Shown one piece after another: positions 1 through 64,000 of a stretch of DNA of 64,000 bases. A program made the position numbers and the translations under genes. The stretch spans positions 1,435,176-1,499,175 of the forward strand of contig NC_015727.1 in assembly GCF_000219215.1 (NCBI RefSeq), read 5' to 3'. The notes beneath the pieces were generated by a model, which was not told the origin of the DNA, ran no database searches, and worked only from the letters and a program-made list of their open reading frames with translations. Position 1 is the first letter of the stretch. Each line of letters starts with the position of its first letter. The DNA comes from Cupriavidus necator N-1. Lineage in GTDB: Bacteria > Pseudomonadota > Gammaproteobacteria > Burkholderiales > Burkholderiaceae.

Positions 1-462
1 CACCTCGCCTGAAACCAGGCGCCGGCACTGTTGCCAGGATGGCAGCGGCCGGCCCATGCGGTCAGCAGACAGCGCGGCGGCCACCAGCACGTCGTCGATG
101 CGCACGCTGCGTCCGACCATGCAAATGTGCTGTGGCGCCACCGCACCCACGCGCTTGAGCAAGGGAACGTCCGCGGGCAGGTAGCCACGCTGCGCCGCCA
201 GTGCAGCCGCTTCGATCGGCAACTGAACCAGCACGATGCGGCCCACACGCACGGCTCCATGCTGCAAGTCGCCCCGATTGAAGGTCGGATCGATGCGATA
301 CCAGCCAACCGCCATGCTGGCGGACGGGTTATAGGTCAGGCGAGGCAGCGGCGACGCCAAAGACGCCCAGGCCAACGCAGCGAGACCGAGAATAGAGAAG
401 CCTGCGACCACGATGCGAGCGCGTAGGCGCGAGCGCGGATGCCGCGCGGTGCCGGCAGTCAT
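1..462 (-). CDS. traF: TraF-like S26 signal peptidase of a Tn4371-type conjugative element (partial)
   Basis: The reading frame starts at ATG 462 and runs off the left edge, so the C-terminus is missing (154 codons visible). After a basic N-terminus there is one hydrophobic segment (about residues 16-35, IVVAGFSILGLAALAWASLA), then YNPSASMAVGWYRI, which carries the serine expected of the S26C/TraF peptidases, and further on LLKRVGAVA with the expected lysine of the Ser/Lys dyad. Family members process the pilin or other substrates of the conjugative pilus at the inner membrane. The ATG overlaps the TGA of the upstream DUF2840 gene in an ATGA motif, so the two are probably translationally coupled. 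DUF2840-traF is a standard gene pair of Tn4371-like ICEs. Family call is firm; activity cannot be judged without the C-terminus. Confidence 0.82.
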   Translation of the reverse strand, partial: MTAGTARHPRSRLRARIVVAGFSILGLAALAWASLASPLPRLTYNPSASMAVGWYRIDPTFNRGDLQHGAVRVGRIVLVQLPIEAAALAAQRGYLPADVPLLKRVGAVAPQHICMVGRSVRIDDVLVAAALSADRMGRPLPSWQQCRRLVSGEV

Positions 463-992
463 GCTAGCGACCTCCCCGCCAGCCAGGCGGCATGCCGCTC
501 GGCAGTATAGGCCGGCAGCGGCAAGCACGCGCTGAGCCGATTGCCCAGCGTGCGCCAGTACGCGGGCGACACAGCGACCGGGGCAATGCCCAGCGCCTCG
601 ATGGCGTCGATCCGTTCCAGCACGGCGCGCACGGCCGATTCGCCCTCGGCATCCAGCAGCAGACGAGCCCCGGGCAACACGCCGGGGATGCGCTGCGCCG
701 CGTCCAACGACGTGCAAGTCTGCATCACCATGAGTTGCCAGCGCACCGTACCGTAATCGTTGGCTTGCCAAAGGATACGGCAGAACACCGCGCCCGGCAG
801 AAACACCGCGACACGACGCGAACGGTCGAGGCGGATGGTGTGCGCTTGGTTACCAAAACGCAGGTGGATGTCGATGCGCTGCGCGATGTAGGCGAGCGAG
901 ACGCGGGTCACCGGCGCGGAGCCGTCAAGGCCGGCGAGCACCGCAAGTGGTGGCGGGGGCGTAGCTGCGACCGCCGAAGGTTGCGCGTTCAT
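459..992 (-). CDS. DUF2840 family protein of Tn4371-type ICE
   Basis: A protein of about 177 residues that I recognise as the DUF2840 family, found beside traF in Tn4371-like ICEs; its biochemical role is unknown. The open frame extends to ATG 1019, but I prefer ATG 992 (MNAQPSAVAATPPPP) because a CGGAG ribosome-binding motif lies about nine bases before it, whereas nothing suitable precedes 1019. It overlaps traF by four bases (ATGA). An IS4-family element begins at 1026, only 34 bases upstream of the preferred start, so the native promoter or upstream operon partners (ParB-like, ParA) are now separated from this pair by nearly 3 kb of insertion sequence. Expression would then depend on read-out from the IS or on a new promoter. 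Confidence 0.75.
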   Translation of the reverse strand: MNAQPSAVAATPPPPLAVLAGLDGSAPVTRVSLAYIAQRIDIHLRFGNQAHTIRLDRSRRVAVFLPGAVFCRILWQANDYGTVRWQLMVMQTCTSLDAAQRIPGVLPGARLLLDAEGESAVRAVLERIDAIEALGIAPVAVSPAYWRTLGNRLSACLPLPAYTAERHAAWLAGRSLA

Positions 993-1025
993 CAGATTTG
1001 CTCCGAGAAACCTCGCCATTCAAGG

Positions 1026-2500
1026 CTGAGGATTACCCACAAATCCGGTTGTAAACTGGATTGAGCGGTGTTAACTTTCGCCCATCCTATTTATGTTGTT
1101 GCAGCGGATTGGCGATCAGAGACGACACGGCAGACTGGGCTAGCGAAGAATTCGCAGAGGCGAGTCTCGGCGATGCTCGCCTGTCGCAGCGACTGGTCGC
1201 GCTGGCCCGGCAGCTGGCCATCAGTCCACACACTTCGCTCCCCCAGGCCCTGTCACCAGCTGAACTGAAGGCGGCCTACCGCTTCTTCGATAACGATCAG
1301 GTCGATACCAACGGCGTGCTGGCGCCGCATATTGCACAGACGTTGCACCGCATGGAACAGTTGCCAGTGGTGCTGGCAATACAGGATACGACCGAATTCA
1401 ATCTGACGCACCTGCACGCCACAGAGGGCTTAGGTCGCTGTACCGGTGGCAATGAGCGTGGTTTCCTGATGCACAGCCTGCTGGCAGTCAGTCCAGAGGG
1501 GCTGCCGCTTGGGGTGCTGGGCATGAAGACGTGGACACGCGCTGAAGCAACCAAAGGTAGTGCTGCGCAGCGCAAGTCCCGACCCGTCCACGAGAAAGAA
1601 AGCGCTAAGTGGATCGAGGGTCTTGCCCATCTGTCTGCGCTGAAGTCGCGCTGTGCACAGACCCAACTGGTAGGGATCGGAGATCGCGAAAGCGATGTGT
1701 ATGAACTGTTTGCTGCCGAGCGACCAGACGGAGTGGACTGGCTGGTGCGCGCAGCATGGAATCGCTGTGCCCGCCATCCCCAGCGCTATCTCTGGCAAGC
1801 GGTATTGGACACCCCTGCGGCAGGCTACACCGAGTTGCTGATTCCGGCCAGAGGTGCACGCACCCTACGCACGGCCCGCCTGACGCTGCGATACGCGCCC
1901 GTTCGCCTGCAACCACCTCAGACGCGGGCTGGCTTGCCCGAGCAGAATGTCTTCGCTGTGCATGTCATCGAGGACGAACCGCCCGCCGGTATCGAGCCGC
2001 TCGAATGGATGCTACTCAGTTCGGTGCCCACGCACTCGCCTGAGCAGGCTCTTGAGCGGCTTCAGTGGTATGCGCGGCGCTGGACCATCGAGACCTGGCA
2101 CCGTGTGCTCAAGAGTGGCTGCCGTATCGAGGCCCGCCAATTCGGTACACTGGAACGCTTCGTGCGGGCCACCTCCCTGTTTGCCGTAATCGCCTGGCGC
2201 ATTCTGTACACGACTCTACTGGCTCGCCTTGATGGCGAGTTGCCCTGCGAGGTAGTCCTTCAGCCCATCGAATGGCAGGCTCTGTATTGCCGCGTACACC
2301 GAACCACCCGGCCACCGGACAAAGCGCCATCGCTGAATCAGGCAGTACTGTGGATCGCCACGCTGGGTGGCTACCTGAATCGCCGCAGTGATCCTCCGCC
2401 CGGCGCCACGGTTATCTGGCGAGGCTTCTTCGTCCTCCACGAGATTACCGAAATGTTCCGCATCTTCAGTTCAGGTCCATAGGATGTGGGTAAAGCTCAG
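1026..2500 (+). mobile_element. IS4-family insertion sequence with terminal inverted repeats
   Basis: The ends are imperfect inverted repeats: left CTGAGGATTACCCACAAATC from 1026, and the right end (2482-2500) read inward is CTGAGCTTTACCCACATCC. One transposase gene fills the element (about 1.47 kb, a normal size for IS4-family members). I could not see a convincing target duplication: the bases just outside (CCATTCAAGG on the left, GCCTTTAGGC on the right) do not match, which suggests later rearrangement, or that the junction with the neighbouring IS110 copy (from 2515) was altered. The element sits between the DUF2840 gene and the ParB-like gene of the ICE module. Confidence 0.8.
1061..2482 (+). 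CDS. IS4-family transposase (DDE, Tn5-like group)
   Basis: Transposase of about 470 residues. The N-terminal part (from DWASEEFAEASLGDARLSQR) resembles the DNA-binding segment of Tn5/IS50-like transposases. The catalytic residues can be picked out: the first Asp in AIQDTTEFN, the second in GIGDRESDVYE, and the Glu in the signature YARRWTIETWHRVLKSG, which fits the IS4-family YREK pattern exactly (Y-2-R-3-E-6-K). The frame is intact to the stop at 2482, 18 bases before the IS end. There is no ATG at the front. The frame opens with TTG 1061, and another TTG at 1109 (LAIRDDTADWAS) is equally possible, so the start is uncertain. Likely functional for transposition as far as the reading frame shows. 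Confidence 0.88.
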   Translation: MSGVNFRPSYLCCCSGLAIRDDTADWASEEFAEASLGDARLSQRLVALARQLAISPHTSLPQALSPAELKAAYRFFDNDQVDTNGVLAPHIAQTLHRMEQLPVVLAIQDTTEFNLTHLHATEGLGRCTGGNERGFLMHSLLAVSPEGLPLGVLGMKTWTRAEATKGSAAQRKSRPVHEKESAKWIEGLAHLSALKSRCAQTQLVGIGDRESDVYELFAAERPDGVDWLVRAAWNRCARHPQRYLWQAVLDTPAAGYTELLIPARGARTLRTARLTLRYAPVRLQPPQTRAGLPEQNVFAVHVIEDEPPAGIEPLEWMLLSSVPTHSPEQALERLQWYARRWTIETWHRVLKSGCRIEARQFGTLERFVRATSLFAVIAWRILYTTLLARLDGELPCEVVLQPIEWQALYCRVHRTTRPPDKAPSLNQAVLWIATLGGYLNRRSDPPPGATVIWRGFFVLHEITEMFRIFSSGP

Positions 2501-2643
2501 GCCTTTAGGCAGGGGAGATGGAATGAACACCGCCCGTCAGTAACGCTAGCGGGGGTTCCACGATGAGGGGCTCTCGCTTGACCGACGGCATCGATGTGCC
2601 AAAGTGAAGATCCGAACCATCACTTGAGGTAAGGAGAGCCCAA

Positions 2644-3666
2644 ATGAATGCTACGACATATGGGCTGGATCTTGCAAAGTCGATCTTCCAGCTCTACTGG
2701 GTCGACCCAGAGACGGGCGAGACGCACAGCCGGCGCCTCAGCAAGACCCAACTGATTTCCTTTCTGAGCAATCGCACCCCCGGCAAGTTCGTACTGGAGG
2801 CGTGTGGCGGCGCGCACTGGTGGGCAAGAAAGATTATCAGCCTGGGCCATGAAGCCATCCTACTCCACCCAAAGTACGTGCGACCGTTCGTGCGGACCAA
2901 CAAGACCGATGCGGCCGACGCGCGCGCGATCTGGACAGCCGCGCAGCAACCTGGGATGCGACCGATACCGGTAAAGACTGAGGCACAGCAAGCCTTACTT
3001 GGATTGCACCGAATTCGCTCGGAACTAGTCGACAGCCGCACGCGGCAAGTGAATCAGATTCGCGGCTTGCTGGGCGAATACGGCCTGCACTTCGTGCTTG
3101 GTCGCAAGGCTGCCATGGCGCAGTTTGTCACCCGACTGAGCGAGATCGAGCAAACCATCCCGGCTCCCTTGTGGCGACTGTTGTCGCGCCAGTTACAGCG
3201 ACTCAGGCAGTTGGACGCTGAAATCCTCGCGGCCGAGCAAGAGATCGCTGCATGGCTAAAAACCGAGCCTGCCGCCCAATGTGTGGATGCGATTCCGGGA
3301 ATTGGCCCGATCACCGCCACGGCCCTGGTTGCCACCATGGGATCTCCCCAGGCTTACCGCTCAGGCAGAGCCTTCGCGGCCAGCCTGGGCCTGGTACCAA
3401 CCCAGAGTGGCACCGGCGGCAAGGTTCACCTCGGCCATATCAGCAAACGTGGCGATCCCTATTTGCGCAAACTGCTGATCCATGGCGCACGCATCGTGCT
3501 GACCCGCTCGAAGCGGCGCCCGTGCTGGGCTGAGGCCCTGCTGGTCAGGCGCCCGACCAATGTTGCCATCGTCGCGCTAGCCAACAAGATGGCGCGCACC
3601 GCCTGGGCATTGCTTGCCCATCGCCGCGTCTATGAACCCGGCTATATCAGCGCACGGCCTGCGTAG
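2644..3666 (+). CDS. IS110-family transposase, copy 1 (RuvC-like DEDD, IS1111 group)
   Basis: A complete 340-residue transposase. The N-terminal RuvC-like DEDD domain starts GLDLAKSIFQLYWVD and includes VRTNKTDAADARAIW with its paired aspartates. The C-terminal transposase_20 domain begins with the helix-hairpin-helix-like AIPGIGPITATALVATMG and continues with RAFAASLGLVPTQSGTGGK, which carries the serine-rich motif of the second catalytic site. A good ribosome-binding site (AAGGAG) precedes ATG 2644 with seven bases between. It differs from copy 2 by only two residues that I can see (Ala for Thr in VLEACGGAH, and Ile for Val near the C-terminus), so the two insertions are recent relatives. 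IS110 enzymes move a circular intermediate by RNA-guided recombination. Confidence 0.93.
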   Translation: MNATTYGLDLAKSIFQLYWVDPETGETHSRRLSKTQLISFLSNRTPGKFVLEACGGAHWWARKIISLGHEAILLHPKYVRPFVRTNKTDAADARAIWTAAQQPGMRPIPVKTEAQQALLGLHRIRSELVDSRTRQVNQIRGLLGEYGLHFVLGRKAAMAQFVTRLSEIEQTIPAPLWRLLSRQLQRLRQLDAEILAAEQEIAAWLKTEPAAQCVDAIPGIGPITATALVATMGSPQAYRSGRAFAASLGLVPTQSGTGGKVHLGHISKRGDPYLRKLLIHGARIVLTRSKRRPCWAEALLVRRPTNVAIVALANKMARTAWALLAHRRVYEPGYISARPA

Positions 3667-3938
3667 CGAAAGCACGACCACAGCAGGGCACAAACGAATA
3701 CCTTCAGGGTTGCACAGGGTAAGGAGATAAGGTGTGATGGCAAACTAGGTCGGACCGCGGGAACGCAAACCCGATGACGTCCAAGCGGCTTACAGCCCGT
3801 CGTGGGAGATGGGGACGTTCCCGGCTGATTCCATCAAGGCCCGCAGGCACGTTCCTGCAGCAAGGTCGGATATAAGACAGCAACCCATACCTACAAGCCA
3901 AAGCCCTTCAATTTACCTTGGCATCCGGGCGGTGTTCA
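3667..3938 (+). ncRNA. Right-end noncoding region of IS110 copy 1: candidate bridge RNA/seekRNA
   Basis: About 270 bases between the transposase stop and the right subterminal repeat hold no convincing gene and are almost identical in copy 2 (20138-20409). In IS110-family elements a structured noncoding RNA encoded in one noncoding end guides recombination; in the IS1111 branch the long noncoding end is on the transposase 3' side, as here. Several self-complementary stretches are visible, for example GGAACG...CGTTCC and GGAACGTGCC-type segments around 3770-3870. The assignment is inference from family architecture; I have not folded it or defined its ends or guide loops. Confidence 0.45.
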
Positions 3939-3948
3939 TATAAGGACG

Positions 3949-4200
3949 TCAATGGGGTGACTCCGGGAATTCGCGTTCCAGCAGCGCGCGCAGCAGTTCG
4001 GCGACGGTCACGCCTTGCGTGAACGCCGAGACTCTGATGCGTGCGCGCGTCGCCGGTGTGATATCGAGCGTCAGGCGTGCGGTGTACAGGTCGTTCTTCT
4101 GGAGGCCGTCTGCCTCGCCCTGTCGAACCCACGCCTGAGCGTGCGGGTTCACGGGCGGACGCGCGCCAATGGCGATGCGTTTGCCACGGGTGATCGTCAT
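3949..4200 (-). CDS. Small ParB-like/ribbon-helix-helix partner of ParA
   Basis: An 83-residue basic protein starting MTITRGKRIAIGARPPVNPH. The C-terminal half, LTLDITPATRARIRVSAFTQ followed by VAELLRALLE, looks like a ribbon-helix-helix domain: a beta strand, then a helix with a turn. In Tn4371-like ICEs a gene of this size follows parA and is usually labelled ParB-like. ATG 4200 overlaps the parA TGA (ATGA); an in-frame ATG at 4209 is the alternative. The stop codon lies exactly at the edge of IS110 copy 1 (the TGA spans 3949-3951, inside the IS), so the last residue or two may be IS-derived. It probably binds a partition site or represses the operon with ParA; that is inference. Confidence 0.65.
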   Translation of the reverse strand: MTITRGKRIAIGARPPVNPHAQAWVRQGEADGLQKNDLYTARLTLDITPATRARIRVSAFTQGVTVAELLRALLEREFPESPH

Positions 4201-4835
4201 GTCGGCCACCGCAGCAGTTCATCGACCAACGCGGTGATTTCGTGCGCGGCGGCACTGTCTGGCGCGGTTTCGCGGGCGAGCCGGCCTGCAGCCACCCTGT
4301 CGGCGAACACGATGCGCTGATGCACTTCGGCGCGCAGCGCCGGTGGCGGCTGATCAGCCAATGCTTGGCGGGCTTCGCGGCCAATGACGGTGGTGCTGAT
4401 GCGCCGATTGATCATGAAGGCAGCGCGTATCGCCGGCCGGAAGACTGGCGCTTCACGGATCAGCGCGACCATCTCGGCAGATGCCCACAGGTCGTAGAGA
4501 CTGGGCTGCGCTGGAACCACGACGCGATCGGCGGCCAATAATGCCGGGCGCGCCAAAGCGGCGATGCGTGGCGGGCCGTCGATGACGACATGGTCGCAGC
4601 GTCGCGCCAAGTCCGGTGCTTCCTGGTGCAGCGTTTCGCGGGCGAGGCCCAAGGCGCCAAATAGGCGAGCCAAGCCCTGCTGGCTTCGTCGTTGTGTCCA
4701 GTCCAACGCCGATCCCTGTGGGTCGGCATCAAGCAGGACGACGTGCTGGCCGCGTAGCGCCAGCTCCCCGGCGATGTGCGTGGCGAGCGTGGTCTTGCCC
4801 ACGCCACCCTTCTGGTTGAGTAAGGCGACAATCAT
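4197..4835 (-). CDS. parA: ParA-family partition ATPase
   Basis: A short 212-residue ParA/MinD-superfamily ATPase. The deviant Walker A motif LNQKGGVGKTTLATH is at residues 6-20, followed by the DADPQGSALDW motif (switch I region) and the Walker B-like VVIDGPPRI around residue 88. Such small ParAs are typical of Tn4371-family ICEs and IncP-like plasmids. It overlaps the downstream ParB-like gene by four bases and sits upstream of the IS insertions. The repA gene and three iterons lie just upstream on the same strand, making a rep-par stability module. It would act in the cytoplasm, moving or tethering the element when it exists as a circle. Confidence 0.88.
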   Translation of the reverse strand: MIVALLNQKGGVGKTTLATHIAGELALRGQHVVLLDADPQGSALDWTQRRSQQGLARLFGALGLARETLHQEAPDLARRCDHVVIDGPPRIAALARPALLAADRVVVPAQPSLYDLWASAEMVALIREAPVFRPAIRAAFMINRRISTTVIGREARQALADQPPPALRAEVHQRIVFADRVAAGRLARETAPDSAAAHEITALVDELLRWPT

Positions 4836-5079
4836 GACCTCGCCTCACGGACTGAAACACCGGCCTTTGCTGCGTCGTGCCGGTCGGAGGTTGTCCACCG
4901 ACGCCGCGCGCTACTACTAGTTAGTTTTTTTAAGTTAGATAAGTTAACGGAGCCGAAAACCCGCGCCGGTATTGGCTTTGCGGGTATTCCATACTCCTGA
5001 TAGCACGATACGCGTACTCCTGATAGCACGATACCCCTTACTCCTGATAGCACGAGGCTCTTCACAGGTTGTCCCCAAG
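4836..5079. promoter_or_regulatory. Intergenic region between parA and repA: putative ICE origin with iterons
   Basis: A 244-base gap with lower GC than its surroundings (an AT-rich TTAGTTTTTTTAAGTTAGAT-like stretch near 4920-4945), three iterons (4992-5055) and TTATCCCC/TTGTCCCC motifs at 5065-5085 that resemble degenerate DnaA boxes. The combination of AT-rich DNA, iterons and an adjacent initiator gene is the usual anatomy of a theta-type origin. No promoter could be assigned with confidence, although parA must be transcribed from somewhere here or from repA. Confidence 0.5.
4992..5055 (-). repeat. Three direct repeats (iterons) of TACTCCTGATAGCACGA
   Basis: The 17-base unit TACTCCTGATAGCACGA occurs three times without mismatch at 4992, 5015 and 5039, that is at 23- and 24-base spacing (about two helical turns). 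Copies 1 and 2 are also followed by TAC. They lie immediately downstream of the repA stop codon and upstream of parA. Spacing near two turns puts the binding faces in register, as expected for iterons bound by an initiator such as the adjacent RepA. Confidence 0.75.
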
Positions 5080-5913
5080 TTATCCCCGTGCCGTGGAAAG
5101 CACGGGCCTGAAGGTCAGCACTTCGGTGGCATCGCCCGGCACACGCGCGATGCCAAGGACGTACCCAGGCAAGGGTTGCCGCGCCACCAGTGCGCGCAGG
5201 TCGTAGGCAAAATCCGAGAAGCGCGTGGCGCTGCCCGATTTCCGGTACAGGTGCCGAAAATCGAATTGCCAGCCGCCCGGCTGCTTGCCACCGTGCTTGC
5301 GCACCAGGCGGTACAACCATCGCTCGATGCCGCCAGTGAGCCGGAAATACGCCGGATCGATGGTCAGCATCAGGGCAGCGTCGACGACGCCGGCGTAGAA
5401 CCAGTCCGGCAGGATCAGCTCGATACCGAGCGGCCTGCCACGGGCATCGGCCAATTCCTTCCACTCGTTGATCCATGAGAACCGATGCAGGCGCCGCCCG
5501 CTCGTCTCGCGGATCGAGGTTGCCACGGTGGTCGATTGCAGCCGGTCGAGCGCGGCCTTGAGGCGTTGGTAGTCGCGCAGCGACACCCCGCGTCCTGCGA
5601 ATCGAAGGATTTCGTATGGTGTGGCGTGCATCAGCCGGGGTGGGCGCAGGCCCGCGTCGTGCGCTTCCGCGATCTGGCTGGCGGCCCAGATCAAAATGTC
5701 CGCATCCCAGATCGTGGCGATGCCATGCTCCTGCGTGCCTTCCACGCGGATAATGACGTTCCCGCTGCGGAAATCGATCGGCGCCGTGCGCCGCGACTTC
5801 GCCAGCGAAAAGAACGGGTACGCCATCAAGTCCTGGGCATCGCGCGGCGCCATGTCGCCCGGCAAGGCGTGGAAGCGGTCGAGTTGTTCCCGCTCCACTG
5901 ATCGACTTGACAT
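5080..5913 (-). CDS. repA: Replication initiator protein A (RPA family) of Tn4371-type ICE
   Basis: A 277-residue protein of the RPA/replication initiator A family (start MSSRSVEREQ; an upstream ATG at 5925 is possible). Recognisable segments are MAYPFFSLAKSRR near the N-terminus, DILIWAASQIAEA, RGVSLRDYQRLKAALDRL and FSWINEWKELAD in the centre, which are conserved in this initiator family of broad-host-range elements. It probably binds the three iterons just downstream (4992-5055) to start autonomous replication of the excised circle. Gene order AlpA-like, repA, parA, parB-like is the same as in Tn4371-family ICEs. The frame is complete, so this second replicon in the window, besides the rep gene at 61.3-62.7 kb, could still be active. 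Confidence 0.88.
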   Translation of the reverse strand: MSSRSVEREQLDRFHALPGDMAPRDAQDLMAYPFFSLAKSRRTAPIDFRSGNVIIRVEGTQEHGIATIWDADILIWAASQIAEAHDAGLRPPRLMHATPYEILRFAGRGVSLRDYQRLKAALDRLQSTTVATSIRETSGRRLHRFSWINEWKELADARGRPLGIELILPDWFYAGVVDAALMLTIDPAYFRLTGGIERWLYRLVRKHGGKQPGGWQFDFRHLYRKSGSATRFSDFAYDLRALVARQPLPGYVLGIARVPGDATEVLTFRPVLSTARG

Positions 5914-5939
5914 GGCAATGACCACCGGCGAGCCAGCGA

Positions 5940-6224
5940 TCAGCGCGCACGGCTGTCCGCCGCATGCTGTTCGGTGTATTCAGGATCGGAGGTGGCCTCG
6001 TAGCTGCGCTGGTCGGCCCAGGTGTTGAGATCGGCGACGGCGTACATGACGCGCCGGCCGAACTTGCGGAACTTCGGCCCGCCGCCAATCACCCGTTGCT
6101 TCTCGAGCGTGCGCGGCGACAACCGCAGGTAGTCGGCAGCTTCGTCGTTGGTGAGATAACGTTGGAGTTGCGGGGTCGTCGTAGCGACGGCAGCGGCTGC
6201 AGGCCGCAAGGGAGCGGGACGCAT
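5940..6224 (-). CDS. AlpA/MerR-type helix-turn-helix DNA-binding protein
   Basis: A 94-residue protein. After a proline/alanine-rich N-terminus comes a HTH_17/excisionase-like domain: LQRYLTNDEAADYLRLSPRT, LEKQRVIGGGPKFRKFGRRV and MYAVADLNTWADQR. This is the winged-helix layout of AlpA-like and excisionase proteins, with the wing at GPKFRKFGRRVMY. The GATGGAGGATCATCCG sequence before ATG 6224 gives a strong ribosome-binding site (GGAGG, nine-base spacing) and makes the upstream ATG 6239 unlikely. It is followed by repA after 26 bases, so the two are co-transcribed. It probably regulates repA or promotes excision of the ICE. Confidence 0.8.
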   Translation of the reverse strand: MRPAPLRPAAAAVATTTPQLQRYLTNDEAADYLRLSPRTLEKQRVIGGGPKFRKFGRRVMYAVADLNTWADQRSYEATSDPEYTEQHAADSRAR

Positions 6225-6349
6225 CGGATGATCCTCCATCGATCAAGATCGTTGGCCGCACAACGCGACCGGATGGAGACCAGTCTGAAGAAAGGGGGGC
6301 TGAGCGCGGAGGGTCGTTTTGCAGCGAAGGTAAGATGACCCTATGGAGG

Positions 6350-7105
6350 TCACTCGAGCTGCGCCAGGCGACGGTAGCCGCCGTGCATCAACGATCGGCC
6401 GCGGCGTACCAGGCGGCGCACGCTCGAACGCAGGCCGCTGTCGGCGTGCCAGTCACTTGCCACAGCATCGGCACCGAACAGCCCCTCCCCGACCTCGCGC
6501 AGGGACGCGCCTGCCTGGGTCGCGTCGAGCGCTTGCAAGGTGCGCATTTCCAGCATTGCGGAGGGTGTCGGCCGGGGTCGGCCAGTGACAGTCGGGGAAG
6601 CTTCGGTAACCTCCGCCAACTTGTCCCACTCGGCCACGACCGTGCGGTAGCGCGCGCTGAGTGCGGCGCCGGGCCGGACGGCATAGACAACGGCCATGCC
6701 ATCCTCCAGCCCGGGCGCCAGCGCCAGCCGTACGCAGCTGTCGGACCGGCGAGCCATCAGTATCAGACGTTTGCCGTCATGAATCAGATGCTTTTGGCCG
6801 GGAATGCGCCAAAACTGGAAGGCGCTGGCATTGGGCGATGGGTCGGCATCCGGGTAGAGTTGGAGCACCGCGTCATGGTCAGGGTACCAGGCTGGATGCG
6901 CGTCGCGCGCATCCAGAGACGGGTCTTCCAACAAGCGAAGGCCCCAGCGATGCGCCGCCTCCGGCCGGCGCCGACGGCGCAGTCAGTCACGCCGGTAGTC
7001 GGGATGGCGGCGCAGGTACTCCCAAGCCAATCCGGGCCCGTCCAGGTGCAGAACGTAGAGATACGCTGCGGTCGGAAGCCAAGAATCAGCACTTCGATCG
7101 GCCAT
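6350..7105 (-). pseudogene. DUF2285/DUF6499 ICE protein interrupted by an in-frame TGA
   Basis: Two open segments in one frame belong to a single protein. The N-terminal part from ATG 7105 (MADRSADSWLPTAAYLYVLH...GLAWEYLRRHPDYRRD) is the short DUF6499/transcriptional-regulator-like domain. After a TGA at 6983-6985 the frame continues LRRRRRPEAAHRWGLRLLED into the DUF2285 domain, down to 6350. The normal family sequence after YRRD has a tryptophan, so TGG to TGA explains the break. A ribosome-binding site (AGAAGG) precedes ATG 7105. The gene is likely inactive unless the stop is read through or translation restarts at the internal start near 6934. Everything else is intact, so the mutation looks recent or is a sequencing error. 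Confidence 0.75.
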
Positions 7106-7541
7106 GACGCAACCTTCTGTCGAACAGGAACGTCGCGATGGACATCGAGCACAAGAAAATACATCACAAAGTCTTTGACTCCAACGCCTTGTCCAGATCG
7201 TCCGAATGCGACCGCCGCGCAGCGCGGAAATCGCGCGCGGCACAGCGAATCCTGCCGCAAGCCGCGCAGGACATCATGTCTCTTTGGCTCAAGGTCGCGC
7301 CGTCTTGGCGCAATACTGTCGATCTAGACCGCGGCCGTCTTGAATCAGACTGAGATAGGCACAATTAGCTGCAATGGCCTGTGTCTGGATTCCCCGCCGC
7401 ATCGGGACCTTGGATCCAGTTCAGTGGGGATCGAACCATCGAGGTGCGCAGCGCCTCTCTCCCCTCTCTGGTGCCATTTCGACTGCGAATCGCAGGGCGG
7501 ATTAGAGCGGCGCTGGCAAGCGTGGATCCCGATCCATCAAC
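7106..7541. other. Gap without a recognisable gene
   Basis: 436 bases separate the DUF2285 gene start from the end of the XRE gene on the same strand. I see no conserved protein in either strand and no tRNA. The promoter for the DUF2285 gene and the XRE transcript end must lie here; no clear hairpin with a T-tract was found. Confidence 0.4.
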
Positions 7542-8234
7542 CTACAGACGGATATCAACGGAAGTTGGTGTCGCGAATAGCTTGGGTTCCTTGCCGAGCG
7601 GAAACCCGATCACGTACAGGACGTTAGCTGGCATTGGCCTGTCCGGGTCCGAGCCCCCCTTCAGCAGCACGTTGCGCTCGGCATAGCAGAGCGAAACGCC
7701 AAGGGTCTTGAGCACATCGATGTTGGCTTGCATCGTGTCAGCCGCCTCGCGCTTCTGCGCTTCGGTATAGGCGTCCAGGGCATCGCGGTAGTTGCGGAAA
7801 TATTCCATCAGTGCGGCGAAGCGTTTGTCCGCTTCGGCGCCCATCTCGAAGGCCAGCTCCGACATGTCCATCGTGCTGGTCTGCGCCAGCTCGGCCAACT
7901 GCTTACCCGTGGTCAGCCGAATCGCCGCGAAGGTGACGTGCTCGAGGTCGAACTGTTCCTGCGCAGCCTTGAGTTCGTCTTCGGGTGGAATCGCGAATGG
8001 CTTGTTGAGCGCGTCGATATCCAGGAAATCGAACGCGCTGGCCAGCGCCCGGCAGGTGTCGGCGTCGGCCGGCCAGCCTCGCTCGACGCGCTGAACGGTT
8101 CGCACGTTGAGCCCAGCGATCACGGCCAACTGCTCCTGAGTCCATTGCCGGGCGTCGCGGAACACCTTGATGCAGACAGCCAGCTCGGCGGGGGTCAGCA
8201 GGCGTACTGGTGGCGTGTTTTCCGTCGCATTCAT
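7542..8234 (-). CDS. XRE-family helix-turn-helix regulator
   Basis: A 230-residue protein with an N-terminal XRE/Cro-type HTH at about residues 15-65: LAVCIKVFRDARQWTQEQLA, VIAGLNVRTVQRVERGW, then DTCRALASAFDF. The remaining 160 residues (KAAQEQFDLEHVTFAAIRLT...) are a predominantly helical region with no family I can name, ending in a short hydrophobic stretch (ANVLYVIGFPLG). An AAGGAG ribosome-binding site precedes ATG 8234. It follows a small ORF (8250-8477) on the same strand by 15 bases. Similar XRE proteins sit in Tn4371-type ICE accessory regions. Its target is unknown. Confidence 0.72.
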   Translation of the reverse strand: MNATENTPPVRLLTPAELAVCIKVFRDARQWTQEQLAVIAGLNVRTVQRVERGWPADADTCRALASAFDFLDIDALNKPFAIPPEDELKAAQEQFDLEHVTFAAIRLTTGKQLAELAQTSTMDMSELAFEMGAEADKRFAALMEYFRNYRDALDAYTEAQKREAADTMQANIDVLKTLGVSLCYAERNVLLKGGSDPDRPMPANVLYVIGFPLGKEPKLFATPTSVDIRL

Positions 8235-8249
8235 TTCGTTGCTCCTTCG

Positions 8250-8477
8250 TTATCGACTGACGTGGCCAGCCGTGCTGGCCACACCGTTGCGCATGGCATG
8301 GCCGCACCTGGCGAGGGGCCAGAACGCAAGCAAGAATCCGACAGCGGCCAGCACTGCCACATAGTGAGCCGGCGCCATGGTGTTGTAGTCGCAAGCGCTC
8401 AGTGTGCGTGCCAGGACCGGCAAAACGCCGCCCGGTGCGTCCACGTGAATCTCATTCAGCTCTCGGAATGTGGTCAC
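8250..8477 (-). CDS. Small membrane protein of unknown function
   Basis: A 75-residue ORF beginning at GTG 8477 (VTTFRELNEIHVD), chosen because AAGGAG lies eight bases upstream; the upstream ATG (8501) has no such site. One hydrophobic segment is seen, YVAVLAAVGFLLAFWPL, near residues 45-62, so it is probably a single-span inner-membrane protein. It ends 15 bases before the XRE gene and is probably co-transcribed with it. I do not recognise the family. The good ribosome-binding site and the operon position are the only support. Confidence 0.45.
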   Translation of the reverse strand: MTTFRELNEIHVDAPGGVLPVLARTLSACDYNTMAPAHYVAVLAAVGFLLAFWPLARCGHAMRNGVASTAGHVSR

Positions 8478-8645
8478 GTTCAGGTCTCCTTGCAATGGCA
8501 TTGATACGCCGTCGGTCAGTGCCCGGCTTCGTGTGGGTCTTGCGGGCCCACCACGGCGGGCGAGCCGGTTCCCTCAGTCGACCTTCGAGCCATTGACCGG
8601 TGCCAGGCTGGTGTACTCTCGACCGCGTGGGCCGAACGTGCCGGT

Positions 8646-10037
8646 TCACGGGCTGTCATCCATCGCCAGTGCTTGCCCGTCTGCGCTTCGGTTACGCGCA
8701 TTTAGCCAGGCACCAGCCAGCACACCCGCAAGCAGCGTCGCTGTCGCGAGAATTTCCATGCGATGGGCGGGATGCCAGACCATGGCCGCGAGGACACCGA
8801 GAATCACCACGACGACCGACCACGTCAACCACGGGTAGCCCCACATACGCAGCGGCAGCTCTGCCGCGCGTCGTTCCAGTACTGCGCGCATGCGCAGCTG
8901 CGATACTGCGATCACGAGGTAGACCAGAAGCGCCACGGCGCCAGAGGTAGCCAGCAGGAAGGCGAAGACGCGTTCTGGCATAAGGTAGTTCGCCAGCACG
9001 CACACGAAAGCGAATGCGGTGGACACCAGTACCGCGGCGCGCGGTGTGCCACACGCGGCAGTCCGGCTTAGGCCGCTCGGGGCATCGCCCCGCGTCGACA
9101 GCGAGAACAGCATGCGCGAGGCGGTGTAGAGCGCCGAGTTCAGGCAGCTCATTACCGCTGTCAGAACGATGACGTCGACGATCGCCTTGGCGTGCGGCAC
9201 GCCGAGGATCTCCAGCGCGCGCTGGTACGCCCCATGGGTGACCAGCAGCGGGTCATTCCACGGCACCAGTGCAACAACAATGAAGATCGAGCCCAGGTAG
9301 AACAGCGAAATGCGCCACACCACCGAGCGCGTCGCGCGCACGATTTGCCGGGCCGGGTGTTCCGCTTCGGCCGCCGCAATGGTGACGATCTCCGCCCCCA
9401 TGAATGCGAACATCGTTGTCAGGACGACAGCGATGACAGCATGTGCGCCATTCGGCATGAACCCGCCATAGTCAACCAGCCGCGCCACGCCCGATACCTG
9501 AGCCCCCGGAAGCAAACCCAGCACCGCCAGACCGCCTACGGCAATGAACGCCACGATGGCGACCACCTTGATGAGCGCGAACCAGAATTCGAACTCACCA
9601 TAGTTCCTGACCGAGAACAGATTGGTGCCGGTCAGCGCGAGCGTGATCGCCAGCGCAAACGTCCACTGGGGTATGGCGGGCAACCAGGCGCTCAGAATGG
9701 CCGCCGCCGCGGTCGCTTCAATCGGGATCACGAGGACCCAGAACCACCAGTACAGCCAGCCAATCGTGAAACCGGCCCAATGTCCGATGGCGCCGTCCGC
9801 GTAGGTCGAAAACGATCCGGTATCCGGCTGTGCCACAGCCATCTCGCCCAGCATGCGCATGACCAGCACCACCAGCAGCCCAGACATGGCATAGGCCAGC
9901 AGCGCGGCCGGGCCGGCCTCGGCGATAGCTCGCCCGGAGCCTACAAACAGTCCGGCGCCGATGACGCCTGCAATCGAAACCATCGTGACGTGACGCGCCT
10001 TGAGTCCATGGCTCAGCCCTTTCCCTGACGGGTTCAT
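8646..10037 (-). CDS. Amino-acid permease, GABA permease-like (APC superfamily, AAT family)
   Basis: A 463-residue transporter with about twelve hydrophobic spans. It opens with SHGLKARHVTMVSIAGVIGA followed by GLFVGSG, the signature of the AAT group (GabP, AnsP, aromatic amino-acid permeases), and has the conserved MLGEMAVAQPDTGSFSTYAD segment after span 2. E. coli GabP is 466 residues, so the length is normal. Function is proton-coupled uptake of an amino acid such as GABA at the inner membrane; the substrate cannot be read from the sequence. GAGGAG precedes ATG 10037. It sits alone between DUF2958 and the XRE pair, with no catabolic partner nearby, so it is cargo of the ICE region. Confidence 0.88.
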   Translation of the reverse strand: MNPSGKGLSHGLKARHVTMVSIAGVIGAGLFVGSGRAIAEAGPAALLAYAMSGLLVVLVMRMLGEMAVAQPDTGSFSTYADGAIGHWAGFTIGWLYWWFWVLVIPIEATAAAAILSAWLPAIPQWTFALAITLALTGTNLFSVRNYGEFEFWFALIKVVAIVAFIAVGGLAVLGLLPGAQVSGVARLVDYGGFMPNGAHAVIAVVLTTMFAFMGAEIVTIAAAEAEHPARQIVRATRSVVWRISLFYLGSIFIVVALVPWNDPLLVTHGAYQRALEILGVPHAKAIVDVIVLTAVMSCLNSALYTASRMLFSLSTRGDAPSGLSRTAACGTPRAAVLVSTAFAFVCVLANYLMPERVFAFLLATSGAVALLVYLVIAVSQLRMRAVLERRAAELPLRMWGYPWLTWSVVVVILGVLAAMVWHPAHRMEILATATLLAGVLAGAWLNARNRSADGQALAMDDSP

Positions 10038-10207
10038 GTCTCTCTCCTCGGTGAAGCGCGACCTACATGAGCCGCTACGTTGGTGCTCCTATGACATGGA
10101 AATTGACCGCCGCTGGCGTTCCAGCATGCCGCGGTCGTCTGACCCCAAATGCGGCATGCCGCATCGCATTGACGCGAACAACGGGGTTCTGCAGATTGCC
10201 CACTCGA

Positions 10208-10558
10208 TCAATCGACGATCGAGCCACTGGACTGTGCCAGCCGGGCGTACTCGCCTAACGACCGCGTTGGCCGGAAGTACCGGTCACGAAGAATCGGCCT
10301 CTTGAGCGGCCCAACGATGGATGCCAGGTCGGACAGCTTCACATGGCCCAGTTCGGGCATGCCGATACCCACGTCGCACAGACCGTAGGCGGTGTCACCA
10401 TCGGCCGGATCCAGCGCGGCCAGTAGCCAGGTCGCATGCGCATCGGGGGTAAACAGCCGCACCACGGGCAGCGGATCCCTGGCCTTTCCGGTTGCATATG
10501 CGTGGCCGTTTGCGAGCAGCTGCTCGCGTTGTTCGGCGGTGATGAGAGGTTGGATCAT
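10208..10558 (-). CDS. DUF2958 family protein of Tn4371-type ICE
   Basis: A 116-residue protein matching the DUF2958 family: the N-terminus LITAEQREQLLANGHAYATG leads into DPLPVVRLFTPDAHATWLLA, then YGLCDVGIGMPELGHVKLSD and a C-terminal IGPLKRP/RDRYFRPTRSL-like end. Function unknown; these genes accompany DUF736 and DUF932 genes in conjugative elements. AGGAGG eight bases before ATG 10558 supports the start. A second, broken copy of the N-terminal part of this family is at 11518-11616, so a duplication or recombination occurred here. Confidence 0.85.
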   Translation of the reverse strand: MIQPLITAEQREQLLANGHAYATGKARDPLPVVRLFTPDAHATWLLAALDPADGDTAYGLCDVGIGMPELGHVKLSDLASIVGPLKRPILRDRYFRPTRSLGEYARLAQSSGSIVD

Positions 10559-10910
10559 GGTCGTTGCCTCCTAAAAGGTTCGCTCCACGGCAGAGCGAGA
10601 CGATGTTGCGCGCAGGCCAAACACCCGGACCGTCCACACTCCGACCCCATTCGGGGCGGGCCGGGGTTGACGGCTAGCGACATGCGCTAGCACAGCGTGA
10701 ATTGCGGCGGACGCGGACGCGGCTTTGCTGGAGCCCCTAGGGACGTCAAGCCGCACCAAGCGTCCGTCTATATGCGCCGGGTTGCACCTTCTGGCGCACA
10801 CATCAGTAGATGTGGCTTGACGCGTGCGCTGCAATTGTAGAGTAAACACGTCAATAAATGGTGTGTTTAAAACGTCGTTAGTCAGACTACTCATAGGCAT
10901 TCTTTGGCCT
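10559..10910. promoter_or_regulatory. Divergent intergenic region between DUF2958 and XRE genes
   Basis: 352 bases separate two divergent genes. The XRE-proximal 100 bases are noticeably AT-richer (10840-10880) and contain TTGACG at about 10816 with TAGAGT-like sequence some 15 bases on, a weak promoter candidate. The rest is GC-rich and shows no gene. An XRE protein encoded here would be expected to bind this interval, but I could not define an operator. Confidence 0.35.
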
Positions 10911-11225
10911 ATGAAAGGCAAGGGTCAGCACAAACGAAATCCGGTCGCGACGCTCCTCGGTCAGAGGCTAAAGGCTTGTCGTATCGAGGCGGGAAAATCT
11001 CAGGAAACCTTGGCGTTCGAGGCGCTGGTGGACCGCACGTACATTTCCGCGATGGAGCGCGGCGTCGCGAATCCCTCGGTCGAGACCTTGGCCAACATCT
11101 GCTACTGCCTCGGCATTACACTCGCCGAACTATTCGAACCACTGACAATTTCCCTGAAACCGACAGGTACGCGCCGCTCAAACACCGCGGAACCCGAGGA
11201 GATCAAGCGTCAGAGACTGCGCTAA
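10911..11225 (+). CDS. XRE-family helix-turn-helix regulator
   Basis: A 104-residue single-domain regulator starting at ATG 10911 (MKGKGQHKRNPVATLLGQRL). The HTH is classical: KACRIEAGKSQETLAFEALV, DRTYISAMERGVANPSVETL and ANICYCLGITLAELFE. The frame is open upstream to 10824, but that part looks noncoding. It reads away from the DUF2958 gene. Together with the XRE genes at 7542 and 11806 it makes three Cro-like regulators within 5 kb, typical of ICE control regions. Confidence 0.78.
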   Translation: MKGKGQHKRNPVATLLGQRLKACRIEAGKSQETLAFEALVDRTYISAMERGVANPSVETLANICYCLGITLAELFEPLTISLKPTGTRRSNTAEPEEIKRQRLR

Positions 11226-11517
11226 CTGGCGCATCTCCGGGAGTGAACGTCTGCTGTTGCAGCCATGACATCGAGCACCGTCCCGCATGGCGATCGACTA
11301 CGACTCCGCGGGCGGGGTGAGTCGCATTACACGGCCGTCTGCAGCGGTTCAGGCCGACATAATTAAGTCGCGCGTTTACAGCTAGAGAGCCATGGTGTGC
11401 TTCGCAAGCGTGCCGCGCCTGAGAAAGCTGTGATGCCAGCGGTCGTTCCGACAGCAGGTTTTCCAGGACACGCTCGCCTATGGCCTGCTGGCGCACGCTC
11501 GCCGGGAGCTTGAGCCA

Positions 11518-11616
11518 AGTGAGCAGCCGCACCACGGGTAGCGGGTCGATGCCCTGCCCGGCGGTACTCGCCTCGCCGTTGGCTGGTAGTGGCCCCCGCT
11601 CGCCAACTGTGGTGAG
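11518..11616 (-). pseudogene. Fragment of a second DUF2958 gene
   Basis: Within a longer minus-strand frame (11203-11700) the segment LTTVGERGPLPANGEAST... GIDPLPVVRLLT resembles the N-terminal 30 residues of DUF2958 proteins (compare LLANGHAYATG...DPLPVVRLFT in the gene at 10208-10558). After RLLT the similarity ends abruptly and continues as WLKLPASVRQQAI, which I cannot place. This looks like a truncated, fused remnant. The surrounding 11226-11740 interval holds no other recognisable gene. Confidence 0.4.
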
Positions 11617-11741
11617 CGGCTCGGTCACGGAAGGGGGAAGCGGAATTGTTGAGGTCAAGAAAGGCACGGATGCGGTCCCTATATCTGTCGGAATCCGCAA
11701 ATGAGGATTCCGGGAAAACCGAAAGCAGCTCTAAAATGAAC

Positions 11742-11764
11742 ACTATAGATTGTAGCACTATAGA
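11742..11764 (+). promoter_or_regulatory. Repeated ACTATAGA motif upstream of XRE gene
   Basis: ACTATAGA occurs at 11742-11749 and 11757-11764, 15 bases apart, 42 bases before the GTG start of the XRE gene. The core CTATAG is palindromic. Position and repetition suggest an autoregulatory operator or promoter element; this is inference. Confidence 0.35.
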
Positions 11765-11805
11765 GCGCAATCGGCTGACATCATGGTTTTCTAGGGGAAC
11801 CACTG

Positions 11806-12099
11806 GTGACGGCGAAGCACTCATTGGCAACAGCAATACGCATAATCAGGAAAGCGCGCGGCTTGAGCCAGGAAGCGTTCTCCGACGTGTCTAGCCGTAC
11901 TTACATGAGTTCCCTGGAGCGCAACCTAAAAAGCCCGACCATGCACAAGCTGACCGAACTATGTGAGGTCATGCAAGTGCATCCGCTAACGCTGCTGACG
12001 CTGGCCTATGCCGGCGAGAGCACGCACAAGGCCGACCAGCTTCTGGCGCACGTGCGCCAGGAATTGGAGGCGATCTTGAAAGAGCGCGACGTGCCGTAG
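11806..12099 (+). CDS. Small XRE-family regulator
   Basis: A 97-residue protein starting at GTG 11806 (read MTAKHSLATAIRIIRKARG). The HTH is LSQEAFSDVSSRTYMSSLER, NLKSPTMHKLTELCEVMQVH, followed by a short C-terminal helix ADQLLAHVRQELEAILKERD that could dimerise. AGGGGAAC precedes the start as a modest ribosome-binding site. It is convergent with DUF736. Likely a local repressor of ICE genes; target unknown. Confidence 0.75.
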   Translation: MTAKHSLATAIRIIRKARGLSQEAFSDVSSRTYMSSLERNLKSPTMHKLTELCEVMQVHPLTLLTLAYAGESTHKADQLLAHVRQELEAILKERDVP

Positions 12100-12169
12100 G
12101 CGCTCGCGATGCGGCCGCTAGCAGCAGCTGCGTCCCGCCGCAATGGGCGGGGCGTTTTTGGGGCGGCCG

Positions 12170-12481
12170 TCAGGCCGTCGGCTTGCTGCGCGACCAGATC
12201 AGGTTGTGCGTACCATCATCTTCCTCGATCAGCCGGGCGTATATCGTCGCCGGGAATGAAGGATCATCAAGGGTCACGGACAGGTAGGGCCGCTCGGACT
12301 GGCTGACTTTCTTCCACGCCGCGCCGAGGTCATAGCCGCCGGCCGCCTGGACGCGGAAGTCGGGGGCGTTCTCGCTCGCCTTGTCGTTGGGGATGAACCG
12401 GACCTTGACGTTGAGCGTCAGGGTGCGAACCGTGCCAATGAAGCCGTCGTTCTGAGCGGTGAAGATGCCGATGTTGGCCAT
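12170..12481 (-). CDS. DUF736 family protein of Tn4371-type ICE
   Basis: A 103-residue protein of the DUF736 family: MANIGIFTAQNDGFIGTVRT at the N-terminus, VKVRFIPNDKASENAPDFRV in the centre, and a C-terminal YLSVTLDDPSFPATIYARLI. The function is unknown. The gene is a regular member of the ICE set with DUF2958 and DUF932. AAAGGAG eight bases before ATG 12481 gives a firm start. A strong hairpin lies 125-170 bases upstream (12606-12651) in what would be its 5' leader. Confidence 0.9.
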   Translation of the reverse strand: MANIGIFTAQNDGFIGTVRTLTLNVKVRFIPNDKASENAPDFRVQAAGGYDLGAAWKKVSQSERPYLSVTLDDPSFPATIYARLIEEDDGTHNLIWSRSKPTA

Positions 12482-13151
12482 GATGCTTTCTCCTTTCGGA
12501 TGAACCAAGGTCGCGCCCATCGCGTCCTTGTTGTGATCCGATCCGCGGGGGCCGGGCTGGCTGCACCGCTTGCGGCCGAGACGCAGTGGAGGACCTGCAG
12601 GCGCGAACAATTTGCTGCGCGAGGAAGCCGCGCAGCGGCGAGGAAATTGTTTGGGCTGGAAGGTTGCGGCCATAAAGACCGAGGCGCAGCCGCGCCCCTG
12701 CCAGGATGCACAACAGCTAAAGGACGCATGGGCTGACCTCCCCAAAAGGAGCCGTGGCCGACTCGGCATCCCCGCATGGCGGCTGTACCGGCTTGCGCCC
12801 TGACGCGGGAAACGACCCGTCCTTCAACGACAAGCGAGAACGCCCCTGCCGTAGCCCGCGGCGACGCCTTCGAGGCATGGCGTGGATGCTCCATAGAGGC
12901 CGAGCGGCGTATCCGTGAACCGCCCTTCATGACGTTGTGGGCGACGAATCGCTAGCGTCGAGGACAGAAGGCTTTCGCACAACCTGTTGCAGCAAGCCGA
13001 GGCGTAGCCCCACGGCACCGCCCCCTGCAGCGGGGCGCAACGCTTGCGACCCTGACAGTTCATTCAAAAAGCCGTAGGAAGCCTTTTTTGTCAGATGCAC
13101 TCCAGCGCACACTTCAAAGACCGCGGGCTTGAAATACCTGCAACACACATT
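12482..13151. other. Long GC-rich gap upstream of DUF736
   Basis: 670 bases without a recognisable gene on either strand. It contains the nested hairpin at 12606-12651 and probably the promoter for DUF736. Nothing else could be assigned. Confidence 0.5.
12606..12651 (-). other. Nested inverted repeat (16-base arms) in the DUF736 leader
   Basis: Left arm AACAATTTGCTGCGCG (12606-12621), loop AGGAAGC, then CGCGCAGC (12629-12636), an internal GGCGAGG, and AAATTGTT (12644-12651). All 16 bases of the left arm pair with the right side, broken only by the 7-base bulge. On the minus strand it would form a stable leader hairpin before DUF736; it could equally be a DNA-binding site. Confidence 0.6.
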
Positions 13152-13272
13152 TACTTGCTTTACAGTTATTTCAACTTTACGCGTTATGGTGGTAAGTCGT
13201 GTCTACCTGCATAGCAAGTAATTTGCTTTTACGAGCAAAGCAGGTAAAATTTATTTACGCGCATTGCAGGTA
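13152..13272 (+). promoter_or_regulatory. Array of five HipB-type operators at 26-base spacing
   Basis: Three near-perfect 17-base palindromes of the form TACNNGC-N3-GCNNGTA occur at 13204 (TACCTGCATAGCAAGTA), 13230 (TACGAGCAAAGCAGGTA) and 13256 (TACGCGCATTGCAGGTA). Two weaker ones, at 13178 (TACGCGTTATGGTGGTA) and 13152 (TACTTGCTTTACAGTTA), continue the same register, so all five start exactly 26 bases apart. The last ends seven bases before the hipB ATG. HipB homologues repress their own operon by binding multiple palindromes, so these are the likely operators, overlapping the promoter. Confidence 0.72.
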
Positions 13273-13278
13273 TCCAAA

Positions 13279-13527
13279 ATGAAGCAAGTGCTCTCAACGC
13301 CATCTCAGCTAGGCGAAATATTGCGGTCGGCTCGCCGAGCCAAACGGCTCACGCAGGGCCAAGCCGCCACCAGGCTGGGACTAAGCCAAAGCCGGCTGTC
13401 TGCCTTGGAGATTGAGCCCAAAGCCATCTCTTCGGAACAGTTACTGGCCTTGGTCAGCCTTTATGGCTTAGAGCTCGTTCTCCAGTCGAAGAACCACGCC
13501 CCTCCATCGCAAGAAACGGAGTGGTAA
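13279..13527 (+). CDS. hipB: HipB-like antitoxin, XRE-family repressor
   Basis: An 82-residue protein starting at ATG 13279 (MKQVLSTPSQLGEILRSARR; the TTG at 13264 is less likely because it lies inside the last operator). The HTH is AKRLTQGQAATRLGLSQSRL followed by SALEIEPKAISSEQLLALVS. In the HipBA system HipB neutralises the HipA kinase by complex formation and represses the operon by binding palindromic operators. Five such palindromes precede the gene. The hipA start follows after three bases (TAATCAATG), so the pair is co-translated. Family call is firm from the partner gene. Confidence 0.85.
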   Translation: MKQVLSTPSQLGEILRSARRAKRLTQGQAATRLGLSQSRLSALEIEPKAISSEQLLALVSLYGLELVLQSKNHAPPSQETEW

Positions 13528-13530
13528 TCA

Positions 13531-14871
13531 ATGGGAAGAAAGTCACACACTCGGGCGTTGTCAGTCTGGGCCAATGGCCAACGTGTTGGCACCTGGCGCA
13601 TCCCGCCGCATAGCCCTATGGAGCTCCAGTATGACAAAGACTGGATGGCTTCTGCCGCAGGACGCCCCTTGTCCCTTTCACTGCCGTTCGGCATCGACAC
13701 CTCTCCTTTGAAGGGCGAGCGGGTCCGCAACTACTTCGACAACCTTCTGCCGGATAACGACAACATCCGCCGGCGGCTCGCTACCAAATATCAGACCGCT
13801 TCCACCGACCCCTTCGACCTGTTGGAAGCAATAGGACGAGACTGCGTTGGCGCCGTCCAGCTTCTCAAGGAAGACGAAGCCCCCCAGAACGTCAACAGTA
13901 TTGAAGGCACCCCGCTATCTGACACCGACATTGAGCAGCTCCTCGAGAACACGGTTACCACAACGGGGCCTGGAACAATAATGGAAGATGAAGATTTCCG
14001 CATCTCCATTGCAGGCGCCCAAGAAAAGACCGCCCTGCTCCGTCACGAAGGGAAATGGCTGCTTCCGCATGGGGCAACGCCGACTACACATATCTTGAAG
14101 CTACCGCTCGGCTTGGTTGGCAACCGGAAAGCTGACTTGTCGACCTCGGTAGAGAACGAATGGCTTTGCATGCAGCTCTTCAAGGAGTTCGGACTGCCGG
14201 TGGCCGACTGTGAGATATTGACCTTCGGCAAGCAGAAGGTGCTCGTCGTCACGCGATTCGACCGACAACTTCATCACAGCGGCAAATGGATAATGCGTTT
14301 GCCGCAAGAGGATTTCTGCCAGGTCCTCGGCGTGCCTCCCCATCTGAAGTACGAAGCAGAAGGCGGACCTGCAATGGTCGACATTGCGGCAGTCCTCCGG
14401 CAGTCACAAACTCCAGAGCGGGACCTGAAAACATTCTTGGCAACACAAGTCCTGTTCTGGATGCTGGCTGCTACAGACGGCCACGCCAAGAACTTCAGCA
14501 TCCATATGTTGTCAGGGGGCCGTTACAACCTCACACCGCTCTATGACATTCTGTCCGCTTGGCCGATTATCGGGGATGGGCCCAACCACGTCTCGTACCA
14601 CAAGGCTAAGCTCGCCATGGCAGTTGCCGGCAAGAACCGCCACTATCTGTTGAAGGATATTCGGCGCCGCCATTTCAATGCCATGGCACCTAAGTGCTAT
14701 GCAGACTCAACTGCGGAACCAATCATGGAGGAGTTGATTGCCAAGGTCCCAACGGCCGTTTCGAACGTGGCCAATCGACTGCCACCAAATTTCCCTGCTC
14801 ATGTCTCGGACAGCATCTTGGAAGGCCTTCAGGCGTCCGCCAAGAAACTCGGTGACATGAACGCAGGTTAG
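13531..14871 (+). CDS. hipA: HipA-family serine/threonine kinase toxin
   Basis: A 446-residue HipA protein (E. coli HipA has 440). The N-subdomain (couple_hipA) shows LSVWANGQRVGTWRI and RVRNYFDNLLPDNDNIRRRL. The kinase part has the ATP-loop region FRISIAGAQEKTALL, the lysine in HILKLPLG, VTRFDRQ, and the catalytic ATDGHAKNFSIHM with the Asp and Asn needed for phosphotransfer, followed by LTPLYDILSAWP. All hallmark residues are present. HipA kinases inactivate a cytoplasmic target (GltX in E. coli), causing growth arrest and persistence. On a mobile element the pair probably acts as an addiction module. The frame is complete. Confidence 0.93.
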   Translation: MGRKSHTRALSVWANGQRVGTWRIPPHSPMELQYDKDWMASAAGRPLSLSLPFGIDTSPLKGERVRNYFDNLLPDNDNIRRRLATKYQTASTDPFDLLEAIGRDCVGAVQLLKEDEAPQNVNSIEGTPLSDTDIEQLLENTVTTTGPGTIMEDEDFRISIAGAQEKTALLRHEGKWLLPHGATPTTHILKLPLGLVGNRKADLSTSVENEWLCMQLFKEFGLPVADCEILTFGKQKVLVVTRFDRQLHHSGKWIMRLPQEDFCQVLGVPPHLKYEAEGGPAMVDIAAVLRQSQTPERDLKTFLATQVLFWMLAATDGHAKNFSIHMLSGGRYNLTPLYDILSAWPIIGDGPNHVSYHKAKLAMAVAGKNRHYLLKDIRRRHFNAMAPKCYADSTAEPIMEELIAKVPTAVSNVANRLPPNFPAHVSDSILEGLQASAKKLGDMNAG

Positions 14872-15343
14872 CGCTGCAAAACCGCCGGCGGTTGCCGGCT
14901 TCGAATCATCAGAGAGTCAACCGTTGGTACGCGCACGTCCGCGATGGCGTCGCCGCAGACAAGGCCGTTTTGGCACACGAAGCGGAACATGCCGGCGAGC
15001 ATCTGGTAGCGCTCGTGCCATCGTGCGAGTTCAGCAGAATGATCTCGTTGGCCTCGCGGCCATTGATCTGGCTGGCGTGGCGCAGTCGGATCATGTGCTT
15101 GGTGTATTCGCGGCGGTCGTCCTGCCGCACGCGTGTCTGGCACACCATGAAGGGCTGAAAACCTTCGCCGCGCAGCTCGTCCAATACCGTGACGGTAGGG
15201 ATATAGCTTTACCGCTCCGAACGACTGCCGTGTGGGGCTTCCGCGAAGATGGACGGGGCTACGCTGCGGATTTGGTCGTCGGGCAAGGGATCTTCCGAGC
15301 GCAGTACCGGGGAACGGGAAGCGAAGCGGGATGCGAGATGCAT
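14868..15343 (-). pseudogene. DUF932 family gene, broken by a stop codon, a frameshift and a 3' truncation
   Basis: The gene starts at ATG 15343 (MHLASRFASRSPVLRSEDPL) after a GGAGAAAG ribosome-binding site. After ...HGSRSER an in-frame TAA appears where the family has a tyrosine; the frame continues SYIPTVTVLDELRGEGFQPF with MVCQTRVRQDD and NEIILLNSHDGTS. There one base is missing (ACGAGCGCTACC instead of an ACGAGCAGCTACC-type sequence), and the homologous text YQMLAGMFRFVCQNGLVCGD continues in another frame to VRVPTV. Similarity then stops near 14920, well short of the family length. DUF932 genes are part of Tn4371-type ICEs, so this marks the end of the intact module. Confidence 0.8.
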
Positions 15344-15499
15344 AGTCTTTCTCCTGACAAGGGTTAGCTGTCGAAAACCACCGGATTCCTAGATTCGGAG
15401 CCCGCCTTTCGGCTTTTCCGGTGGGGTCGGCGCGGAGACCTGGGCCGGCCTCGTTGCCACCGTCTTTTCTGAGTTCATCGCCCGCGACGGTCAGGAGCG

Positions 15500-15598
15500 C
15501 GCGGACGGGGGCCGTCAAGGAGACAAGCGCAGGGTTGGTGCGGCCCGCAGGCGTAGCCGAGGACACGGCCCTGCGCGCCTTGACGGCCCCCGTCCGCG
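15500..15598. repeat. Perfect 21-base inverted repeat with 57-base spacer
   Basis: CGCGGACGGGGGCCGTCAAGG (left arm, 15500-15520, 21 bases; first 20 being CGCGGACGGGGGCCGTCAAG) is exactly complementary to 15578-15598. It lies about 160 bases upstream of the DUF932 start on the minus strand, so it could be part of a structured leader RNA, or a protein-binding site. Confidence 0.65.
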
Positions 15599-16029
15599 GG
15601 CTACAGTCGCGAGGTGATGGAGTCAGGAAAGATGGCTGGACAGGCAACGGCCGCCCCTGTGTGCCGACCGCACGGCAAGCGAAGCGCGCAGGCCCGGATC
15701 TGGGAGCCGGGCCGGAGGCGTCAGCCGAACGGAGTGAGGGAACGATGGAAGCCCGAATTAGGGCGAAACCCCGCAGGGGGTTCGATGCGCAGCACGACAG
15801 CGCGACCGGCCGTGCCTCCCTGGCCGGGGACGCCCAGATATCGCAGTCCATTGGAATTGGGCAGGTACCTCAGAGTCGGTCCGGCGATGATGGCTGGGGT
15901 ACCGACAAGTCCGGCCTGGTTCTATACGCTGTGAAGCGTCGAATACATCAAGGACGGACATGAGACCCGCAGCACATCTGCGAAAACCTCCTCATCGAGG
16001 GGCAGCGCTACTGCGGGAAAACGGAATTA

Positions 16030-16060
16030 GTGAGACTAGGGCGGCGCTTTTCGTGAGACT
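16030..16060 (+). repeat. GTGAGACT repeat locus A
   Basis: GTGAGACT occurs at 16030 and 16053. The surrounding text, GGAAAACGGAATTAGTGAGA then CTTTTCGTGAGACTGGCCGGACTC, closely resembles locus B at 20769-20835. Both may be remnants of the same mobile-element end, since multiple short repeats at an end are a habit of IS21-type elements. This is inference. Confidence 0.4.
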
Positions 16061-16257
16061 GGCCGGACTCGGGCGCGACGGGTAGCGTTGCGATGACATG
16101 AAGGCCGGCACGACCTCCGCCGTCGGCGGGGCGACAAGGTCACCGGCGACAGGCAGCAGTCGACCCCTTTCCGCCGTTCGCCCCGATCAGTCCCAATGGC
16201 GGCTTCCGAACTGCAATGGACATCTGTTCGGAGACGTGGACGCCTGTAATCCGCCCT

Positions 16258-17442
16258 TCAGCCGCGCTGCGCCGCGGGCAATTGATGACGTAGCGCGTCC
16301 ATCCGCGCGTAGAAGTCATCCACCTGCCGCTGTGCAGTGCGCTGCATCGTTTCGTTGCGCGCCGCCAGCAGCGTGGCGCCCTCCCGGGCGCCGGCCTCGC
16401 CGACCTTGCGCGAGGTGTCCTGCACGAATTTGCACAAGGGATAGCGAGCTTCGCCGAAGGCCTGCAGCGTGGTCTCGACGTCGGCCTCGCGCGACAGCAT
16501 TTGCGCCAGGAGCACCGCGTCTTCGAGTGCCATCGCGCCGCCTTGTCCCATGAAGGGGGTAGAGGCGTGTGCTGCGTCGCCGATCATGATCACACGGCCG
16601 TGGTGCCACGGTAGCGGTGCGGCTACTTCCTCGACGGCGGTGTAGAGTACCTCGGCGCCGGGCGAGAGCGCATCGAGAAACTGGCGCGCCGGGCCGCCGA
16701 ACTCGGCAAAGCGGGCTTGCATCAGCGCCGGCCAGTCGGCACGGTCGTACCACGTGCCGGCGGGCTCGGGCAGCGTCCCGAACAGGTATAGCTGGTCGTC
16801 GCTGATCGGCATAATGCCCAGTCGCTTGCCGACGCCCATCATCATGACCTTGGCGGTGAGGTCTCTCGGGCGTACATGCACGCTGCGCCAGACGCCGAGG
16901 CCGGTGTAGGCCGGCTCGAGCGGGCCGGCAACCAGGCGGCGGATGTTTGACCGAATGCCATCCGCTCCTACCACGAGATCGTACTGGCCCGTGGTGTCAT
17001 CGGATAGCGCGACGGTGACGTGGTCGGCTGCGTGCTGATCGATCCGAACGACTGTAGTGCCCAGGCGGATATCGACGCCCAGCGCATCGAGCCGGCCGGC
17101 AAGGACGCGATGCATCTCGGCCCGGCGAATGCCTACGATCGGCGGGATGTCCCGATGCGAAGACGGATAGAATGTATCGACGATCGGTTTGCCGTGCTGG
17201 TCCAGATAGATATTGCGCCCATCGGCAATGGCAAAGCCGCTTGAAAGAATCTGCGGCAGCACCCCAAGGCTGCCAAGTGCTGCAAGGCCGTTGTGATAAA
17301 TGAAGATGCCAGAACTCTGGAATCTCCATTCCTGCTGTTTCTCCAGCATCGTTACCCGCACGCCGGCCTGTGCCAGCGCAATGGCTGCCGAACAGCCTGC
17401 GATGCCGCCGCCGACGACCAGCGCGTGTTCCAATTGCTTCAT
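16258..17442 (-). CDS. FAD-dependent aromatic-ring monooxygenase (salicylate hydroxylase-like)
   Basis: A 394-residue flavoprotein of the group A hydroxylase family. The Rossmann motif is at the N-terminus (ALVVGGGIAGCSAAIALAQA), the DG motif is VVGADGIRSNIRRLV near residue 165, and the GD motif VIMIGDAAHASTPFMGQGGA is near residue 285. Such enzymes use NAD(P)H and oxygen to hydroxylate or decarboxylatively hydroxylate an aromatic ring (salicylate, 6-hydroxynicotinate, 3-hydroxybenzoate types). ATG 17442 is chosen because AAGGAG lies seven bases upstream. The AraC gene upstream on the same strand probably controls it. No ring-cleavage gene is adjacent, so the substrate is unknown. It is separate from the MhpA-type enzyme at 53150. 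Confidence 0.85.
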   Translation of the reverse strand: MKQLEHALVVGGGIAGCSAAIALAQAGVRVTMLEKQQEWRFQSSGIFIYHNGLAALGSLGVLPQILSSGFAIADGRNIYLDQHGKPIVDTFYPSSHRDIPPIVGIRRAEMHRVLAGRLDALGVDIRLGTTVVRIDQHAADHVTVALSDDTTGQYDLVVGADGIRSNIRRLVAGPLEPAYTGLGVWRSVHVRPRDLTAKVMMMGVGKRLGIMPISDDQLYLFGTLPEPAGTWYDRADWPALMQARFAEFGGPARQFLDALSPGAEVLYTAVEEVAAPLPWHHGRVIMIGDAAHASTPFMGQGGAMALEDAVLLAQMLSREADVETTLQAFGEARYPLCKFVQDTSRKVGEAGAREGATLLAARNETMQRTAQRQVDDFYARMDALRHQLPAAQRG

Positions 17443-17458
17443 GTCCACTCTCCTTGTC

Positions 17459-17477
17459 CACTGGCGCTAGGCCAGTG
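17459..17477 (-). other. Small hairpin between AraC and monooxygenase genes
   Basis: CACTGGC-GCTAG-GCCAGTG forms a perfect 7-base-pair stem just upstream of the monooxygenase ribosome-binding site. It could be a processing or attenuation hairpin, or part of an operator; no T-tract follows. Confidence 0.35.
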
Positions 17478-17592
17478 AGCGGAATTATTGGGGAGCGTGC
17501 ATGCCGGCCTCAACCTCCGAAACACCGGATTCTGGCACCGAGCGTCCGGATCTGCTGTGTCTGGCGTGCTGCCTGCTGGGGCGCGGACAGCG

Positions 17593-18570
17593 TCAGGGCG
17601 CCGTGGCGTCGCACTGGTATTGCGTGGGCGATACCCCAATCCAGCGTTGGAACGCGCGTGAGAAGGCCTTCTCTGAGGCATAGCCGACCGCTTCGGCAAC
17701 ATCCCCGATCCGTGCACGCGGTTGGCGCAGCCGTTCGGTGGCGAGGTTCATGCGATAGGCGCACAAGTATTGTATGGGCGGCACCCCCACCAGCGTGCGA
17801 AAGCGTTCAGTGAATACTGTGCGCGACAGGTACGCAACGGCGGCGAGTTGGGGGATGCTCCAGTCGCGCTGCGGCGCTTCCTGCATGGCCGCGATTGCGC
17901 GTGCGATGCCGGGGTCATCAAGGACGTTCGCTGTGTCCTGCCGCGCGGCCGCCGGGGTACGCAGGTACTCGCCCAGGATATGCACGAGCAGCAGGTCGCC
18001 CATACGTGCCGCGGACAAGCGCCAGCCCGGACGCTGGGCAAGCGAGTCATGCACCAGCAGTTCCATCGTGGTTGCCAGCGTATCTGCTAGCGCAAATGTG
18101 TCGCTACGCAGGACAATCAGCGGTGGCAGTTCTGCCGGGATGGTGCCTACGTCAGGCGCGGGCATCCACAGGTGCAGCGAATACAATTGCGTGGGCGGCT
18201 CATCCGCACTGCCTGCGCCATCGGCGCCGTACGTCATTTCAATTGGGTGATCACCGTGGCGGCCGACCATGTGCGCCTGCAGTAAGTCTGAGATGGGCAC
18301 GACGCTGTTGCCGGGGCAGCGCATTGATGACAACGTATGCGAGGTGCCGCGCGGCAGCATGACGATATCGCGCGGACAAATCTCAACAGGCATGCCGCCA
18401 TCGGTTTGGATCCAGTAACCGCGTCCAGTACACACGCGGATCAGTGCGCCTTCGGTCCCGGCCGAATGCAGCGCCCAAGGTGCGTGAAGCCTGAAGCTCG
18501 CCGTCACGGCGCGCTCGGCCTTGCATGCGGAAAGGATGCCGCTCAGGACATCATGCGGTCCAGGATTCAT
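17593..18570 (-). CDS. AraC-family transcriptional regulator
   Basis: A 325-residue regulator. The N-terminal 190 residues form a cupin-like sensing domain (GALIRVCTGRGYWIQTDGGM, then PRDIVMLPRGTSHTL) of the AraC_binding_2/cupin_6 type. The C-terminal 100 residues contain two HTHs: WSIPQLAAVAYLSRTVFTER and RIGDVAEAVGYASEKAFSRA, ending FQRWIGVSPTQYQ, the AraC signature. It ends about 150 bases before the monooxygenase gene, so it probably activates that gene in response to its substrate. No operator could be assigned. Confidence 0.88.
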   Translation of the reverse strand: MNPGPHDVLSGILSACKAERAVTASFRLHAPWALHSAGTEGALIRVCTGRGYWIQTDGGMPVEICPRDIVMLPRGTSHTLSSMRCPGNSVVPISDLLQAHMVGRHGDHPIEMTYGADGAGSADEPPTQLYSLHLWMPAPDVGTIPAELPPLIVLRSDTFALADTLATTMELLVHDSLAQRPGWRLSAARMGDLLLVHILGEYLRTPAAARQDTANVLDDPGIARAIAAMQEAPQRDWSIPQLAAVAYLSRTVFTERFRTLVGVPPIQYLCAYRMNLATERLRQPRARIGDVAEAVGYASEKAFSRAFQRWIGVSPTQYQCDATAP

Positions 18571-18990
18571 CGGTGGGAAAATGGGGTGCGAGGGCTATGG
18601 AATTTTAGCTTAGCGCGGTAGTAGTGCCCGCGCTAGCCGAAGGGCTGCAATTCGGCCAACTCGGTCATCGAGAGTTGGAAATCCAATGGCTCAAACTGGC
18701 CGATAGGCGACCTTCGGCCCGCTGGAGGTTGTTAGACTTCGGTTTGCTCGTACTGCCTAGCTGACAGATGGGGGATGAAAGCATAGGGCCTGAGAATAGA
18801 AGGTCCGTCGGCTTCAATCTCTGAGGCCTGATCCAGGCTTCCACGCTTTCACGAGTCGGGGCCGCAATCTCAACTGTACGGGTCGCCGAGTCTTCTGCCG
18901 CAACACTGTCGGTCGCGCAACTGAGCGTTCCGGCTCTTAGCCTTAGTTGCGTTGCAAATGCCCTGATTCTCCACAGGGGTCCGGGCTATA
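18571..18990. other. Gap without a recognisable gene, left of IS110 copy 2
   Basis: 420 bases. The AraC promoter must lie in the first part. Nothing else is recognised; short frames on both strands show no family motif. Confidence 0.45.
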
Positions 18991-19114
18991 GAGATGGAAT
19001 GAACACCGCCCGTCAGTAACGCTAGCGGGGGTTCCACGATGAGGGGCTCTCGCTTGACCGACGGCATCGATGTGCCAAAGTGAAGATCCGAACCATCACT
19101 TGAGGTAAGCCCAA

Positions 19115-20137
19115 ATGAATGCTACGACATATGGGCTGGATCTTGCAAAGTCGATCTTCCAACTCTACTGGGTCGACCCAGAGACGGGCGAGACGCACAG
19201 CCGGCGCCTCAGCAAGACCCAACTGATTTCCTTTCTGAGCAATCGCACCCCCGGCAAGTTCGTACTGGAGACGTGTGGCGGCGCGCACTGGTGGGCAAGA
19301 AAGATTATCAGCCTGGGCCATGAAGCCATCCTGCTCCACCCAAAGTACGTGCGACCGTTCGTGCGGACCAACAAGACCGATGCGGCCGACGCGCGCGCGA
19401 TCTGGACAGCCGCGCAGCAACCTGGGATGCGACCGATACCGGTAAAGACTGAGGCACAGCAAGCCTTACTTGGATTGCACCGAATTCGCTCGGAACTAGT
19501 CGACAGCCGCACGCGGCAAGTGAATCAGATTCGCGGCTTGCTGGGCGAATACGGCCTGCACTTCGTGCTTGGTCGCAAGGCTGCCATGGCGCAGTTTGTC
19601 ACCCGACTGAGCGAGATCGAGCAAACCATCCCGGCTCCCTTGTGGCGACTGTTGTCGCGCCAGTTACAGCGACTCAGGCAGTTGGACGCTGAAATCCTCG
19701 CGGCCGAGCAAGAGATCGCTGCATGGCTAAAAACCGAGCCTGCCGCCCAATGTGTGGATGCGATTCCGGGAATTGGCCCGATCACCGCCACGGCCCTGGT
19801 TGCCACCATGGGATCTCCCCAGGCTTACCGCTCAGGCAGAGCCTTCGCGGCCAGCCTGGGCCTGGTACCAACCCAGAGTGGCACCGGCGGCAAGGTTCAC
19901 CTCGGCCATATCAGCAAACGTGGCGATCCCTATTTGCGCAAACTGCTGATCCATGGCGCACGCATCGTGCTGACCCGCTCGAAGCGGCGCCCGTGCTGGG
20001 CTGAGGCCCTGCTGGTCAGGCGCCCGACCAATGTTGCCATCGTCGCGCTAGCCAACAAGATGGCGCGCACCGCCTGGGCATTGCTTGCCCATCGCCGCGT
20101 CTATGAACCCGGCTATGTCAGCGCACGGCCTGCGTAG
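19115..20137 (+). CDS. IS110-family transposase, copy 2
   Basis: A 340-residue transposase identical to copy 1 apart from Thr in VLETCGGAHWW and Val in GYVSARPA near the C-terminus. All DEDD residues and the serine motif SGTGGK are retained. The reading frame is intact, but the upstream AAGGAG present in copy 1 is deleted; the nearest purine-rich sequence is GAGG at about ten bases from ATG, which is weak. Translation is therefore expected to be reduced, although copy 1 could supply the enzyme in trans. Confidence 0.93.
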   Translation: MNATTYGLDLAKSIFQLYWVDPETGETHSRRLSKTQLISFLSNRTPGKFVLETCGGAHWWARKIISLGHEAILLHPKYVRPFVRTNKTDAADARAIWTAAQQPGMRPIPVKTEAQQALLGLHRIRSELVDSRTRQVNQIRGLLGEYGLHFVLGRKAAMAQFVTRLSEIEQTIPAPLWRLLSRQLQRLRQLDAEILAAEQEIAAWLKTEPAAQCVDAIPGIGPITATALVATMGSPQAYRSGRAFAASLGLVPTQSGTGGKVHLGHISKRGDPYLRKLLIHGARIVLTRSKRRPCWAEALLVRRPTNVAIVALANKMARTAWALLAHRRVYEPGYVSARPA

Positions 20138-20409
20138 CGAAAGCACGACCACAGCAGGGCACAAACGAATACCTTCAGGGTTGCACAGGGTAAGGAGATA
20201 AGGTGTGATGGCAAACTAGGTCGGACCGCGGGAACGCAAACCCGATGACATCCAAGCGGCTTACAGCCCGTCGTGGGAGATGGGGACGTTCCCGGCTGAT
20301 TCCATCAAGGCCCGCAGGCACGTTCCTGCAGCAAGGTCGGATATAAGACAGCAACCCATACCTACAAGCCAAAGCCCTTCAATTTACCTTGGCATCCGGG
20401 CGGTGTTCA
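20138..20409 (+). ncRNA. Right-end noncoding region of IS110 copy 2: candidate bridge RNA/seekRNA
   Basis: The same 270-base noncoding segment as in copy 1, with only isolated differences (for example GATGACA here against GATGACG). By analogy with IS1111-type elements it may encode the guide RNA for recombination. If guide loops could be located, they should match the different flanks of the two copies. Confidence 0.42.
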
Positions 20410-20651
20410 TATAAGGATGTCAAGTAGTGCGCTATCGCGGCGGCCCATTCGCGCACTGGCAAATCACCGTCCCAGCCAGAACCAGGCGCATCGGCCTCGA
20501 TCTCGCGACGGAGTTCAGCGGCCGTTTTCCTGGATTCCCAAGGCATGGCACGAGGGGTGAAGTAGACATCCGGCCCCAGGCCTTTTTCCCGAAGAAAATC
20601 GGCCCGGGACGACGTTCCCCGGTACGGCTTCCGTGTGCTCGGTCCTGACAT
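20379..20651 (-). CDS. Hypothetical protein truncated by IS110 copy 2
   Basis: A minus-strand frame starting around ATG 20651 (MSGPSTRKPYRGTSSRADFL) continues REKGLGPDVYFTPRAMPWES and AAELRREIEADAPGSGWDGD, then VREWAAAIAHYL. From about 20423 the sequence is IS110 right-end DNA, which adds TSLYEHRPDAKVN and a stop. The native C-terminus is lost. The charged, well-structured middle suggests a real gene, but I do not recognise the family. Another frame upstream (to 20745: FPLVLSHSDKPDFLLSMLGG) might be a fused or frameshifted N-terminal part. Start uncertain. Confidence 0.4.
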   Translation of the reverse strand: MSGPSTRKPYRGTSSRADFLREKGLGPDVYFTPRAMPWESRKTAAELRREIEADAPGSGWDGDLPVREWAAAIAHYLTSLYEHRPDAKVN

Positions 20652-21137
20652 CACCACCAAGCATGGACAGCAGGAAATCCGGCTTGTCGGAATGGCTAAG
20701 GACCAGTGGAAACGAGAGCTGTTCAATTGGCAACGTCGCAAGCAAGTGTGCGATGCAATAGTGCCGGGAAACGGAATTCGTGAGACTGGGACGTTCTTTG
20801 TGAGACTGCAGTTACGTAAATGGTAAGACTACCCGGACTCCAGCCACGACGTGTCGCGCGTGACTATAGATCGTGACGCGAACCCAAACCCTGACAGTCC
20901 GATCCGGGACCGAATACCCTGCCATGTTATGAGCGGCTGGCATGCCGTGACCTTGGCAACGACCAGCCCGCCGCGCCGGGTGACGCCGCTTGGCCACCTG
21001 CATCTATGGCGGCGGCGAGTGTTGGGCCTACCCCACCCCGCACTGGCAGTGCAGGAATAGAGACCAATTGGTGCAAGGAATAGACGCGAACACTATCCCT
21101 CCGTGTTGTATTCCATATTGGCCGAGTCTCGGCTATG
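20652..21137. other. Gap with GTGAGACT repeats; no gene recognised
   Basis: About 490 bases between the truncated gene and the EamA stop codon. GTGAGACT occurs at 20780 and 20800, and a related GGTAAGACT near 20822 (locus B, similar to locus A at 16030-16060). No gene is seen. Confidence 0.45.
20780..20830 (+). repeat. GTGAGACT repeat locus B
   Basis: GTGAGACT at 20780-20787 and 20800-20807, then TGGTAAGACTACCCGGACTC. Preceded by GGGAAACGGAATTC, as at locus A (GGGAAAACGGAATTA). Same orientation as locus A, 4.75 kb away, bracketing the AraC/monooxygenase genes and IS110 copy 2. Confidence 0.4.
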
Positions 21138-22196
21138 TCAGTGCGAATGCCTGTGATGAATATCAGGGAAGTGGGGATGCTTGTGGACGAGGGGGGCATG
21201 CCAGTGGGTGTGCACATGTGGCTCCTTCCCATTCCACGGGAAATCATGCTCGTGCTGATGGTGTTCATCGTGACGATGCGCATGCGTGTGTTCCATCGCC
21301 TCATGGGTGTGTTCGTGCTCGTGCCGTTCGCGAAGATGCAGCCACACACCCAATGCCATCAGCGCTGCGGCGAGCCAGAACAGGAAATTCGGTATCTCCG
21401 GCCATAAGAGAAAGGAGATCACCACACCGAACATGGGGGCCACTGAGAAATAAGCACCTGTCCTGGCCGTACCAAGATGACGAAGGGCGATCACAAACAG
21501 CGCCAGGCTCACACCATAGCCGGCAAAGCCGATCACCATCGCCGAAGCTAAAGGTATCGCTCCAGGGAGCGTGCTGCCTGCGACCAGTGCGAATCCCGTA
21601 TTGCACGCGCCTGCGACCAAGCCCTTCAGACAGGCGATCAGGACAGCATCATTCGATGACACCTTGCGGGTGAGATTGTTGTCGACCGCCCAGCATCCGC
21701 AGGCGGCAATAATGAGCAGTGCACCTGGAGACAAGGTGGCAGCACCGGGCTGCCAGGAAAGAAGCATGCCCCCGGCAACGATGGCAATCATGCCAAGCAC
21801 AATCTGCCGATCGGCGTTCTCCTTGAACACGATCCAGGCGATGAGCGCTGTGAAGACACCCTCCACATTCAATAGGAGCGAGGCGGATGCCGCGCTGGTC
21901 ACAGCAAGCCCCGTCATCAGAAGTGCCGGGCCGGCCACTCCACCAGCCAGGATCGCTCCCAAAAGCCACGGAATTTCGTGACGCGGAATCGGCGGTTGCG
22001 GCGGGGTCTGGCTGTCGGCCTTCCGGGTGAGCTTCCTTAGTAGCAGGAATCCGCCAAGGCCCAGGCCGCTACCCAAGTACAACAGTCCCGCCAGCAACAG
22101 CGGCGAGACTGTGCCCGTCAGGGTCTTGGCCAGCGGCGTGCTAGCGCCGAACAGGAGTGCGGCAGCGAGCGCCGGGGCGGCGGAACGAACGGACAT
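21138..22196 (-). CDS. EamA/DMT-family transporter with histidine-rich C-terminal tail
   Basis: A 352-residue protein. Residues 1-290 form the usual ten spans of two EamA domains (LAAALLFGASTPLAKTLTGT at the start; GVFTALIAWIVFKENADRQI as the conserved loop; the second repeat ends ALMALGVWLHLRERH). The last 64 residues contain 23 histidines in HEHEHTH/HTHAHRHDEHH-type runs, unusual for the family and resembling the metal-binding loops of ZIP and CDF transporters. It is divergent from the czcI-like/czcCBA operon with 77 bases between, so a role in zinc, cobalt or nickel movement across the inner membrane is likely by context. The substrate is inference. Confidence 0.85.
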   Translation of the reverse strand: MSVRSAAPALAAALLFGASTPLAKTLTGTVSPLLLAGLLYLGSGLGLGGFLLLRKLTRKADSQTPPQPPIPRHEIPWLLGAILAGGVAGPALLMTGLAVTSAASASLLLNVEGVFTALIAWIVFKENADRQIVLGMIAIVAGGMLLSWQPGAATLSPGALLIIAACGCWAVDNNLTRKVSSNDAVLIACLKGLVAGACNTGFALVAGSTLPGAIPLASAMVIGFAGYGVSLALFVIALRHLGTARTGAYFSVAPMFGVVISFLLWPEIPNFLFWLAAALMALGVWLHLRERHEHEHTHEAMEHTHAHRHDEHHQHEHDFPWNGKEPHVHTHWHAPLVHKHPHFPDIHHRHSH

Positions 22197-22273
22197 GTCA
22201 GCAATGCCATGGGGGAATGGTTGCCTATTGTCGCGCGTTTGCGGAGAATACGGGCCTATTACTCATATTGCGA
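22197..22273. promoter_or_regulatory. Divergent promoter region between EamA and czc operon
   Basis: A 77-base divergent region containing TTGCCTATTGTCGCGCGTTTGC-like and GGGCCTATTACTCATATTGC-like text (the latter with CTATTACTCATATTG). Metal-responsive control would be expected here. I could not define a MerR, ArsR or two-component operator, and no regulator gene is adjacent. Confidence 0.3.
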
Positions 22274-22693
22274 GTGCAGCGGCCTCCCCGCAGCACCGCT
22301 GGCTGGTTCGTGCAACGCCTTGTCTCGCGCTTCGTCGTCCGTCTGGTCACGCTGCTGTTCGTTCTGAATTGCGGCGCGACCTTGGCTGCGGCGCCGGCAT
22401 GGCTCCACCATGAAATGGAACACGCGCTGGAGCACGCGCACGGCGCTGCCGGGCTGGATGGCAAGGCCGACGTCGGTGAGCAACTTGCCGCCGAATTTGC
22501 CGTGCCCGATCACGACGACGATTCCGGCATTCCACATGGCGCACTGCATGCCTTCGCCCAACTGCCTGCCACGCTGCATCAACATTCGCCACTGGTGATT
22601 GTGGAGCGCACTGGAACACCGCCGTCGCATGCCGCGGCAGACGCCCTGACCGACCTGCCTCCTGGTCTTCCCTTTAAGCCGCCCCGGCTCTGA
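22274..22693 (+). CDS. CzcI-like small periplasmic protein heading the czc operon
   Basis: About 140 residues from GTG 22274 (alternatives: GTG 22310, or further upstream in an open frame to 22157). A signal-like segment, RLVSRFVVRLVTLLFVLNCG ATLAAAPA, is followed by a histidine-rich region WLHHEMEHALEHAHG and a second acidic/His stretch VPDHDDDSGIPHGALHAFAQ. CzcI of C. metallidurans has the same layout and position directly before czcC and affects czc regulation. Sequence identity is not obvious by eye, so the call rests on position, size and composition. Confidence 0.5.
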   Translation: MQRPPRSTAGWFVQRLVSRFVVRLVTLLFVLNCGATLAAAPAWLHHEMEHALEHAHGAAGLDGKADVGEQLAAEFAVPDHDDDSGIPHGALHAFAQLPATLHQHSPLVIVERTGTPPSHAAADALTDLPPGLPFKPPRL

Positions 22694-22790
22694 CCCCCGC
22701 CAGGCGCTTCCTTCCGCGCCGTCCAAGCCTATCTGCTGACGCGGCTTGCCCACGTCGGCGGCCCATTCCTGTCGCTTAACGAGTTCCGAC

Positions 22791-24118
22791 ATGGTCGCAT
22801 TTCCGTGCCCACGCGGGCGCGCGGCAACGGCAGCAGCGTTTCTCCTGACGCTCCTGCCGTGCGCTTCGCATGCCCAGCCGTATGATGCCGGTATCAGCGC
22901 TGCCGCACCCGCAGCCTCAGTTTCCGCACAACCCGCACTGACGTTGCAAGCCGCGCAGAGCCGCGCGCTGGCAGCGAATCCTTCACTCCTTGCCGCAGAG
23001 AAAGAGCGGCTTGCCTGGGATGGCACGGTGCGCCAGGCCGGGGCCTACGCGAATCCCGAGCTCTCCCTGGAGGGCGATGAGTTGCGCAGCGATACCCGCA
23101 CTGAGGCGATCCGACTGATTCAGCCCATTGACGTAAGCGGCAAGCGACGCGCCCTTGCCGCCGTAGCCGAGGCAGGCAGAGACCGGACCAACGCTACCCT
23201 AACGGCAAGGCGCAGCGAACTGCGCCTCATGGTGGCGAGCGCCTTTGTATCACTGCAGGAGGCCGAGGCGCTGGAGCGCCTGGCGGGCCAGAAACTGGAG
23301 ACGATTGAGTCGTTCCGGAGTGCAGTCGGCCGCCGCGTGGTCGCAGGCAAGGTGTCGCCGATCGAGCGGGAGAAAGTCGGTTCGGATGCGGGAGGCGCTC
23401 TCATCGAGGCGCAGGAAGCGAGGCAACGGACTGCGCTGGCCCGCCGGCGTCTGGCCAGCTTCTGGGCTCGCACCGATGCGCCGGATTTCACCACGGTCAA
23501 TGGGCCGTTTGGCGAGGAGGCAGCGTTCCCGGACCGCCAGATCGTTTTGAACGCCTTGCCGCAGCGCCCGGAATATCAGGCACGGCAGCAGGCCATCCGT
23601 GAGCAAGAGGCGCGGCTTGAGCTGGAGCGCGCTCGCCGGGTCGGTGACCTCACGGTTGCCGCAGGCGTCAAGCGGGTTCATCAGGCCCCCACGTTTGGCC
23701 AGCCCACTGCGCAGAATACGTTGATGCTATCCGTCGGCATCCCCTTGCCGCTGTTTGACCGGAACCAGGGGAATATCTATGAGGCGACCCAACAGGTAGA
23801 CCGGGCCCGCCTGGAAGCCGATGCCACACGTAACCAGTTGCAGCTCAGGGCGCTCGAGCTGTCTGACGGCATCACACTGGCGGCCAAAGAACTCAAGACC
23901 CTGCGCGAAGAGGTACTTCCCGCTTCGCGCGAAACGGCTCGTGCGGTCATGAAAGGCTATGAGTTCGGTAAGTTTTCCTACCTGGAAGCACTGGACGCGC
24001 AGCGTGCCCAAATCCGCAACGAAGCTCAGTACATCGCCGCCGCCGCGCGGTACGAGCGTCTGAAGAACGAGATCCTTGAATTTGCCGGTAGCCCGGCCGT
24101 CAATCCGGGAGCGCAACC

Positions 24119-24122
<4 letters not shown>
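22791..24122 (+). CDS. czcC: CzcC-like outer-membrane factor of HME-RND efflux system
   Basis: A 443-residue TolC-family protein. ATG 22791 begins MVAFPCPRGRAATAAAFLLT with a cleavable signal ending near SHAQ. The mature part has the CzcC opening LTLQAAQSRALAANPSLLAA and the repeated alpha-hairpin text NPELSLEGDELRSDTRTEAI and PQRPEYQARQQAIREQEARL, with PLPLFDRNQGNIYEA typical of the CzcC branch. It would form the outer-membrane channel for the CzcB and CzcA homologues. The TGA overlaps the czcB ATG (ATGA), so the three genes form one operon, C-B-A, the same order as czcCBA. Confidence 0.9.
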
Positions 24123-28806
<4,684 letters not shown>

Positions 28807-28864
28807 GACCCACGTGCTATGGTCCGGGAGCCGGTATAGAACCGGCATCCTAACGGGAGACAAA

Positions 28865-28999
28865 ATGAAGAAGCTTGCGACGGCAATCATGGCATTGGCG
28901 CTGTTTGCAGCAGTTGGCACTGCGAATGCCCACAGCGGCGGCACAGACAGGCAAGGCTGCCACGTGGACCACAGCACTGGCATTCGCCACTGCCATTGA
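28865..28999 (+). CDS. Small secreted YHYH-type protein
   Basis: A 44-residue protein. The signal peptide KKLATAIMALALFAAVGTAN ends at AHA-like NAHS, leaving a 22-residue mature peptide SGGTDRQGCHVDHSTGIRHC H with two Cys and four His. That pattern (GCH...HCH) is the YHYH-type motif seen in small exported proteins, often near metal or nuclease genes. GGGAGA precedes ATG 28865. With its Cys/His content and location behind czcA it could bind metal in the periplasm; that is inference. A hairpin follows directly after the stop. Confidence 0.65.
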   Translation: MKKLATAIMALALFAAVGTANAHSGGTDRQGCHVDHSTGIRHCH

Positions 29000-29003
29000 G
29001 ATG

Positions 29004-29031
29004 GTTGAGCACCTTCGCGGAGGTGCTCAAC
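29004..29031 (+). terminator. Hairpin after the YHYH gene
   Basis: GTTGAGCACCT-TCGCGG-AGGTGCTCAAC is a perfect 11-base-pair stem with a 6-base loop, beginning four bases after the stop at 28999. It probably ends the czc-YHYH transcript, although the following GCCTTTGCCTCTC is not a clean T-tract. Confidence 0.6.
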
Positions 29032-29041
29032 GCCTTTGCCT

Positions 29042-29206
29042 CTCTGGTTCGACCCGATCGAGAACCTCGGCACGTCCGCCATGACCATGGCGTTCCCGGT
29101 CAAGAATCGCGCCTCGTTGAAGCACTTCAAGGAAGGCGAGTCCGTTTCAGTCACGTTCGACAAGGTCAACGGCAAGCCGACCGTCGTGGACATGCAGCGC
29201 AAGTAG
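29042..29206 (+). pseudogene. Remnant of a CusF-like copper/silver-binding protein
   Basis: The frame ending at TAG 29204-29206 reads WFDPIENLGTSAMTMAFPVK followed by NRASLKHFKEGESVSVTFDK and VNGKPTVVDMQRK. This is the C-terminal OB-fold of CusF/SilF-type domains (compare the conserved PxxNLGxxxMTMxF with its metal-binding Met and Trp/Phe region). The upstream part, signal peptide and N-terminal strands, is missing: a stop lies at 29006 and the hairpin occupies the space. There is no plausible start except ATG 29081 in the middle of the domain. I read it as a decayed gene fused to the back of the czc operon by rearrangement. Confidence 0.6.
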
Positions 29207-29318
29207 GCGCCTCAAATCGCATGCCGCTGTGTCGGCTGCATGCGCATATATCGCTCGAACAGATGCATCGCGTGCCCCCCACAGTAAGGGCGTGCACATC
29301 TGACCCAATGCAGCCGCC

Positions 29319-29501
29319 ATGTTCGACCTTCCATCCAATGTCATCGCGGCAATCCTGATCGCTCTGGCGCTCGCGTTATGTACGATATGCTTGTTCGCTT
29401 GGAATCTCAGGCGACAGTATGGCCCTCGCCGTCCGCACGCATCAGTTCAGGCGGCCCGTCCACGCAAGAGTCGTCGCAAGTCCGAACGGAACCGCAAGTA
29501 G
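29319..29501 (+). CDS. Possible small membrane protein
   Basis: A 60-residue ORF: MFDLPSNVIAAILIALALAL CTICLFAW forms one membrane span, followed by a strongly basic tail (RRQYGPRRPH...RPRKSRRKSERNRK). The layout (short N-terminus, one span, positive cytoplasmic tail) is plausible for a real small protein. There is no clear ribosome-binding site and I do not recognise the family. It could be a chance frame. Confidence 0.35.
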   Translation: MFDLPSNVIAAILIALALALCTICLFAWNLRRQYGPRRPHASVQAARPRKSRRKSERNRK

Positions 29502-29611
29502 ACCGCCTCTAGATGAGCCCGCAACACCAGGCAATCGGTACAGACAAAGTTGTACAACAAGGATGGTACTGCCGTGGAAGAGCGAGGTGGCGTGCAAACT
29601 GGAGGCGTTCC

Positions 29612-30154
29612 ATGATTCAGCAATCTGTTATAGGCGCAATCGTGGCCGCTGTGGCCGCGCTGGCTTTCACCTTGTCAGCCCACGCCGAAGGTGACATCGC
29701 GCGCGGCGCACGAGCAGCCCGTGCTTGTATGGCCTGTCATTCGTTCGCACCAGGGCGCCATATGACAGGACCAAGCCTGGCCGTGGTCTGGGGTCGCAAA
29801 GCTGGCACGACTGACGGCTTTGTTCGTTACTCGGATGCCCTCAGACGATCTGGTCTGATCTGGGACAAGCGGAACCTGGATGCTTGGCTCAAGAGCCCTG
29901 CGGCGCTGGTGCCGGGTAATGCGATGGGTTTTCCCGGTATTGCCGATGCGCGCACCCGAGCCGATCTGGTTGCATACCTTGAGGCGGTTTCCACTGGTCG
30001 CGTGACGGTACCCGAGCAGGGTCTTCCGAATTTGAAGGAGGCCGACGCAGCGTCACGAGTCACCGCCATCCGCTATTGCGGCGACGCGTACCGGCTCACC
30101 ACTGCTGACCGACACCATTCCAAACAGCGTGATCGCAACGGTGGACTTCACTAA
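29612..30154 (+). CDS. c-type cytochrome with probably truncated C-terminus
   Basis: A 180-residue protein from ATG 29612 (GGAGG seven bases upstream). Signal peptide QQSVIGAIVAAVAALAFTLS AHAE; then GARAARACMACHSFAPGRHM with the single CxxCH haem site and a likely axial Met in AMGFPGIAD. Up to ADLVAYLEAV it is an ordinary class I cytochrome c. The C-terminal part RVTAIRYCGDAYRLTTADR matches an extension I recall from cytochromes of metal-resistant Cupriavidus, where it continues for some 50 residues. Here it ends HHSKQRDRNGGLH, which looks frameshifted. Periplasmic electron carrier; partner unknown. Confidence 0.72.
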   Translation: MIQQSVIGAIVAAVAALAFTLSAHAEGDIARGARAARACMACHSFAPGRHMTGPSLAVVWGRKAGTTDGFVRYSDALRRSGLIWDKRNLDAWLKSPAALVPGNAMGFPGIADARTRADLVAYLEAVSTGRVTVPEQGLPNLKEADAASRVTAIRYCGDAYRLTTADRHHSKQRDRNGGLH

Positions 30155-30293
30155 TTGGATCCTATGGGCTGAAACCATGTGCGCTCTTGTTTGTTGTGTC
30201 AATAGCGCCAGGCTCCTCAGTAATTTCATTTAGATCACCATGCATTGTCAGCAAAACAGCGTTGGTTGACAAAGAAGTGCTCGCGTACCCAAA

Positions 30294-31028
30294 TCAACTG
30301 CGCACCGGCAGGATGCTGAACCGGGAGACACCCTGTGTTGCAGCCATCTCGGCCGCCAATGCTGCCGGCGATGTTGCGCGCGCCTTGTCCGGTGCGACCA
30401 GGCTGACTCTCCACACCGCCTGGTTGTCGGCAAACGTGATGGTCAGGCTGTCGTGCAACACGCGATAGCCGCGGGACTTTGCCCTGTCGATCAGCAGATC
30501 GAGGTCAGGCGCTTCTCCGGGTTGGAAAGTCAGAGACACATCAAGCGTCATGCGCCCCGGAAGCCTGGCCTCCAGCCGGTGCAACAGGGACATCGAGCCC
30601 ACGCAGAGCACGGCAAGCAGCAACGCGGCGGCATAGAAGCCAACGCCGAGCAACACCCCTATGGCCGAGGCAGCCCAGATCGATGCCGCGGTCGTGAGGC
30701 CGCGGATGCTCATGCCGTCCTTCATGATGACCCCCGCGCAAAGGAAGCCGCAGCCGGTGACGACTCCCTGGACGATATGGGTCGGGTCTGCCTGGGCGTG
30801 CGCTGAAACACCCCCGTACCACAGCCCCGGGTAGCCGACGAACACAGTCAAGGCCGTCGACGCCATGCAGACGAGACCATAAGTGCGCATGCCGGCGGCG
30901 CGGCCGTTGTATGAGCGCTCGTAGCCAACCAGCATGCCGAGCAGCAACGCGCCCACCATATTCAGCCCGATGAACGCGTTAGCGGCGAGAAAGGCGCCGC
31001 TCCAGTAGTGCTGCAGATCTCCTGGCAT
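30294..31028 (-). CDS. MgtC/SapB-family membrane protein
   Basis: A 244-residue protein. The N-terminal half has four or five spans with the family signature GALLLGMLVGYERSYNGRAA, GMRTYGLVCMASTALTVFVG and VTGCGFLCAGVIMKDGMSIR GLTTAASIW. The C-terminal 80 residues form a soluble ACT-like domain (MTLDVSLTFQPGEAPDLDLL). MgtC-like proteins in other bacteria affect magnesium homeostasis, ATP synthase or virulence; the role here is open. It ends 12 bases before the start... side of the TolC gene's stop region on the same strand and may be the last gene of the efflux operon (gap 12 bases to 31041). Confidence 0.87.
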   Translation of the reverse strand: MPGDLQHYWSGAFLAANAFIGLNMVGALLLGMLVGYERSYNGRAAGMRTYGLVCMASTALTVFVGYPGLWYGGVSAHAQADPTHIVQGVVTGCGFLCAGVIMKDGMSIRGLTTAASIWAASAIGVLLGVGFYAAALLLAVLCVGSMSLLHRLEARLPGRMTLDVSLTFQPGEAPDLDLLIDRAKSRGYRVLHDSLTITFADNQAVWRVSLVAPDKARATSPAALAAEMAATQGVSRFSILPVRS

Positions 31029-31040
31029 AGGATTTCTCGA

Positions 31041-32420
31041 TCAGGCTGCGAGCCAGACATTCAGCGAGCGCAAGGTTTCCTCGCTCAGTTCCCCCGCCGC
31101 GGCGGCAAGCCGCAGACGGCCAAGGAGGTAGTCCAGGCGTGCCTGGACCAGGTCGAGCTCAGCGGTGAACACGCGCTGCTGCGCGTCGAGCACGTCGGGT
31201 TCCGTACGGGTACCGAGGTCCCGGCCAAGCGTCGTTGCCGCGAGCGCGCTACGCGCCGAAGTCAACGACTGCTCGAGTGCGGCGACGCGCGACACGCCCG
31301 TTTTGACCGAGAGGAATCCGTCCTGCACCTTCAGGCGCACGTCGCGCCGGGCGGCGGCAACCTCCTGCTCCGCCTGGCTCTTCCTCGCAACGGATTCCCG
31401 CTCGCGCGAATCCAGTCCGCCGCCCGCGTACAGCGGAATGGTGAGCTGCAAGCCGACCGTCGCGGTCCGGGTGTTGCTGGCTGCAACCCAGGGAGCCAGG
31501 TTGCCGGTTTGCCCTTGTGCGCCATAACGCGCCACGAGCGCGACGGTCGGGCGACTGCTGACGCGGTACTTATCGATCTCCGCGCCGGCAATGTCGCGCT
31601 CCGACTGTCTGGTCTTGACGAGGTAGCTTTGTTCTTCACCCTTTGCCTGCCACGCCGTGAGATTGTCCGGTTCCGGCGGCCGCGGCGTGAAACCGGGCGC
31701 CGGCCCGCTGAGCTGATCGGGCGGCATGCCGACGGTTTCCTGGAATCGCGTACGTCGCTGTTCGAGCGCAGATTGCGCCGTGACTTCGCGACTCTCGACC
31801 CCATCCAGGCGCGCCTGGGCTTCATGGAGATCGGTGATCTTGCCCTGGCCGATGTCAAAGCGCGCCTTCGCGCGGTCGCGTTGCTGTCGCAACGCCGCCT
31901 TCTCGGCCTGCACCACGCGAAGCGTCTCCTCGCTCAACACCACGCCGAAGTATGCCTCGGCCACCCGCAAGGCCAGGTCCTGGCGAGACTGGTCGAACTG
32001 CGTCTGCGCCAGGTTCGATTGCTCGCGGAACTGCTTCCTCGTGGCTACGGCGGTCCTGTCGTACAGCGGCTGAACCAGCACCACGCCGGCCTGGCGCGCA
32101 GTTCCCGAGCTATCGCTGGATACCAACGGCGCAACGTCGGCCGGCGGGTTGCCGGACGAACGATTATTGATCCGGTCCAGTGTCGCCTGGAGGCTTACGC
32201 GGGGACGCAGCAAGGCGTCGCCCTGCACTGCCCTCTCCCGCCCCGCCGTGAGCGCATCGTTCGCAGCGAGGCTCGTCGGATCATGCGCCAATGCCTGCTG
32301 ATAGGCCCCCACGAGATCGATAGCGCCCGACTCTCCAGCGTTCAGGAAAAGCATGCAGCCCAACGCCACTTGCCCGGCCCGCATGGCCATACTCAATCTT
32401 TTCATCGAAAACACTCTCAT
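31041..32420 (-). CDS. TolC-family outer-membrane efflux protein
   Basis: A 459-residue protein from ATG 32420 (MRVFSMKRLSMAMRAGQVAL); another ATG is at 32405. The frame is open further upstream but overlaps the RND gene, so I reject that extension. After a signal peptide the mature part opens IDLVGAYQQALAHDPTSLAA, the TolC type I secretion/efflux start, with the duplicated OEP repeats (ERAVQGDALLRPRVSLQATL and GLQLTIPLYAGGGLDSRERE). It follows the RND gene by 14 bases. With the RND pump and adaptor it forms a complete tripartite system in one operon (MFP, RND, OMF). Confidence 0.88.
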   Translation of the reverse strand: MRVFSMKRLSMAMRAGQVALGCMLFLNAGESGAIDLVGAYQQALAHDPTSLAANDALTAGRERAVQGDALLRPRVSLQATLDRINNRSSGNPPADVAPLVSSDSSGTARQAGVVLVQPLYDRTAVATRKQFREQSNLAQTQFDQSRQDLALRVAEAYFGVVLSEETLRVVQAEKAALRQQRDRAKARFDIGQGKITDLHEAQARLDGVESREVTAQSALEQRRTRFQETVGMPPDQLSGPAPGFTPRPPEPDNLTAWQAKGEEQSYLVKTRQSERDIAGAEIDKYRVSSRPTVALVARYGAQGQTGNLAPWVAASNTRTATVGLQLTIPLYAGGGLDSRERESVARKSQAEQEVAAARRDVRLKVQDGFLSVKTGVSRVAALEQSLTSARSALAATTLGRDLGTRTEPDVLDAQQRVFTAELDLVQARLDYLLGRLRLAAAAGELSEETLRSLNVWLAA

Positions 32421-32434
32421 CGTCACATTTGCGA

Positions 32435-35400
32435 TCAGACGGTCGCAGGACGCTTGGCCCGGTACCAGGTCGCATACAGGGCGGGAAGGAAGACGAGGGT
32501 CAGTACCGTGGCAACGGCGAGCCCTCCCATGATTGCCCATGCCATGGGACCCCAGAACACGGAATGGGTAAGCGGCACCATCGCCAGGATCGCCGCCAGG
32601 GCAGTCAGCACGATCGGACGCAGCCGTCGCACCGCGGCCTCGACGATGGCCGTCCACAAGGGGACACCTGCGGCCACGTCCTGGTCAATCTGCACGACCA
32701 GGATCACCGAGTTGCGGATGATCATTCCGGCGAGGGCGATCACGCCCAACATGGCGACAAAACCAAATGGAATCCGGAACGCGGCCATGATGATGCTGAC
32801 ACCGATCAGCCCGAGCGGCGCGGTCAGCAGGACCATCGCCATCTTTCTCATATCCTGCAGTTGAATCATCAGCAGCAGGAGCACCGCGATGATCGTCACA
32901 GGCATCACCGCGAAAACAGAATGCTGGGCCTTCGCACTCGATTCGTAAGCGCCACCGATCTCGATGCCATAGCCGAGCGGAAGCTCTTTCTCCAGTGCGT
33001 CGAGCTTCGGCTGCAGTGCACGCGTGACGTCGGGTGCCTGCGCCCCGGCGATATCGGCACGAACCGTCAGCGTCGGCACGCGATTACGCCGCCACAGCTC
33101 ACTGTCCTCGCTGTCAAGCGTGAGTCGGGCCACCTGAGAGACCGGCACGAACTTGCCGTCACGCACGTAGATCTTTGCATCCTTCAGGTTGTTCAGGTCC
33201 GTGCGTTCCGCCGCGACCAGGCGCGAGACCACGTCGATACCCTGGTCTTCCTCGCGGTACTGGGTGATTGGCGTGCCCGACAGCGAAGCCTCAAGTGCCT
33301 CCTTGATCTGGCCTGAGCTGACACCCAGTGCACGCGCCTTGTCCTGGTCGACGTCGACCTGCAAGCGCTTGACGCGTTCGCCCCAGTCCTGGTTGACCTC
33401 GCGCACGTGCGGCTCTTCGCGCATGATTGCGGCCAGTTTCTGCCCGATTGCGCGAACTTTGGCGTTGTCCTGCCCGAACACGCGGAACTGCACCGGGTAA
33501 CCGACCGGCGGACCGTTTTCCAGTCGATTGACGCGACCACGCACATTGGGGAATCTCTCGTCGAACAGCTTCTCGAGCTTCTCCTTCACCCGCTCCCGTG
33601 CTTCCCCGCCCTTCGTCATCACCAGCATCTCGCCCAGGTTCAGATTGGGCGTCTGCACGTCGAGTGGCAGGTAGAATCGCGGCGCACCGTTGCCAACAAA
33701 GCTGGTCACCGCCGCAATGTCCGGATCGTCCTTGAGCAGGCCTTCCAGCTTCTGGACCTCGCGTTGACTCGCCTCGAACGTGGAAGCCTTCGGCATCCAC
33801 AGGTCCACGATGAGTTCGGGCCGGTCAGACGCGGGAAAGAACTGTTGGGGTATTGCCTTGAACAACAGCAGCGAGCCGATAAACGCGGCGAGCGTGATGC
33901 CGAGCACCCACACGCGCTGCTTCAGGCAGAAGTCGATAAAGCGGCGGAACCTGACATAGAAGCCGCGCTGGTAGACCGCGTCCTCGTCATGCGACGCGTG
34001 CGCATGCTCCTTCAGGAGCTTGAAGCCGATGTATGGCGTAAAGAGGACGGCCACGATCCAGGACAACACCAGCGAAATACCCACCACCTGGAACAGGGAG
34101 TACACATATTCGCCTGTTCCCGACTTCGCAAAGCCGACCGGAAGAAAACCCGCCGCCGTGATCAGCGTGCCGGTAAGCATCGGGAAAGCGGTGGCTGTGT
34201 AGGCGTATGTGGCAGCGCGGAACTTGTCCCAGCCCTGCTCCAGCTTCAGCGCCATCATTTCGACGGCAATGATGGCGTCGTCCACCAACAGTCCGAGCGC
34301 AATGATCAGCGCGCCCAGCGAGATGCGTTGCAACTCAATGCCCATCACGTACATCGCCAGGAAGGTCATGGCCAGCACGAGCGGGATGCTGAGCGCGACG
34401 ACCAGTCCGGTGCGCAAGCCCAACGAGAGGAAGCTGACGACGAGCACAATGATCACAGCCTCGGCCAGACTCTTCTTGAACTCGAATACGGAATGCTCGA
34501 CGATACGCGGCTGGTCGCTGACCGCGTGGATCTGCACGCCCACCGGCAGGTTGGACTCGATGTGCTTGATCGTTTCATCCAGCCTTGCGCCAAGCCGAAT
34601 CACGTCGCCGCCCTTGCGCATGCTCACCGCCAGTCCGATCGCCTCATTGCCGTTGAAGCGCATCCTTGAGGTGGCGGGCTCCACAAAGCCCCGGCGGACG
34701 TCGGCGATATCGCCAAGGCGGAAGGTACGCTGGCCGGCACGGATGCCGATGGCGCGAATTTTTTCGACCGAGTCAAACTCGCCACTGACCGCCAACCGTA
34801 CTTGCTCCGCGGTGGTCTGCACCGTCCCGCCCGATGTCACGGCATTGGTTTGTGCGAGGGTCGACGCGATCAGTGCCGGGTCGATACCCAGCGAGGCGAG
34901 CTTGGCGGTGGAGACTTCGACATAGATCTTCTGTTCCTGCTTGCCTACCAGGTCGACCTTGTTGACATCGCTGATACGAAGGAACTCATTACGCGCGGCG
35001 TCCGCAATCCGTCTCAGGTCGTCATAGTCGAAGCCATCGCCCGTGATGGCATAGAGGTTACCGAACGTGTCTCCGAACTCGTCATTGAAGAACGGACCCT
35101 GCGTGCCCTGTGGCAAGGTATGCCGGATGTCGCCCATCTTCTTGCGGACCTGGTACCACACATCCGGCACGGCACCCGGCGGTACATCCTCGCGCAGGTT
35201 GACCTTGACCTGCGTTTCGCCCGGTTTCACATAGGTGGACGTATAGTCGATCTCCGCAACCTCTTGCAGCTTGCGCTCGATCTTGTCGGTGACCTGGTCG
35301 GCCATCTGCTGCGCGGAGCTTCCCGGCCAGTACGCCTGCACAACCATGGTCTTGATCGTGAACTCGGGGTCTTCCTTCTGACCCAGGCTGCCATATGCGA

Positions 35401-35488
35401 GCGCGCCGGCCACTGACAACAGCAACAGCAGGAACGCGACCATCTGCTGGTGCTTCAGTGCCCATTCGGACAGGTTGATACCTTTCAC
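32435..35488 (-). CDS. RND-family efflux pump inner-membrane subunit
   Basis: A 1017-residue RND permease. Span 1 (MVAFLLLLLSVAGALAYGSL) is followed by GQKEDPEFTIKTMVVQAYWP. The span 4 relay region is ALGLLVDDAIIAVEMM with paired Asp; the second half repeats the architecture (FGFVAMLGVIALAGMIIRNS). The lack of the DFGxxxDGA motif and the opening place it with the hydrophobe/VexF-like drug exporters rather than metal pumps. ATG 35488 overlaps the adaptor stop (ATGA). It probably exports toxic organic compounds with the proton gradient, under TetR control (see 36736-36763). Substrates unknown. Confidence 0.92.
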   Translation of the reverse strand: MKGINLSEWALKHQQMVAFLLLLLSVAGALAYGSLGQKEDPEFTIKTMVVQAYWPGSSAQQMADQVTDKIERKLQEVAEIDYTSTYVKPGETQVKVNLREDVPPGAVPDVWYQVRKKMGDIRHTLPQGTQGPFFNDEFGDTFGNLYAITGDGFDYDDLRRIADAARNEFLRISDVNKVDLVGKQEQKIYVEVSTAKLASLGIDPALIASTLAQTNAVTSGGTVQTTAEQVRLAVSGEFDSVEKIRAIGIRAGQRTFRLGDIADVRRGFVEPATSRMRFNGNEAIGLAVSMRKGGDVIRLGARLDETIKHIESNLPVGVQIHAVSDQPRIVEHSVFEFKKSLAEAVIIVLVVSFLSLGLRTGLVVALSIPLVLAMTFLAMYVMGIELQRISLGALIIALGLLVDDAIIAVEMMALKLEQGWDKFRAATYAYTATAFPMLTGTLITAAGFLPVGFAKSGTGEYVYSLFQVVGISLVLSWIVAVLFTPYIGFKLLKEHAHASHDEDAVYQRGFYVRFRRFIDFCLKQRVWVLGITLAAFIGSLLLFKAIPQQFFPASDRPELIVDLWMPKASTFEASQREVQKLEGLLKDDPDIAAVTSFVGNGAPRFYLPLDVQTPNLNLGEMLVMTKGGEARERVKEKLEKLFDERFPNVRGRVNRLENGPPVGYPVQFRVFGQDNAKVRAIGQKLAAIMREEPHVREVNQDWGERVKRLQVDVDQDKARALGVSSGQIKEALEASLSGTPITQYREEDQGIDVVSRLVAAERTDLNNLKDAKIYVRDGKFVPVSQVARLTLDSEDSELWRRNRVPTLTVRADIAGAQAPDVTRALQPKLDALEKELPLGYGIEIGGAYESSAKAQHSVFAVMPVTIIAVLLLLMIQLQDMRKMAMVLLTAPLGLIGVSIIMAAFRIPFGFVAMLGVIALAGMIIRNSVILVVQIDQDVAAGVPLWTAIVEAAVRRLRPIVLTALAAILAMVPLTHSVFWGPMAWAIMGGLAVATVLTLVFLPALYATWYRAKRPATV

Positions 35489-36633
35489 TTCGCACCTCCC
35501 GCCCTGGCGACAGTCACCGCCTCGGCCACCTTCACCTGCTGGCCAGCCTGCAGCATGTGCACGCCGGCACTGACCACGGTCTCTCCGCCCGCCAGTCCCC
35601 CAACCACGATCACGCTGTCGTTCTGCGCTGCGCCCAGCTTGACTTCACGTGCGATCACCCGCGACGTCTTCGGGTCGACCACCCATACCTGGCGGCCACG
35701 CTCATGATCGACGATGGCGGTCAGCGGCACGCGGACTACGCCGCTGCCGTCCACGTCGGGTGCGATCACCGACGCTGTCATGCCTAACCGCAGCTCCGGA
35801 TCCGCCTCCTGAATGGAAATGCGTGCCGAGTACGTTCTGGTGACGCCGTCCGCGTCCGGCGCGAGCTCGCGGAGCTTGCCTGTCCAGGACTTGTCCGGCT
35901 GCGCCCACACCGTAATCGTCAGTGTCGGCGCCTTGCGTAGTTCGTCGACGCGCGACTCCGGAATGCTGATCGAGACCTCGCGTTCGCCGTCTGCCGCGAC
36001 GGTGGCGACCGTCTGCCCCGCTGAAACCACCTGGCCGGCTTCCGCATTGATTGCGCTGACCACGCCATCGCGGTCTGCTACGAGCGTGGTAAATCCGCGC
36101 ATGTTGGCATTGAGCTGCTGGCGCGCCTGTGCCGAGCGCAGTTGTGCTTCCGCCTGGTTAAGCGCCAGCCGCTGCTGGTCCAGCTCGGCTTGCGAGGCAA
36201 AGTTCTGGGCGAGCAGTTGCTCAGTACGCTTGACGTCCACCCGCGCCTGGGCTACCCGGCCTCTTGCCGCATCAGCCTCCGCACCCGCTGCGGCTACCTG
36301 CAACGTTTCCTGCGTGGTGTCGAGCTGGAACAGCGGCTGGCCGCGCTTGACATGGCTGCCGACTTCCACCATGCGCGCGACGATCTTGCCGGCGGTGCGG
36401 AATCCCAACTGACTTTCGTAACGCGCACGAATCTCACCTGAATAGGTCGCACCGACCGACCCGGCGGTGCGTCCGGCGACCACTGTCCGCACCGGCCTCA
36501 CGTCCTTGCGTTCGGGTTCCGGACCCGGGGTACACGCGGCCAGATGTGCCGCGATGATGGTAAGAGCTGCCGCTCGAAGGTTCCTGTTCAATTTCTGCGC
36601 TCCGCTAAGGTCCGTCGCTCGCCTGCGAGTCAT
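35485..36633 (-). CDS. RND periplasmic adaptor lipoprotein (membrane fusion protein)
   Basis: A protein of up to 382 residues. The lipobox IIAAHLAAC at residues 26-34 marks a lipoprotein anchored in the inner membrane. HlyD-like parts follow: SGEIRARYESQLGFRTAGKI, the lipoyl segment VEVGSHVKRGQPLFQLDTTQ, a coiled coil (90-165), and VADRDGVVSAINAEAGQVVS. ATG 36633 opens the frame; TTG 36591 (LNRNLRAAALTI) has GGAG eight bases upstream and would give a signal peptide of more usual length, so it may be the true start. First gene of the operon with the RND pump, the TolC protein and perhaps mgtC. Confidence 0.88.
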   Translation of the reverse strand: MTRRRATDLSGAQKLNRNLRAAALTIIAAHLAACTPGPEPERKDVRPVRTVVAGRTAGSVGATYSGEIRARYESQLGFRTAGKIVARMVEVGSHVKRGQPLFQLDTTQETLQVAAAGAEADAARGRVAQARVDVKRTEQLLAQNFASQAELDQQRLALNQAEAQLRSAQARQQLNANMRGFTTLVADRDGVVSAINAEAGQVVSAGQTVATVAADGEREVSISIPESRVDELRKAPTLTITVWAQPDKSWTGKLRELAPDADGVTRTYSARISIQEADPELRLGMTASVIAPDVDGSGVVRVPLTAIVDHERGRQVWVVDPKTSRVIAREVKLGAAQNDSVIVVGGLAGGETVVSAGVHMLQAGQQVKVAEAVTVARAGGAK

Positions 36634-36962
36634 CAGCGATCCACGTCACCGAGCCGGTCTGACCGGACTCGTGCTGGCGTCATTGACGGCAAGCCTGTTC
36701 GGGCTCTTCGCCCTTCCTGAGGATTCGAAGTCTACGTCATACTGACTTATGTGTCATGATGACGTACAATTTATTTTATTGTGTGAGGACGGGTCGACTT
36801 TGCGGTCCCGGACCGCATGAGACGAAGAACGCGCGCGGCCGAAGGCTGTGGTGCGCAACGACAACGGCATACGCAAAGTGATGCGACGGGTATAGGCCGA
36901 AGACGCAGGAAGACCGGCGCGCGGCGTTGTCGACGCATTAACCATGAGGAGGAAACAGATCA
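36634..36962. promoter_or_regulatory. Divergent control region between the RND operon and a TetR gene
   Basis: 329 bases. The RND-proximal half carries the paired palindromes at 36736-36763 within an AT-rich stretch ending TTTATTTTATTG. The 36780-36960 half shows no gene and leads to the TetR gene with AGGAGGAAAC just before it. Confidence 0.6.
36736..36763. promoter_or_regulatory. Paired TetR-type operator upstream of the RND operon
   Basis: Two 11-base palindromes, GTCATACTGAC (36736) and GTCATGATGAC (36753), start 17 bases apart. Read on the other strand they match the pair at 38519-38546 almost base for base, so the same regulator, or both related TetR proteins, probably bind both regions. 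Confidence 0.65.
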
Positions 36963-37676
36963 ATGACCCCGATGCAGACGCAATTCGCAGCTGAAACAGG
37001 ACCGTGGAAGACTGGCGACCACCGTCAGCGCGTTGCGGCAACACGGCGGCAGCGTATGCGCTCGCTGTTGCTGAACAGTGCGATGCGCCTGATGCTGGAG
37101 AACAGCGCCTCGACGCCGTCCATCGACGACATCATTTCGGCAGCACGGGTTTCACGCGGAACGTTCTACAAGTACTTTCCGTCGTCTGATGCGATCGTGC
37201 GGGAGCTTGTCGGGAAGATGGCTGAACAGTGGGTGCGGGCGGCCGACCCCATTGTGCGCGACCATGACGACCCGGCCGAGCACATCGCCAGGGGAATACG
37301 GCTGGCGTCGATCCTGACGGTACACCAGCCCGGTGTGGCTGGCATCCTTGGCCGGCTCGGATGGGCGGGCTACCACGCGCCGAATATGCTGGAGTTTGTC
37401 CGCAGGGACATAGAGGAAGGCGTTCGTCGCAATCGTTTCAAGCGCATGCCGATCGCCCTGGGCTTCAATATCGTTGCCGGCGCCGCAATGAGCGCAATGC
37501 AGAGCATGCTTGATACCGAATGCCGCGAAGACTTTTCGGAGCTCGCCGCTGCGGTGGCATTGCGCGCCCTGGGCGTGGAGGAATCAGCGGCCGATGCGAT
37601 ATCCAGGTCGCCGCTGCAGGCGAGCGAAGCGATGTTCGATGGCTTGCTCGCGGAAACGATCAGCGATGTGCCGTAG
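36963..37676 (+). CDS. TetR-family regulator divergent from the RND operon
   Basis: A 237-residue TetR protein. The N-terminal HTH is RQRMRSLLLNSAMRLMLENS, STPSIDDIISAARVSRGTFY KYFPSSD, the TetR signature, followed by a helical ligand domain (RGIRLASILTVHQPGVAGIL). AGGAGG precedes the start (a second ATG follows at MQTQ). It is divergent from the adaptor-RND-TolC operon, the usual position for a local repressor. It converges with a second TetR gene (37686-38396), whose end lies only ten bases away. Both have a similar ...RQRVAATRRQRMR/RPRVAAERRARMRQ opening, so they are distant paralogues. Confidence 0.9.
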   Translation: MTPMQTQFAAETGPWKTGDHRQRVAATRRQRMRSLLLNSAMRLMLENSASTPSIDDIISAARVSRGTFYKYFPSSDAIVRELVGKMAEQWVRAADPIVRDHDDPAEHIARGIRLASILTVHQPGVAGILGRLGWAGYHAPNMLEFVRRDIEEGVRRNRFKRMPIALGFNIVAGAAMSAMQSMLDTECREDFSELAAAVALRALGVEESAADAISRSPLQASEAMFDGLLAETISDVP

Positions 37677-37685
37677 CGCTGGCTG

Positions 37686-38396
37686 CTAGTTGGAGGGCTC
37701 GGCCTTGGCGGCGAGCTTCTCCTGGGCTTTTTCGAGCAATGATTCCGGCGGAGCCACCAGCTTTGGCAAAGGCGCGGAGGTCAACCGTACCGCACTCGCT
37801 GCGGACACGCCAAGCGACCGCAACACCGCCCGCACAATCCGTTCGGGATAATCCCTGGCGGTTCTTCCCTTGGCCATGCGGTGAACGGCGATCAGCCCGG
37901 CGCCGGCCACCATGTCCAATGCCACGTCGGCCGAAGCCTCGTCAAACGTGCCCGTCTTCAGGCCTTCCTTGATATCCGAGGGCAGGTATTCGTAGACGGC
38001 AGCACCCTTGCCGCCGACCAGAAGCAGGCCCGTACCGGAAAGAAATTGCGCCACGACAGGATAGGAGCGCGCAAGGTGCAGGTATAAGCGCATACCCGTT
38101 GCAACACGCAACGCCGGGTCTTCGATATCGCCGACCACGCTCTCGATCATTTGCACCATGTCGTGACTGAGCGCGTCGCCGACAGCCGCCAGCAGATCCT
38201 CGTTAGTACGGAAGTAGTTGTAGAAGGAACCTTGCGAGACGCCAGCTGATGCAATGACTTCCGGGATCACGCTGGCTCCGACACCCCTTTGCGCAAAAAC
38301 AATCATCGCGCTTTCAATGAGACGCTGGCGCATCCGTGCACGCCGTTCTGCGGCAACGCGAGGGCGGTGGTCTTTGGGATCAGGAACGGCAGGCAT
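37686..38396 (-). CDS. TetR-family regulator divergent from the pqi operon
   Basis: A 236-residue TetR protein: HTH RQRLIESAMIVFAQRGVGAS, VIPEVIASAGVSQGSFYNYF RTNEDLL, then a ligand domain with LARSYPVVAQFLSGTGLLLV. It is divergent from pqiA with the paired palindromes 38519-38546 between, and convergent with the other TetR. It probably represses the pqi operon and its own gene. The C-terminal region is lysine- and proline-rich (LPKLVAPPESLLEKAQEKLA AK), without a known role. Confidence 0.9.
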   Translation of the reverse strand: MPAVPDPKDHRPRVAAERRARMRQRLIESAMIVFAQRGVGASVIPEVIASAGVSQGSFYNYFRTNEDLLAAVGDALSHDMVQMIESVVGDIEDPALRVATGMRLYLHLARSYPVVAQFLSGTGLLLVGGKGAAVYEYLPSDIKEGLKTGTFDEASADVALDMVAGAGLIAVHRMAKGRTARDYPERIVRAVLRSLGVSAASAVRLTSAPLPKLVAPPESLLEKAQEKLAAKAEPSN

Positions 38397-38518
38397 CTTC
38401 AGTTAGAGGACCTTATGTGACGAGGCGATTATATCAATACGCCGCTTCAACGCCGCCAACATGGAGTACGCCATGCTGGCAGCAGCGGCGCCCGTGCCCT
38501 TCTTATAACACACACAAT

Positions 38519-38546
38519 GTCATGATGACACGTAAGTCATTATGTG
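38519..38546. promoter_or_regulatory. Paired TetR-type operator upstream of the pqi operon
   Basis: GTCATGATGAC (38519) and GTCATTATGTG (38536), again 17 bases apart; the stretch GTCATGATGACACGTAAGTC is nearly identical to the reverse strand of the RND operator. It overlaps the first possible ATG (38542) of the downstream frame, which argues that translation of pqiA starts later. Confidence 0.62.
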
Positions 38547-38637
38547 GAAGAATACGGAACTCATGAAGGATTCCGGTGCGCGCACGCGCTGCTTGCCTCA
38601 CGCAACGAGGCCGATCATTTTCCCCAGGACACCTGTG

Positions 38638-39315
38638 CATCAGAACCACGCCTCGCCGCCGGTTGCCATGCTGGATCCGCACAGGCTGTTGGCGTGCGAG
38701 CATTGCGGCGCGCTCCATACGCGCGCGGCGCTGAAGCACGACGAACGTGCCACGTGCCTGCGCTGCGGCGGCGCGCTCTATCGCGACAGTTCGCGAGCCT
38801 ATCGCCGCTTGCTGCCGCTCGTGGTGACTGCCTTGATCCTGCTTTTTATTTCCAACGCGTACCCCATTGTCGCCATGGACCTCAAGGGTTCGCGCATGGA
38901 GACCACGCTATGGAGCGCGGTACAGGCACTCTACGCGGACGACATGGCGCCGGTGGCGATGCTCGTGTTCGCCACGACCATCCTGTTTCCGCTGGCCGAG
39001 TTGCTGATGATGTGCTATTTGCTCGTGCCGATGGCGCGGCAGCGCACGCCACCCGGGTTCGATCGCATCTTGCGCGGCATTTGCCGCACGCGGCCCTGGG
39101 GCATGATCGAAGTGTTCATGATCGGCGTGCTGGTTACGCTGGTGAAGCTGTCGACCGTAGCGCAGGTGGTGCCTGGCGTCGCGCTCTGGTCGTTCGCTGC
39201 CCTGGTGGTCGTACTCGCCGTCATCCTGTCGTTCGACCCGCGTGAACTCTGGCACCACCTCGATGCGCACGATGCAGATGACGTACCGGCCCGCTCGCTG
39301 GATGCCGCGCCGTGA
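38638..39315 (+). CDS. pqiA: PqiA-domain membrane protein, first of two
   Basis: About 225 residues if started at GTG 38638 (AGGA six bases upstream); ATGs at 38542, 38563 and 38668 are alternatives. A zinc-ribbon-like CEHCGALHTRAALKHDERAT CLRCG is followed by four spans: LLPLVVTALILLFISNAYPI, MLVFATTILFPLAELLMMCY and others, which is one PqiA domain. E. coli PqiA has two such domains in one chain; here they are in two genes overlapping by four bases. PqiA with PqiB and PqiC forms an MCE-type lipid-transport path between inner and outer membrane. Confidence 0.85.
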   Translation, partial: HQNHASPPVAMLDPHRLLACEHCGALHTRAALKHDERATCLRCGGALYRDSSRAYRRLLPLVVTALILLFISNAYPIVAMDLKGSRMETTLWSAVQALYADDMAPVAMLVFATTILFPLAELLMMCYLLVPMARQRTPPGFDRILRGICRTRPWGMIEVFMIGVLVTLVKLSTVAQVVPGVALWSFAALVVVLAVILSFDPRELWHHLDAHDADDVPARSLDAAP

Positions 39316-39986
39316 CCGCGCTTTACTCGCCCCACCCCACCGCGACCTCGCGCGGACTGCTGTCGTGCCACACCTGCGACCGGCTCAGTCCGATGACGCT
39401 CGAGGCCGAACCGTGTCCGCGCTGCGGCACCGTACTGCATCATCGCAAGCCGGCCAGCCTGGCGCGCGCCTGGGCCTTCCTGCTGGCCGCCTACCTGCTG
39501 TATATCCCGGCCAATCTGCTGCCGATCATGGTGACGCAGTCAATTTTCGGCACGCAGCGCGACACCATCCTGTCCGGCGTGATCTATCTGTGGTTGTCCG
39601 GCTCATACATGCTGGCAATCGTGGTGCTGATCGCCAGCATCGTCGTCCCGTTGCTGAAGATGATGATCCTGACCTTGCTGCTGCTATCGGCGCGCCGCGG
39701 ATCGACCTGGCGCATTCGCGAGCAGACCAGGCTCTACACCCTGGTCGAAGTCATCGGCCGGTGGTCCATGCTCGATATCTTCGTGGTGGCACTGCTGGCA
39801 TCGCTGGTGCGTGCCGGGGCGCTGGCCACGATTACGGCCGGTGCCGGAGCTCTGGCTTTTGCCTCGGTTGTCGTACTGACCATGCTCGCGTCACTGAGCT
39901 TTGATCCCCGTCTGCTGTGGGATGCGCTCGAGACCTCCCCCTCCCCCATCGAATTTCTGCACGCCAATAATGCCCGAACACGTTAA
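39312..39986 (+). CDS. PqiA-domain membrane protein, second of two
   Basis: A 224-residue protein with its own zinc-ribbon-like motif (SCHTCDRLSPMTLEAEPCPR CG) and four spans (AWAFLLAAYLLYIPANLLPI, YMLAIVVLIASIVVPLLKMM). It corresponds to the C-terminal half of E. coli PqiA. Starts by ATG overlap with the preceding gene (GTGA/ATG type), and its 3' end overlaps pqiB by 17 bases, so all four genes are one operon. Inner-membrane partner of the PqiB MCE protein. Confidence 0.88.
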   Translation: MTALYSPHPTATSRGLLSCHTCDRLSPMTLEAEPCPRCGTVLHHRKPASLARAWAFLLAAYLLYIPANLLPIMVTQSIFGTQRDTILSGVIYLWLSGSYMLAIVVLIASIVVPLLKMMILTLLLLSARRGSTWRIREQTRLYTLVEVIGRWSMLDIFVVALLASLVRAGALATITAGAGALAFASVVVLTMLASLSFDPRLLWDALETSPSPIEFLHANNARTR

Positions 39987-41601
39987 CCATCCTCCTCCCA
40001 ACGACATACCGCAGCCAGGACGCAAGCCCCGCGCGCGCTGGCTACCGTCCCTTGTCTGGGTAATCCCGATCGTTGCCGCGGTGGTCGGGCTCTCGCTGCT
40101 GGTCAGCACGCTTGCGTCGCGCGGGCCCGAGATCACTGTCACCTTCCGCACTGCCGAAGGCCTGACGCCAGGCAAGACTGCCGTGCGCTACAAGGATGTC
40201 GATATCGGACTGGTCAAGACAGCACGGCTGGCAGCGGACCGTTCGCATGTGATCGCGACGATTGCGCTGACCAAGGACGCCAAGAACTTCGCCGTGGCCG
40301 ACACACGGTTCTGGGTGGTACGGCCCCGCTTTGCCATCAGTGGCGTGTCGGGACTGGAAACACTGCTATCGGGCGCATATATCGGCGTGGATGCCGGCAA
40401 GTCGGGCGAGACCACGCACAGCTTCACCGGGCTCGAAAATCCGCCGGTCATCACCACCGACGCCTCCGGCAGGCAGTTCGTGCTGCGTGCGCAGGACCTG
40501 GGCTCGCTCGACATCGGCTCACCGGTCTACTATCGTCGCGTGCGGGTCGGCCATGTGGTGGCGTACCAGCTCGAACCGAACGGCCGCGACATCACGCTGC
40601 GGGTCTTCGTCGACAAGCCCTATGACAAGCTCGTTTCCGCCGATACGCGCTTCTGGCACGCCAGCGGCGTCGACCTAAAGCTGGACGCGAACGGGCTGAA
40701 GTTGTCCACGCAGTCGCTGGCCAGCGTGATGCTTGGCGGCGTAGCCTTCCAGGCCCCGGACCACTTGACCGCGCATGCCGCGGCCGCTGAGAACACCGAG
40801 TACCTGCTGGCAGCGGACCAGTCCGAAGCCATGAAGGAGCCGGACGAGCTCGCCCCCGCACTGGCAGTGCTGAACTTCGATCAGTCCGTGCGCGGGCTGT
40901 CGCCCGGTGCGCCGGTCGATTTCCGCGGCGTGACCGTCGGGCAGGTACGCTCGATCGGTATCGAATACCAGCGTGACAAGAAGGCCTTCCGCATGCCCGT
41001 GGTGGTGGAACTCTATCCGTCTCGCATGGGTCTGCGCGAGAACGACGTGGCTGACGACACGCGCAAGCGCGCCATCGTGCATAGCCTGGTACAGCGCGGC
41101 ATGCGTGCGCAGTTGCGCACCGGCAACCTGCTCACCGGCCAGATGTATGTGGCACTCGACTTCTTTCCGAAAGTGTCCGCGCCGGTTGATCTGGACCTGA
41201 ACGCGTCCGTGCCTGAGCTTCCCACCACACCGGGCACCTTCGACGAGCTGCAGGCCAAGCTTGGCGACATCGTCACCAAGATCGGCAAGGTGCCGTTCGA
41301 CCAGATCGGGCAGGATGCGCGCACGGCGCTAGTGTCGATGAACAAGATGCTCGTCAATGCGGACAAGCTCGTGGCCCAGGTCAATGGCGATGTGGCACCA
41401 CAGGTGGTCGCCGCGCTGCAGGATATGCGCCGCACGCTCGCCACGGCCAATGGCGCGCTGGCGCCCGACGCCTCGCTGCAACAGGATACGCGCCGGATGA
41501 TGCAGGAACTCACGCAAACAGCCGTCTCGCTGCGCATGCTCACCGATTATCTCGAGCGGCATCCCGAAGCGCTCCTGCAAGGCAAGAGGGAAGAGAAATG
41601 A
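39970..41601 (+). CDS. pqiB: PqiB-type MCE protein
   Basis: A 543-residue protein from ATG 39970 (MPEHVNHPPPNDIPQPGRKP). One N-terminal span (LVWVIPIVAAVVGLSLLVST) anchors three MCE/MlaD domains: GPEITVTFRTAEGLTPGKTA at about 45, QFVLRAQDLGSLDIGSPVYY at about 165 and DQSVRGLSPGAPVDFRGVTV at about 305. A C-terminal helical region (LDELQAKLGDIVTKIG-like, ending PEALLQGKREEK) would form the long tube seen in PqiB. It spans the periplasm as a hexameric lipid conduit in E. coli. Confidence 0.92.
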   Translation: MPEHVNHPPPNDIPQPGRKPRARWLPSLVWVIPIVAAVVGLSLLVSTLASRGPEITVTFRTAEGLTPGKTAVRYKDVDIGLVKTARLAADRSHVIATIALTKDAKNFAVADTRFWVVRPRFAISGVSGLETLLSGAYIGVDAGKSGETTHSFTGLENPPVITTDASGRQFVLRAQDLGSLDIGSPVYYRRVRVGHVVAYQLEPNGRDITLRVFVDKPYDKLVSADTRFWHASGVDLKLDANGLKLSTQSLASVMLGGVAFQAPDHLTAHAAAAENTEYLLAADQSEAMKEPDELAPALAVLNFDQSVRGLSPGAPVDFRGVTVGQVRSIGIEYQRDKKAFRMPVVVELYPSRMGLRENDVADDTRKRAIVHSLVQRGMRAQLRTGNLLTGQMYVALDFFPKVSAPVDLDLNASVPELPTTPGTFDELQAKLGDIVTKIGKVPFDQIGQDARTALVSMNKMLVNADKLVAQVNGDVAPQVVAALQDMRRTLATANGALAPDASLQQDTRRMMQELTQTAVSLRMLTDYLERHPEALLQGKREEK

Positions 41602-42203
41602 TGAAACGTCTGACGATGCTTGTTGCGCTGGCCGCCGCCACGACCCTGATGAACGGCTGCGCGTCGCCCGAGGCACGCTACTACACGCTGGCGGCCAGTC
41701 GCTCCGACGCCGCGCCGCCCGCGACCGCGCGAGCCAGCCGTAGCGGCGACCCGTTATGGATCGAAGTCACGCCGGTGCGCGTGCCGGAGCGCCTGAACCG
41801 CATTCAGCTGGTGGTGCGTGACGGCAACGGCGGTGGCCTCAAGCTGTCCGACACTTCGCGCTGGACCTCACCATTCCCCAACGAACTGCGCGATGCGCTG
41901 TCGCAGCAACTGCAGGCGTGCCTCGATACGGTGGATGTCTACCAGCGCGGCCTGTCGGCGACGCAGCGGGCATTTCGCGTGACGACCGATGTGATAGCCC
42001 TCGACGCCGACGTGGGCAAGCGGGCAGCGGCGACCATCGCCTGGACCGTGCGGCGGCTGCCGGACGGCAAGGTCCTGAGCGGCCGCACCGAAACGGAGGT
42101 GCCCGCGCCCGGGCCGGTGGAGGGCGTGGTGAAGGCGTACCGGGAGATCCTCGCGGCAACCGCGGCCGATATAGCGGTTGGCGTGCAAGCGCTTAACCGC
42201 TAG
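41598..42203 (+). CDS. pqiC: PqiC-type outer-membrane lipoprotein
   Basis: A 201-residue lipoprotein. Signal and lipobox: KRLTMLVALAAATTLMNGCA with Cys at residue 22. The mature part (RYYTLAAS, then WIEVTPVRVPERLNRIQLVV RDG and AYREILAATAADIA) is the ABC_trans_aux/PqiC domain. In E. coli, PqiC sits in the outer membrane and docks the PqiB tube. The ATG overlaps the pqiB stop (AATGATG). Last gene of the operon; 144 bases separate it from the GntR gene. Confidence 0.9.
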   Translation: MMKRLTMLVALAAATTLMNGCASPEARYYTLAASRSDAAPPATARASRSGDPLWIEVTPVRVPERLNRIQLVVRDGNGGGLKLSDTSRWTSPFPNELRDALSQQLQACLDTVDVYQRGLSATQRAFRVTTDVIALDADVGKRAAATIAWTVRRLPDGKVLSGRTETEVPAPGPVEGVVKAYREILAATAADIAVGVQALNR

Positions 42204-42346
42204 ACGTGAAACGCTCCGCACCCGCTGCCACCGCGCCACATCTCGACGCTACCGGCTCCAGCCGGCCGACGGTAGACGCCTGCCAGCTGATAGGCCGCCC
42301 GTTCTTCTGGTGCATACTCCAATGTTCTGGATATCAGGCAACTGGA

Positions 42347-43165
42347 ATGACGGACGAACGGACTACGGGGATTGAGCGGGCGGAGCTGTCCGCTGAACGG
42401 GGTGTTGCGCAATATCAGCGGCTGGCTTCGTTGCTGAGGTACCGGATCGCAAAGGGCGAATATCCGCTCGGCATGCTGCTGCCGCCGATCACGCAGCTCG
42501 CGGCTGACCTCGGCGTGGCCGTCGTCAGCGTCCGGCAGGCGTATGAGCTGCTTTCTAAGGAAGGGCTGATTCGTAGCCAGCGGGGTGTCGGCACCCACGT
42601 GGCTGCCCTGCCCGCCGCCACGGGCGACATCGAACTGGCGATCAACGATCCGTTCGCCGCACCTGCGGCGCTCGCCTTTGAGGTACTCGAAGTCCGGCGC
42701 CGCACCGGGGTGCCGCAGGAACTGCTCGGACCGGGCGACCAGTCGGACGGCGAATACGTCTGTGTCCGCAAGCTGCACACCTATTCCGGCGAGCCGTTCT
42801 GCTACGCAGAGATCTATGTGTTGGCCCCGGTCTTCGACGCCTTGCCCAAGGACACCGCCAGGAAGAAAAAGCTTCTCGCCGCGGTGCTCGATGAACTGGG
42901 CTCGCGCAGCAAACGTGTGCGACAACGCATGACCGTGATGCCGGCGGATTTTCCTCTGTGCGACATGCTGAAGATCCCGTTCGCCTCACCCGTCGCCAAG
43001 ATGTCGCGGCGTCTTCTGGATGGCAAAGGCAGCGTGCTGTACGCAGGCGTCACTTGGTATCGGGGTGACCGCTACGTCTCCGAAATCGAGATCCCGGCGT
43101 CCGCATTGAAGGCGGTGCCCGCCATCACCGAACCCCAGCGGCGAGCGGCGAGCGAGCACAAATGA
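42347..43165 (+). CDS. GntR-family regulator with UTRA domain (first of a paralogous pair)
   Basis: A 272-residue HutC-type regulator from ATG 42347 (MTDERTTGIERAELSAERGV). The winged HTH is YQRLASLLRYRIAKGEYPLG, MLLPPITQLAADLGVAVVSV RQAYELLSKEGLIRSQRGVG TH. The UTRA ligand domain covers residues 95-255 (EYVCVRKLHTYSGEPFCYAE and VLYAGVTWYRGDRYVSEIEI). It closely resembles the second GntR at 49146-49961. A near-perfect 26-base palindrome lies at 43229-43254, just after its stop and before the cupin gene, a good candidate for its binding site. Confidence 0.88.
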   Translation: MTDERTTGIERAELSAERGVAQYQRLASLLRYRIAKGEYPLGMLLPPITQLAADLGVAVVSVRQAYELLSKEGLIRSQRGVGTHVAALPAATGDIELAINDPFAAPAALAFEVLEVRRRTGVPQELLGPGDQSDGEYVCVRKLHTYSGEPFCYAEIYVLAPVFDALPKDTARKKKLLAAVLDELGSRSKRVRQRMTVMPADFPLCDMLKIPFASPVAKMSRRLLDGKGSVLYAGVTWYRGDRYVSEIEIPASALKAVPAITEPQRRAASEHK

Positions 43166-43228
43166 AGCGATAGGTCCTTGATCCGGTCCCTAGGGTAAAC
43201 AAGGGGCAGAAAAAACCTTCCTCAGCCT

Positions 43229-43254
43229 CTAAACTTCTAACATTAGAACTTTAG
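43229..43254. promoter_or_regulatory. 26-base palindrome, candidate GntR operator
   Basis: CTAAACTTCTAACATTAGAA followed by CTTTAG is symmetric apart from the central C/A pair positions and one C/C pair per arm: TTCTAA...TTAGAA with outer CTAAA...TTTAG. It sits in the 275-base gap between the GntR gene and the dioxygenase-like cupin gene, where the promoter of the catabolic operon must be. Confidence 0.6.
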
Positions 43255-43440
43255 GAGTATCCAGTGACATGCGGCCGGGCAGAGGTTAGCCAGGCTTCAC
43301 CGTCGCGCTGGACGCTGCTATTCCTCGGCGCATTGCCGCCACAGCTCTGAGTTTCCCGCCGGACCGGCGTGACTCTTCCGTCTCATCAAAGGGCGGCTTC
43401 CTTCCACTGTTTCACATCCTCTGACAAACGGAGACAACTC

Positions 43441-43989
43441 ATGAATGCAAGAATTCTCGAGCAGCCCACCACGTCCACCGGCGCCAAGCTGCCGCTGCCC
43501 GCCCTGCCGCAAGACAAGCTGCTGACCGTCAACATCGAGCAGATCCCGCTGATCAAGGACGTCTTTCCGGGCATCCACATCAAGCCGCTGCGCCTGGACC
43601 CGGAGCGCGGCGAGTGGGTCTTCATGGCTATCGTGGAACCCGGTTGTTCCCTGCCGATCCACTACCACACCGGGACGGCGCAGGTGTGGACGATTCAGGG
43701 CTGCTGGAAGTATCGCGAGTACCCCGACCAGCCGCAGACGGCCGGCTCCTACCTGTACGAACCCGGCGGCTCGGTGCACACCTTCTATACCCCCGAGGAC
43801 AACACCGAGGACACGATCACCATCGCCTGGATCGAAGGCGCGCAAGTGAGCTTCAACGAGGACGGCACCTTCCACTCGCTCAATGACGCGCTCTCGATCC
43901 AGTACGCACTCCACACGCTCGCGGCGGCGCGCGGCATCGGACCGATGCCCTACGTCCGCGGCAACGGCTCCGACGTTACTGAGGAATAA
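43441..43989 (+). CDS. Cupin dioxygenase similar to 2,4'-dihydroxyacetophenone dioxygenase
   Basis: A 182-residue single-domain cupin from ATG 43441 (GGAGAC upstream). The metal site is in PGCSLPIHYHTGTAQVWTIQ (two His and a downstream acidic residue), followed by GCWKYREYPDQPQTAGSYLY and EPGGSVHTFYTPEDNTEDTI (third His). The text YREYPDQ...GSYLYEPxGSxHTF is what I remember from 2,4'-dihydroxyacetophenone dioxygenase of Alcaligenes, which cleaves a side-chain C-C bond in a hydroxylated acetophenone, and from its many uncharacterised ChrR-like relatives. First gene after the candidate operator. Substrate unproven. Confidence 0.72.
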   Translation: MNARILEQPTTSTGAKLPLPALPQDKLLTVNIEQIPLIKDVFPGIHIKPLRLDPERGEWVFMAIVEPGCSLPIHYHTGTAQVWTIQGCWKYREYPDQPQTAGSYLYEPGGSVHTFYTPEDNTEDTITIAWIEGAQVSFNEDGTFHSLNDALSIQYALHTLAAARGIGPMPYVRGNGSDVTEE

Positions 43990-44129
43990 AAAGGCGACTT
44001 TCCACCATGGCAGGCCGCTCGTCGGCCTGCGCGGTGCCGTTCCTCTGCTCCTTTGGAGACCAGCGTGTACGACACCGATCAGATCAATTTGTGACGATCC
44101 ATCAATCCGCGCGATTGAGCGAGTGCAAC

Positions 44130-45236
44130 ATGAGAATGATCAAAGCCCACAGGATGCCGATACTGCCAATGCTGATTTGGCTTGTGTTGCTGGCGACACC
44201 GCTGGCCGCAAGAGCCTGGGAGCGCGGCAAGGTTGAGACATTCGCCACCTTGCCCGCGGGTGAGGCGCATCCCGAGGGGATCACCGTGGACCGCGAGGGC
44301 AACGTCTACGTCGTCACGGTGGCGGTGGAAAAACCCAGGACGAGCGAGGGCGCGCTGCTTGTGTTCGACCCGCAGGGCAAGCACCTGCGCACTGTCACCA
44401 TCAAGGGCTCGAGCCGATTGTTGCTTGACCTCGGCTTCCATCCCCGGACGGGCCAGTTGCTCGTCGTCGACTACCTGGGCGCGAAGGTCCTGAGCGTCGA
44501 TCCCAGGACGGGTGCCTCGACCGTATTCATGACGGTCAGCGGCAAGAACCCCGGCCTCGACGGGATGACGTTCGACCCCGCCGGAAACGTCTACGTGACC
44601 GACGCCCACCAGGGCATCATCTGGAAAGTCGGACCCGCCGGCGGCGAAGCGTCGGCATGGGTCACCAGCGCGCTGCTGAAGCCCACGCGGATACCACCGA
44701 CCATCGGCGCCAATGGCTTGTCGTTCAACAACAAGAAGACGGCCTTGTTCGTCGCCAATACGGCGAACGACACCATCGTCAAGATACCGGTGACCGGGTC
44801 GACGCTCGAGCCCGGCACGCCTGAAGTCTTCGTCAACCGGATCGGCGGCGGACCCGACGGCCTGATCATCGACGAGCACGACAACCTCTGGATCGCGTGC
44901 AACCAGTCTAACGAGATTCTAGTGCTCGAGCCGACGCAGGGGCAGGTGATTGCCAAGCTCGGCGACTTCGGCGGCATCGATCGCAAGGGGGCGCCCATCG
45001 GCTTCCTCTGGTCGAACAGCCTCGTCTTCCATGGCGGCGACGTTCTTGTCACCAACCTCTCGCTCGATGTCGAGACTTCCCTTGCGCAACTCAGCGACGA
45101 GCTCGGCCTGGCGCATCTCAAGGACAAGAATCTGCGCACCATCGATGGGCCATGGGCGCAGCGGGTGAAGCTCCACACCGTCTCGAAAATCAAGAAGCGG
45201 ATACCAGGGCTGGCCAGGCCGGAGGTCGACCGATGA
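44130..45236 (+). CDS. Exported SMP-30/gluconolactonase-like beta-propeller protein
   Basis: A 368-residue protein from ATG 44130. Signal peptide MLIWLVLLATPLAARA, then a six-bladed propeller of the SMP-30/LRE/NHL type: EGITVDREGNVYVVTVAVEK, GMTFDPAGNVYVTDAHQGII, NGLSFNNKKTALFVANTAND and GLIIDEHDNLWIACNQSNEI. Members are calcium- or zinc-dependent lactonases or esterases. In this operon it could hydrolyse a lactone or ester precursor in the periplasm, before uptake; that is inference from signal peptide and context. It ends 98 bases before the CoA-transferase start. Confidence 0.8.
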   Translation: MRMIKAHRMPILPMLIWLVLLATPLAARAWERGKVETFATLPAGEAHPEGITVDREGNVYVVTVAVEKPRTSEGALLVFDPQGKHLRTVTIKGSSRLLLDLGFHPRTGQLLVVDYLGAKVLSVDPRTGASTVFMTVSGKNPGLDGMTFDPAGNVYVTDAHQGIIWKVGPAGGEASAWVTSALLKPTRIPPTIGANGLSFNNKKTALFVANTANDTIVKIPVTGSTLEPGTPEVFVNRIGGGPDGLIIDEHDNLWIACNQSNEILVLEPTQGQVIAKLGDFGGIDRKGAPIGFLWSNSLVFHGGDVLVTNLSLDVETSLAQLSDELGLAHLKDKNLRTIDGPWAQRVKLHTVSKIKKRIPGLARPEVDR

Positions 45237-45334
45237 TCGATGTGTTGTTGCAAGCGCGATGTGGCGGCCAAGCGGCAGGCAACGGTGGCCTCCCGGCCAG
45301 CCGTCATACATTGCCCCACCGAGATGAAAGGGAT

Positions 45335-46588
45335 ATGAAGAAAGACCAGACAACGGGGCCGCTGGCCGGCGTGAAAGTCGTTGACATCACGTCAGTATTC
45401 ATGGGGCCCTCTGCCACGCAGATGCTGGCTGACCTTGGCGCCGATGTAATCAAGGTCGAGGCGCCGGGCGGAGACAGTACGCGCGGCATAGGTCCCTGCG
45501 GCGATGAAAAGCTGGGGCCGCTCTTCCTTGGCCTGAACCGCAACAAGCGCAGCATCGTGCTCGACCTGAAAGCGCCCGAGGGGCGGGAGGCCCTGCTTTG
45601 CCTGGTACGGGATGCCGACGTGCTGGCCTACAACGTGCGCCCGCAGGCCATGCAGCGGCTGGGGCTGGACTATGAATCGCTCGCGGCCATCAATCCGCGC
45701 CTGGTCTATGTCGGCATGTTCGGCTTTTCGCAGCGCGGACGCTACGCGCCCCAGGCTGCCTTCGATGATCTGATCCAGGCCGCAACCGGCCTGCCGCTGG
45801 CCGTTTCGCTGGGCAGTGGCGACAGTCCGCGATACCTGCCAATCACCATCGCCGATCGCTCGGTGGGACTCTATGCTTTCGGCGTGATCTGTGCCGCCCT
45901 GTATGCGCGCATGAGCACCGGCAAAGGCCAGCGCGTTGATGTCCCCATGTTCGAGACCATGGTTCCCTATGTGATGGGAGACCACCTGTATGGCGAGACC
46001 TTCGTCCCGCCCAAGGGCGGCTTCGGCTATCCGCGCCTGCTCTCGCCCGAGCGGCGACCGTACCAGACCAAGGACGGACATGTCTGCTGCCTGATCTATC
46101 ACGATCATCATTGGCGGGCCTTCCTCGAGGTCATTGGCAAGCCGGAGGTGTACGACACCGATCCGCGCTACGCCAACATCAACACCCGCACCGCCAACAT
46201 CACCGAGCTGTATGCCATGGTCAGCGACGAAATGGCCAAGCGCACCACCGAGGAATGGCGCACCCTGCTCAAGGACGCCGATGTTCCGGTCTTTCCGATG
46301 CACACATTCGAGTCGCTGCTGGACGATCCCCATTTGCAGGACATCGGTTTCTTCAGCGAATCGGACCACCCGGCCGTCGGGCGTATCCGGGAGATGGCGG
46401 TGCCCAGCGAATGGCATGGCACCCCACCGACCAGCCGCCGCCATGCACCAAGCCTGGGTGAGCACAGCCGCGAGGTACTGCGTGAGGCCGGCTACGACGA
46501 CGACGCCATCGATACGCTGTTCGCGTCTGGCATCTCCAGGGATGGGTCACAAGTGCAACGCACCGAAGGAGAAACTCCGCATGAATGA
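45335..46588 (+). CDS. CaiB/BaiF-family (class III) CoA transferase
   Basis: A 417-residue class III CoA transferase. The N-terminal core is GVKVVDITSVFMGPSATQML ADLGADVIKVEAPGGDSTRG, then RNKRSIVLDLKAPEGREALL; the catalytic Asp is expected in the AFDDLIQAATGLPLAVSL region, and GKGQRVDVPMFETM is the later conserved block. It moves CoA between acyl-CoA donors and a carboxylic acid, activating the acid for beta-oxidation-like breakdown. It overlaps the enoyl-CoA hydratase gene by eight bases. The spacing AAAGGG to ATG 45335 is short, but the homology begins right after. Confidence 0.9.
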   Translation: MKKDQTTGPLAGVKVVDITSVFMGPSATQMLADLGADVIKVEAPGGDSTRGIGPCGDEKLGPLFLGLNRNKRSIVLDLKAPEGREALLCLVRDADVLAYNVRPQAMQRLGLDYESLAAINPRLVYVGMFGFSQRGRYAPQAAFDDLIQAATGLPLAVSLGSGDSPRYLPITIADRSVGLYAFGVICAALYARMSTGKGQRVDVPMFETMVPYVMGDHLYGETFVPPKGGFGYPRLLSPERRPYQTKDGHVCCLIYHDHHWRAFLEVIGKPEVYDTDPRYANINTRTANITELYAMVSDEMAKRTTEEWRTLLKDADVPVFPMHTFESLLDDPHLQDIGFFSESDHPAVGRIREMAVPSEWHGTPPTSRRHAPSLGEHSREVLREAGYDDDAIDTLFASGISRDGSQVQRTEGETPHE

Positions 46589-47348
46589 TGAACTGCTGAG
46601 CGAGGTCCGGGACGCAGCACTCTACCTGACCATCAACCGGCCGGAGCGCCGCAATGCCATCACGCCGGGGGTGCTGGAGGGACTTCGCGACGGCATCCTG
46701 CGCGCCAATCGCGACGCCGACATCCGCGCTGTGGTCATTACCGGAATGGGCGAGCAGGCGTTTTGCGCCGGCGCCGATCTGCAGACCGGCAAATCCTTTG
46801 CCTTCGATTACGCCGAGCCCTACCTGGGGATGGCGGACCTTTTCCGCTGCGCCAGGCAGTCGACGGTGCCGCTGATCGCCCGTGTCAATGGCGCCTGCAT
46901 GGCGGGCGGCATGGGGCTGATGGCGATGTGCGATCTGGCGATAGCCAGCGAAGGTGCCCGCTTCGGCCTGCCGGAGGTCAAGCTGGGCTTGTTCCCGGCG
47001 CAGGTGCTGAGCGTGCTGCAGCACCTGGTGCCGCGTCGCACGCTCACCGAATTGTGCCTGTGCGGCGAGCCACTGTCCGCGCGGGAAGCGCTGACCGCGG
47101 GGCTCATCAACGATGTCAGCGACGATCTCGACGCCAGGCTGGACCTGCTGCTGACCCGCCTGCGGAACAATTCGCCCGCCGCCATCCGTCGGGGGCTGTA
47201 CACGCTCAAGCATATGGAAACCATGTCGTTCGAGCAGTCCATGGCGTTCACGGAAAGCCAGATCGGGCTGTTTGCACTGACCGAGGACGCGCGCGAAGGC
47301 CAGCTGGCATTCCGCGAGAAGCGCCAGCCCGAGTGGACTGGCAGATAG
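46581..47348 (+). CDS. Enoyl-CoA hydratase/isomerase family protein
   Basis: A 255-residue crotonase-fold protein: YLTINRPERRNAITPGVLEG, the oxyanion-hole segments AFCAGADLQTG and NGACMAGGMGLMAMCDLAIA, and EGARFGLPEVKLGLFPAQVL. Many catalytic variants exist in this fold (hydratase, isomerase, lyase, hydrolase). The first Glu of the hydratase pair is not where expected (GGMGLMAMCDLA instead of GGGCELA), while the second (PEVKLG) is present, so a hydratase of standard type is not guaranteed. It lies between CoA transferase and AtuA in one operon. Confidence 0.88.
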   Translation: MNDELLSEVRDAALYLTINRPERRNAITPGVLEGLRDGILRANRDADIRAVVITGMGEQAFCAGADLQTGKSFAFDYAEPYLGMADLFRCARQSTVPLIARVNGACMAGGMGLMAMCDLAIASEGARFGLPEVKLGLFPAQVLSVLQHLVPRRTLTELCLCGEPLSAREALTAGLINDVSDDLDARLDLLLTRLRNNSPAAIRRGLYTLKHMETMSFEQSMAFTESQIGLFALTEDAREGQLAFREKRQPEWTGR

Positions 47349-47352
47349 GGAG

Positions 47353-49149
47353 ATGGGAATGGACGCGAAAACGGTACGCATTGGCGGGGCTTCCGGGTTC
47401 TGGGGCGACAGCAGCGTTGGCGCGCCACAGCTTGTGCGCCACGGCGATATCGACTACCTGGTGTTCGACTACCTGGCCGAACTGACCATGTCGATTCTCG
47501 CCGCCGCCCGATTGCGCAAGCCGGAACTGGGTTACGCCACCGATTTCGTGACGGTGACAATGAAGGCCCTGCTCGGAGAGATTGCCGAGCGTGGGATTCG
47601 CGTGGTCAGCAATGCCGGCGGCATGAACCCGCACGGGTGTGCGCAGGCCATTGCCGCGCTGGCCGCGGAACAGGGCCTGACGCTGCGCATCGCCGTGGTG
47701 GAAGGCGATGACGTGATGCCGCTGCTTCCACAGCTGCGCGAAGCCGGTGTGCAGGACATGCAGAAAGGCCGACCCCTGCCGGAGAAGGTGGTCAGCGCCA
47801 ACGCGTACTTGGGAGCCTTGCCGATCAAACAAGCGCTGGACCAGGGCGCCCAGATCGTCATCACCGGACGCTGCGTGGACAGTGCCGTGACGCTCGGCGT
47901 GCTGATGCACGAGTTCGGTTGGCAGGCGGACGACTATGACCGCCTGGCGCAAGGCAGTCTGGCCGGCCACATCATCGAGTGCGGGTGCCAGGCGACGGGC
48001 GGCTTGTATACCGACTGGGAAAGCGTCCCGGACTGGCACGACATCGGCTATCCGGTGGTCGAGTGCCGTGCCAACGGCACCTTCCTGGTCGGCAAGCCGC
48101 CCGCCACCGGCGGACTGGTCAATACCGCCACGGTCGGCGAGCAGGTGCTGTACGAGATCGGCGACCCGGCCACCTACCTGCTGCCAGACGTCACCTGCGA
48201 TTTCACGCAGGTAACCCTTCGGCAGGCCGCACCGGACGTGGTGGAAGTCAGCGGCGCGCGCGGGCGGGCCCCGGGCAATGCCTACAAGGTCTGTGCCACC
48301 TACGTCGACGGCTTTCGCTGCAATGCACAGCTTTCCATCGTCGGCGTCGACGCGGTCGCCAAGGCAGAACGCACGGCGCAGGCGATCCTTGCCCGCACGC
48401 GCAAGCTGTTCGCGGAGAACGGGTGGGGAGACTACAGTCGCACCCACATTGAGGTGCTGGGAGCGGAGTCCTGCTTTGGGCCACATGCTGCCGTCCGGCA
48501 CACCCGCGAGGCGGTGATGCGGCTGGCGGTGATGCATCCCGAGAAGGCGGCGCTGGAACTGTTCGCGCGGGAAATCGCCGCGGCGGGGACCAGTTGGGCG
48601 CCGGGCACGACGGGCTCGGCTGGCGGGCGTTCCAGTCCCTCGCCATCGATCCGCCAGTATGCATTCCTGCTCGACAAGAGCGCCCTGACCCCGGCGGTGG
48701 TGATGGACGGCGTACGCAGCGGCGTCACCGTTCCTTCGGGCAGCCCGGCGGCACCGGTCGCGGCCGCAGCACCTGCAGTCGCTGAACCAACGGGCGCCGG
48801 CCCTGCGGAACACGATACCGTCGAAGTTCCGCTGATACGGCTTGCCTATGGCCGCAGCGGCGACAAGGGGGATACCTCCAACATCGGGCTGATCGCCCGC
48901 CGGCCGGCGTACCTGCCCGTGCTGCGGGCCGAAGTGACGGTGGCGCGCGTGGCGGACTGGCTTGGGTACCTGGTGAAGGGGCCGGTGACATGCTACGAAC
49001 TGCCCGGCTTCGACGCCATGAACTTTGTCTGCGAGTCAGCATTGGATGGCGGTGGCATGGCGTCGCTGCGCAATGATCCGCTTGGCAAGGGCATGGCGCA
49101 GATCCTGCTGACCATGCCGGTGCGCGTGCCGCGGGAGTTGTTGTCATGA
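47353..49149 (+). CDS. AtuA-family protein (acyclic terpene utilisation-like, DUF1446)
   Basis: A 598-residue protein: VRIGGASGFWGDSSVGAPQL, then VVSNAGGMNPHGCAQAIAAL and ALDQGAQIVITGRCVDSAVT in the large AtuA domain (residues 1-440), an alanine/proline linker (460-490), and a C-terminal AtuA-like domain LIRLAYGRSGDKGDTSNIGL IARRP. AtuA is required for citronellol/geraniol breakdown in Pseudomonas, but its reaction is not established. The family is common in CoA-linked branched-chain and cyclic acid pathways. The stop overlaps the second GntR gene (ATGA). Confidence 0.88.
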   Translation: MGMDAKTVRIGGASGFWGDSSVGAPQLVRHGDIDYLVFDYLAELTMSILAAARLRKPELGYATDFVTVTMKALLGEIAERGIRVVSNAGGMNPHGCAQAIAALAAEQGLTLRIAVVEGDDVMPLLPQLREAGVQDMQKGRPLPEKVVSANAYLGALPIKQALDQGAQIVITGRCVDSAVTLGVLMHEFGWQADDYDRLAQGSLAGHIIECGCQATGGLYTDWESVPDWHDIGYPVVECRANGTFLVGKPPATGGLVNTATVGEQVLYEIGDPATYLLPDVTCDFTQVTLRQAAPDVVEVSGARGRAPGNAYKVCATYVDGFRCNAQLSIVGVDAVAKAERTAQAILARTRKLFAENGWGDYSRTHIEVLGAESCFGPHAAVRHTREAVMRLAVMHPEKAALELFAREIAAAGTSWAPGTTGSAGGRSSPSPSIRQYAFLLDKSALTPAVVMDGVRSGVTVPSGSPAAPVAAAAPAVAEPTGAGPAEHDTVEVPLIRLAYGRSGDKGDTSNIGLIARRPAYLPVLRAEVTVARVADWLGYLVKGPVTCYELPGFDAMNFVCESALDGGGMASLRNDPLGKGMAQILLTMPVRVPRELLS

Positions 49150-49961
49150 CGAGCAATGCGTCCAACGCAGCTGCCAACGAGGGCGTCATCCTCGCCGACG
49201 ACGGCATCGGCGGCGTGACGCGATATCGACAACTGGCCAGCGTCATCCGGCACAAGATCGTTTCGGGCGAGTACCCGGTGGGCATGCAGCTGCCAACCGT
49301 GGACAGCCTCGCGCAAACCTACGGGATCGCCAAGGTCACCGTGCGCCAGGCCTTTGCTGCGCTGACGGAAGAGGGGCTGGTCAGCAGCCAGCGCGGTCGT
49401 GGCACCCACGTCATGAAGCAGCCGCCAGCACCCGGAGAAGGCCTGCGCTCCGCCATCAATGACGAATCGGCCCATGGCAGCGAGCTGGAAATCCGCATCC
49501 TGGAAATGCGCGAGGGCGTGGCGCTGCGGCCGGGGCTGGCCCGCCGCGGCACGCCGCTGGACAGCTATGTGATGGTCCGCAAACTGCATTTGCATGGCGG
49601 CACGCCATTCTGCCTGATCGAGGTGTATGTGGCCTCGTCAGTCTTTGCCCGCTTTCCACGCGGTGGCGAAAAGCACCACAAGCTCGGTCACCTGCTGCGC
49701 CAGGTGGAAGGCGACCGCCTTGGCATGATGCAGCAGACCATGACGGTCGAGCCGGCCGACTACATCCTGGCACGCGATCTCGCCTATGGCTTCGGGGCGC
49801 CAATCGCCAGGATCATTCGATCGACGCTGGACGTCGACGGCAATGTGCTCCTGGCAGGGGAGTTCTGGTATCGCGGTGATCGTTTCATCCTGGATGTGGA
49901 GATGCCAGCCAAGCTGACCGAGCACTACCCGGCGCTGGCCATCCCCGACAGCCGCCGCTGA
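49146..49961 (+). CDS. GntR-family regulator with UTRA domain (second of a paralogous pair)
   Basis: A 271-residue HutC-type regulator: YRQLASVIRHKIVSGEYPVG, MQLPTVDSLAQTYGIAKVTV RQAFAALTEEGLVSSQRGRG TH, and a UTRA domain (SYVMVRKLHLHGGTPFCLIE; LAGEFWYRGDRFILDVEMPA). The residue-by-residue match with the GntR at 42347 (same QLP/LLP, GTHV and WYRGDR motifs) shows a duplication. It is coupled to atuA by ATGA overlap, so it is inside the operon. Two related sensors may read two intermediates or form heterodimers. Confidence 0.88.
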   Translation: MTSNASNAAANEGVILADDGIGGVTRYRQLASVIRHKIVSGEYPVGMQLPTVDSLAQTYGIAKVTVRQAFAALTEEGLVSSQRGRGTHVMKQPPAPGEGLRSAINDESAHGSELEIRILEMREGVALRPGLARRGTPLDSYVMVRKLHLHGGTPFCLIEVYVASSVFARFPRGGEKHHKLGHLLRQVEGDRLGMMQQTMTVEPADYILARDLAYGFGAPIARIIRSTLDVDGNVLLAGEFWYRGDRFILDVEMPAKLTEHYPALAIPDSRR

Positions 49962-50000
49962 GCGCGACAGCCTTCACCATTCGAGAAAGGAGACATCGGA

Positions 50001-50762
50001 ATGACATCACCCTTTGTACGGAGGGCCACTGACGTGGCCGCATACGCACCGGCCAACCACACGGGAACGGCGAACCAGCGCATCATCGGCAAGGAGACTG
50101 TCGGCGCGCGCCGGCTCGAGGTCCTGCTGGGCACGATATCGCGGGGCCATGGCGCGTTGCCGCATGCACACCCGAACCTCGAGCAGGCGTCGTTCCTGCT
50201 CGCCGGCGAGGGCCTCGGCGAACTACCGGGAAAGCAGCGCGTCTTGCGCGCAGGGGACTGGAGCTTCAATGCGGCCGGCGTCTTCCATCGCTTCGAGGTC
50301 ATCAGCGACGAACCGGTGCAGGTAATGGTGGTCTACGCGCCGCCGTACAGCGAAAACCCGAACGCAGCAGTGACTGCGACCGGCCCGGACGATCCGCGCC
50401 TTCAGGCCGGTGCCGCCGATGTCCGCGACGTTCCCGCCAGCACCGAATCGATCGAGCTGCCGCACTATCGTGGCGCGCTCGCCAGGCCGGTCATCACACG
50501 CCAGACCGTCGATTCCCGGTTTCTCGACATCTACATGGTCGATCTTGCTCCCGATGGCGGCGCCGAGCCGCACAGGCTTGGCGAGACCGAGCAGGTGCTC
50601 TTCGTGCGTGGCGGCACGATTCACGGTCGCATCGAAGGAGAGCGCTTTGCCGCCGGGACTGGGGAGTGGGTCTACGTTCCCGACGGTGCGGAGCTCAGCC
50701 TCGAATCGGCAGACGGGACGTGCGAGCTGATTGTCATTCGCGCACACGATCCGCTGTCCTGA
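50001..50762 (+). CDS. Bicupin protein of unknown function
   Basis: A 253-residue protein with two cupin domains. The first: RRLEVLLGTISRGHGALPHA HPNLEQASFLLAGEGLGELP, with His and Glu ligands (HAHPNLEQ) and a later GVFHRFEV His. The second: YMVDLAPDGGAEPHRLGETE QVLFVRGGTIHGRIEGE. Both retain a plausible metal site in the first and an incomplete one in the second. AGAAAGGAGAC precedes the start. Such bicupins include dioxygenases (gentisate-like), isomerases and binding proteins; the reaction cannot be named. Situated between GntR and the solute receptor. Confidence 0.72.
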   Translation: MTSPFVRRATDVAAYAPANHTGTANQRIIGKETVGARRLEVLLGTISRGHGALPHAHPNLEQASFLLAGEGLGELPGKQRVLRAGDWSFNAAGVFHRFEVISDEPVQVMVVYAPPYSENPNAAVTATGPDDPRLQAGAADVRDVPASTESIELPHYRGALARPVITRQTVDSRFLDIYMVDLAPDGGAEPHRLGETEQVLFVRGGTIHGRIEGERFAAGTGEWVYVPDGAELSLESADGTCELIVIRAHDPLS

Positions 50763-50815
50763 CGCAAGCGCGGCCAAGTCAATCCATCAGATCCCGGGAT
50801 GCGGGAGGAGACAAG

Positions 50816-51808
50816 ATGATCCAGCGATTTCCCCGGCGACGCATGCTCGCCCTGCTGTCCGGACTGGCAGCTGCTTGCGCGGCCCCGCAATGGGTGTGGG
50901 CAACCGGCCCGAACGAGTATCCGGAAAAACCAATTCGTGTCGTGGTGCCGTTCCCTGCAGGCAGTGGCACGGACAACATCGCGCGCTACATCGCGCGGAC
51001 CATCACTGCCCAGACCGGACAGACCGTCGTCGTGGAAAACCGCCCCGGTGCCAACGGGTTCATCGCGGCCACGGCGGTCGCGACGGCGCCCGGAGATGGG
51101 TACACGATGCTCATCACGACAAATACCACCCACGCGGCCAATGCGTCCCTGTTCAGGAAGCTGCCCTATGATCCCATCAAGGACTATGCGCCGGTTTCGC
51201 TGATCGCCAAGAGCGGATTGGTCCTGGTGGTGCCATCCGACAGCCCCGTGCAGAAGGTGGCGGAACTGACCACGCTGGCGAAAAGCCGGCAAGGCAAGAT
51301 GACCTTCGCCAGCGGCAGTTCTTCCACCCGGGTCGCCAGTGAGCTCTACAAGATGATGAGCGGCGCATCGGCACTGCATGTGCCCTACAAGGGCGTGCCG
51401 CAGGGCCTGACCGACTTGATGGGCCACCAGGTGGACTTCATGATTTCCGACATCAATCCCGCCCTGCCCCTGATCCAGAACGGCAAGCTGCGCGCGGTCG
51501 CCGTGACCACGTCCAGCCGCCATCCCCTGCTCGGCAATGTCCCGACCATGGCGGAAAGCGGCCTGCCAGGGTACGAGATGACGGCCTGGGTTGCTGCCTT
51601 CTTTCCTGTCAATACGCCAAAACCGGTCGTCGCGCGGATGAGCCAGCTGATTCGACAGGGATTGACGAACCCGGCGGCTACCGAATACTTCAGCCGGACA
51701 GGAGGCCAACCCTCCCCATCGACGCCAGAAGAGCTGGCCGCGTTCGTGCGCGGCGAGACCGTGAAATGGGCTGAGGTGATCAAAGCCGCCGGCATTCAGC
51801 CGGAATGA
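50816..51808 (+). CDS. Bug-type tripartite tricarboxylate transporter solute receptor
   Basis: A 330-residue periplasmic binding protein. An RRR-containing signal (MIQRFPRRRMLALLSGLAAA CAAPQWVWA) may be Tat-dependent. The mature part is typical TctC/Bug: YPEKPIRVVVPFPAGSGTDN IARYIARTI, VVVENRPGANGFIAATAVAT and FASGSSSTRVASELYKMM. These receptors bind carboxylates and aromatic acids; the genes are hugely expanded in Bordetella and Cupriavidus. No TctA/TctB membrane genes are adjacent, as is often the case. GGGAGGAGAC before ATG 50816. It is the last gene of the plus-strand catabolic unit. Confidence 0.9.
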   Translation: MIQRFPRRRMLALLSGLAAACAAPQWVWATGPNEYPEKPIRVVVPFPAGSGTDNIARYIARTITAQTGQTVVVENRPGANGFIAATAVATAPGDGYTMLITTNTTHAANASLFRKLPYDPIKDYAPVSLIAKSGLVLVVPSDSPVQKVAELTTLAKSRQGKMTFASGSSSTRVASELYKMMSGASALHVPYKGVPQGLTDLMGHQVDFMISDINPALPLIQNGKLRAVAVTTSSRHPLLGNVPTMAESGLPGYEMTAWVAAFFPVNTPKPVVARMSQLIRQGLTNPAATEYFSRTGGQPSPSTPEELAAFVRGETVKWAEVIKAAGIQPE

Positions 51809-51859
51809 CCGGCGCCGTCGGGGAGCGCCGGGAATACTCGGCCGGCCCCCTGGCGGCAG

Positions 51860-52960
51860 TCAGAACATCCGGATCAGTCGGACCTGGGTAAAGTTTCCGT
51901 GCTTGGCATTGCGCGACGATGTCGTCGCCATGTACTGCACGGTCAATGCCACATCGACCAGCGGGATCATCGTCGTGAAGAACGCCCCCAGGTTGTTGGA
52001 ACGGAGACGGCTTGCGCCCAGCGGATTGTTCTCGTCGTCCTGGTACTGCTGGATCCGGATCCCATGCACGCCCACCACCCCGATCGGCGTTTTGTACCCG
52101 GCAGCCAGCTCCACGCCGAACCAGTTGCCGCTGCGTACATCGTTGTCCCGGTTGCGGCTGTTCAGGCCCGCGGATACCTTGGCCGCGAAGGCCAGGTTCG
52201 ATGTGGGCAGGTAGGCCACCTGGATGGCAGGGCGCACCGTGTAGAAGTTGCCGTTGCCGATATCCGGGCCGGCGTCGGCGCTGTACTTCCCCGTCGGCAC
52301 CACCAGCGCAGCGCTGCCCAGCACCCGCAACTTGTCGCCCACGTAGTGCCAGCCGGCGATGAGCTCGACGTCCCCGAGACCGCTGACGTCGCCGCTTTCG
52401 CTCGCGCCCTGCGCCTTGAGTGCGCCCTGGTACTGGCTGCTGAATTGCCCTTGCACGGCGCTCTGCACGTCGGCCGGAACCGCGGGACTCCAGTTGAGCA
52501 CCGGCGTGGCGCCGCTCGTGCTGATTGACTGAGATTTCCTGGCGAATGGAACGTCGACGGCAAAGGCCAGCCGCCCGCCGCCATACTGCTCGCTGGTGAT
52601 ATAGCCGAGCACGAGGTCCCAGCGCGTCATGGTGCCGGAGGCTGGAATCTCTACCGTGCCACGCGAATAAGAGGGATAAAGGGCCGACGGCGTCGGCTTG
52701 GGCAAGGCAACGGTGCCCCCCGGAAGGCTCTGGGTCAGCTGCCCGCCATCGTCCCCGGTCACCTTGCTGACACTGACGTAGGTGGCGGCGAGCGCGCTGA
52801 TAATGCCGGTCTGGTTGGGCGGCGCAAACATCTCGCCGCCCAGGCTACCGGCGAGGTTGTAGCGCGGCTCGAAGCCCTCCGCCCCCCATCCCGCGCAAGA
52901 CCACGCAAGCATGGTCCATGAAACGACGGAGCGAAGCGCGTCCGCTGTTCTCGTTGCCAT
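51860..52960 (-). CDS. Outer-membrane protein of the phenol-degradation (MetA/transporter) family
   Basis: A 366-residue protein from ATG 52960 (MATRTADALRSVVSWTMLAW). Signal ends near GWGAE; the rest consists of alternating beta strands (TMTRWDLVLGYITSEQYGGG; LRVLGSAALVVPTGKYSADA; NWFGVELAAGYKTPIGVVGV) finishing with a C-terminal aromatic residue (RLIRMF), as usual for outer-membrane barrels. It fits the PF13557-type meta-pathway/phenol transporter family that helps hydrophobic substrates cross the outer membrane. It follows the MhpA-type gene on the same strand after 189 bases. Probably the uptake channel of the aromatic pathway. Confidence 0.8.
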   Translation of the reverse strand: MATRTADALRSVVSWTMLAWSCAGWGAEGFEPRYNLAGSLGGEMFAPPNQTGIISALAATYVSVSKVTGDDGGQLTQSLPGGTVALPKPTPSALYPSYSRGTVEIPASGTMTRWDLVLGYITSEQYGGGRLAFAVDVPFARKSQSISTSGATPVLNWSPAVPADVQSAVQGQFSSQYQGALKAQGASESGDVSGLGDVELIAGWHYVGDKLRVLGSAALVVPTGKYSADAGPDIGNGNFYTVRPAIQVAYLPTSNLAFAAKVSAGLNSRNRDNDVRSGNWFGVELAAGYKTPIGVVGVHGIRIQQYQDDENNPLGASRLRSNNLGAFFTTMIPLVDVALTVQYMATTSSRNAKHGNFTQVRLIRMF

Positions 52961-53149
52961 CTTTGTCTCCTCCGGCATCAAAGCCGTTTTGCTTTATTTT
53001 TTGACGAGCCAGGATCGACCCTTGCCTCGACCGGGGCCGGTGTGTTCGCCCGCGGTTATCGCGGGATGCCTCTGGTCGGACGGGGCGTCATCGCCAGCAC
53101 ATCGCTGGCGCGCGGGGGCGCACGCCAAAGCGAAAAGGTCAGACCAATG

Positions 53150-54805
53150 TCAGCCTGCGGCGCGCAACGCACGCGCCATGCCGTCTGGCAAGGGGCTTCC
53201 CTCTCCCAGCATTGCCAGCGACTCTCGGACGATGTCGTCGACGGCTTCGAGCGGGCCGTCGTGCAGCACGGTGCGGTCGGGACGCACGACCGCGATCCAG
53301 CCGACGGGTGCAGCCCCCGGGATAAGCTGGTCCGACATGTCCTCCCAGGAATGTCCGTCCTGCCGCTCGTGCGCCTGCTGCGGCCCATGCTCGCCTTGTC
53401 CGCAATGGCGCAGCTGCATGATGGCGCCGCCTGCCTGCCGCCATGCCGCCAGGAGGCTACGGTCGAGCATCGGCGCGGGATCGCAGCCGAATCCCGCCAG
53501 CACGAGCCGCGCCCCGAGCGCATCGTCGCTCGGTACGATGGGTGCCCCCGGCCCGCGGCGCACAAGCGCTTGCGGCAGCAGACCGCCGCGCACCAGCCTC
53601 GCGCGCGTCTTGCCGCGCTGGAACAGGCCGCGCCTGAAACGAGCCGGCGGCTTGATCTTCAGGTCCTCGAAGAAGGCTCGAGCCCAGGGCATGCGCTGCA
53701 TCAGCGCCATCGCGCCATGGACGGCAAATGCCGCCAGCCGGTTGCGCGGCATCACCAGCCGGCCCATCAGGAGCGCCAGGTTGATGATGGAGCGGGCGTG
53801 TGGGCGCCGCTCGGTGTCGTAGGTTTCAAGAATGGCGGGCGTCGCCCTTCCCTGCACGACCCAAGCGAGCTTCCAGCACAGGTTGGCCACGTCGCGCAGC
53901 CCGGCGACGAGCCCCTGGCCGACGAAGGGCGGCGTGATATGCGCGGCGTCGCCCACCAGGAACGCCCTACCCTTGGAGAAACGATCGACGATGCGCGCAT
54001 GGAACCGGTAGACCGCTGTGCGCTCGATCGTGATGTCCTCCGGCTTGCACCAGGGGGCGAGCAGCTCGCGGATCTTGTCAGGCGATTCCATCTGTTCACG
54101 CGTCTCGCCGGGCTGCAGCATGAACTCCCAGCGTTGCCTGCCGCCCGGGGCAACCATGTGCGGCGTAGGCCGGCGCGGGTCGCACAGGAATTCGACATGG
54201 TCGATCGGGTTGGGCACGTTCAGGGCGTCGACGACCAGCCAGTCCTGCGTGAAGGTCTTGCCTTCGAAGGCAAGGCCGGCGTGGCGCCGCACGAAAGAAT
54301 TGGCGCCGTCCGCGCCCACGATATAGCGCGCGCGCACGGTGGCCGTGTCACCGCCGGGAAGACACACAGTGGCGCGCACCGTTTCGCCGTCGTCGTCAAA
54401 ACCGGTGAGATCGGCGCCAAGCGCGATGCTCACGCAGGGATAGCGGCTCAAGCGGGCGCGCAAGGCGCGTTCGAGATCTGGCTGATAGAACGTGACCAGT
54501 CGCGGGTGGCAGTCCATGGTGCCGGCTGTGTTGGCACGCGCGTATCTGCCGAACAGCGGCGAATGCATCTGCACCTTGGCAATGGCCAGCGTTTCGAACG
54601 CGCCTTCCTCGAGCCCTGCCATCTGCAAGATGCGCAGCGCTTCGTTATCGAGCACGATGGCCCGGGGCGCGGTGAAAATATCAGCGGCCTTGTCGATGGC
54701 CAGGGTACGGACGCCGTAGCGTCCCAGCAGGTTGGCCGCGGTGGCGCCGACCGGGCCTAGGCCCACCAGCAAGACGTCGACCTGCTCGGGCAATGTGGTA
54801 TTCAT
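53150..54805 (-). CDS. MhpA-type FAD-dependent aromatic hydroxylase
   Basis: A 551-residue flavoprotein of the MhpA/phenol hydroxylase-like group. FAD motif VDVLLVGLGPVGATAANLLG at residues 9-28; YIVGADGANSFVRRHAGL (DG motif); GRAFLVGDAAHITPPFVGQG (GD motif) near residue 265; a C-terminal thioredoxin-like part as in MhpA. The reaction is ring hydroxylation of a phenolic compound with NADH and O2, giving a catechol-type product for the extradiol enzyme of this operon. It follows the ligase gene after 34 bases. MhpA of E. coli has 554 residues, so the length fits. Substrate not determined. Confidence 0.9.
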   Translation of the reverse strand: MNTTLPEQVDVLLVGLGPVGATAANLLGRYGVRTLAIDKAADIFTAPRAIVLDNEALRILQMAGLEEGAFETLAIAKVQMHSPLFGRYARANTAGTMDCHPRLVTFYQPDLERALRARLSRYPCVSIALGADLTGFDDDGETVRATVCLPGGDTATVRARYIVGADGANSFVRRHAGLAFEGKTFTQDWLVVDALNVPNPIDHVEFLCDPRRPTPHMVAPGGRQRWEFMLQPGETREQMESPDKIRELLAPWCKPEDITIERTAVYRFHARIVDRFSKGRAFLVGDAAHITPPFVGQGLVAGLRDVANLCWKLAWVVQGRATPAILETYDTERRPHARSIINLALLMGRLVMPRNRLAAFAVHGAMALMQRMPWARAFFEDLKIKPPARFRRGLFQRGKTRARLVRGGLLPQALVRRGPGAPIVPSDDALGARLVLAGFGCDPAPMLDRSLLAAWRQAGGAIMQLRHCGQGEHGPQQAHERQDGHSWEDMSDQLIPGAAPVGWIAVVRPDRTVLHDGPLEAVDDIVRESLAMLGEGSPLPDGMARALRAAG

Positions 54806-54839
54806 GAGCGGTTTCTCTACGGGAGGGGACTCGGCGCGT

Positions 54840-56768
54840 TCACACCGGGCCGTTGAAGTCGAGCGGGAACGGAAACCGTCCGAGCAGATCCTGCGCGCGC
54901 GCGACGTCCGGGGCGGGGCATTGGACGAAGGCGACGGTGCCGCGCCGGATATCCGGCCCCACGCGCACGCTGGCGGCCGTGCCGGCCTGCGCCAGGATCT
55001 CTCGGAACACTTGCCCGGCAGCGCGCATGCGCAGCTCCGCCCGGGCCACCTTGCCGACGGAAGTCAGCGGCATCTCCTGCAGGATGTCGATGCGCACCGG
55101 CACTGCAGCGCGTTCCGGCACGAGGTTGCGCGCGGCCGCCAGCAATTCGTCGGCAGCCGGGGTGAAGCCTGGCTTGAGCGTGACGTAGGCGACTGGCAAC
55201 TCCCCGCTGTGCGCATCCGGCTGGCCGACCGCGGCCGCCATTGCCACGGCCGGATGCTGCAGCAGCGCGTCCTCGATCATCGCCGGATCGATGTTGTGGC
55301 CGCCGCGGATGATCAGTTCCTTGGCACGGCCGGTCAGATGCAGATAGCCGTCGGCATCGAGATGGCCGAGGTCGCCGGTATTGAGCCATCCCGGCTTGAG
55401 CCAGATGCCACCATTGTCTTGCTCGCGCAGATAGCCAGGAAACACATTGGGGCCGTTGATGCCGATGACGCCGGTTTCGCCCGGCGCGCAAGGCTCGGTG
55501 GCGTGGCCGGAGCCGTCGACCTTCCAGGCGCCGATTGCCTGGTGCGGCAGGCGCAGGCCGACCGTGCCGAGGCGACGTTCGCCCTGCGGCGGATTGAGGG
55601 CCGAGACGCACGCGCCTTCGGTCAGACCGTAGCCCTCGTACAGCGGAATGCCAGCGGCGGCTTCGAAGCGCCGCGCGACCTCGGCCGGCAGCGGCGCGGC
55701 GCCGCAAAAGGCGAAGCGCAACGACGCAATGTCGGCGCCTTCCCGCGGCAGATCGGCCAGCGCGGCGTAGATCGTCGGCACGCCGCTGAAGCTGGTGGCG
55801 CGGAACCGTTCGACCAGCTTCCAGAAGTTCGGCATCACGCCCTGGCCCCGATAGCCGGCGGGCGTCAGCATCACGACCTCCCAGCCGCCATGGAATGCGG
55901 CAAGGCCGGTGATCATCGCGCCGTTCACGTGGAACAGTGGGAGGCCGCACAGGATCGTGTTTGGCGACGGGATCAGCGCCTTGAGCATCGACGCGACGAA
56001 GACTTCATTGAGATGCGTGTGCGTCGCGACTTTGGGCAGGCCGGTAGTACCGCCGGTATGGAAATGCGAGCAGAGGTCAGTCGCCAGGATGCGGCGCTTC
56101 GAAACCAGCGTGTCCGACGGCTCGGCCGCCAGCGCCTGGTCGAAGCCGACCATCTTCACGTCCGCGCGGCATGGCCTTGACGCCGTGTCGAAGGCCGCGT
56201 CGACCCGCGCACGCTGCGCGGCAGGAAGATACGGCGCAGCGCTGACGACGAACAGGGTCCGCACCGATGGGCAACGGTCGGCCACGGCGACGGCTTTGTC
56301 CCACAGCGCGCTGTCGGAGACCGGGGCGCAGGCGACCAGCGCTTGCGCGCCTGTCTCATTGACGATGGCGGCGACATAGTCGACCTCCAGCATCGGGTTG
56401 ATGGGACTGGCGATGCCGGCAGCCTGCGCGCCCAGCAAGGCGTAATGGGTCTGGGGCAGATTGGGCAGCAGCAACGCCACCGCCGTGCCGGTGGTAATGC
56501 CGGCGCGGTGAAAGGCGTTGGCCGCTTGCGTCACGCGCGCCTTGAGGGTTGCGTAATCGACGACAAAGTCTGGCGCGTCAGCCTCCCCGGTCATGACGAA
56601 GCGCAACGCGGTCTTGTCCGGATGACTGTCGCAGGCACGGCACAGCAGTTCGTAGGTGTTCTGCGCGGGCAGTTTTTCCTGCCAGGGTGTGCGTTCGAAT
56701 TCGTCGATATCGGCCTGGGTCCGGATGCCGCCGGTACGCGTCCCGCGGTCGTTTATGTTATGGGGCAT
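54840..56768 (-). CDS. Acyl-CoA synthetase (AMP-binding, ANL superfamily)
   Basis: A 642-residue ligase from ATG 56768 (AAGGAG seven bases upstream; the longer open frame to 56975 is rejected). The P-loop-like motif is SHFHTGGTTGLPKVATHTHL; later LYEGYGLTEGACVSALNPP, WLNTGDLGHLDADGYLHLTG RAKELIIRGGHNIDP, and the A10-type lysine in PLTSVGKVARAEL. It activates a carboxylic acid via acyl-AMP to the CoA thioester. The form of the N-terminus suggests a short- or medium-chain or aryl-acid ligase. It probably acts on the side chain or on the ring-cleavage product. Confidence 0.9.
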   Translation of the reverse strand: MPHNINDRGTRTGGIRTQADIDEFERTPWQEKLPAQNTYELLCRACDSHPDKTALRFVMTGEADAPDFVVDYATLKARVTQAANAFHRAGITTGTAVALLLPNLPQTHYALLGAQAAGIASPINPMLEVDYVAAIVNETGAQALVACAPVSDSALWDKAVAVADRCPSVRTLFVVSAAPYLPAAQRARVDAAFDTASRPCRADVKMVGFDQALAAEPSDTLVSKRRILATDLCSHFHTGGTTGLPKVATHTHLNEVFVASMLKALIPSPNTILCGLPLFHVNGAMITGLAAFHGGWEVVMLTPAGYRGQGVMPNFWKLVERFRATSFSGVPTIYAALADLPREGADIASLRFAFCGAAPLPAEVARRFEAAAGIPLYEGYGLTEGACVSALNPPQGERRLGTVGLRLPHQAIGAWKVDGSGHATEPCAPGETGVIGINGPNVFPGYLREQDNGGIWLKPGWLNTGDLGHLDADGYLHLTGRAKELIIRGGHNIDPAMIEDALLQHPAVAMAAAVGQPDAHSGELPVAYVTLKPGFTPAADELLAAARNLVPERAAVPVRIDILQEMPLTSVGKVARAELRMRAAGQVFREILAQAGTAASVRVGPDIRRGTVAFVQCPAPDVARAQDLLGRFPFPLDFNGPV

Positions 56769-56799
56769 GCTTGTCTCCTTGTTGTGGCGCTGTCTTTTT

Positions 56800-57822
56800 C
56801 TAGAGTTCCCCTGGCAGCAGGACGGCCCGCCGGGGTTGGCCTTGCCCGACGTGCAGGAACGCCTGCCCGGCCTGGCTGAGCGCAAAAGTCTTAACCTCGG
56901 CGGGCGCCAGCGCCGCCGCGCAATCGGCCAGTGCCTGCAGGGCCGAAGGGTTCGGGCGGAAGGTCGTCCACCCATAGCGCGCGCCCTTCGGTATCAGCCC
57001 GCGTTTGCCACGCTTGCCAACCAGCGTGGCCACCCCGCCTCTGAACAGTCCCAGCCGGTCGAAGTTGCCAAGCAGCGGATGTACCGTGGTCGCATGACCG
57101 GCCGCGTCGGGCGCCAGCCTGCGCAGCAGGTCCGCTTCGTCATCCCAGTTGGCGAAATTCAGGGTGGCGGCGAAATGCCGCGGCAGGCTCGCCAGCGACT
57201 GGCGGTGGCGATCGACGAGTACGTCAGCGCCAGCGGCCAGGCAGGCAACGAGTCCTTTACCTCCGCCGACAGCGGTAACACTCGCTCCCAGCCTGCGCAG
57301 CAACCAGACCGCGATCTGGCCCAGGCCACCGGTCGCGCCGTGCACGAGCACGGGACGCCCGTTCACGGTCTCGCGGCAGATCCCGGCGTCGGCGAACGCG
57401 CGCGTCACGGTCAGGAAGTTGTACGGTAGCGTCGCCAGGGCGGCGGCCGGGATGGACGACGGCATCAGGCGAGCGTGTTCGGCGCGCATGGCGACATGGG
57501 TGGCATGCGTGCCCGCACTCGATGGCGGCTTGGCGCCGAACACGGCATCGCCTTCGCGCAGCCCGGTCACACCCTGGCCCACCGCGCAAACCGTCCCGAC
57601 AAAATCGTTACCGAGTATGAGAGGCATGCGCGCCGCGCCCATCAGAGAGAAAAGCCTGCTGCCGTAGCCGCCGCGGCGGCGCACATCGATGGGATTGACC
57701 GCCGCGGCCTCAACTTGCACCACGATCTCGCCCTGGCGCGGCCGCGGGCGGGGCGCCGGGCGCAGCCGCAACGCGAACGCATCGCCAAAGCCGTCGATGG
57801 CGGCGATATAGCTGTCGCTCAT
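56800..57822 (-). CDS. Zinc-free quinone oxidoreductase-like dehydrogenase (MDR family)
   Basis: A 340-residue medium-chain reductase: the GroES-like N-terminus EIVVQVEAAAVNPIDVRRRG and PLILGNDFVGTVCAVGQGVT, a Rossmann part with VLVHGATGGLGQIAVWLLRR (AxxGxxG-like GATGGLGQ, NADPH type), and a C-terminal LRLAP-like closing helix. The zinc ligands of alcohol dehydrogenases are absent, which fits quinone oxidoreductase or enoyl reductase. It overlaps the FAH gene by four bases (ATGA). It probably reduces an enone or quinone intermediate of the pathway. Confidence 0.87.
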   Translation of the reverse strand: MSDSYIAAIDGFGDAFALRLRPAPRPRPRQGEIVVQVEAAAVNPIDVRRRGGYGSRLFSLMGAARMPLILGNDFVGTVCAVGQGVTGLREGDAVFGAKPPSSAGTHATHVAMRAEHARLMPSSIPAAALATLPYNFLTVTRAFADAGICRETVNGRPVLVHGATGGLGQIAVWLLRRLGASVTAVGGGKGLVACLAAGADVLVDRHRQSLASLPRHFAATLNFANWDDEADLLRRLAPDAAGHATTVHPLLGNFDRLGLFRGGVATLVGKRGKRGLIPKGARYGWTTFRPNPSALQALADCAAALAPAEVKTFALSQAGQAFLHVGQGQPRRAVLLPGEL

Positions 57823-58775
57823 GCCGCCACCACCCGATTGCGCTGCTCGCCCAGGTCGATGGCGCCGTCGTCGGTGCGGATCGAAGCGGTCATGATGTCG
57901 CCCGGCCGCAGGTAAGCCGGGTTGGACAAGCCCTTCTTGATGAAGAGGCGCCACTTCGCACTCTCGGACAGCAAATGCCGGAACACCCACATCGCCAGCT
58001 TGCCAGGCGCACGGGCGGCACAGCCGGCCGGCGTGCCGGTGGCGATCAGATCGCCGGCTTGCAGGTCGTGCAGCGCGGACATCTCGGTAAGCGTCTGGTG
58101 CGGCTTGAAAATCATGTCGCCGCAATAGGCGTCCTGGCGGGGCTGCCCGTTGACATGCAGCTGCATGCGGAACGCGGGCCAGCGCCGCCATTCCTCCTTG
58201 TCCAACAGCACCAGGAAAGGCCCGACCGGGCCGAAGCTGCGGTAGCTCTTGCCCTTGTAGAACTGGGCCTGCGGCAGCTGGACGTCGCGCGCCGAAATGT
58301 CGTTGACGATGGTCACGCCAGCGAGGTACTCGTGCAGCTGGTCCGGCCCGACCTGGACCGCCTCGCTCAGCGGCTTGCGCACCACGAGACCAAGCTCGAT
58401 TTCGTAGTCGAGCAGATGCACATGCGCCGGCCGCACCACGTCGGCGTCGGCGGGCGCAAGGCAGGACGGGGCCTTGGTGAACAGGGTGTTGAAGCCGATC
58501 TTGTCAGGGTCCATGCCGGACTCACGCACATGGCTGGCGTAGTTGATGCCCTGGCACAGGAACTGGCGGTCAGACGTGACCGGCGGCAGCAGCGTGACGG
58601 CGTCGAGCGGCAGCGTGGCCTGGCCGGGGGTGCTGCGCCACGCGGCTTCGAGGCCGTTCGTGACGAAGTCGGCGGTGCTGGCAGAGCCGCAAGACAGGGG
58701 CGCGATGCGGCGGTCGTGGACCACACCCCAGCAGGGTTCGCCGCCGTGGAGATATCGGACGACTTTGACGGACAT
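57819..58775 (-). CDS. Fumarylacetoacetate hydrolase-family protein
   Basis: A 318-residue FAH-fold enzyme: RQFLCQGINYASHVRESGMD opens the catalytic domain; the metal-binding acidic residues are in VHLLDYEIELGLVVRKPLSE (DYEIELG) and IVNDISARDVQLPQAQFYKG KSYRSFGPVGPFLV; LQAGDLIATGTPAGCAA is the conserved end loop. Such proteins hydrolyse or hydrate dioxo acids made by ring cleavage, or decarboxylate them. In this operon it probably processes the product of the VOC dioxygenase. It lies 48 bases after the dioxygenase gene. Confidence 0.92.
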   Translation of the reverse strand: MSVKVVRYLHGGEPCWGVVHDRRIAPLSCGSASTADFVTNGLEAAWRSTPGQATLPLDAVTLLPPVTSDRQFLCQGINYASHVRESGMDPDKIGFNTLFTKAPSCLAPADADVVRPAHVHLLDYEIELGLVVRKPLSEAVQVGPDQLHEYLAGVTIVNDISARDVQLPQAQFYKGKSYRSFGPVGPFLVLLDKEEWRRWPAFRMQLHVNGQPRQDAYCGDMIFKPHQTLTEMSALHDLQAGDLIATGTPAGCAARAPGKLAMWVFRHLLSESAKWRLFIKKGLSNPAYLRPGDIMTASIRTDDGAIDLGEQRNRVVAA

Positions 58776-58823
58776 TTGCTTTCCTTGACGTGAGGGGGTT
58801 CGTAGAGGGGCGGATGCGCAGGC

Positions 58824-59966
58824 TCAGAGCCAGGGCCGCGCCTGGGTCATCACGCGGCCAAGCAGCTTCAGCCGCGCGGCCGAGAGCCGGCCGGCGCGCA
58901 GCAGCCGCGCAACCCGGAACACCGTGGCGAGATTGCGCTTGACACCCATGCCGGCGGGGACGTCGTCGCCCCATGCCCAGATGCCGGACATTTCCAGCGG
59001 CACGTAGTGGGTTTCCCGGTCGGCGGTGAAGACATCACCGTCGGCGTAGTGCTCGAATTCCATGCCGTCCGGATCGAACCAGTAATCGAACAGCTGACTG
59101 CCGAGCACATGGCGCCCGATACCCCACATATGGCGGTGGCCATTCGCGCGCAGCACGTTGTTGCCCTGGCCGAGCGCGTCGAGGTCGAGCACTTCGTATG
59201 CGCTGTGCTCGTATTTCTCCTCGATGCCGCCGGCGAGCACGAAGGCGTGATGGTCCGCGGGCGTGCTGCCGAGGTCCAGGCGGAAGAAGCAGAGATTGGG
59301 AGACCCGTCCTCCAGATACTGGACATCGGTCGGGATCAGGCCGAGATGACGCATATACCAGCGCGCCATGCCGGGAAAGTCGACGGTCTGGAGCACGACG
59401 TGGCCGAGCTTGACCACGGCCGCGGGCTCCAGCGGCGGCCGGACCGTAGCATTCACCCGCCGAAGCTGTCCCGGGTCGTTGGTGAGCGAATGCAGCGGGT
59501 CCCGCAATGGCAGCGGGTCGACCGGCTGCTGGCCGGTCACCAGCCACAGCAAGTTCCCGGCGGGGTCGGTCAGTTCGACGCCGGCGCCGCCGCCCGGAAT
59601 CTCGTCTGCCTGGAGGCGGCGCGCATTCGCGTTGGCCTCGAGGTAGTCCAGGTCTGCCTCGCTGCGCACCGAAAAGGCCGCGCCGACATAACGCGAGCGC
59701 TGCCCTGGCGTCGCGAGCATCAGGCACGGCTGGGGGCCGGCGCCGCGCATCAACAGCCGGCTGCCGGTGCGCGACACGCAATGCATGCCGAAATCCGTCA
59801 GGAAGGTCTGCGTCGCGCGCAGGTCGCGCTTCTCGAACATCAGGAAGGCAAGCGCCTGGGCCTTGACCAGGGCTTCGGGCCGGTCGAGCTTCTGGACGAA
59901 GGCAGGCAGCGCACTTTCGGGGAAAGCCGGCGGCGTGCGCAGCACGCTGCGGGGCGGACGGGTCAT
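58824..59966 (-). CDS. Extradiol dioxygenase-like VOC protein
   Basis: A 380-residue protein with two VOC modules. The N-terminal one (LVKAQALAFLMFEKRDLRAT... ELTDPAGNLLWLVTG) seems catalytically silent. The C-terminal one has the ligands expected for a type I extradiol dioxygenase: His in VVKLGHVVLQTVDFPGMARW, His in STPADHHAFVLAGG and Glu in DPDGMEFEHYADG. It would open a catechol-type ring next to the hydroxyls using Fe(II). It is longer than ordinary catechol 2,3-dioxygenases (about 300 residues), with a 40-residue N-terminal extension and a C-terminal tail, so it may belong to an uncharacterised branch. First gene of the operon. Confidence 0.82.
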   Translation of the reverse strand: MTRPPRSVLRTPPAFPESALPAFVQKLDRPEALVKAQALAFLMFEKRDLRATQTFLTDFGMHCVSRTGSRLLMRGAGPQPCLMLATPGQRSRYVGAAFSVRSEADLDYLEANANARRLQADEIPGGGAGVELTDPAGNLLWLVTGQQPVDPLPLRDPLHSLTNDPGQLRRVNATVRPPLEPAAVVKLGHVVLQTVDFPGMARWYMRHLGLIPTDVQYLEDGSPNLCFFRLDLGSTPADHHAFVLAGGIEEKYEHSAYEVLDLDALGQGNNVLRANGHRHMWGIGRHVLGSQLFDYWFDPDGMEFEHYADGDVFTADRETHYVPLEMSGIWAWGDDVPAGMGVKRNLATVFRVARLLRAGRLSAARLKLLGRVMTQARPWL

Positions 59967-60012
59967 GGCGTCTCCAATGGCCGGGCGCCGCCATAGGTGG
60001 CACCCGATGTTT

Positions 60013-60047
60013 TGACGACATTATCGTCATCCTGACGTTTTAGTCAA
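60013..60047 (-). promoter_or_regulatory. Promoter with overlapping palindrome for the minus-strand catabolic operon
   Basis: On the minus strand TTGACT (60047-60042), a 16-base spacer, and GATAAT (60025-60020) form a strong sigma-70-type promoter about 55 bases before the dioxygenase ATG. The palindrome TGACGACATTATCGTCA (60013-60029) covers the -10 box, and a second TGAC...GTCA pair overlaps the spacer, so a repressor would block RNA polymerase. No regulator gene adjoins on this side. Confidence 0.6.
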
Positions 60048-60297
60048 TATCAAAGAGACGAGCAGACCTTTGTCCGCAGCCGCTTGCGACGTGTGCTTCA
60101 TTCGGCGTGATTCGTGGGCGGCCCGCGTTATTGTGATGCTGTTTCGTCAAGCTTTTTCTCTCACAACACCAAGGCAAAAGGCCAATTGCGGCAACGGTTT
60201 GCGAGCAGCCACGCAGTGGCTTCATGGCTTGACCAGCGGTCAGGAGCCAACTAGGCGCCGGTAGACGGAAATCGTAAGGTCCAGCGCTTGGCGCTAG

Positions 60298-60332
60298 GCC
60301 TGAGTGGTGAAATCGATAGACACAAGGGACTT
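60298..60332 (+). tRNA. 5' half of a tRNA-Leu gene (partial)
   Basis: GCCTGAG-TG-GTG...CAC-A-AGGGA-CTT follows the tRNA-Leu plan: acceptor strand 60298-60304, T8-G9, a 3-base-pair D stem (GTG 60307-60309 with CAC 60321-60323) enclosing the Leu-like D loop GTGAAATCGATAGA, A26, the anticodon-stem strand AGGGA (60325-60329), then CTT. The text breaks after U34, where cyanobacterial tRNA-Leu(UAA) genes carry a group I intron. The 3' half (AAAATCCCT..., a T arm with TTCGA, CTCAGGC acceptor strand) was not found downstream. Confidence 0.7.
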
Positions 60333-60574
60333 GAACAATTTGAGCCTTCGGGGGGGAAACGCCCGAAGTGAGGCCCGTCAAAGTCGGCGAGAGCCCTGGA
60401 TGCTGCAGCATCCGAGCCAACGCCGAGCCAAGCTGCGGATTTCGGTGAAGGTGTAGAGAGCAGACAGCGGGCACCGTTCGCAGCCATCGCGGAGAATAGT
60501 GCCGAGCACTACGGCCAGCTGCCGAGGGCCCCAAGCTCATCGATCGCCGGCCTCGCTGGCGAACTGCGCATTAG
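60333..60574 (+). ncRNA. Group I intron-like catalytic RNA, similar to Azoarcus and cyanobacterial tRNA introns
   Basis: The core of a small (IC3-type) group I intron can be read off. P1: exon CTT with GAG at 60342-60344 (terminal U-G pair). P2: CTTCGGG (60346-60352) with CCCGAAG (60362-60368). P3: GCCCG (60373-60377) with CGGGC (60468-60472). P4: TCGGCG (60384-60389) with CGCCGA (60421-60426), followed by GCCAAGC as in the Azoarcus intron. P5: GGATGC-TGCA-GCATCC (60398-60413). The conserved GAAGGTGTAGAGA (from 60447) leads into P7: GAGC (60458-60461) with GCTC (60535-60538). A P8-region hairpin is at 60497-60511 and a P9 candidate is TCGCC (60544-60548)/GGCGA (60558-60562). The 3' end is a guess (a terminal G at 60574). 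Pairings were found by eye, and P6 is weak. Confidence 0.72.
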
Positions 60575-60586
60575 ACCTTGCGTAGC

Positions 60587-60607
60587 AAAAAGGGGGCCGA
60601 AGCCCCC
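60587..60607 (-). terminator. Rho-independent terminator, minus strand
   Basis: On the minus strand GGGGGC-TTCG-GCCCCC followed by TTTTT: a 6-base-pair GC stem with a UUCG tetraloop and a T-run. It would end transcription coming from the right. The only ORF just upstream on that strand is a 14-codon frame (60612-60656, MSQQSHYFAERGLL), so the transcript may be a small RNA or the tail of a lost gene. Confidence 0.75.
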
Positions 60608-61296
60608 GAGATCAGAGCAGGCCTCGCTCGGCGAAGTAATGGGACTGTTGCGACATGATCGTGTTCCGGTTGCTCGGGCGGAATTGCCCGGAACCGGCGC
60701 CAGCACGGCGCAGCGCCAGCCGTCAGAGGGTCGAGGACGGCCACGGCCGCAAGCGCCTAAGGCACGCAGCCCTTGACGGCGAGAACGTCGTGATACGGTG
60801 AAGGAAACAGCAAGACCGCTCTCCCCCCTTCGGCAGAAACCGCGGACTGGCAAGCGCAGCGCGCAGGGCCGAAGGCGTCAGCCCTCAATGGGGACCTCGC
60901 TTCGACCTCGATATCTCCCTAGGCGGCATCGGCCAAGGCTGCGCAAAGTGCGTCTGCCATGTCGCGAATCCTTACCCCTAATCCACAAATTAGCTATGCT
61001 GCTACGCCCACACCAATCATCCGCCGGCGGCGATGGCCTGAGGGAAAGTCTATGGCAAGCTTTGGGCCCGCCGCCTCGACGGCGCATGAGCGTGGCGAGC
61101 CAGTCCAAGCTCGGAGAGATCTGGCCCAGGACGACAAGCCCTCTCCGAAGCCCGCGAATTTACTTCGGATCCACATCCCGCCGGATAGCTGTGCCTCGCC
61201 AGAGGCGAGAGGCGCGGCCCGCATCCCCGACGGCAGCGCGCCGGGATGCACTTGCTAGCGTCGCGGAGATCGAACATCGCGCCGCGCAATAGTTGT
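60608..61296. other. Gap without a recognisable gene
   Basis: About 690 bases of GC-rich DNA between the terminator and the region behind rep. A 14-codon minus-strand frame (60612-60656) precedes the terminator. GGCAAGCGCAGCGCGCAGGG near 60850 and GGCGTCAGCC resemble text at 15670-15740. No protein family is recognised. Confidence 0.5.
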
Positions 61297-61308
61297 TTAG
61301 CGCGCTAA
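61297..61308. promoter_or_regulatory. Perfect 12-base palindrome TTAGCGCGCTAA behind rep
   Basis: TTAGCGCGCTAA lies 32 bases beyond the rep stop codon. It resembles KorB/ParB-type boxes (TTTAGCSGCTAAA), differing by one extra central base. It might be a centromere-like site; only one copy was found. Confidence 0.35.
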
Positions 61309-61339
61309 CACGATCAGCCAGGCAGGAAAGCTGCGGCCT

Positions 61340-62737
61340 TCAGGCGCGCAAGGAGGCCATACGCCCAAACACAAATTGGCCCAGGTACCATGCCAACTCT
61401 GAATTCGCCAGGATGATGTCTTCGGATACGGACGATGCCTCCAGCCTCATCCGCTTCAACACAAGCTTGCCCTCGCGCGAGGCCAACCATGCCCGGACAA
61501 AATCCCCTCGCGCTTTGGTATCCGCTGCCCCGAAGTGTTCGCGCCCTTGCCGCGATTCTTCATTCATGCGAGTGCGGGTCTCGTCTTCACGCGAGGCAAC
61601 ACTGCGCTCCACGCTGGTCTTGACGGCGATCTTCGCGGCGTCCTTCTGTTCTTCCTCGACAAGCAGCTTGGTCTGGACCTGGACCATCGTGCGCTCAGCC
61701 TCTGACATGCGCCAATTGTCACGCAAGGCCTTCATCAAATAGCCTGCGGGACTCTTCTTGACCTGACCGCGATTGAGCTTGAAGCGCGTGTACTCGATCG
61801 CCTGCAGGATGCGATCATCATTCCATGTCTCGCGGTTCTCGGAGAGCTCGCCAAACTGCCGGGTTGAGAGGTTGAACTCTTCCTTAAGAATCTTATAGAT
61901 TTGGCTGGCATCGGACAGGCTTGCCATGACAGCGTCGGCCGTGTCCTTACGCTTGAGGAGAAAGCGAATCCGGTCGACCTTCTTCGAGGAAGTGGACTCG
62001 GTCTTGGTCTCGTAGGACAGCTCGATGTCCGAGATCTCATTGATTTCGCGGACCGCAGGCTCCAGCCAGTCGCGCTTGAAGTATTTGAAGATGTTGGCAT
62101 TCGCGCCCATCTTTCCCGGCCAGGTCCGCATCTCATCAAGTTTGATCCAGTCCGTACGCCCGTTGGGCACACTCGGCAAGACCTTGTCATAGATCGCACG
62201 CGCGAGACTGCGGGTAAATGCCGTTGAGATGCGAAGGCTGAGCCAATGAGACTTGCGGGGATCTCGAATATGCGGGATCAAACTGTGATGCACATCGAAA
62301 CGGACGCGGCCGCGATGCATCGCCACCATGCCGATCAACTGGACCTGGACCCAGATATCGTTCTCATCTGGCTCCCGGTCTGACGGTGTATTGGTCACGC
62401 GAACCTTGGCGTTCTGCGCCTCGTCCGCGATAGTACGCAGGTGCTTCAGATTCCGGCTGTCATAGCGCATCAACCACTTAAAGTAGTTCAGCTCGACATC
62501 GTATTGGTCAGGAACCTCCGGCTCTTGTGCCACGATGAAATACGCGGCATCCAGGAACCGTCGTGCCGCCAATCCCATGTTGACAATTTCCGTGAAGAAA
62601 TTGTTGCGCTGATAGCCGATTTCACGGTTGGCCTCGTTGATGGGCATCCCGAGGTCAAACATGTCCTCAAACAATGCCAGCGCCATTTGGCGAGGCGTCG
62701 TCCTCGCTTTGACCTCCACCGGATTGTCCGTCTCCAT
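61340..62737 (-). CDS. Plasmid replication initiator, Rep_3-like (megaplasmid/chromid type)
   Basis: A 465-residue initiator. N-terminal half: MALALFEDMFDLGMPINEAN REIGYQRNNFFTEIVNMGLA, VELNYFKWLMRYDSRNLKHL and VQVQLIGMVAMHRGRVRFDV, with SLRISTAFTRSLARAIYDKV and WIKLDEMRTWPGKMGANANI FKYFKRDWLEPAVREIN forming the second winged helix of Rep_3-type initiators. The C-terminal 130 residues are charged and helical (RTMVQVQTKLLVEEEQKDAA). Proteins of this type start replication of megaplasmids and second chromosomes in Burkholderiaceae. The gene starts at 62737, and some 18 iterons follow upstream (62810-63892), which it should bind. No parAB is in the window on this side. Confidence 0.82.
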   Translation of the reverse strand: METDNPVEVKARTTPRQMALALFEDMFDLGMPINEANREIGYQRNNFFTEIVNMGLAARRFLDAAYFIVAQEPEVPDQYDVELNYFKWLMRYDSRNLKHLRTIADEAQNAKVRVTNTPSDREPDENDIWVQVQLIGMVAMHRGRVRFDVHHSLIPHIRDPRKSHWLSLRISTAFTRSLARAIYDKVLPSVPNGRTDWIKLDEMRTWPGKMGANANIFKYFKRDWLEPAVREINEISDIELSYETKTESTSSKKVDRIRFLLKRKDTADAVMASLSDASQIYKILKEEFNLSTRQFGELSENRETWNDDRILQAIEYTRFKLNRGQVKKSPAGYLMKALRDNWRMSEAERTMVQVQTKLLVEEEQKDAAKIAVKTSVERSVASREDETRTRMNEESRQGREHFGAADTKARGDFVRAWLASREGKLVLKRMRLEASSVSEDIILANSELAWYLGQFVFGRMASLRA

Positions 62738-62809
62738 ACGCGTCTTCCCGCTCGTTTTATTGCTCGGGCGACTCTAGCATGTGATGGTGAGGTCCTGTCA
62801 ACACAACAA

Positions 62810-63102
62810 ACCTCACCTTCAGGTTGATCCGTCGGGCTGTCGGGTCAGCGTGGGTCAATGCGCACAATGAATCTCACCTGATGCACAACCAACCTCACCG
62901 ATCTCCGTCACGCGAATCGTTCAAGCCTAGGACCAGTCTGGGCAAAGCGGACTTGTCCACAGGTGACGCACAATACATCTCACCTTCGGGGTGTTTGCAC
63001 AATGAGCCTCACCTTGTCGGGGAATAGACCTCACCGTCATCACACAGTAAACCGCACCTTCGCAACACACGGAACCTCACCTTTGACACAGCTAACCTCA
63101 CC
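62810..63102 (-). repeat. Iteron cluster 1 (rep-proximal), all in one orientation
   Basis: Consensus CACAATNAACCTCACC. Full or near-full copies start at 62863 (CACAATGAATCTCACC), 62884, 62969, 62998, 63066 and 63087; shorter ACCTCACC cores are at 62810 and 63028 and a degenerate one near 63051. An inverted core GGTGAGGT is at 62786. Copies 62863/62884 and 63066/63087 are spaced 21 bases, two helical turns. Proximity to the rep start suggests autoregulation as well as origin function. Confidence 0.85.
62953..62961 (+). promoter_or_regulatory. DnaA-box-like TTGTCCACA
   Basis: One mismatch from the DnaA consensus TTATCCACA, lying between iterons 62884 and 62969. A single box, so moderate support. 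Confidence 0.4.
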
Positions 63103-63389
63103 TTTGAGAGGTTAAGTCCTTGATCAACAAGGATTTCGCAATTCTCTGTTTGTAAGTTGGGTGGTTTACTTCAAAAACATCCAACCAACATAACGCCGGC
63201 AGTCACGATGCGAACGGTGCGCGTCGGGACCCTTCGAGTTCTGCACACGTGCGTACCCATTTCTGCGTCCTGATTGATGTGATTTAACCGGGATTGCGCC
63301 GAAGCAATAGGATCGACGGACCTGTCCGACGCTACGAAGCTGGCAAGAGGATCGCTGGAAGTCCTGTAAGGACCCGCGCTCAGCCTCAT

Positions 63390-63892
63390 GGTGAGGTTCT
63401 TTGTGCATGAGATGAAGGTGAGGTTTTTTGTGCTGGCGATTGCCGAGGTTAAACCTTGCACAATGAACCTCACCGTCCGATGAAAGGGTCTGGCCACTCA
63501 AAGGATGGTGAGGTTGATTGTGCATCGGCTGGCGCGTGTACCCCGCTCCCTGACTCCCAGCCCTGAAAAGGGCTGTCATTGCGACGAGATGATGCTCCAG
63601 CACTAGACCATGCTGCAAAGCAGCACAAATAACCTCACCATCACTGTTCTTGCCTGACGGACTTCCTTGTCTGGGCCGTGTAAAGGTGAGGTCAATTGTG
63701 CGGAAACGGCGAGCAGGTGCCCTCCCCCATACCAAGCCCTGGGCAAGACTTTGGCTGGACGGGAACGAAGGTGAGTTTCATTGTGCCGGATTTCGGCGAG
63801 TTCACTTCTCCGGTTTTGCCGAACGGCACAAATGACCTCACCTTGCCGGCGCCCGAAAGGCGATGTAGCCATTGAAGGTGAGGTCATTTGTG
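63390..63892. repeat. Iteron cluster 2 (distal), both orientations
   Basis: The same 16-base unit as GGTGAGGTTNATTGTG on the plus strand at 63390, 63417, 63507, 63685, 63770 and 63877, and as CACAATGAACCTCACC on the minus strand at 63459, 63624 and 63827. Unlike cluster 1 the copies alternate in orientation and are spaced 27-117 bases apart, so they form inverted pairs (for example 63827 with 63877). Such inverted sets are often used for handcuffing/copy control or repressor binding, while direct sets drive opening. Confidence 0.85.
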
Positions 63893-63974
63893 TCACGCTT
63901 TGGGTCCGCCAATAAGTCGAGGGATCTCCCAGCGCTTATCGGGTACCTCATGTGAACCCCAAGACGTCCAAAAC

Positions 63975-63991
63975 TGCCTAAAGCTTAGGCA
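63975..63991. other. Palindrome TGCCTAA-AGC-TTAGGCA at the window end
   Basis: A 7-base-pair inverted repeat with 3-base centre, 83 bases past the last iteron. Could be an operator or hairpin for a gene beyond the window; nothing more can be said. Confidence 0.35.
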
Positions 63992-64000
63992 AAATCGTTG

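Follow-up and report, generated by a model that had tools for sequence, protein, structure and literature searches.

The window analysed here is a 64 kb stretch that forms the end of contig C4 (1,499,175 bases) in an 8.48 Mb genome of four contigs, and among the plasmids of the collection searched, p1 of Cupriavidus sp. KK10 resembles it most. Toward its far end, on the plus strand, lies a tRNA-Leu 5' exon (60298-60332) comprising the acceptor 5' strand, the D arm and the anticodon 5' strand up to U34, and directly behind it begins a group I intron, of which the initial 143 nt are present (60333-60475). Within this intron part, also on the plus strand, are P2 (60347-60368), both strands of P3 (60373-60379 and 60466-60472), P4 (60384-60389 with 60421-60426) and the 5' strand only of P7 (60458-60462); P1, P5, part of P6 and the first 3 nt of P8 are retained as well. 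A preliminary description of this DNA had recognized the tRNA half ending at U34, P1 with its U.G pair, P2, P3, P4, P5 and the GGTGTAGAGA element, and all of these are present as described. A profile built from 28 complete tRNA-Leu intron genes matches 60298-60483, which includes the exon, at E = 4.3e-44 over profile positions 1-188 of 312. The exon is matched by that of complete copies, with an A at position 19 where all 28 complete relatives have G, and identity to the complete genes of same-genus genomes is 88%, as far as 60475.

Beyond 60475 the gene is cut. Both sides are present for 36 of the 57 base pairs of the family structure, and 33 of these form while 3 fail; the remaining 21 are without one or both sides. 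The catalytic core is incomplete, being without the P7 3' strand, the P8 3' strand, P9 and the terminal G, and the tRNA 3' half is missing too. The sequence that follows (60476-60579, listed without strand) has no alignment to the intron family and no match among the ICE loci compared. It was here that the preliminary description had placed the second half of P7, P8 and P9. Its P7 3' strand, GCTC (60535-60538), is a chance match that occurs in 70% of dinucleotide shuffles of 60479-60580, an interval from which the family's TGCTC is absent, and the supposed co-variation with the Azoarcus pairing is likewise due to chance, the family P7 being GAGCA/UGCUC. The P8 and P9 hairpins of that description fall in 60476-60580, a stretch that as a whole does not align with the family. 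The absence of a tRNA 3' half near the feature was correctly noted: with introns allowed, ARAGORN calls no tRNA in 59801-61500 and none in KK10, and an intronless run on the window calls none either. A suggested search for the intron or tRNA 3' half elsewhere in the same genome returned only an intronless tRNA-Leu(CAA) 3' part and short matches. Rfam gives only chance matches in 58000-64000, and phage records searched with the window piece gave no match.

The KK10 copy is damaged in a similar way. Its fragment is identical to that of the window at 170 of 182 positions, the enclosing 6.5 kb being 99% identical, and 31 of its pairs form, 5 fail, including one in P4, and 21 are without one or both sides. 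It departs from the family within a few bases of the break in the window and then continues into different, unrelated sequence. The fragment covers 87 columns that are invariant in the 28 genes, of which 4 are changed in the window and 7 in KK10; the D-loop G19 is changed in both, and two of the changes in the window and three of those in KK10 are located at the break. Judged from these losses, the window copy is a pseudogene that should neither splice nor yield a tRNA; it should not splice because the family P7 3' strand, P8 and P9 are absent. The relative of tRNA group I introns that had been proposed to reside on this plasmid does exist, in truncated form.

Two stretches of a radC-type region follow (60580-60635 and 60641-60881, listed without strand), and similar stretches occur inside the ICEs of two other genomes, G346 and G115, described below. 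We considered radC as proof of ICE origin and rejected it, since a radC-type stretch also adjoins rep in another Cupriavidus contig (L005), and the stretch in the window need not derive from a Tn4371-type ICE. Pieces of the rep 3' region (61244-61519 and 61935-61980) have inverted duplicates at C4:6801-7122 that are 97.8-99.6% identical. Upstream of rep, a near-perfect inverted repeat, GGCACAAATGACCTCACCT...GGTGAGGTCATTTGTGTC (63825-63894), is perhaps an origin structure.

Complete relatives of the truncated gene are scattered across Burkholderiales, with introns of 213-268 nt whose helices covary. The family alignment comprises 28 complete genes (L065, L072 and L073 were excluded), and the group I structure was drawn by hand on one of them, L054, as 57 pairs. 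In this alignment 94.8% of the cells (57 pairs, 28 genes) are paired, two-sided changes occur in 25 of the 57 pairs against 15.5 in shuffles, and the covariation score is 0.252 against 0.116, with none of 500 shuffles as high; on four of the five measures no shuffle reached the observed value, and on the fifth 2 of 500 did. When the 3' partners are slid, pairing falls to 31-42%, a control that favours the structure since it was drawn on one aligned sequence. P7 is GAGCA/UGCUC in 25 of the 28 genes and GACUA/UAGUC, changed on both sides, in the other 3. By P3, P4-P6, P7 and P8, with their covariation in complete relatives, comparative analysis places the family among the group I introns. In the introns of tRNA-Leu(CAA) (L069, L070, L075, L223 and others) the last exon base is C, and a C-G pair replaces U.G at the 5' splice site (10 of 28 aligned). 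The Rfam model RF00028, proposed as a check on the window, proved uninformative: it gave no match in the window, and at E <= 0.5 none in the complete Cupriavidus copy L054. It scored 45.2 bits on L003 and 34.5 on L004, both Mycetohabitans copies, and 38.8 on L143, with a gathering cut-off of 50 bits. ARAGORN with introns called tRNA-Leu in 28 of 29 loci (L053-L081, the exception being L065), and in intronless mode in 0 of 29. The practical lesson is that ARAGORN without its intron option overlooked all 28 tRNA genes, and that Rfam overlooked the single Cupriavidus copy tried.

The setting of an intact gene is clearest in genomes G346 and G115. In G346, the native tRNA-Leu(UAA) gene is split into a 5' half (positions 1-43; C33:18612-18654) and a 3' half (33-87; C33:80440-80494) that lie ~62 kb apart, and in G115 the same two ends are found on two contigs. 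In both, the element sits within the anticodon loop of the native gene, with the 5' half at one junction and the 3' half at the other, and the junctions carry a 9-bp direct repeat, CTTAAAATC, which is the anticodon loop plus two bases. The genes outside the G346 halves are those that surround the whole gene in the chromosome of the window's own genome: a LysR-like gene, tRNA-Cys and two tRNA-Gly genes on the right and, on the left, an ORF that we take to be TonB-like. Read inward, one end comprises the first 41-43 nt of the native gene, ~160 nt of flank, a complete tRNA-Leu(UAA) gene with a group I intron directly after U34, then trbI and more trb genes; between the intron tRNA and trbI, G346 has Gabija genes and a transposase gene of IS481 type. 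At the other end, the start of a tyrosine recombinase gene lies 177 bp inward of the 3' half in G346, and a recombinase 90% identical to it occupies the same place in G115. The G346 interior holds trb genes, a TraG-type protein, a replication initiator (RPA), a ParA-type ATPase and a DUF3363 protein with a Relaxase match of 20.8 bits (Pfam cut-off 24.6). Its cargo includes a BphC-type dioxygenase and a ring-hydroxylating dioxygenase, and its defence-type genes are Gabija (GajA, GajB) and ThsB-type (L165:12324-16534, L205:5294-6436, L205:9996-10463). Based upon the tyrosine recombinase, trb/TraG genes, replication initiator, ParA and att repeats, the G346 element can be assigned by gene content to the Tn4371 family of ICEs. 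The integrase had 10 matches, in 7 of 60 same-genus genomes, and within the fetched flank a tRNA-Leu half lay near the integrase only at G346:C33 and G115:C39; the other eight loci had none and were counted against the association.

Upstream of the tRNA exon, the window carries what we read as the end region of a Tn4371-type ICE (60130-60297, plus strand). It starts with CTGTTTCGTCAAG, the counterpart of the ATCTGTTTTGTCAAG that sits just inside the att core of G346, and the core CTTAAAATC is absent at this region. Aligned with G346, G115, G740, G738, KK10 and G261, the flank is 82% identical to that of G261 (128 nt) and 73% to that of G346 (123 nt); the values for G336 and G115 are 74% (77 nt) and 70% (97 nt). 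Six of the 60 same-genus genomes, the window's own included, match 60100-60300; the matches in G346 and G115 lie directly upstream of the complete intron tRNA-Leu, and that in G375 is on the catabolic-gene side only. The flank also contains a 20-bp motif, AGGAGCCAACTAGGCGCCGG (60242-60261, plus strand), which is found near both ends of the G346 ICE. The corresponding pattern, AGGRGCCRRCTAGGNGCCRG, drawn by eye from these same ICE ends, occurs once in the window and in none of 100 shuffles, a count to be read with its derivation from the same sequences in mind. It is exact in 13 of 266 loci, several of which are one place. G346 has one copy at its tRNA end and another at its integrase end, G115 has it at both ends with 1-2 mismatches, and in relaxed form it occurs at both ends of G261 and in three CAA loci. 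It is absent from the G346 ICE interior loci L203 and L204, and KK10 (where one base is inserted), G336 and G587 yielded no match. The motif is probably an integrase-binding site.

A wider survey showed how often such ends recur. A search of 399 Burkholderiales genomes with the G115 gene gave matches in 49 at E <= 1e-12; in 25 of these, query positions 8-317 are covered by one match, and most of the others match in the 3' exon only. The core CTTAAAATC lies 168-203 nt upstream in 5 of 51 loci checked, namely in G346, G115, G740 (family f4), G738 (f49) and G587 (f30), with trbI on the other side in four and farther on in G346. Each core locus adjoins a tRNA-Leu(UAA) 5' half, with four different half sequences in these five genomes of four families; 3' halves were examined in G346 and G115 alone. 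The genes of G115 and G740 are 96% identical in different families, which speaks for horizontal movement. The preliminary description had offered a stranded or mobile intron, or a truncated att-site tRNA, as explanations of the window feature. The link to an attachment site holds up, but the 5' half is not the att site itself, because in the five relatives the core lies upstream, in another tRNA-Leu 5' half. For the same reason, and since KK10 breaks nearby but continues with unrelated sequence, we rejected the break at 60475 as an attachment site. A CAA version of the arrangement occurs in 3 of 22 loci examined (G165, G195, G100), where a tRNA-Leu(CAA) 5' half ending in GACTCAAAA is followed by an intron tRNA-Leu(CAA); G165 has trbI at 90%, and G195 and G100 have no trbI in the fetched flank. 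In G307, a tRNA-Leu 5' part of another kind lies at the corresponding place.

Related genes also occur on other replicons. A Klebsiella plasmid (NZ_KT818627.1) carries a complete, unannotated intron tRNA-Leu(UAA) near aac(3)-IId (L143:2990-3287); this gene matches 635 of 5426 E. coli genomes, of which 624 hold at least 80% of it, and 589 of 670 places are on plasmids. Complete intron tRNA-Leu(UAA) genes lie on Mycetohabitans megaplasmids (L003:2995-3342, L004:2995-3342) and on a Candidatus Vallotia plasmid (L144:3004-3356); for these two groups three genes were checked and further records were found by similarity. The intron tRNA-Leu of V. cooleyia lies ~1.8 kb from a tyrosine recombinase gene. 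The intron gene has matches in a 595-kb uncultured phage (LR756511.1:409169-409953, 74.7% over 79% of the query) and in Gordonia phage Daredevil (NC_048021.1:41853-41970, 77.5% over 38%).

How the carried gene relates to the native one can be seen in the 60 same-genus genomes. Taking matches that span positions 1-87 as a full native gene, full-length native tRNA-Leu(UAA) is present in 45 genomes, full-length intron tRNA-Leu(UAA) in 12, and both in none; thus the intron gene occurs in 0 of the 45 genomes with an unsplit native gene and in 12 of the 15 without one, counts that are not independent events, the 12 genes being probably related. The other three genomes without a full native gene are G326, G370 and G398, the last only 54% complete. 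The G326 gene is cut by a ~18 kb insert with a phage-type integrase gene at its left end, both halves being seen; the G370 gene is cut as well, with the 3' half alone seen. Each of these two has an intronless tRNA-Leu(UAA) ~156 bp from the 3' half, in which CTTAAAATT replaces CTTAAAATC (last base changed). We dropped the label of prophage for these elements, its basis being the one phage-type integrase in G326.

Only G346 and G115 among the 12 have ICE ends. In the other ten, the core is absent from the 420 nt upstream of the intron gene and trbI from the 1.5 kb downstream of it; nine of them have no integrase at E <= 1e-60, and G255 has a 66% match elsewhere. All ten genes are preceded by a promoter-like sequence, CCACAATA(C/T)CGGGCTTGCC; the same sequence stands before the native gene in the chromosome of the window's genome and before the native halves of G346, G115 and G326. 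In G214 a decayed native 5' half still lies between this sequence and the intron gene, and in G026 the genes flanking the intron gene are those of the window's genome. We read these ten genomes as hosts that retained the carried tRNA and lost the ICE. In addition to a full native gene, G220 has what is left of a 3' half and a piece of an integrase gene that contains an internal stop.

A second comparison used 28 genomes picked from earlier matches, which were searched for intronless full tRNA-Leu genes with a strict pattern, so that absence weighs less than presence. Intronless tRNA-Leu(UAA) was found in seven: the window's genome (G000, twice), G261, G316, G165, G100, G307 and G600; by this pattern it was found in none of 18 genomes with intron tRNA-Leu(UAA). 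Intronless tRNA-Leu(CAA) was found in 19 of the 28. Intron tRNA-Leu(CAA) is carried by G165, G195, G100, G307, G600, G099 and G346, and the intronless CAA form as well only by G600, which was counted against the exclusion. By the same pattern G195 is without both forms, and G738, G587 and G692 are without the CAA form.

The window's genome has an intact native tRNA-Leu(UAA) gene (C3:2508799), and the plasmid copy could therefore decay. The window's megaplasmid also has a complete intronless tRNA-Leu(UAA) of its own (C4:56997-57081; L124:6998-7082), which shares 94% identity with the chromosomal gene. G261 presents a similar case: an integrase 85% identical is found at C2:971741 and the flank at C2:1116892, on the opposite strand and 144 kb away, and the native gene is intact on C1. 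No tRNA half was seen beside the integrase or the flank, and the carried tRNA is a stump undetected by the profile, more decayed than that of the window. We infer that integrase and flank belong to one element. Another decayed intron tRNA-Leu lies in G180 (L168:9393-9686) where a Met-Arg-Ser-Gly tRNA array ends; remains of an integrase are found ~5 kb away.

Taken together, these comparisons make it highly probable that the window feature is the decayed end of a Tn4371-family ICE with a cut replacement copy of tRNA-Leu(UAA). Among the results counted against this, the att core is missing from the window at this place, the window's genome has no integrase relative at E <= 1e-60, TrbI and integrase queries against the 64 kb window gave nothing beyond chance (best E 0.10), and the 20-bp motif is interrupted by one base in KK10 and lacking in G587. 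A chromosomal intron tRNA-Leu piece could instead have been copied to the plasmid by illegitimate recombination, with no mobile element involved, and the abrupt end of the fragment, its 88% identity to chromosomal copies and a plasmid region arranged differently from that of KK10 are all in keeping with such an event. However, the ~165 nt upstream match ICE ends and none of the ten ICE-free intron-gene genomes, the 20-bp motif of ICE ends is present, and G261 shares the flank, with its integrase on the same replicon and a more decayed tRNA; we regard simple copying as improbable. That the fragment works as a split, trans-splicing intron, or has taken on a new regulatory role, would fit the retention of 33 of 36 testable pairs. 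With no 3' half elsewhere in the genome, the P7 3' strand missing, further pairs lost in KK10 (31 of 36 kept) and a divergence between the two plasmids greater in the fragment than in the surrounding 6.5 kb, this seems extremely unlikely.

Reading the window as a decayed ICE end leaves the purpose of the carried gene to be explained. Integration of the ICE splits the native tRNA-Leu(UAA) gene within its anticodon loop and would thereby destroy it; the intron-bearing tRNA, which we read as the element's own replacement copy, would make good this loss, presumably transcribed from the retained host promoter or from its own. In the DNA, the intron would split the anticodon loop and leave the carried gene without an att core; in the RNA, self-splicing would rejoin the loop. 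Hosts that later lose the ICE would retain only the intron-bearing tRNA, and with it would have lost the att site. In the window's genome, where the native gene is intact, the plasmid copy would be unneeded and could be cut in the middle. The intron may thus act as a shield, keeping the att core out of the carried tRNA's DNA, so that hosts without the ICE then lack the att site; we hold this tentatively, at slightly less than an even chance. We graded it no higher since the intron gene was the query in every search that led to an ICE end, and ends with an intronless tRNA would escape such a search.

The shield was examined in 56 genes, excluding L065, L256 and L260 (decayed, partial or oddly called), the window and KK10. 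The DNA of all 56 contains neither CTTAAAATC nor CTCAAAATC. When the exons called by ARAGORN are joined, CTTAAAATC is restored in 39 and CTCAAAATC in 15; in the remaining two, L143 and L242, ARAGORN places the boundary elsewhere, and ...GACTT and ...AAAATC stand at the homologous places. This restoration is largely forced, as the anticodon loop accounts for seven of the nine bases, and an intronless carried copy could by its sequence hardly avoid the att core. Over a stretch of 35 nt, the 5' exon carried in G740 has the same sequence as the cut half there. Alternatively, the carried tRNA may truly be a replacement and its intron an inherited passenger of Burkholderiales tRNA-Leu with no part in att shielding, a view that we find credible but rate a little short of evenly balanced. 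Intron tRNA-Leu genes occur also where no ICE end is seen, the elements of G326 and G370 carry intronless replacement tRNAs, and the search through the intron gene bears on this view as well, in its favour. Against it, joining the exons recreates the core in 54 of 56 genes and the other two have homologous boundaries, although the string is mostly dictated by the anticodon loop, and the G326 and G370 replacements have CTTAAAATT instead of the core. On the first of these two readings, the intron would have been retained for att shielding. To our knowledge, there is no agreement on what group I introns contribute to bacterial tRNAs by way of benefit. If the shield is real, the intron would have a plain use, the removal of an integration site for its own carrier element. 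It would also explain how an ICE can have as its target the anticodon loop of a tRNA for which no other gene stands in, by what route these introns pass between bacterial families, and why some hosts have no visible intronless tRNA-Leu(UAA).

The cyanobacterial tRNA-Leu(UAA) intron occupies the same position as the family described here, after U34. In the open-access PMC literature that our search covered, we found no description of an intron-bearing tRNA-Leu on an ICE or of Burkholderiales tRNA-Leu group I introns. The closest known elements are the Tn4371-family ICEKKS102Tn4677 and ICEbphKF708. The att repeat of ICEKKS102Tn4677, as given in the parts of the papers seen, is GATTTTAAG, and tRNA-Leu is named as the main target (PMC11448139, PMC6563109, PMC9960961); GATTTTAAG is the reverse complement of CTTAAAATC. 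According to the same parts, these elements also resemble that of G346 in their trb genes, partition genes, aromatic-degradation cargo and size of 61.8 kb, and they have a relaxase, for which the DUF3363 protein is a candidate counterpart in G346 (PMC11448139, PMC6563109, PMC9960961). They differ in that the target is named as the tRNA-Leu 3' end or a site upstream of tRNA-Gly, the word "intron" occurs 0 times in the texts available, and no carried tRNA is described there. ICEMh1-like elements of Pasteurellaceae likewise enter the anticodon loop of a leucine tRNA (UUG) and leave a partial gene copy, but one end of the element completes a full tRNA across the junction, and the accessible part of the paper describes no separate intron-split tRNA gene (PMC6861422). 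Further literature consulted in part was PMC11476347 and PMC2789088. Small group I introns in the anticodon loop are shared with cyanobacterial tRNA-Leu(UAA) and proteobacterial tRNAs (PMC4033280, seen in part), and the tRNA-Ile2 of Acidovorax and Burkholderia has a group I intron (PMC8450103, also in part). The present family differs from these tRNA introns in its P7, GAGCA/UGCUC in most of the aligned members (25/28), and in residing on a conjugative element, to whose integration site it is linked.
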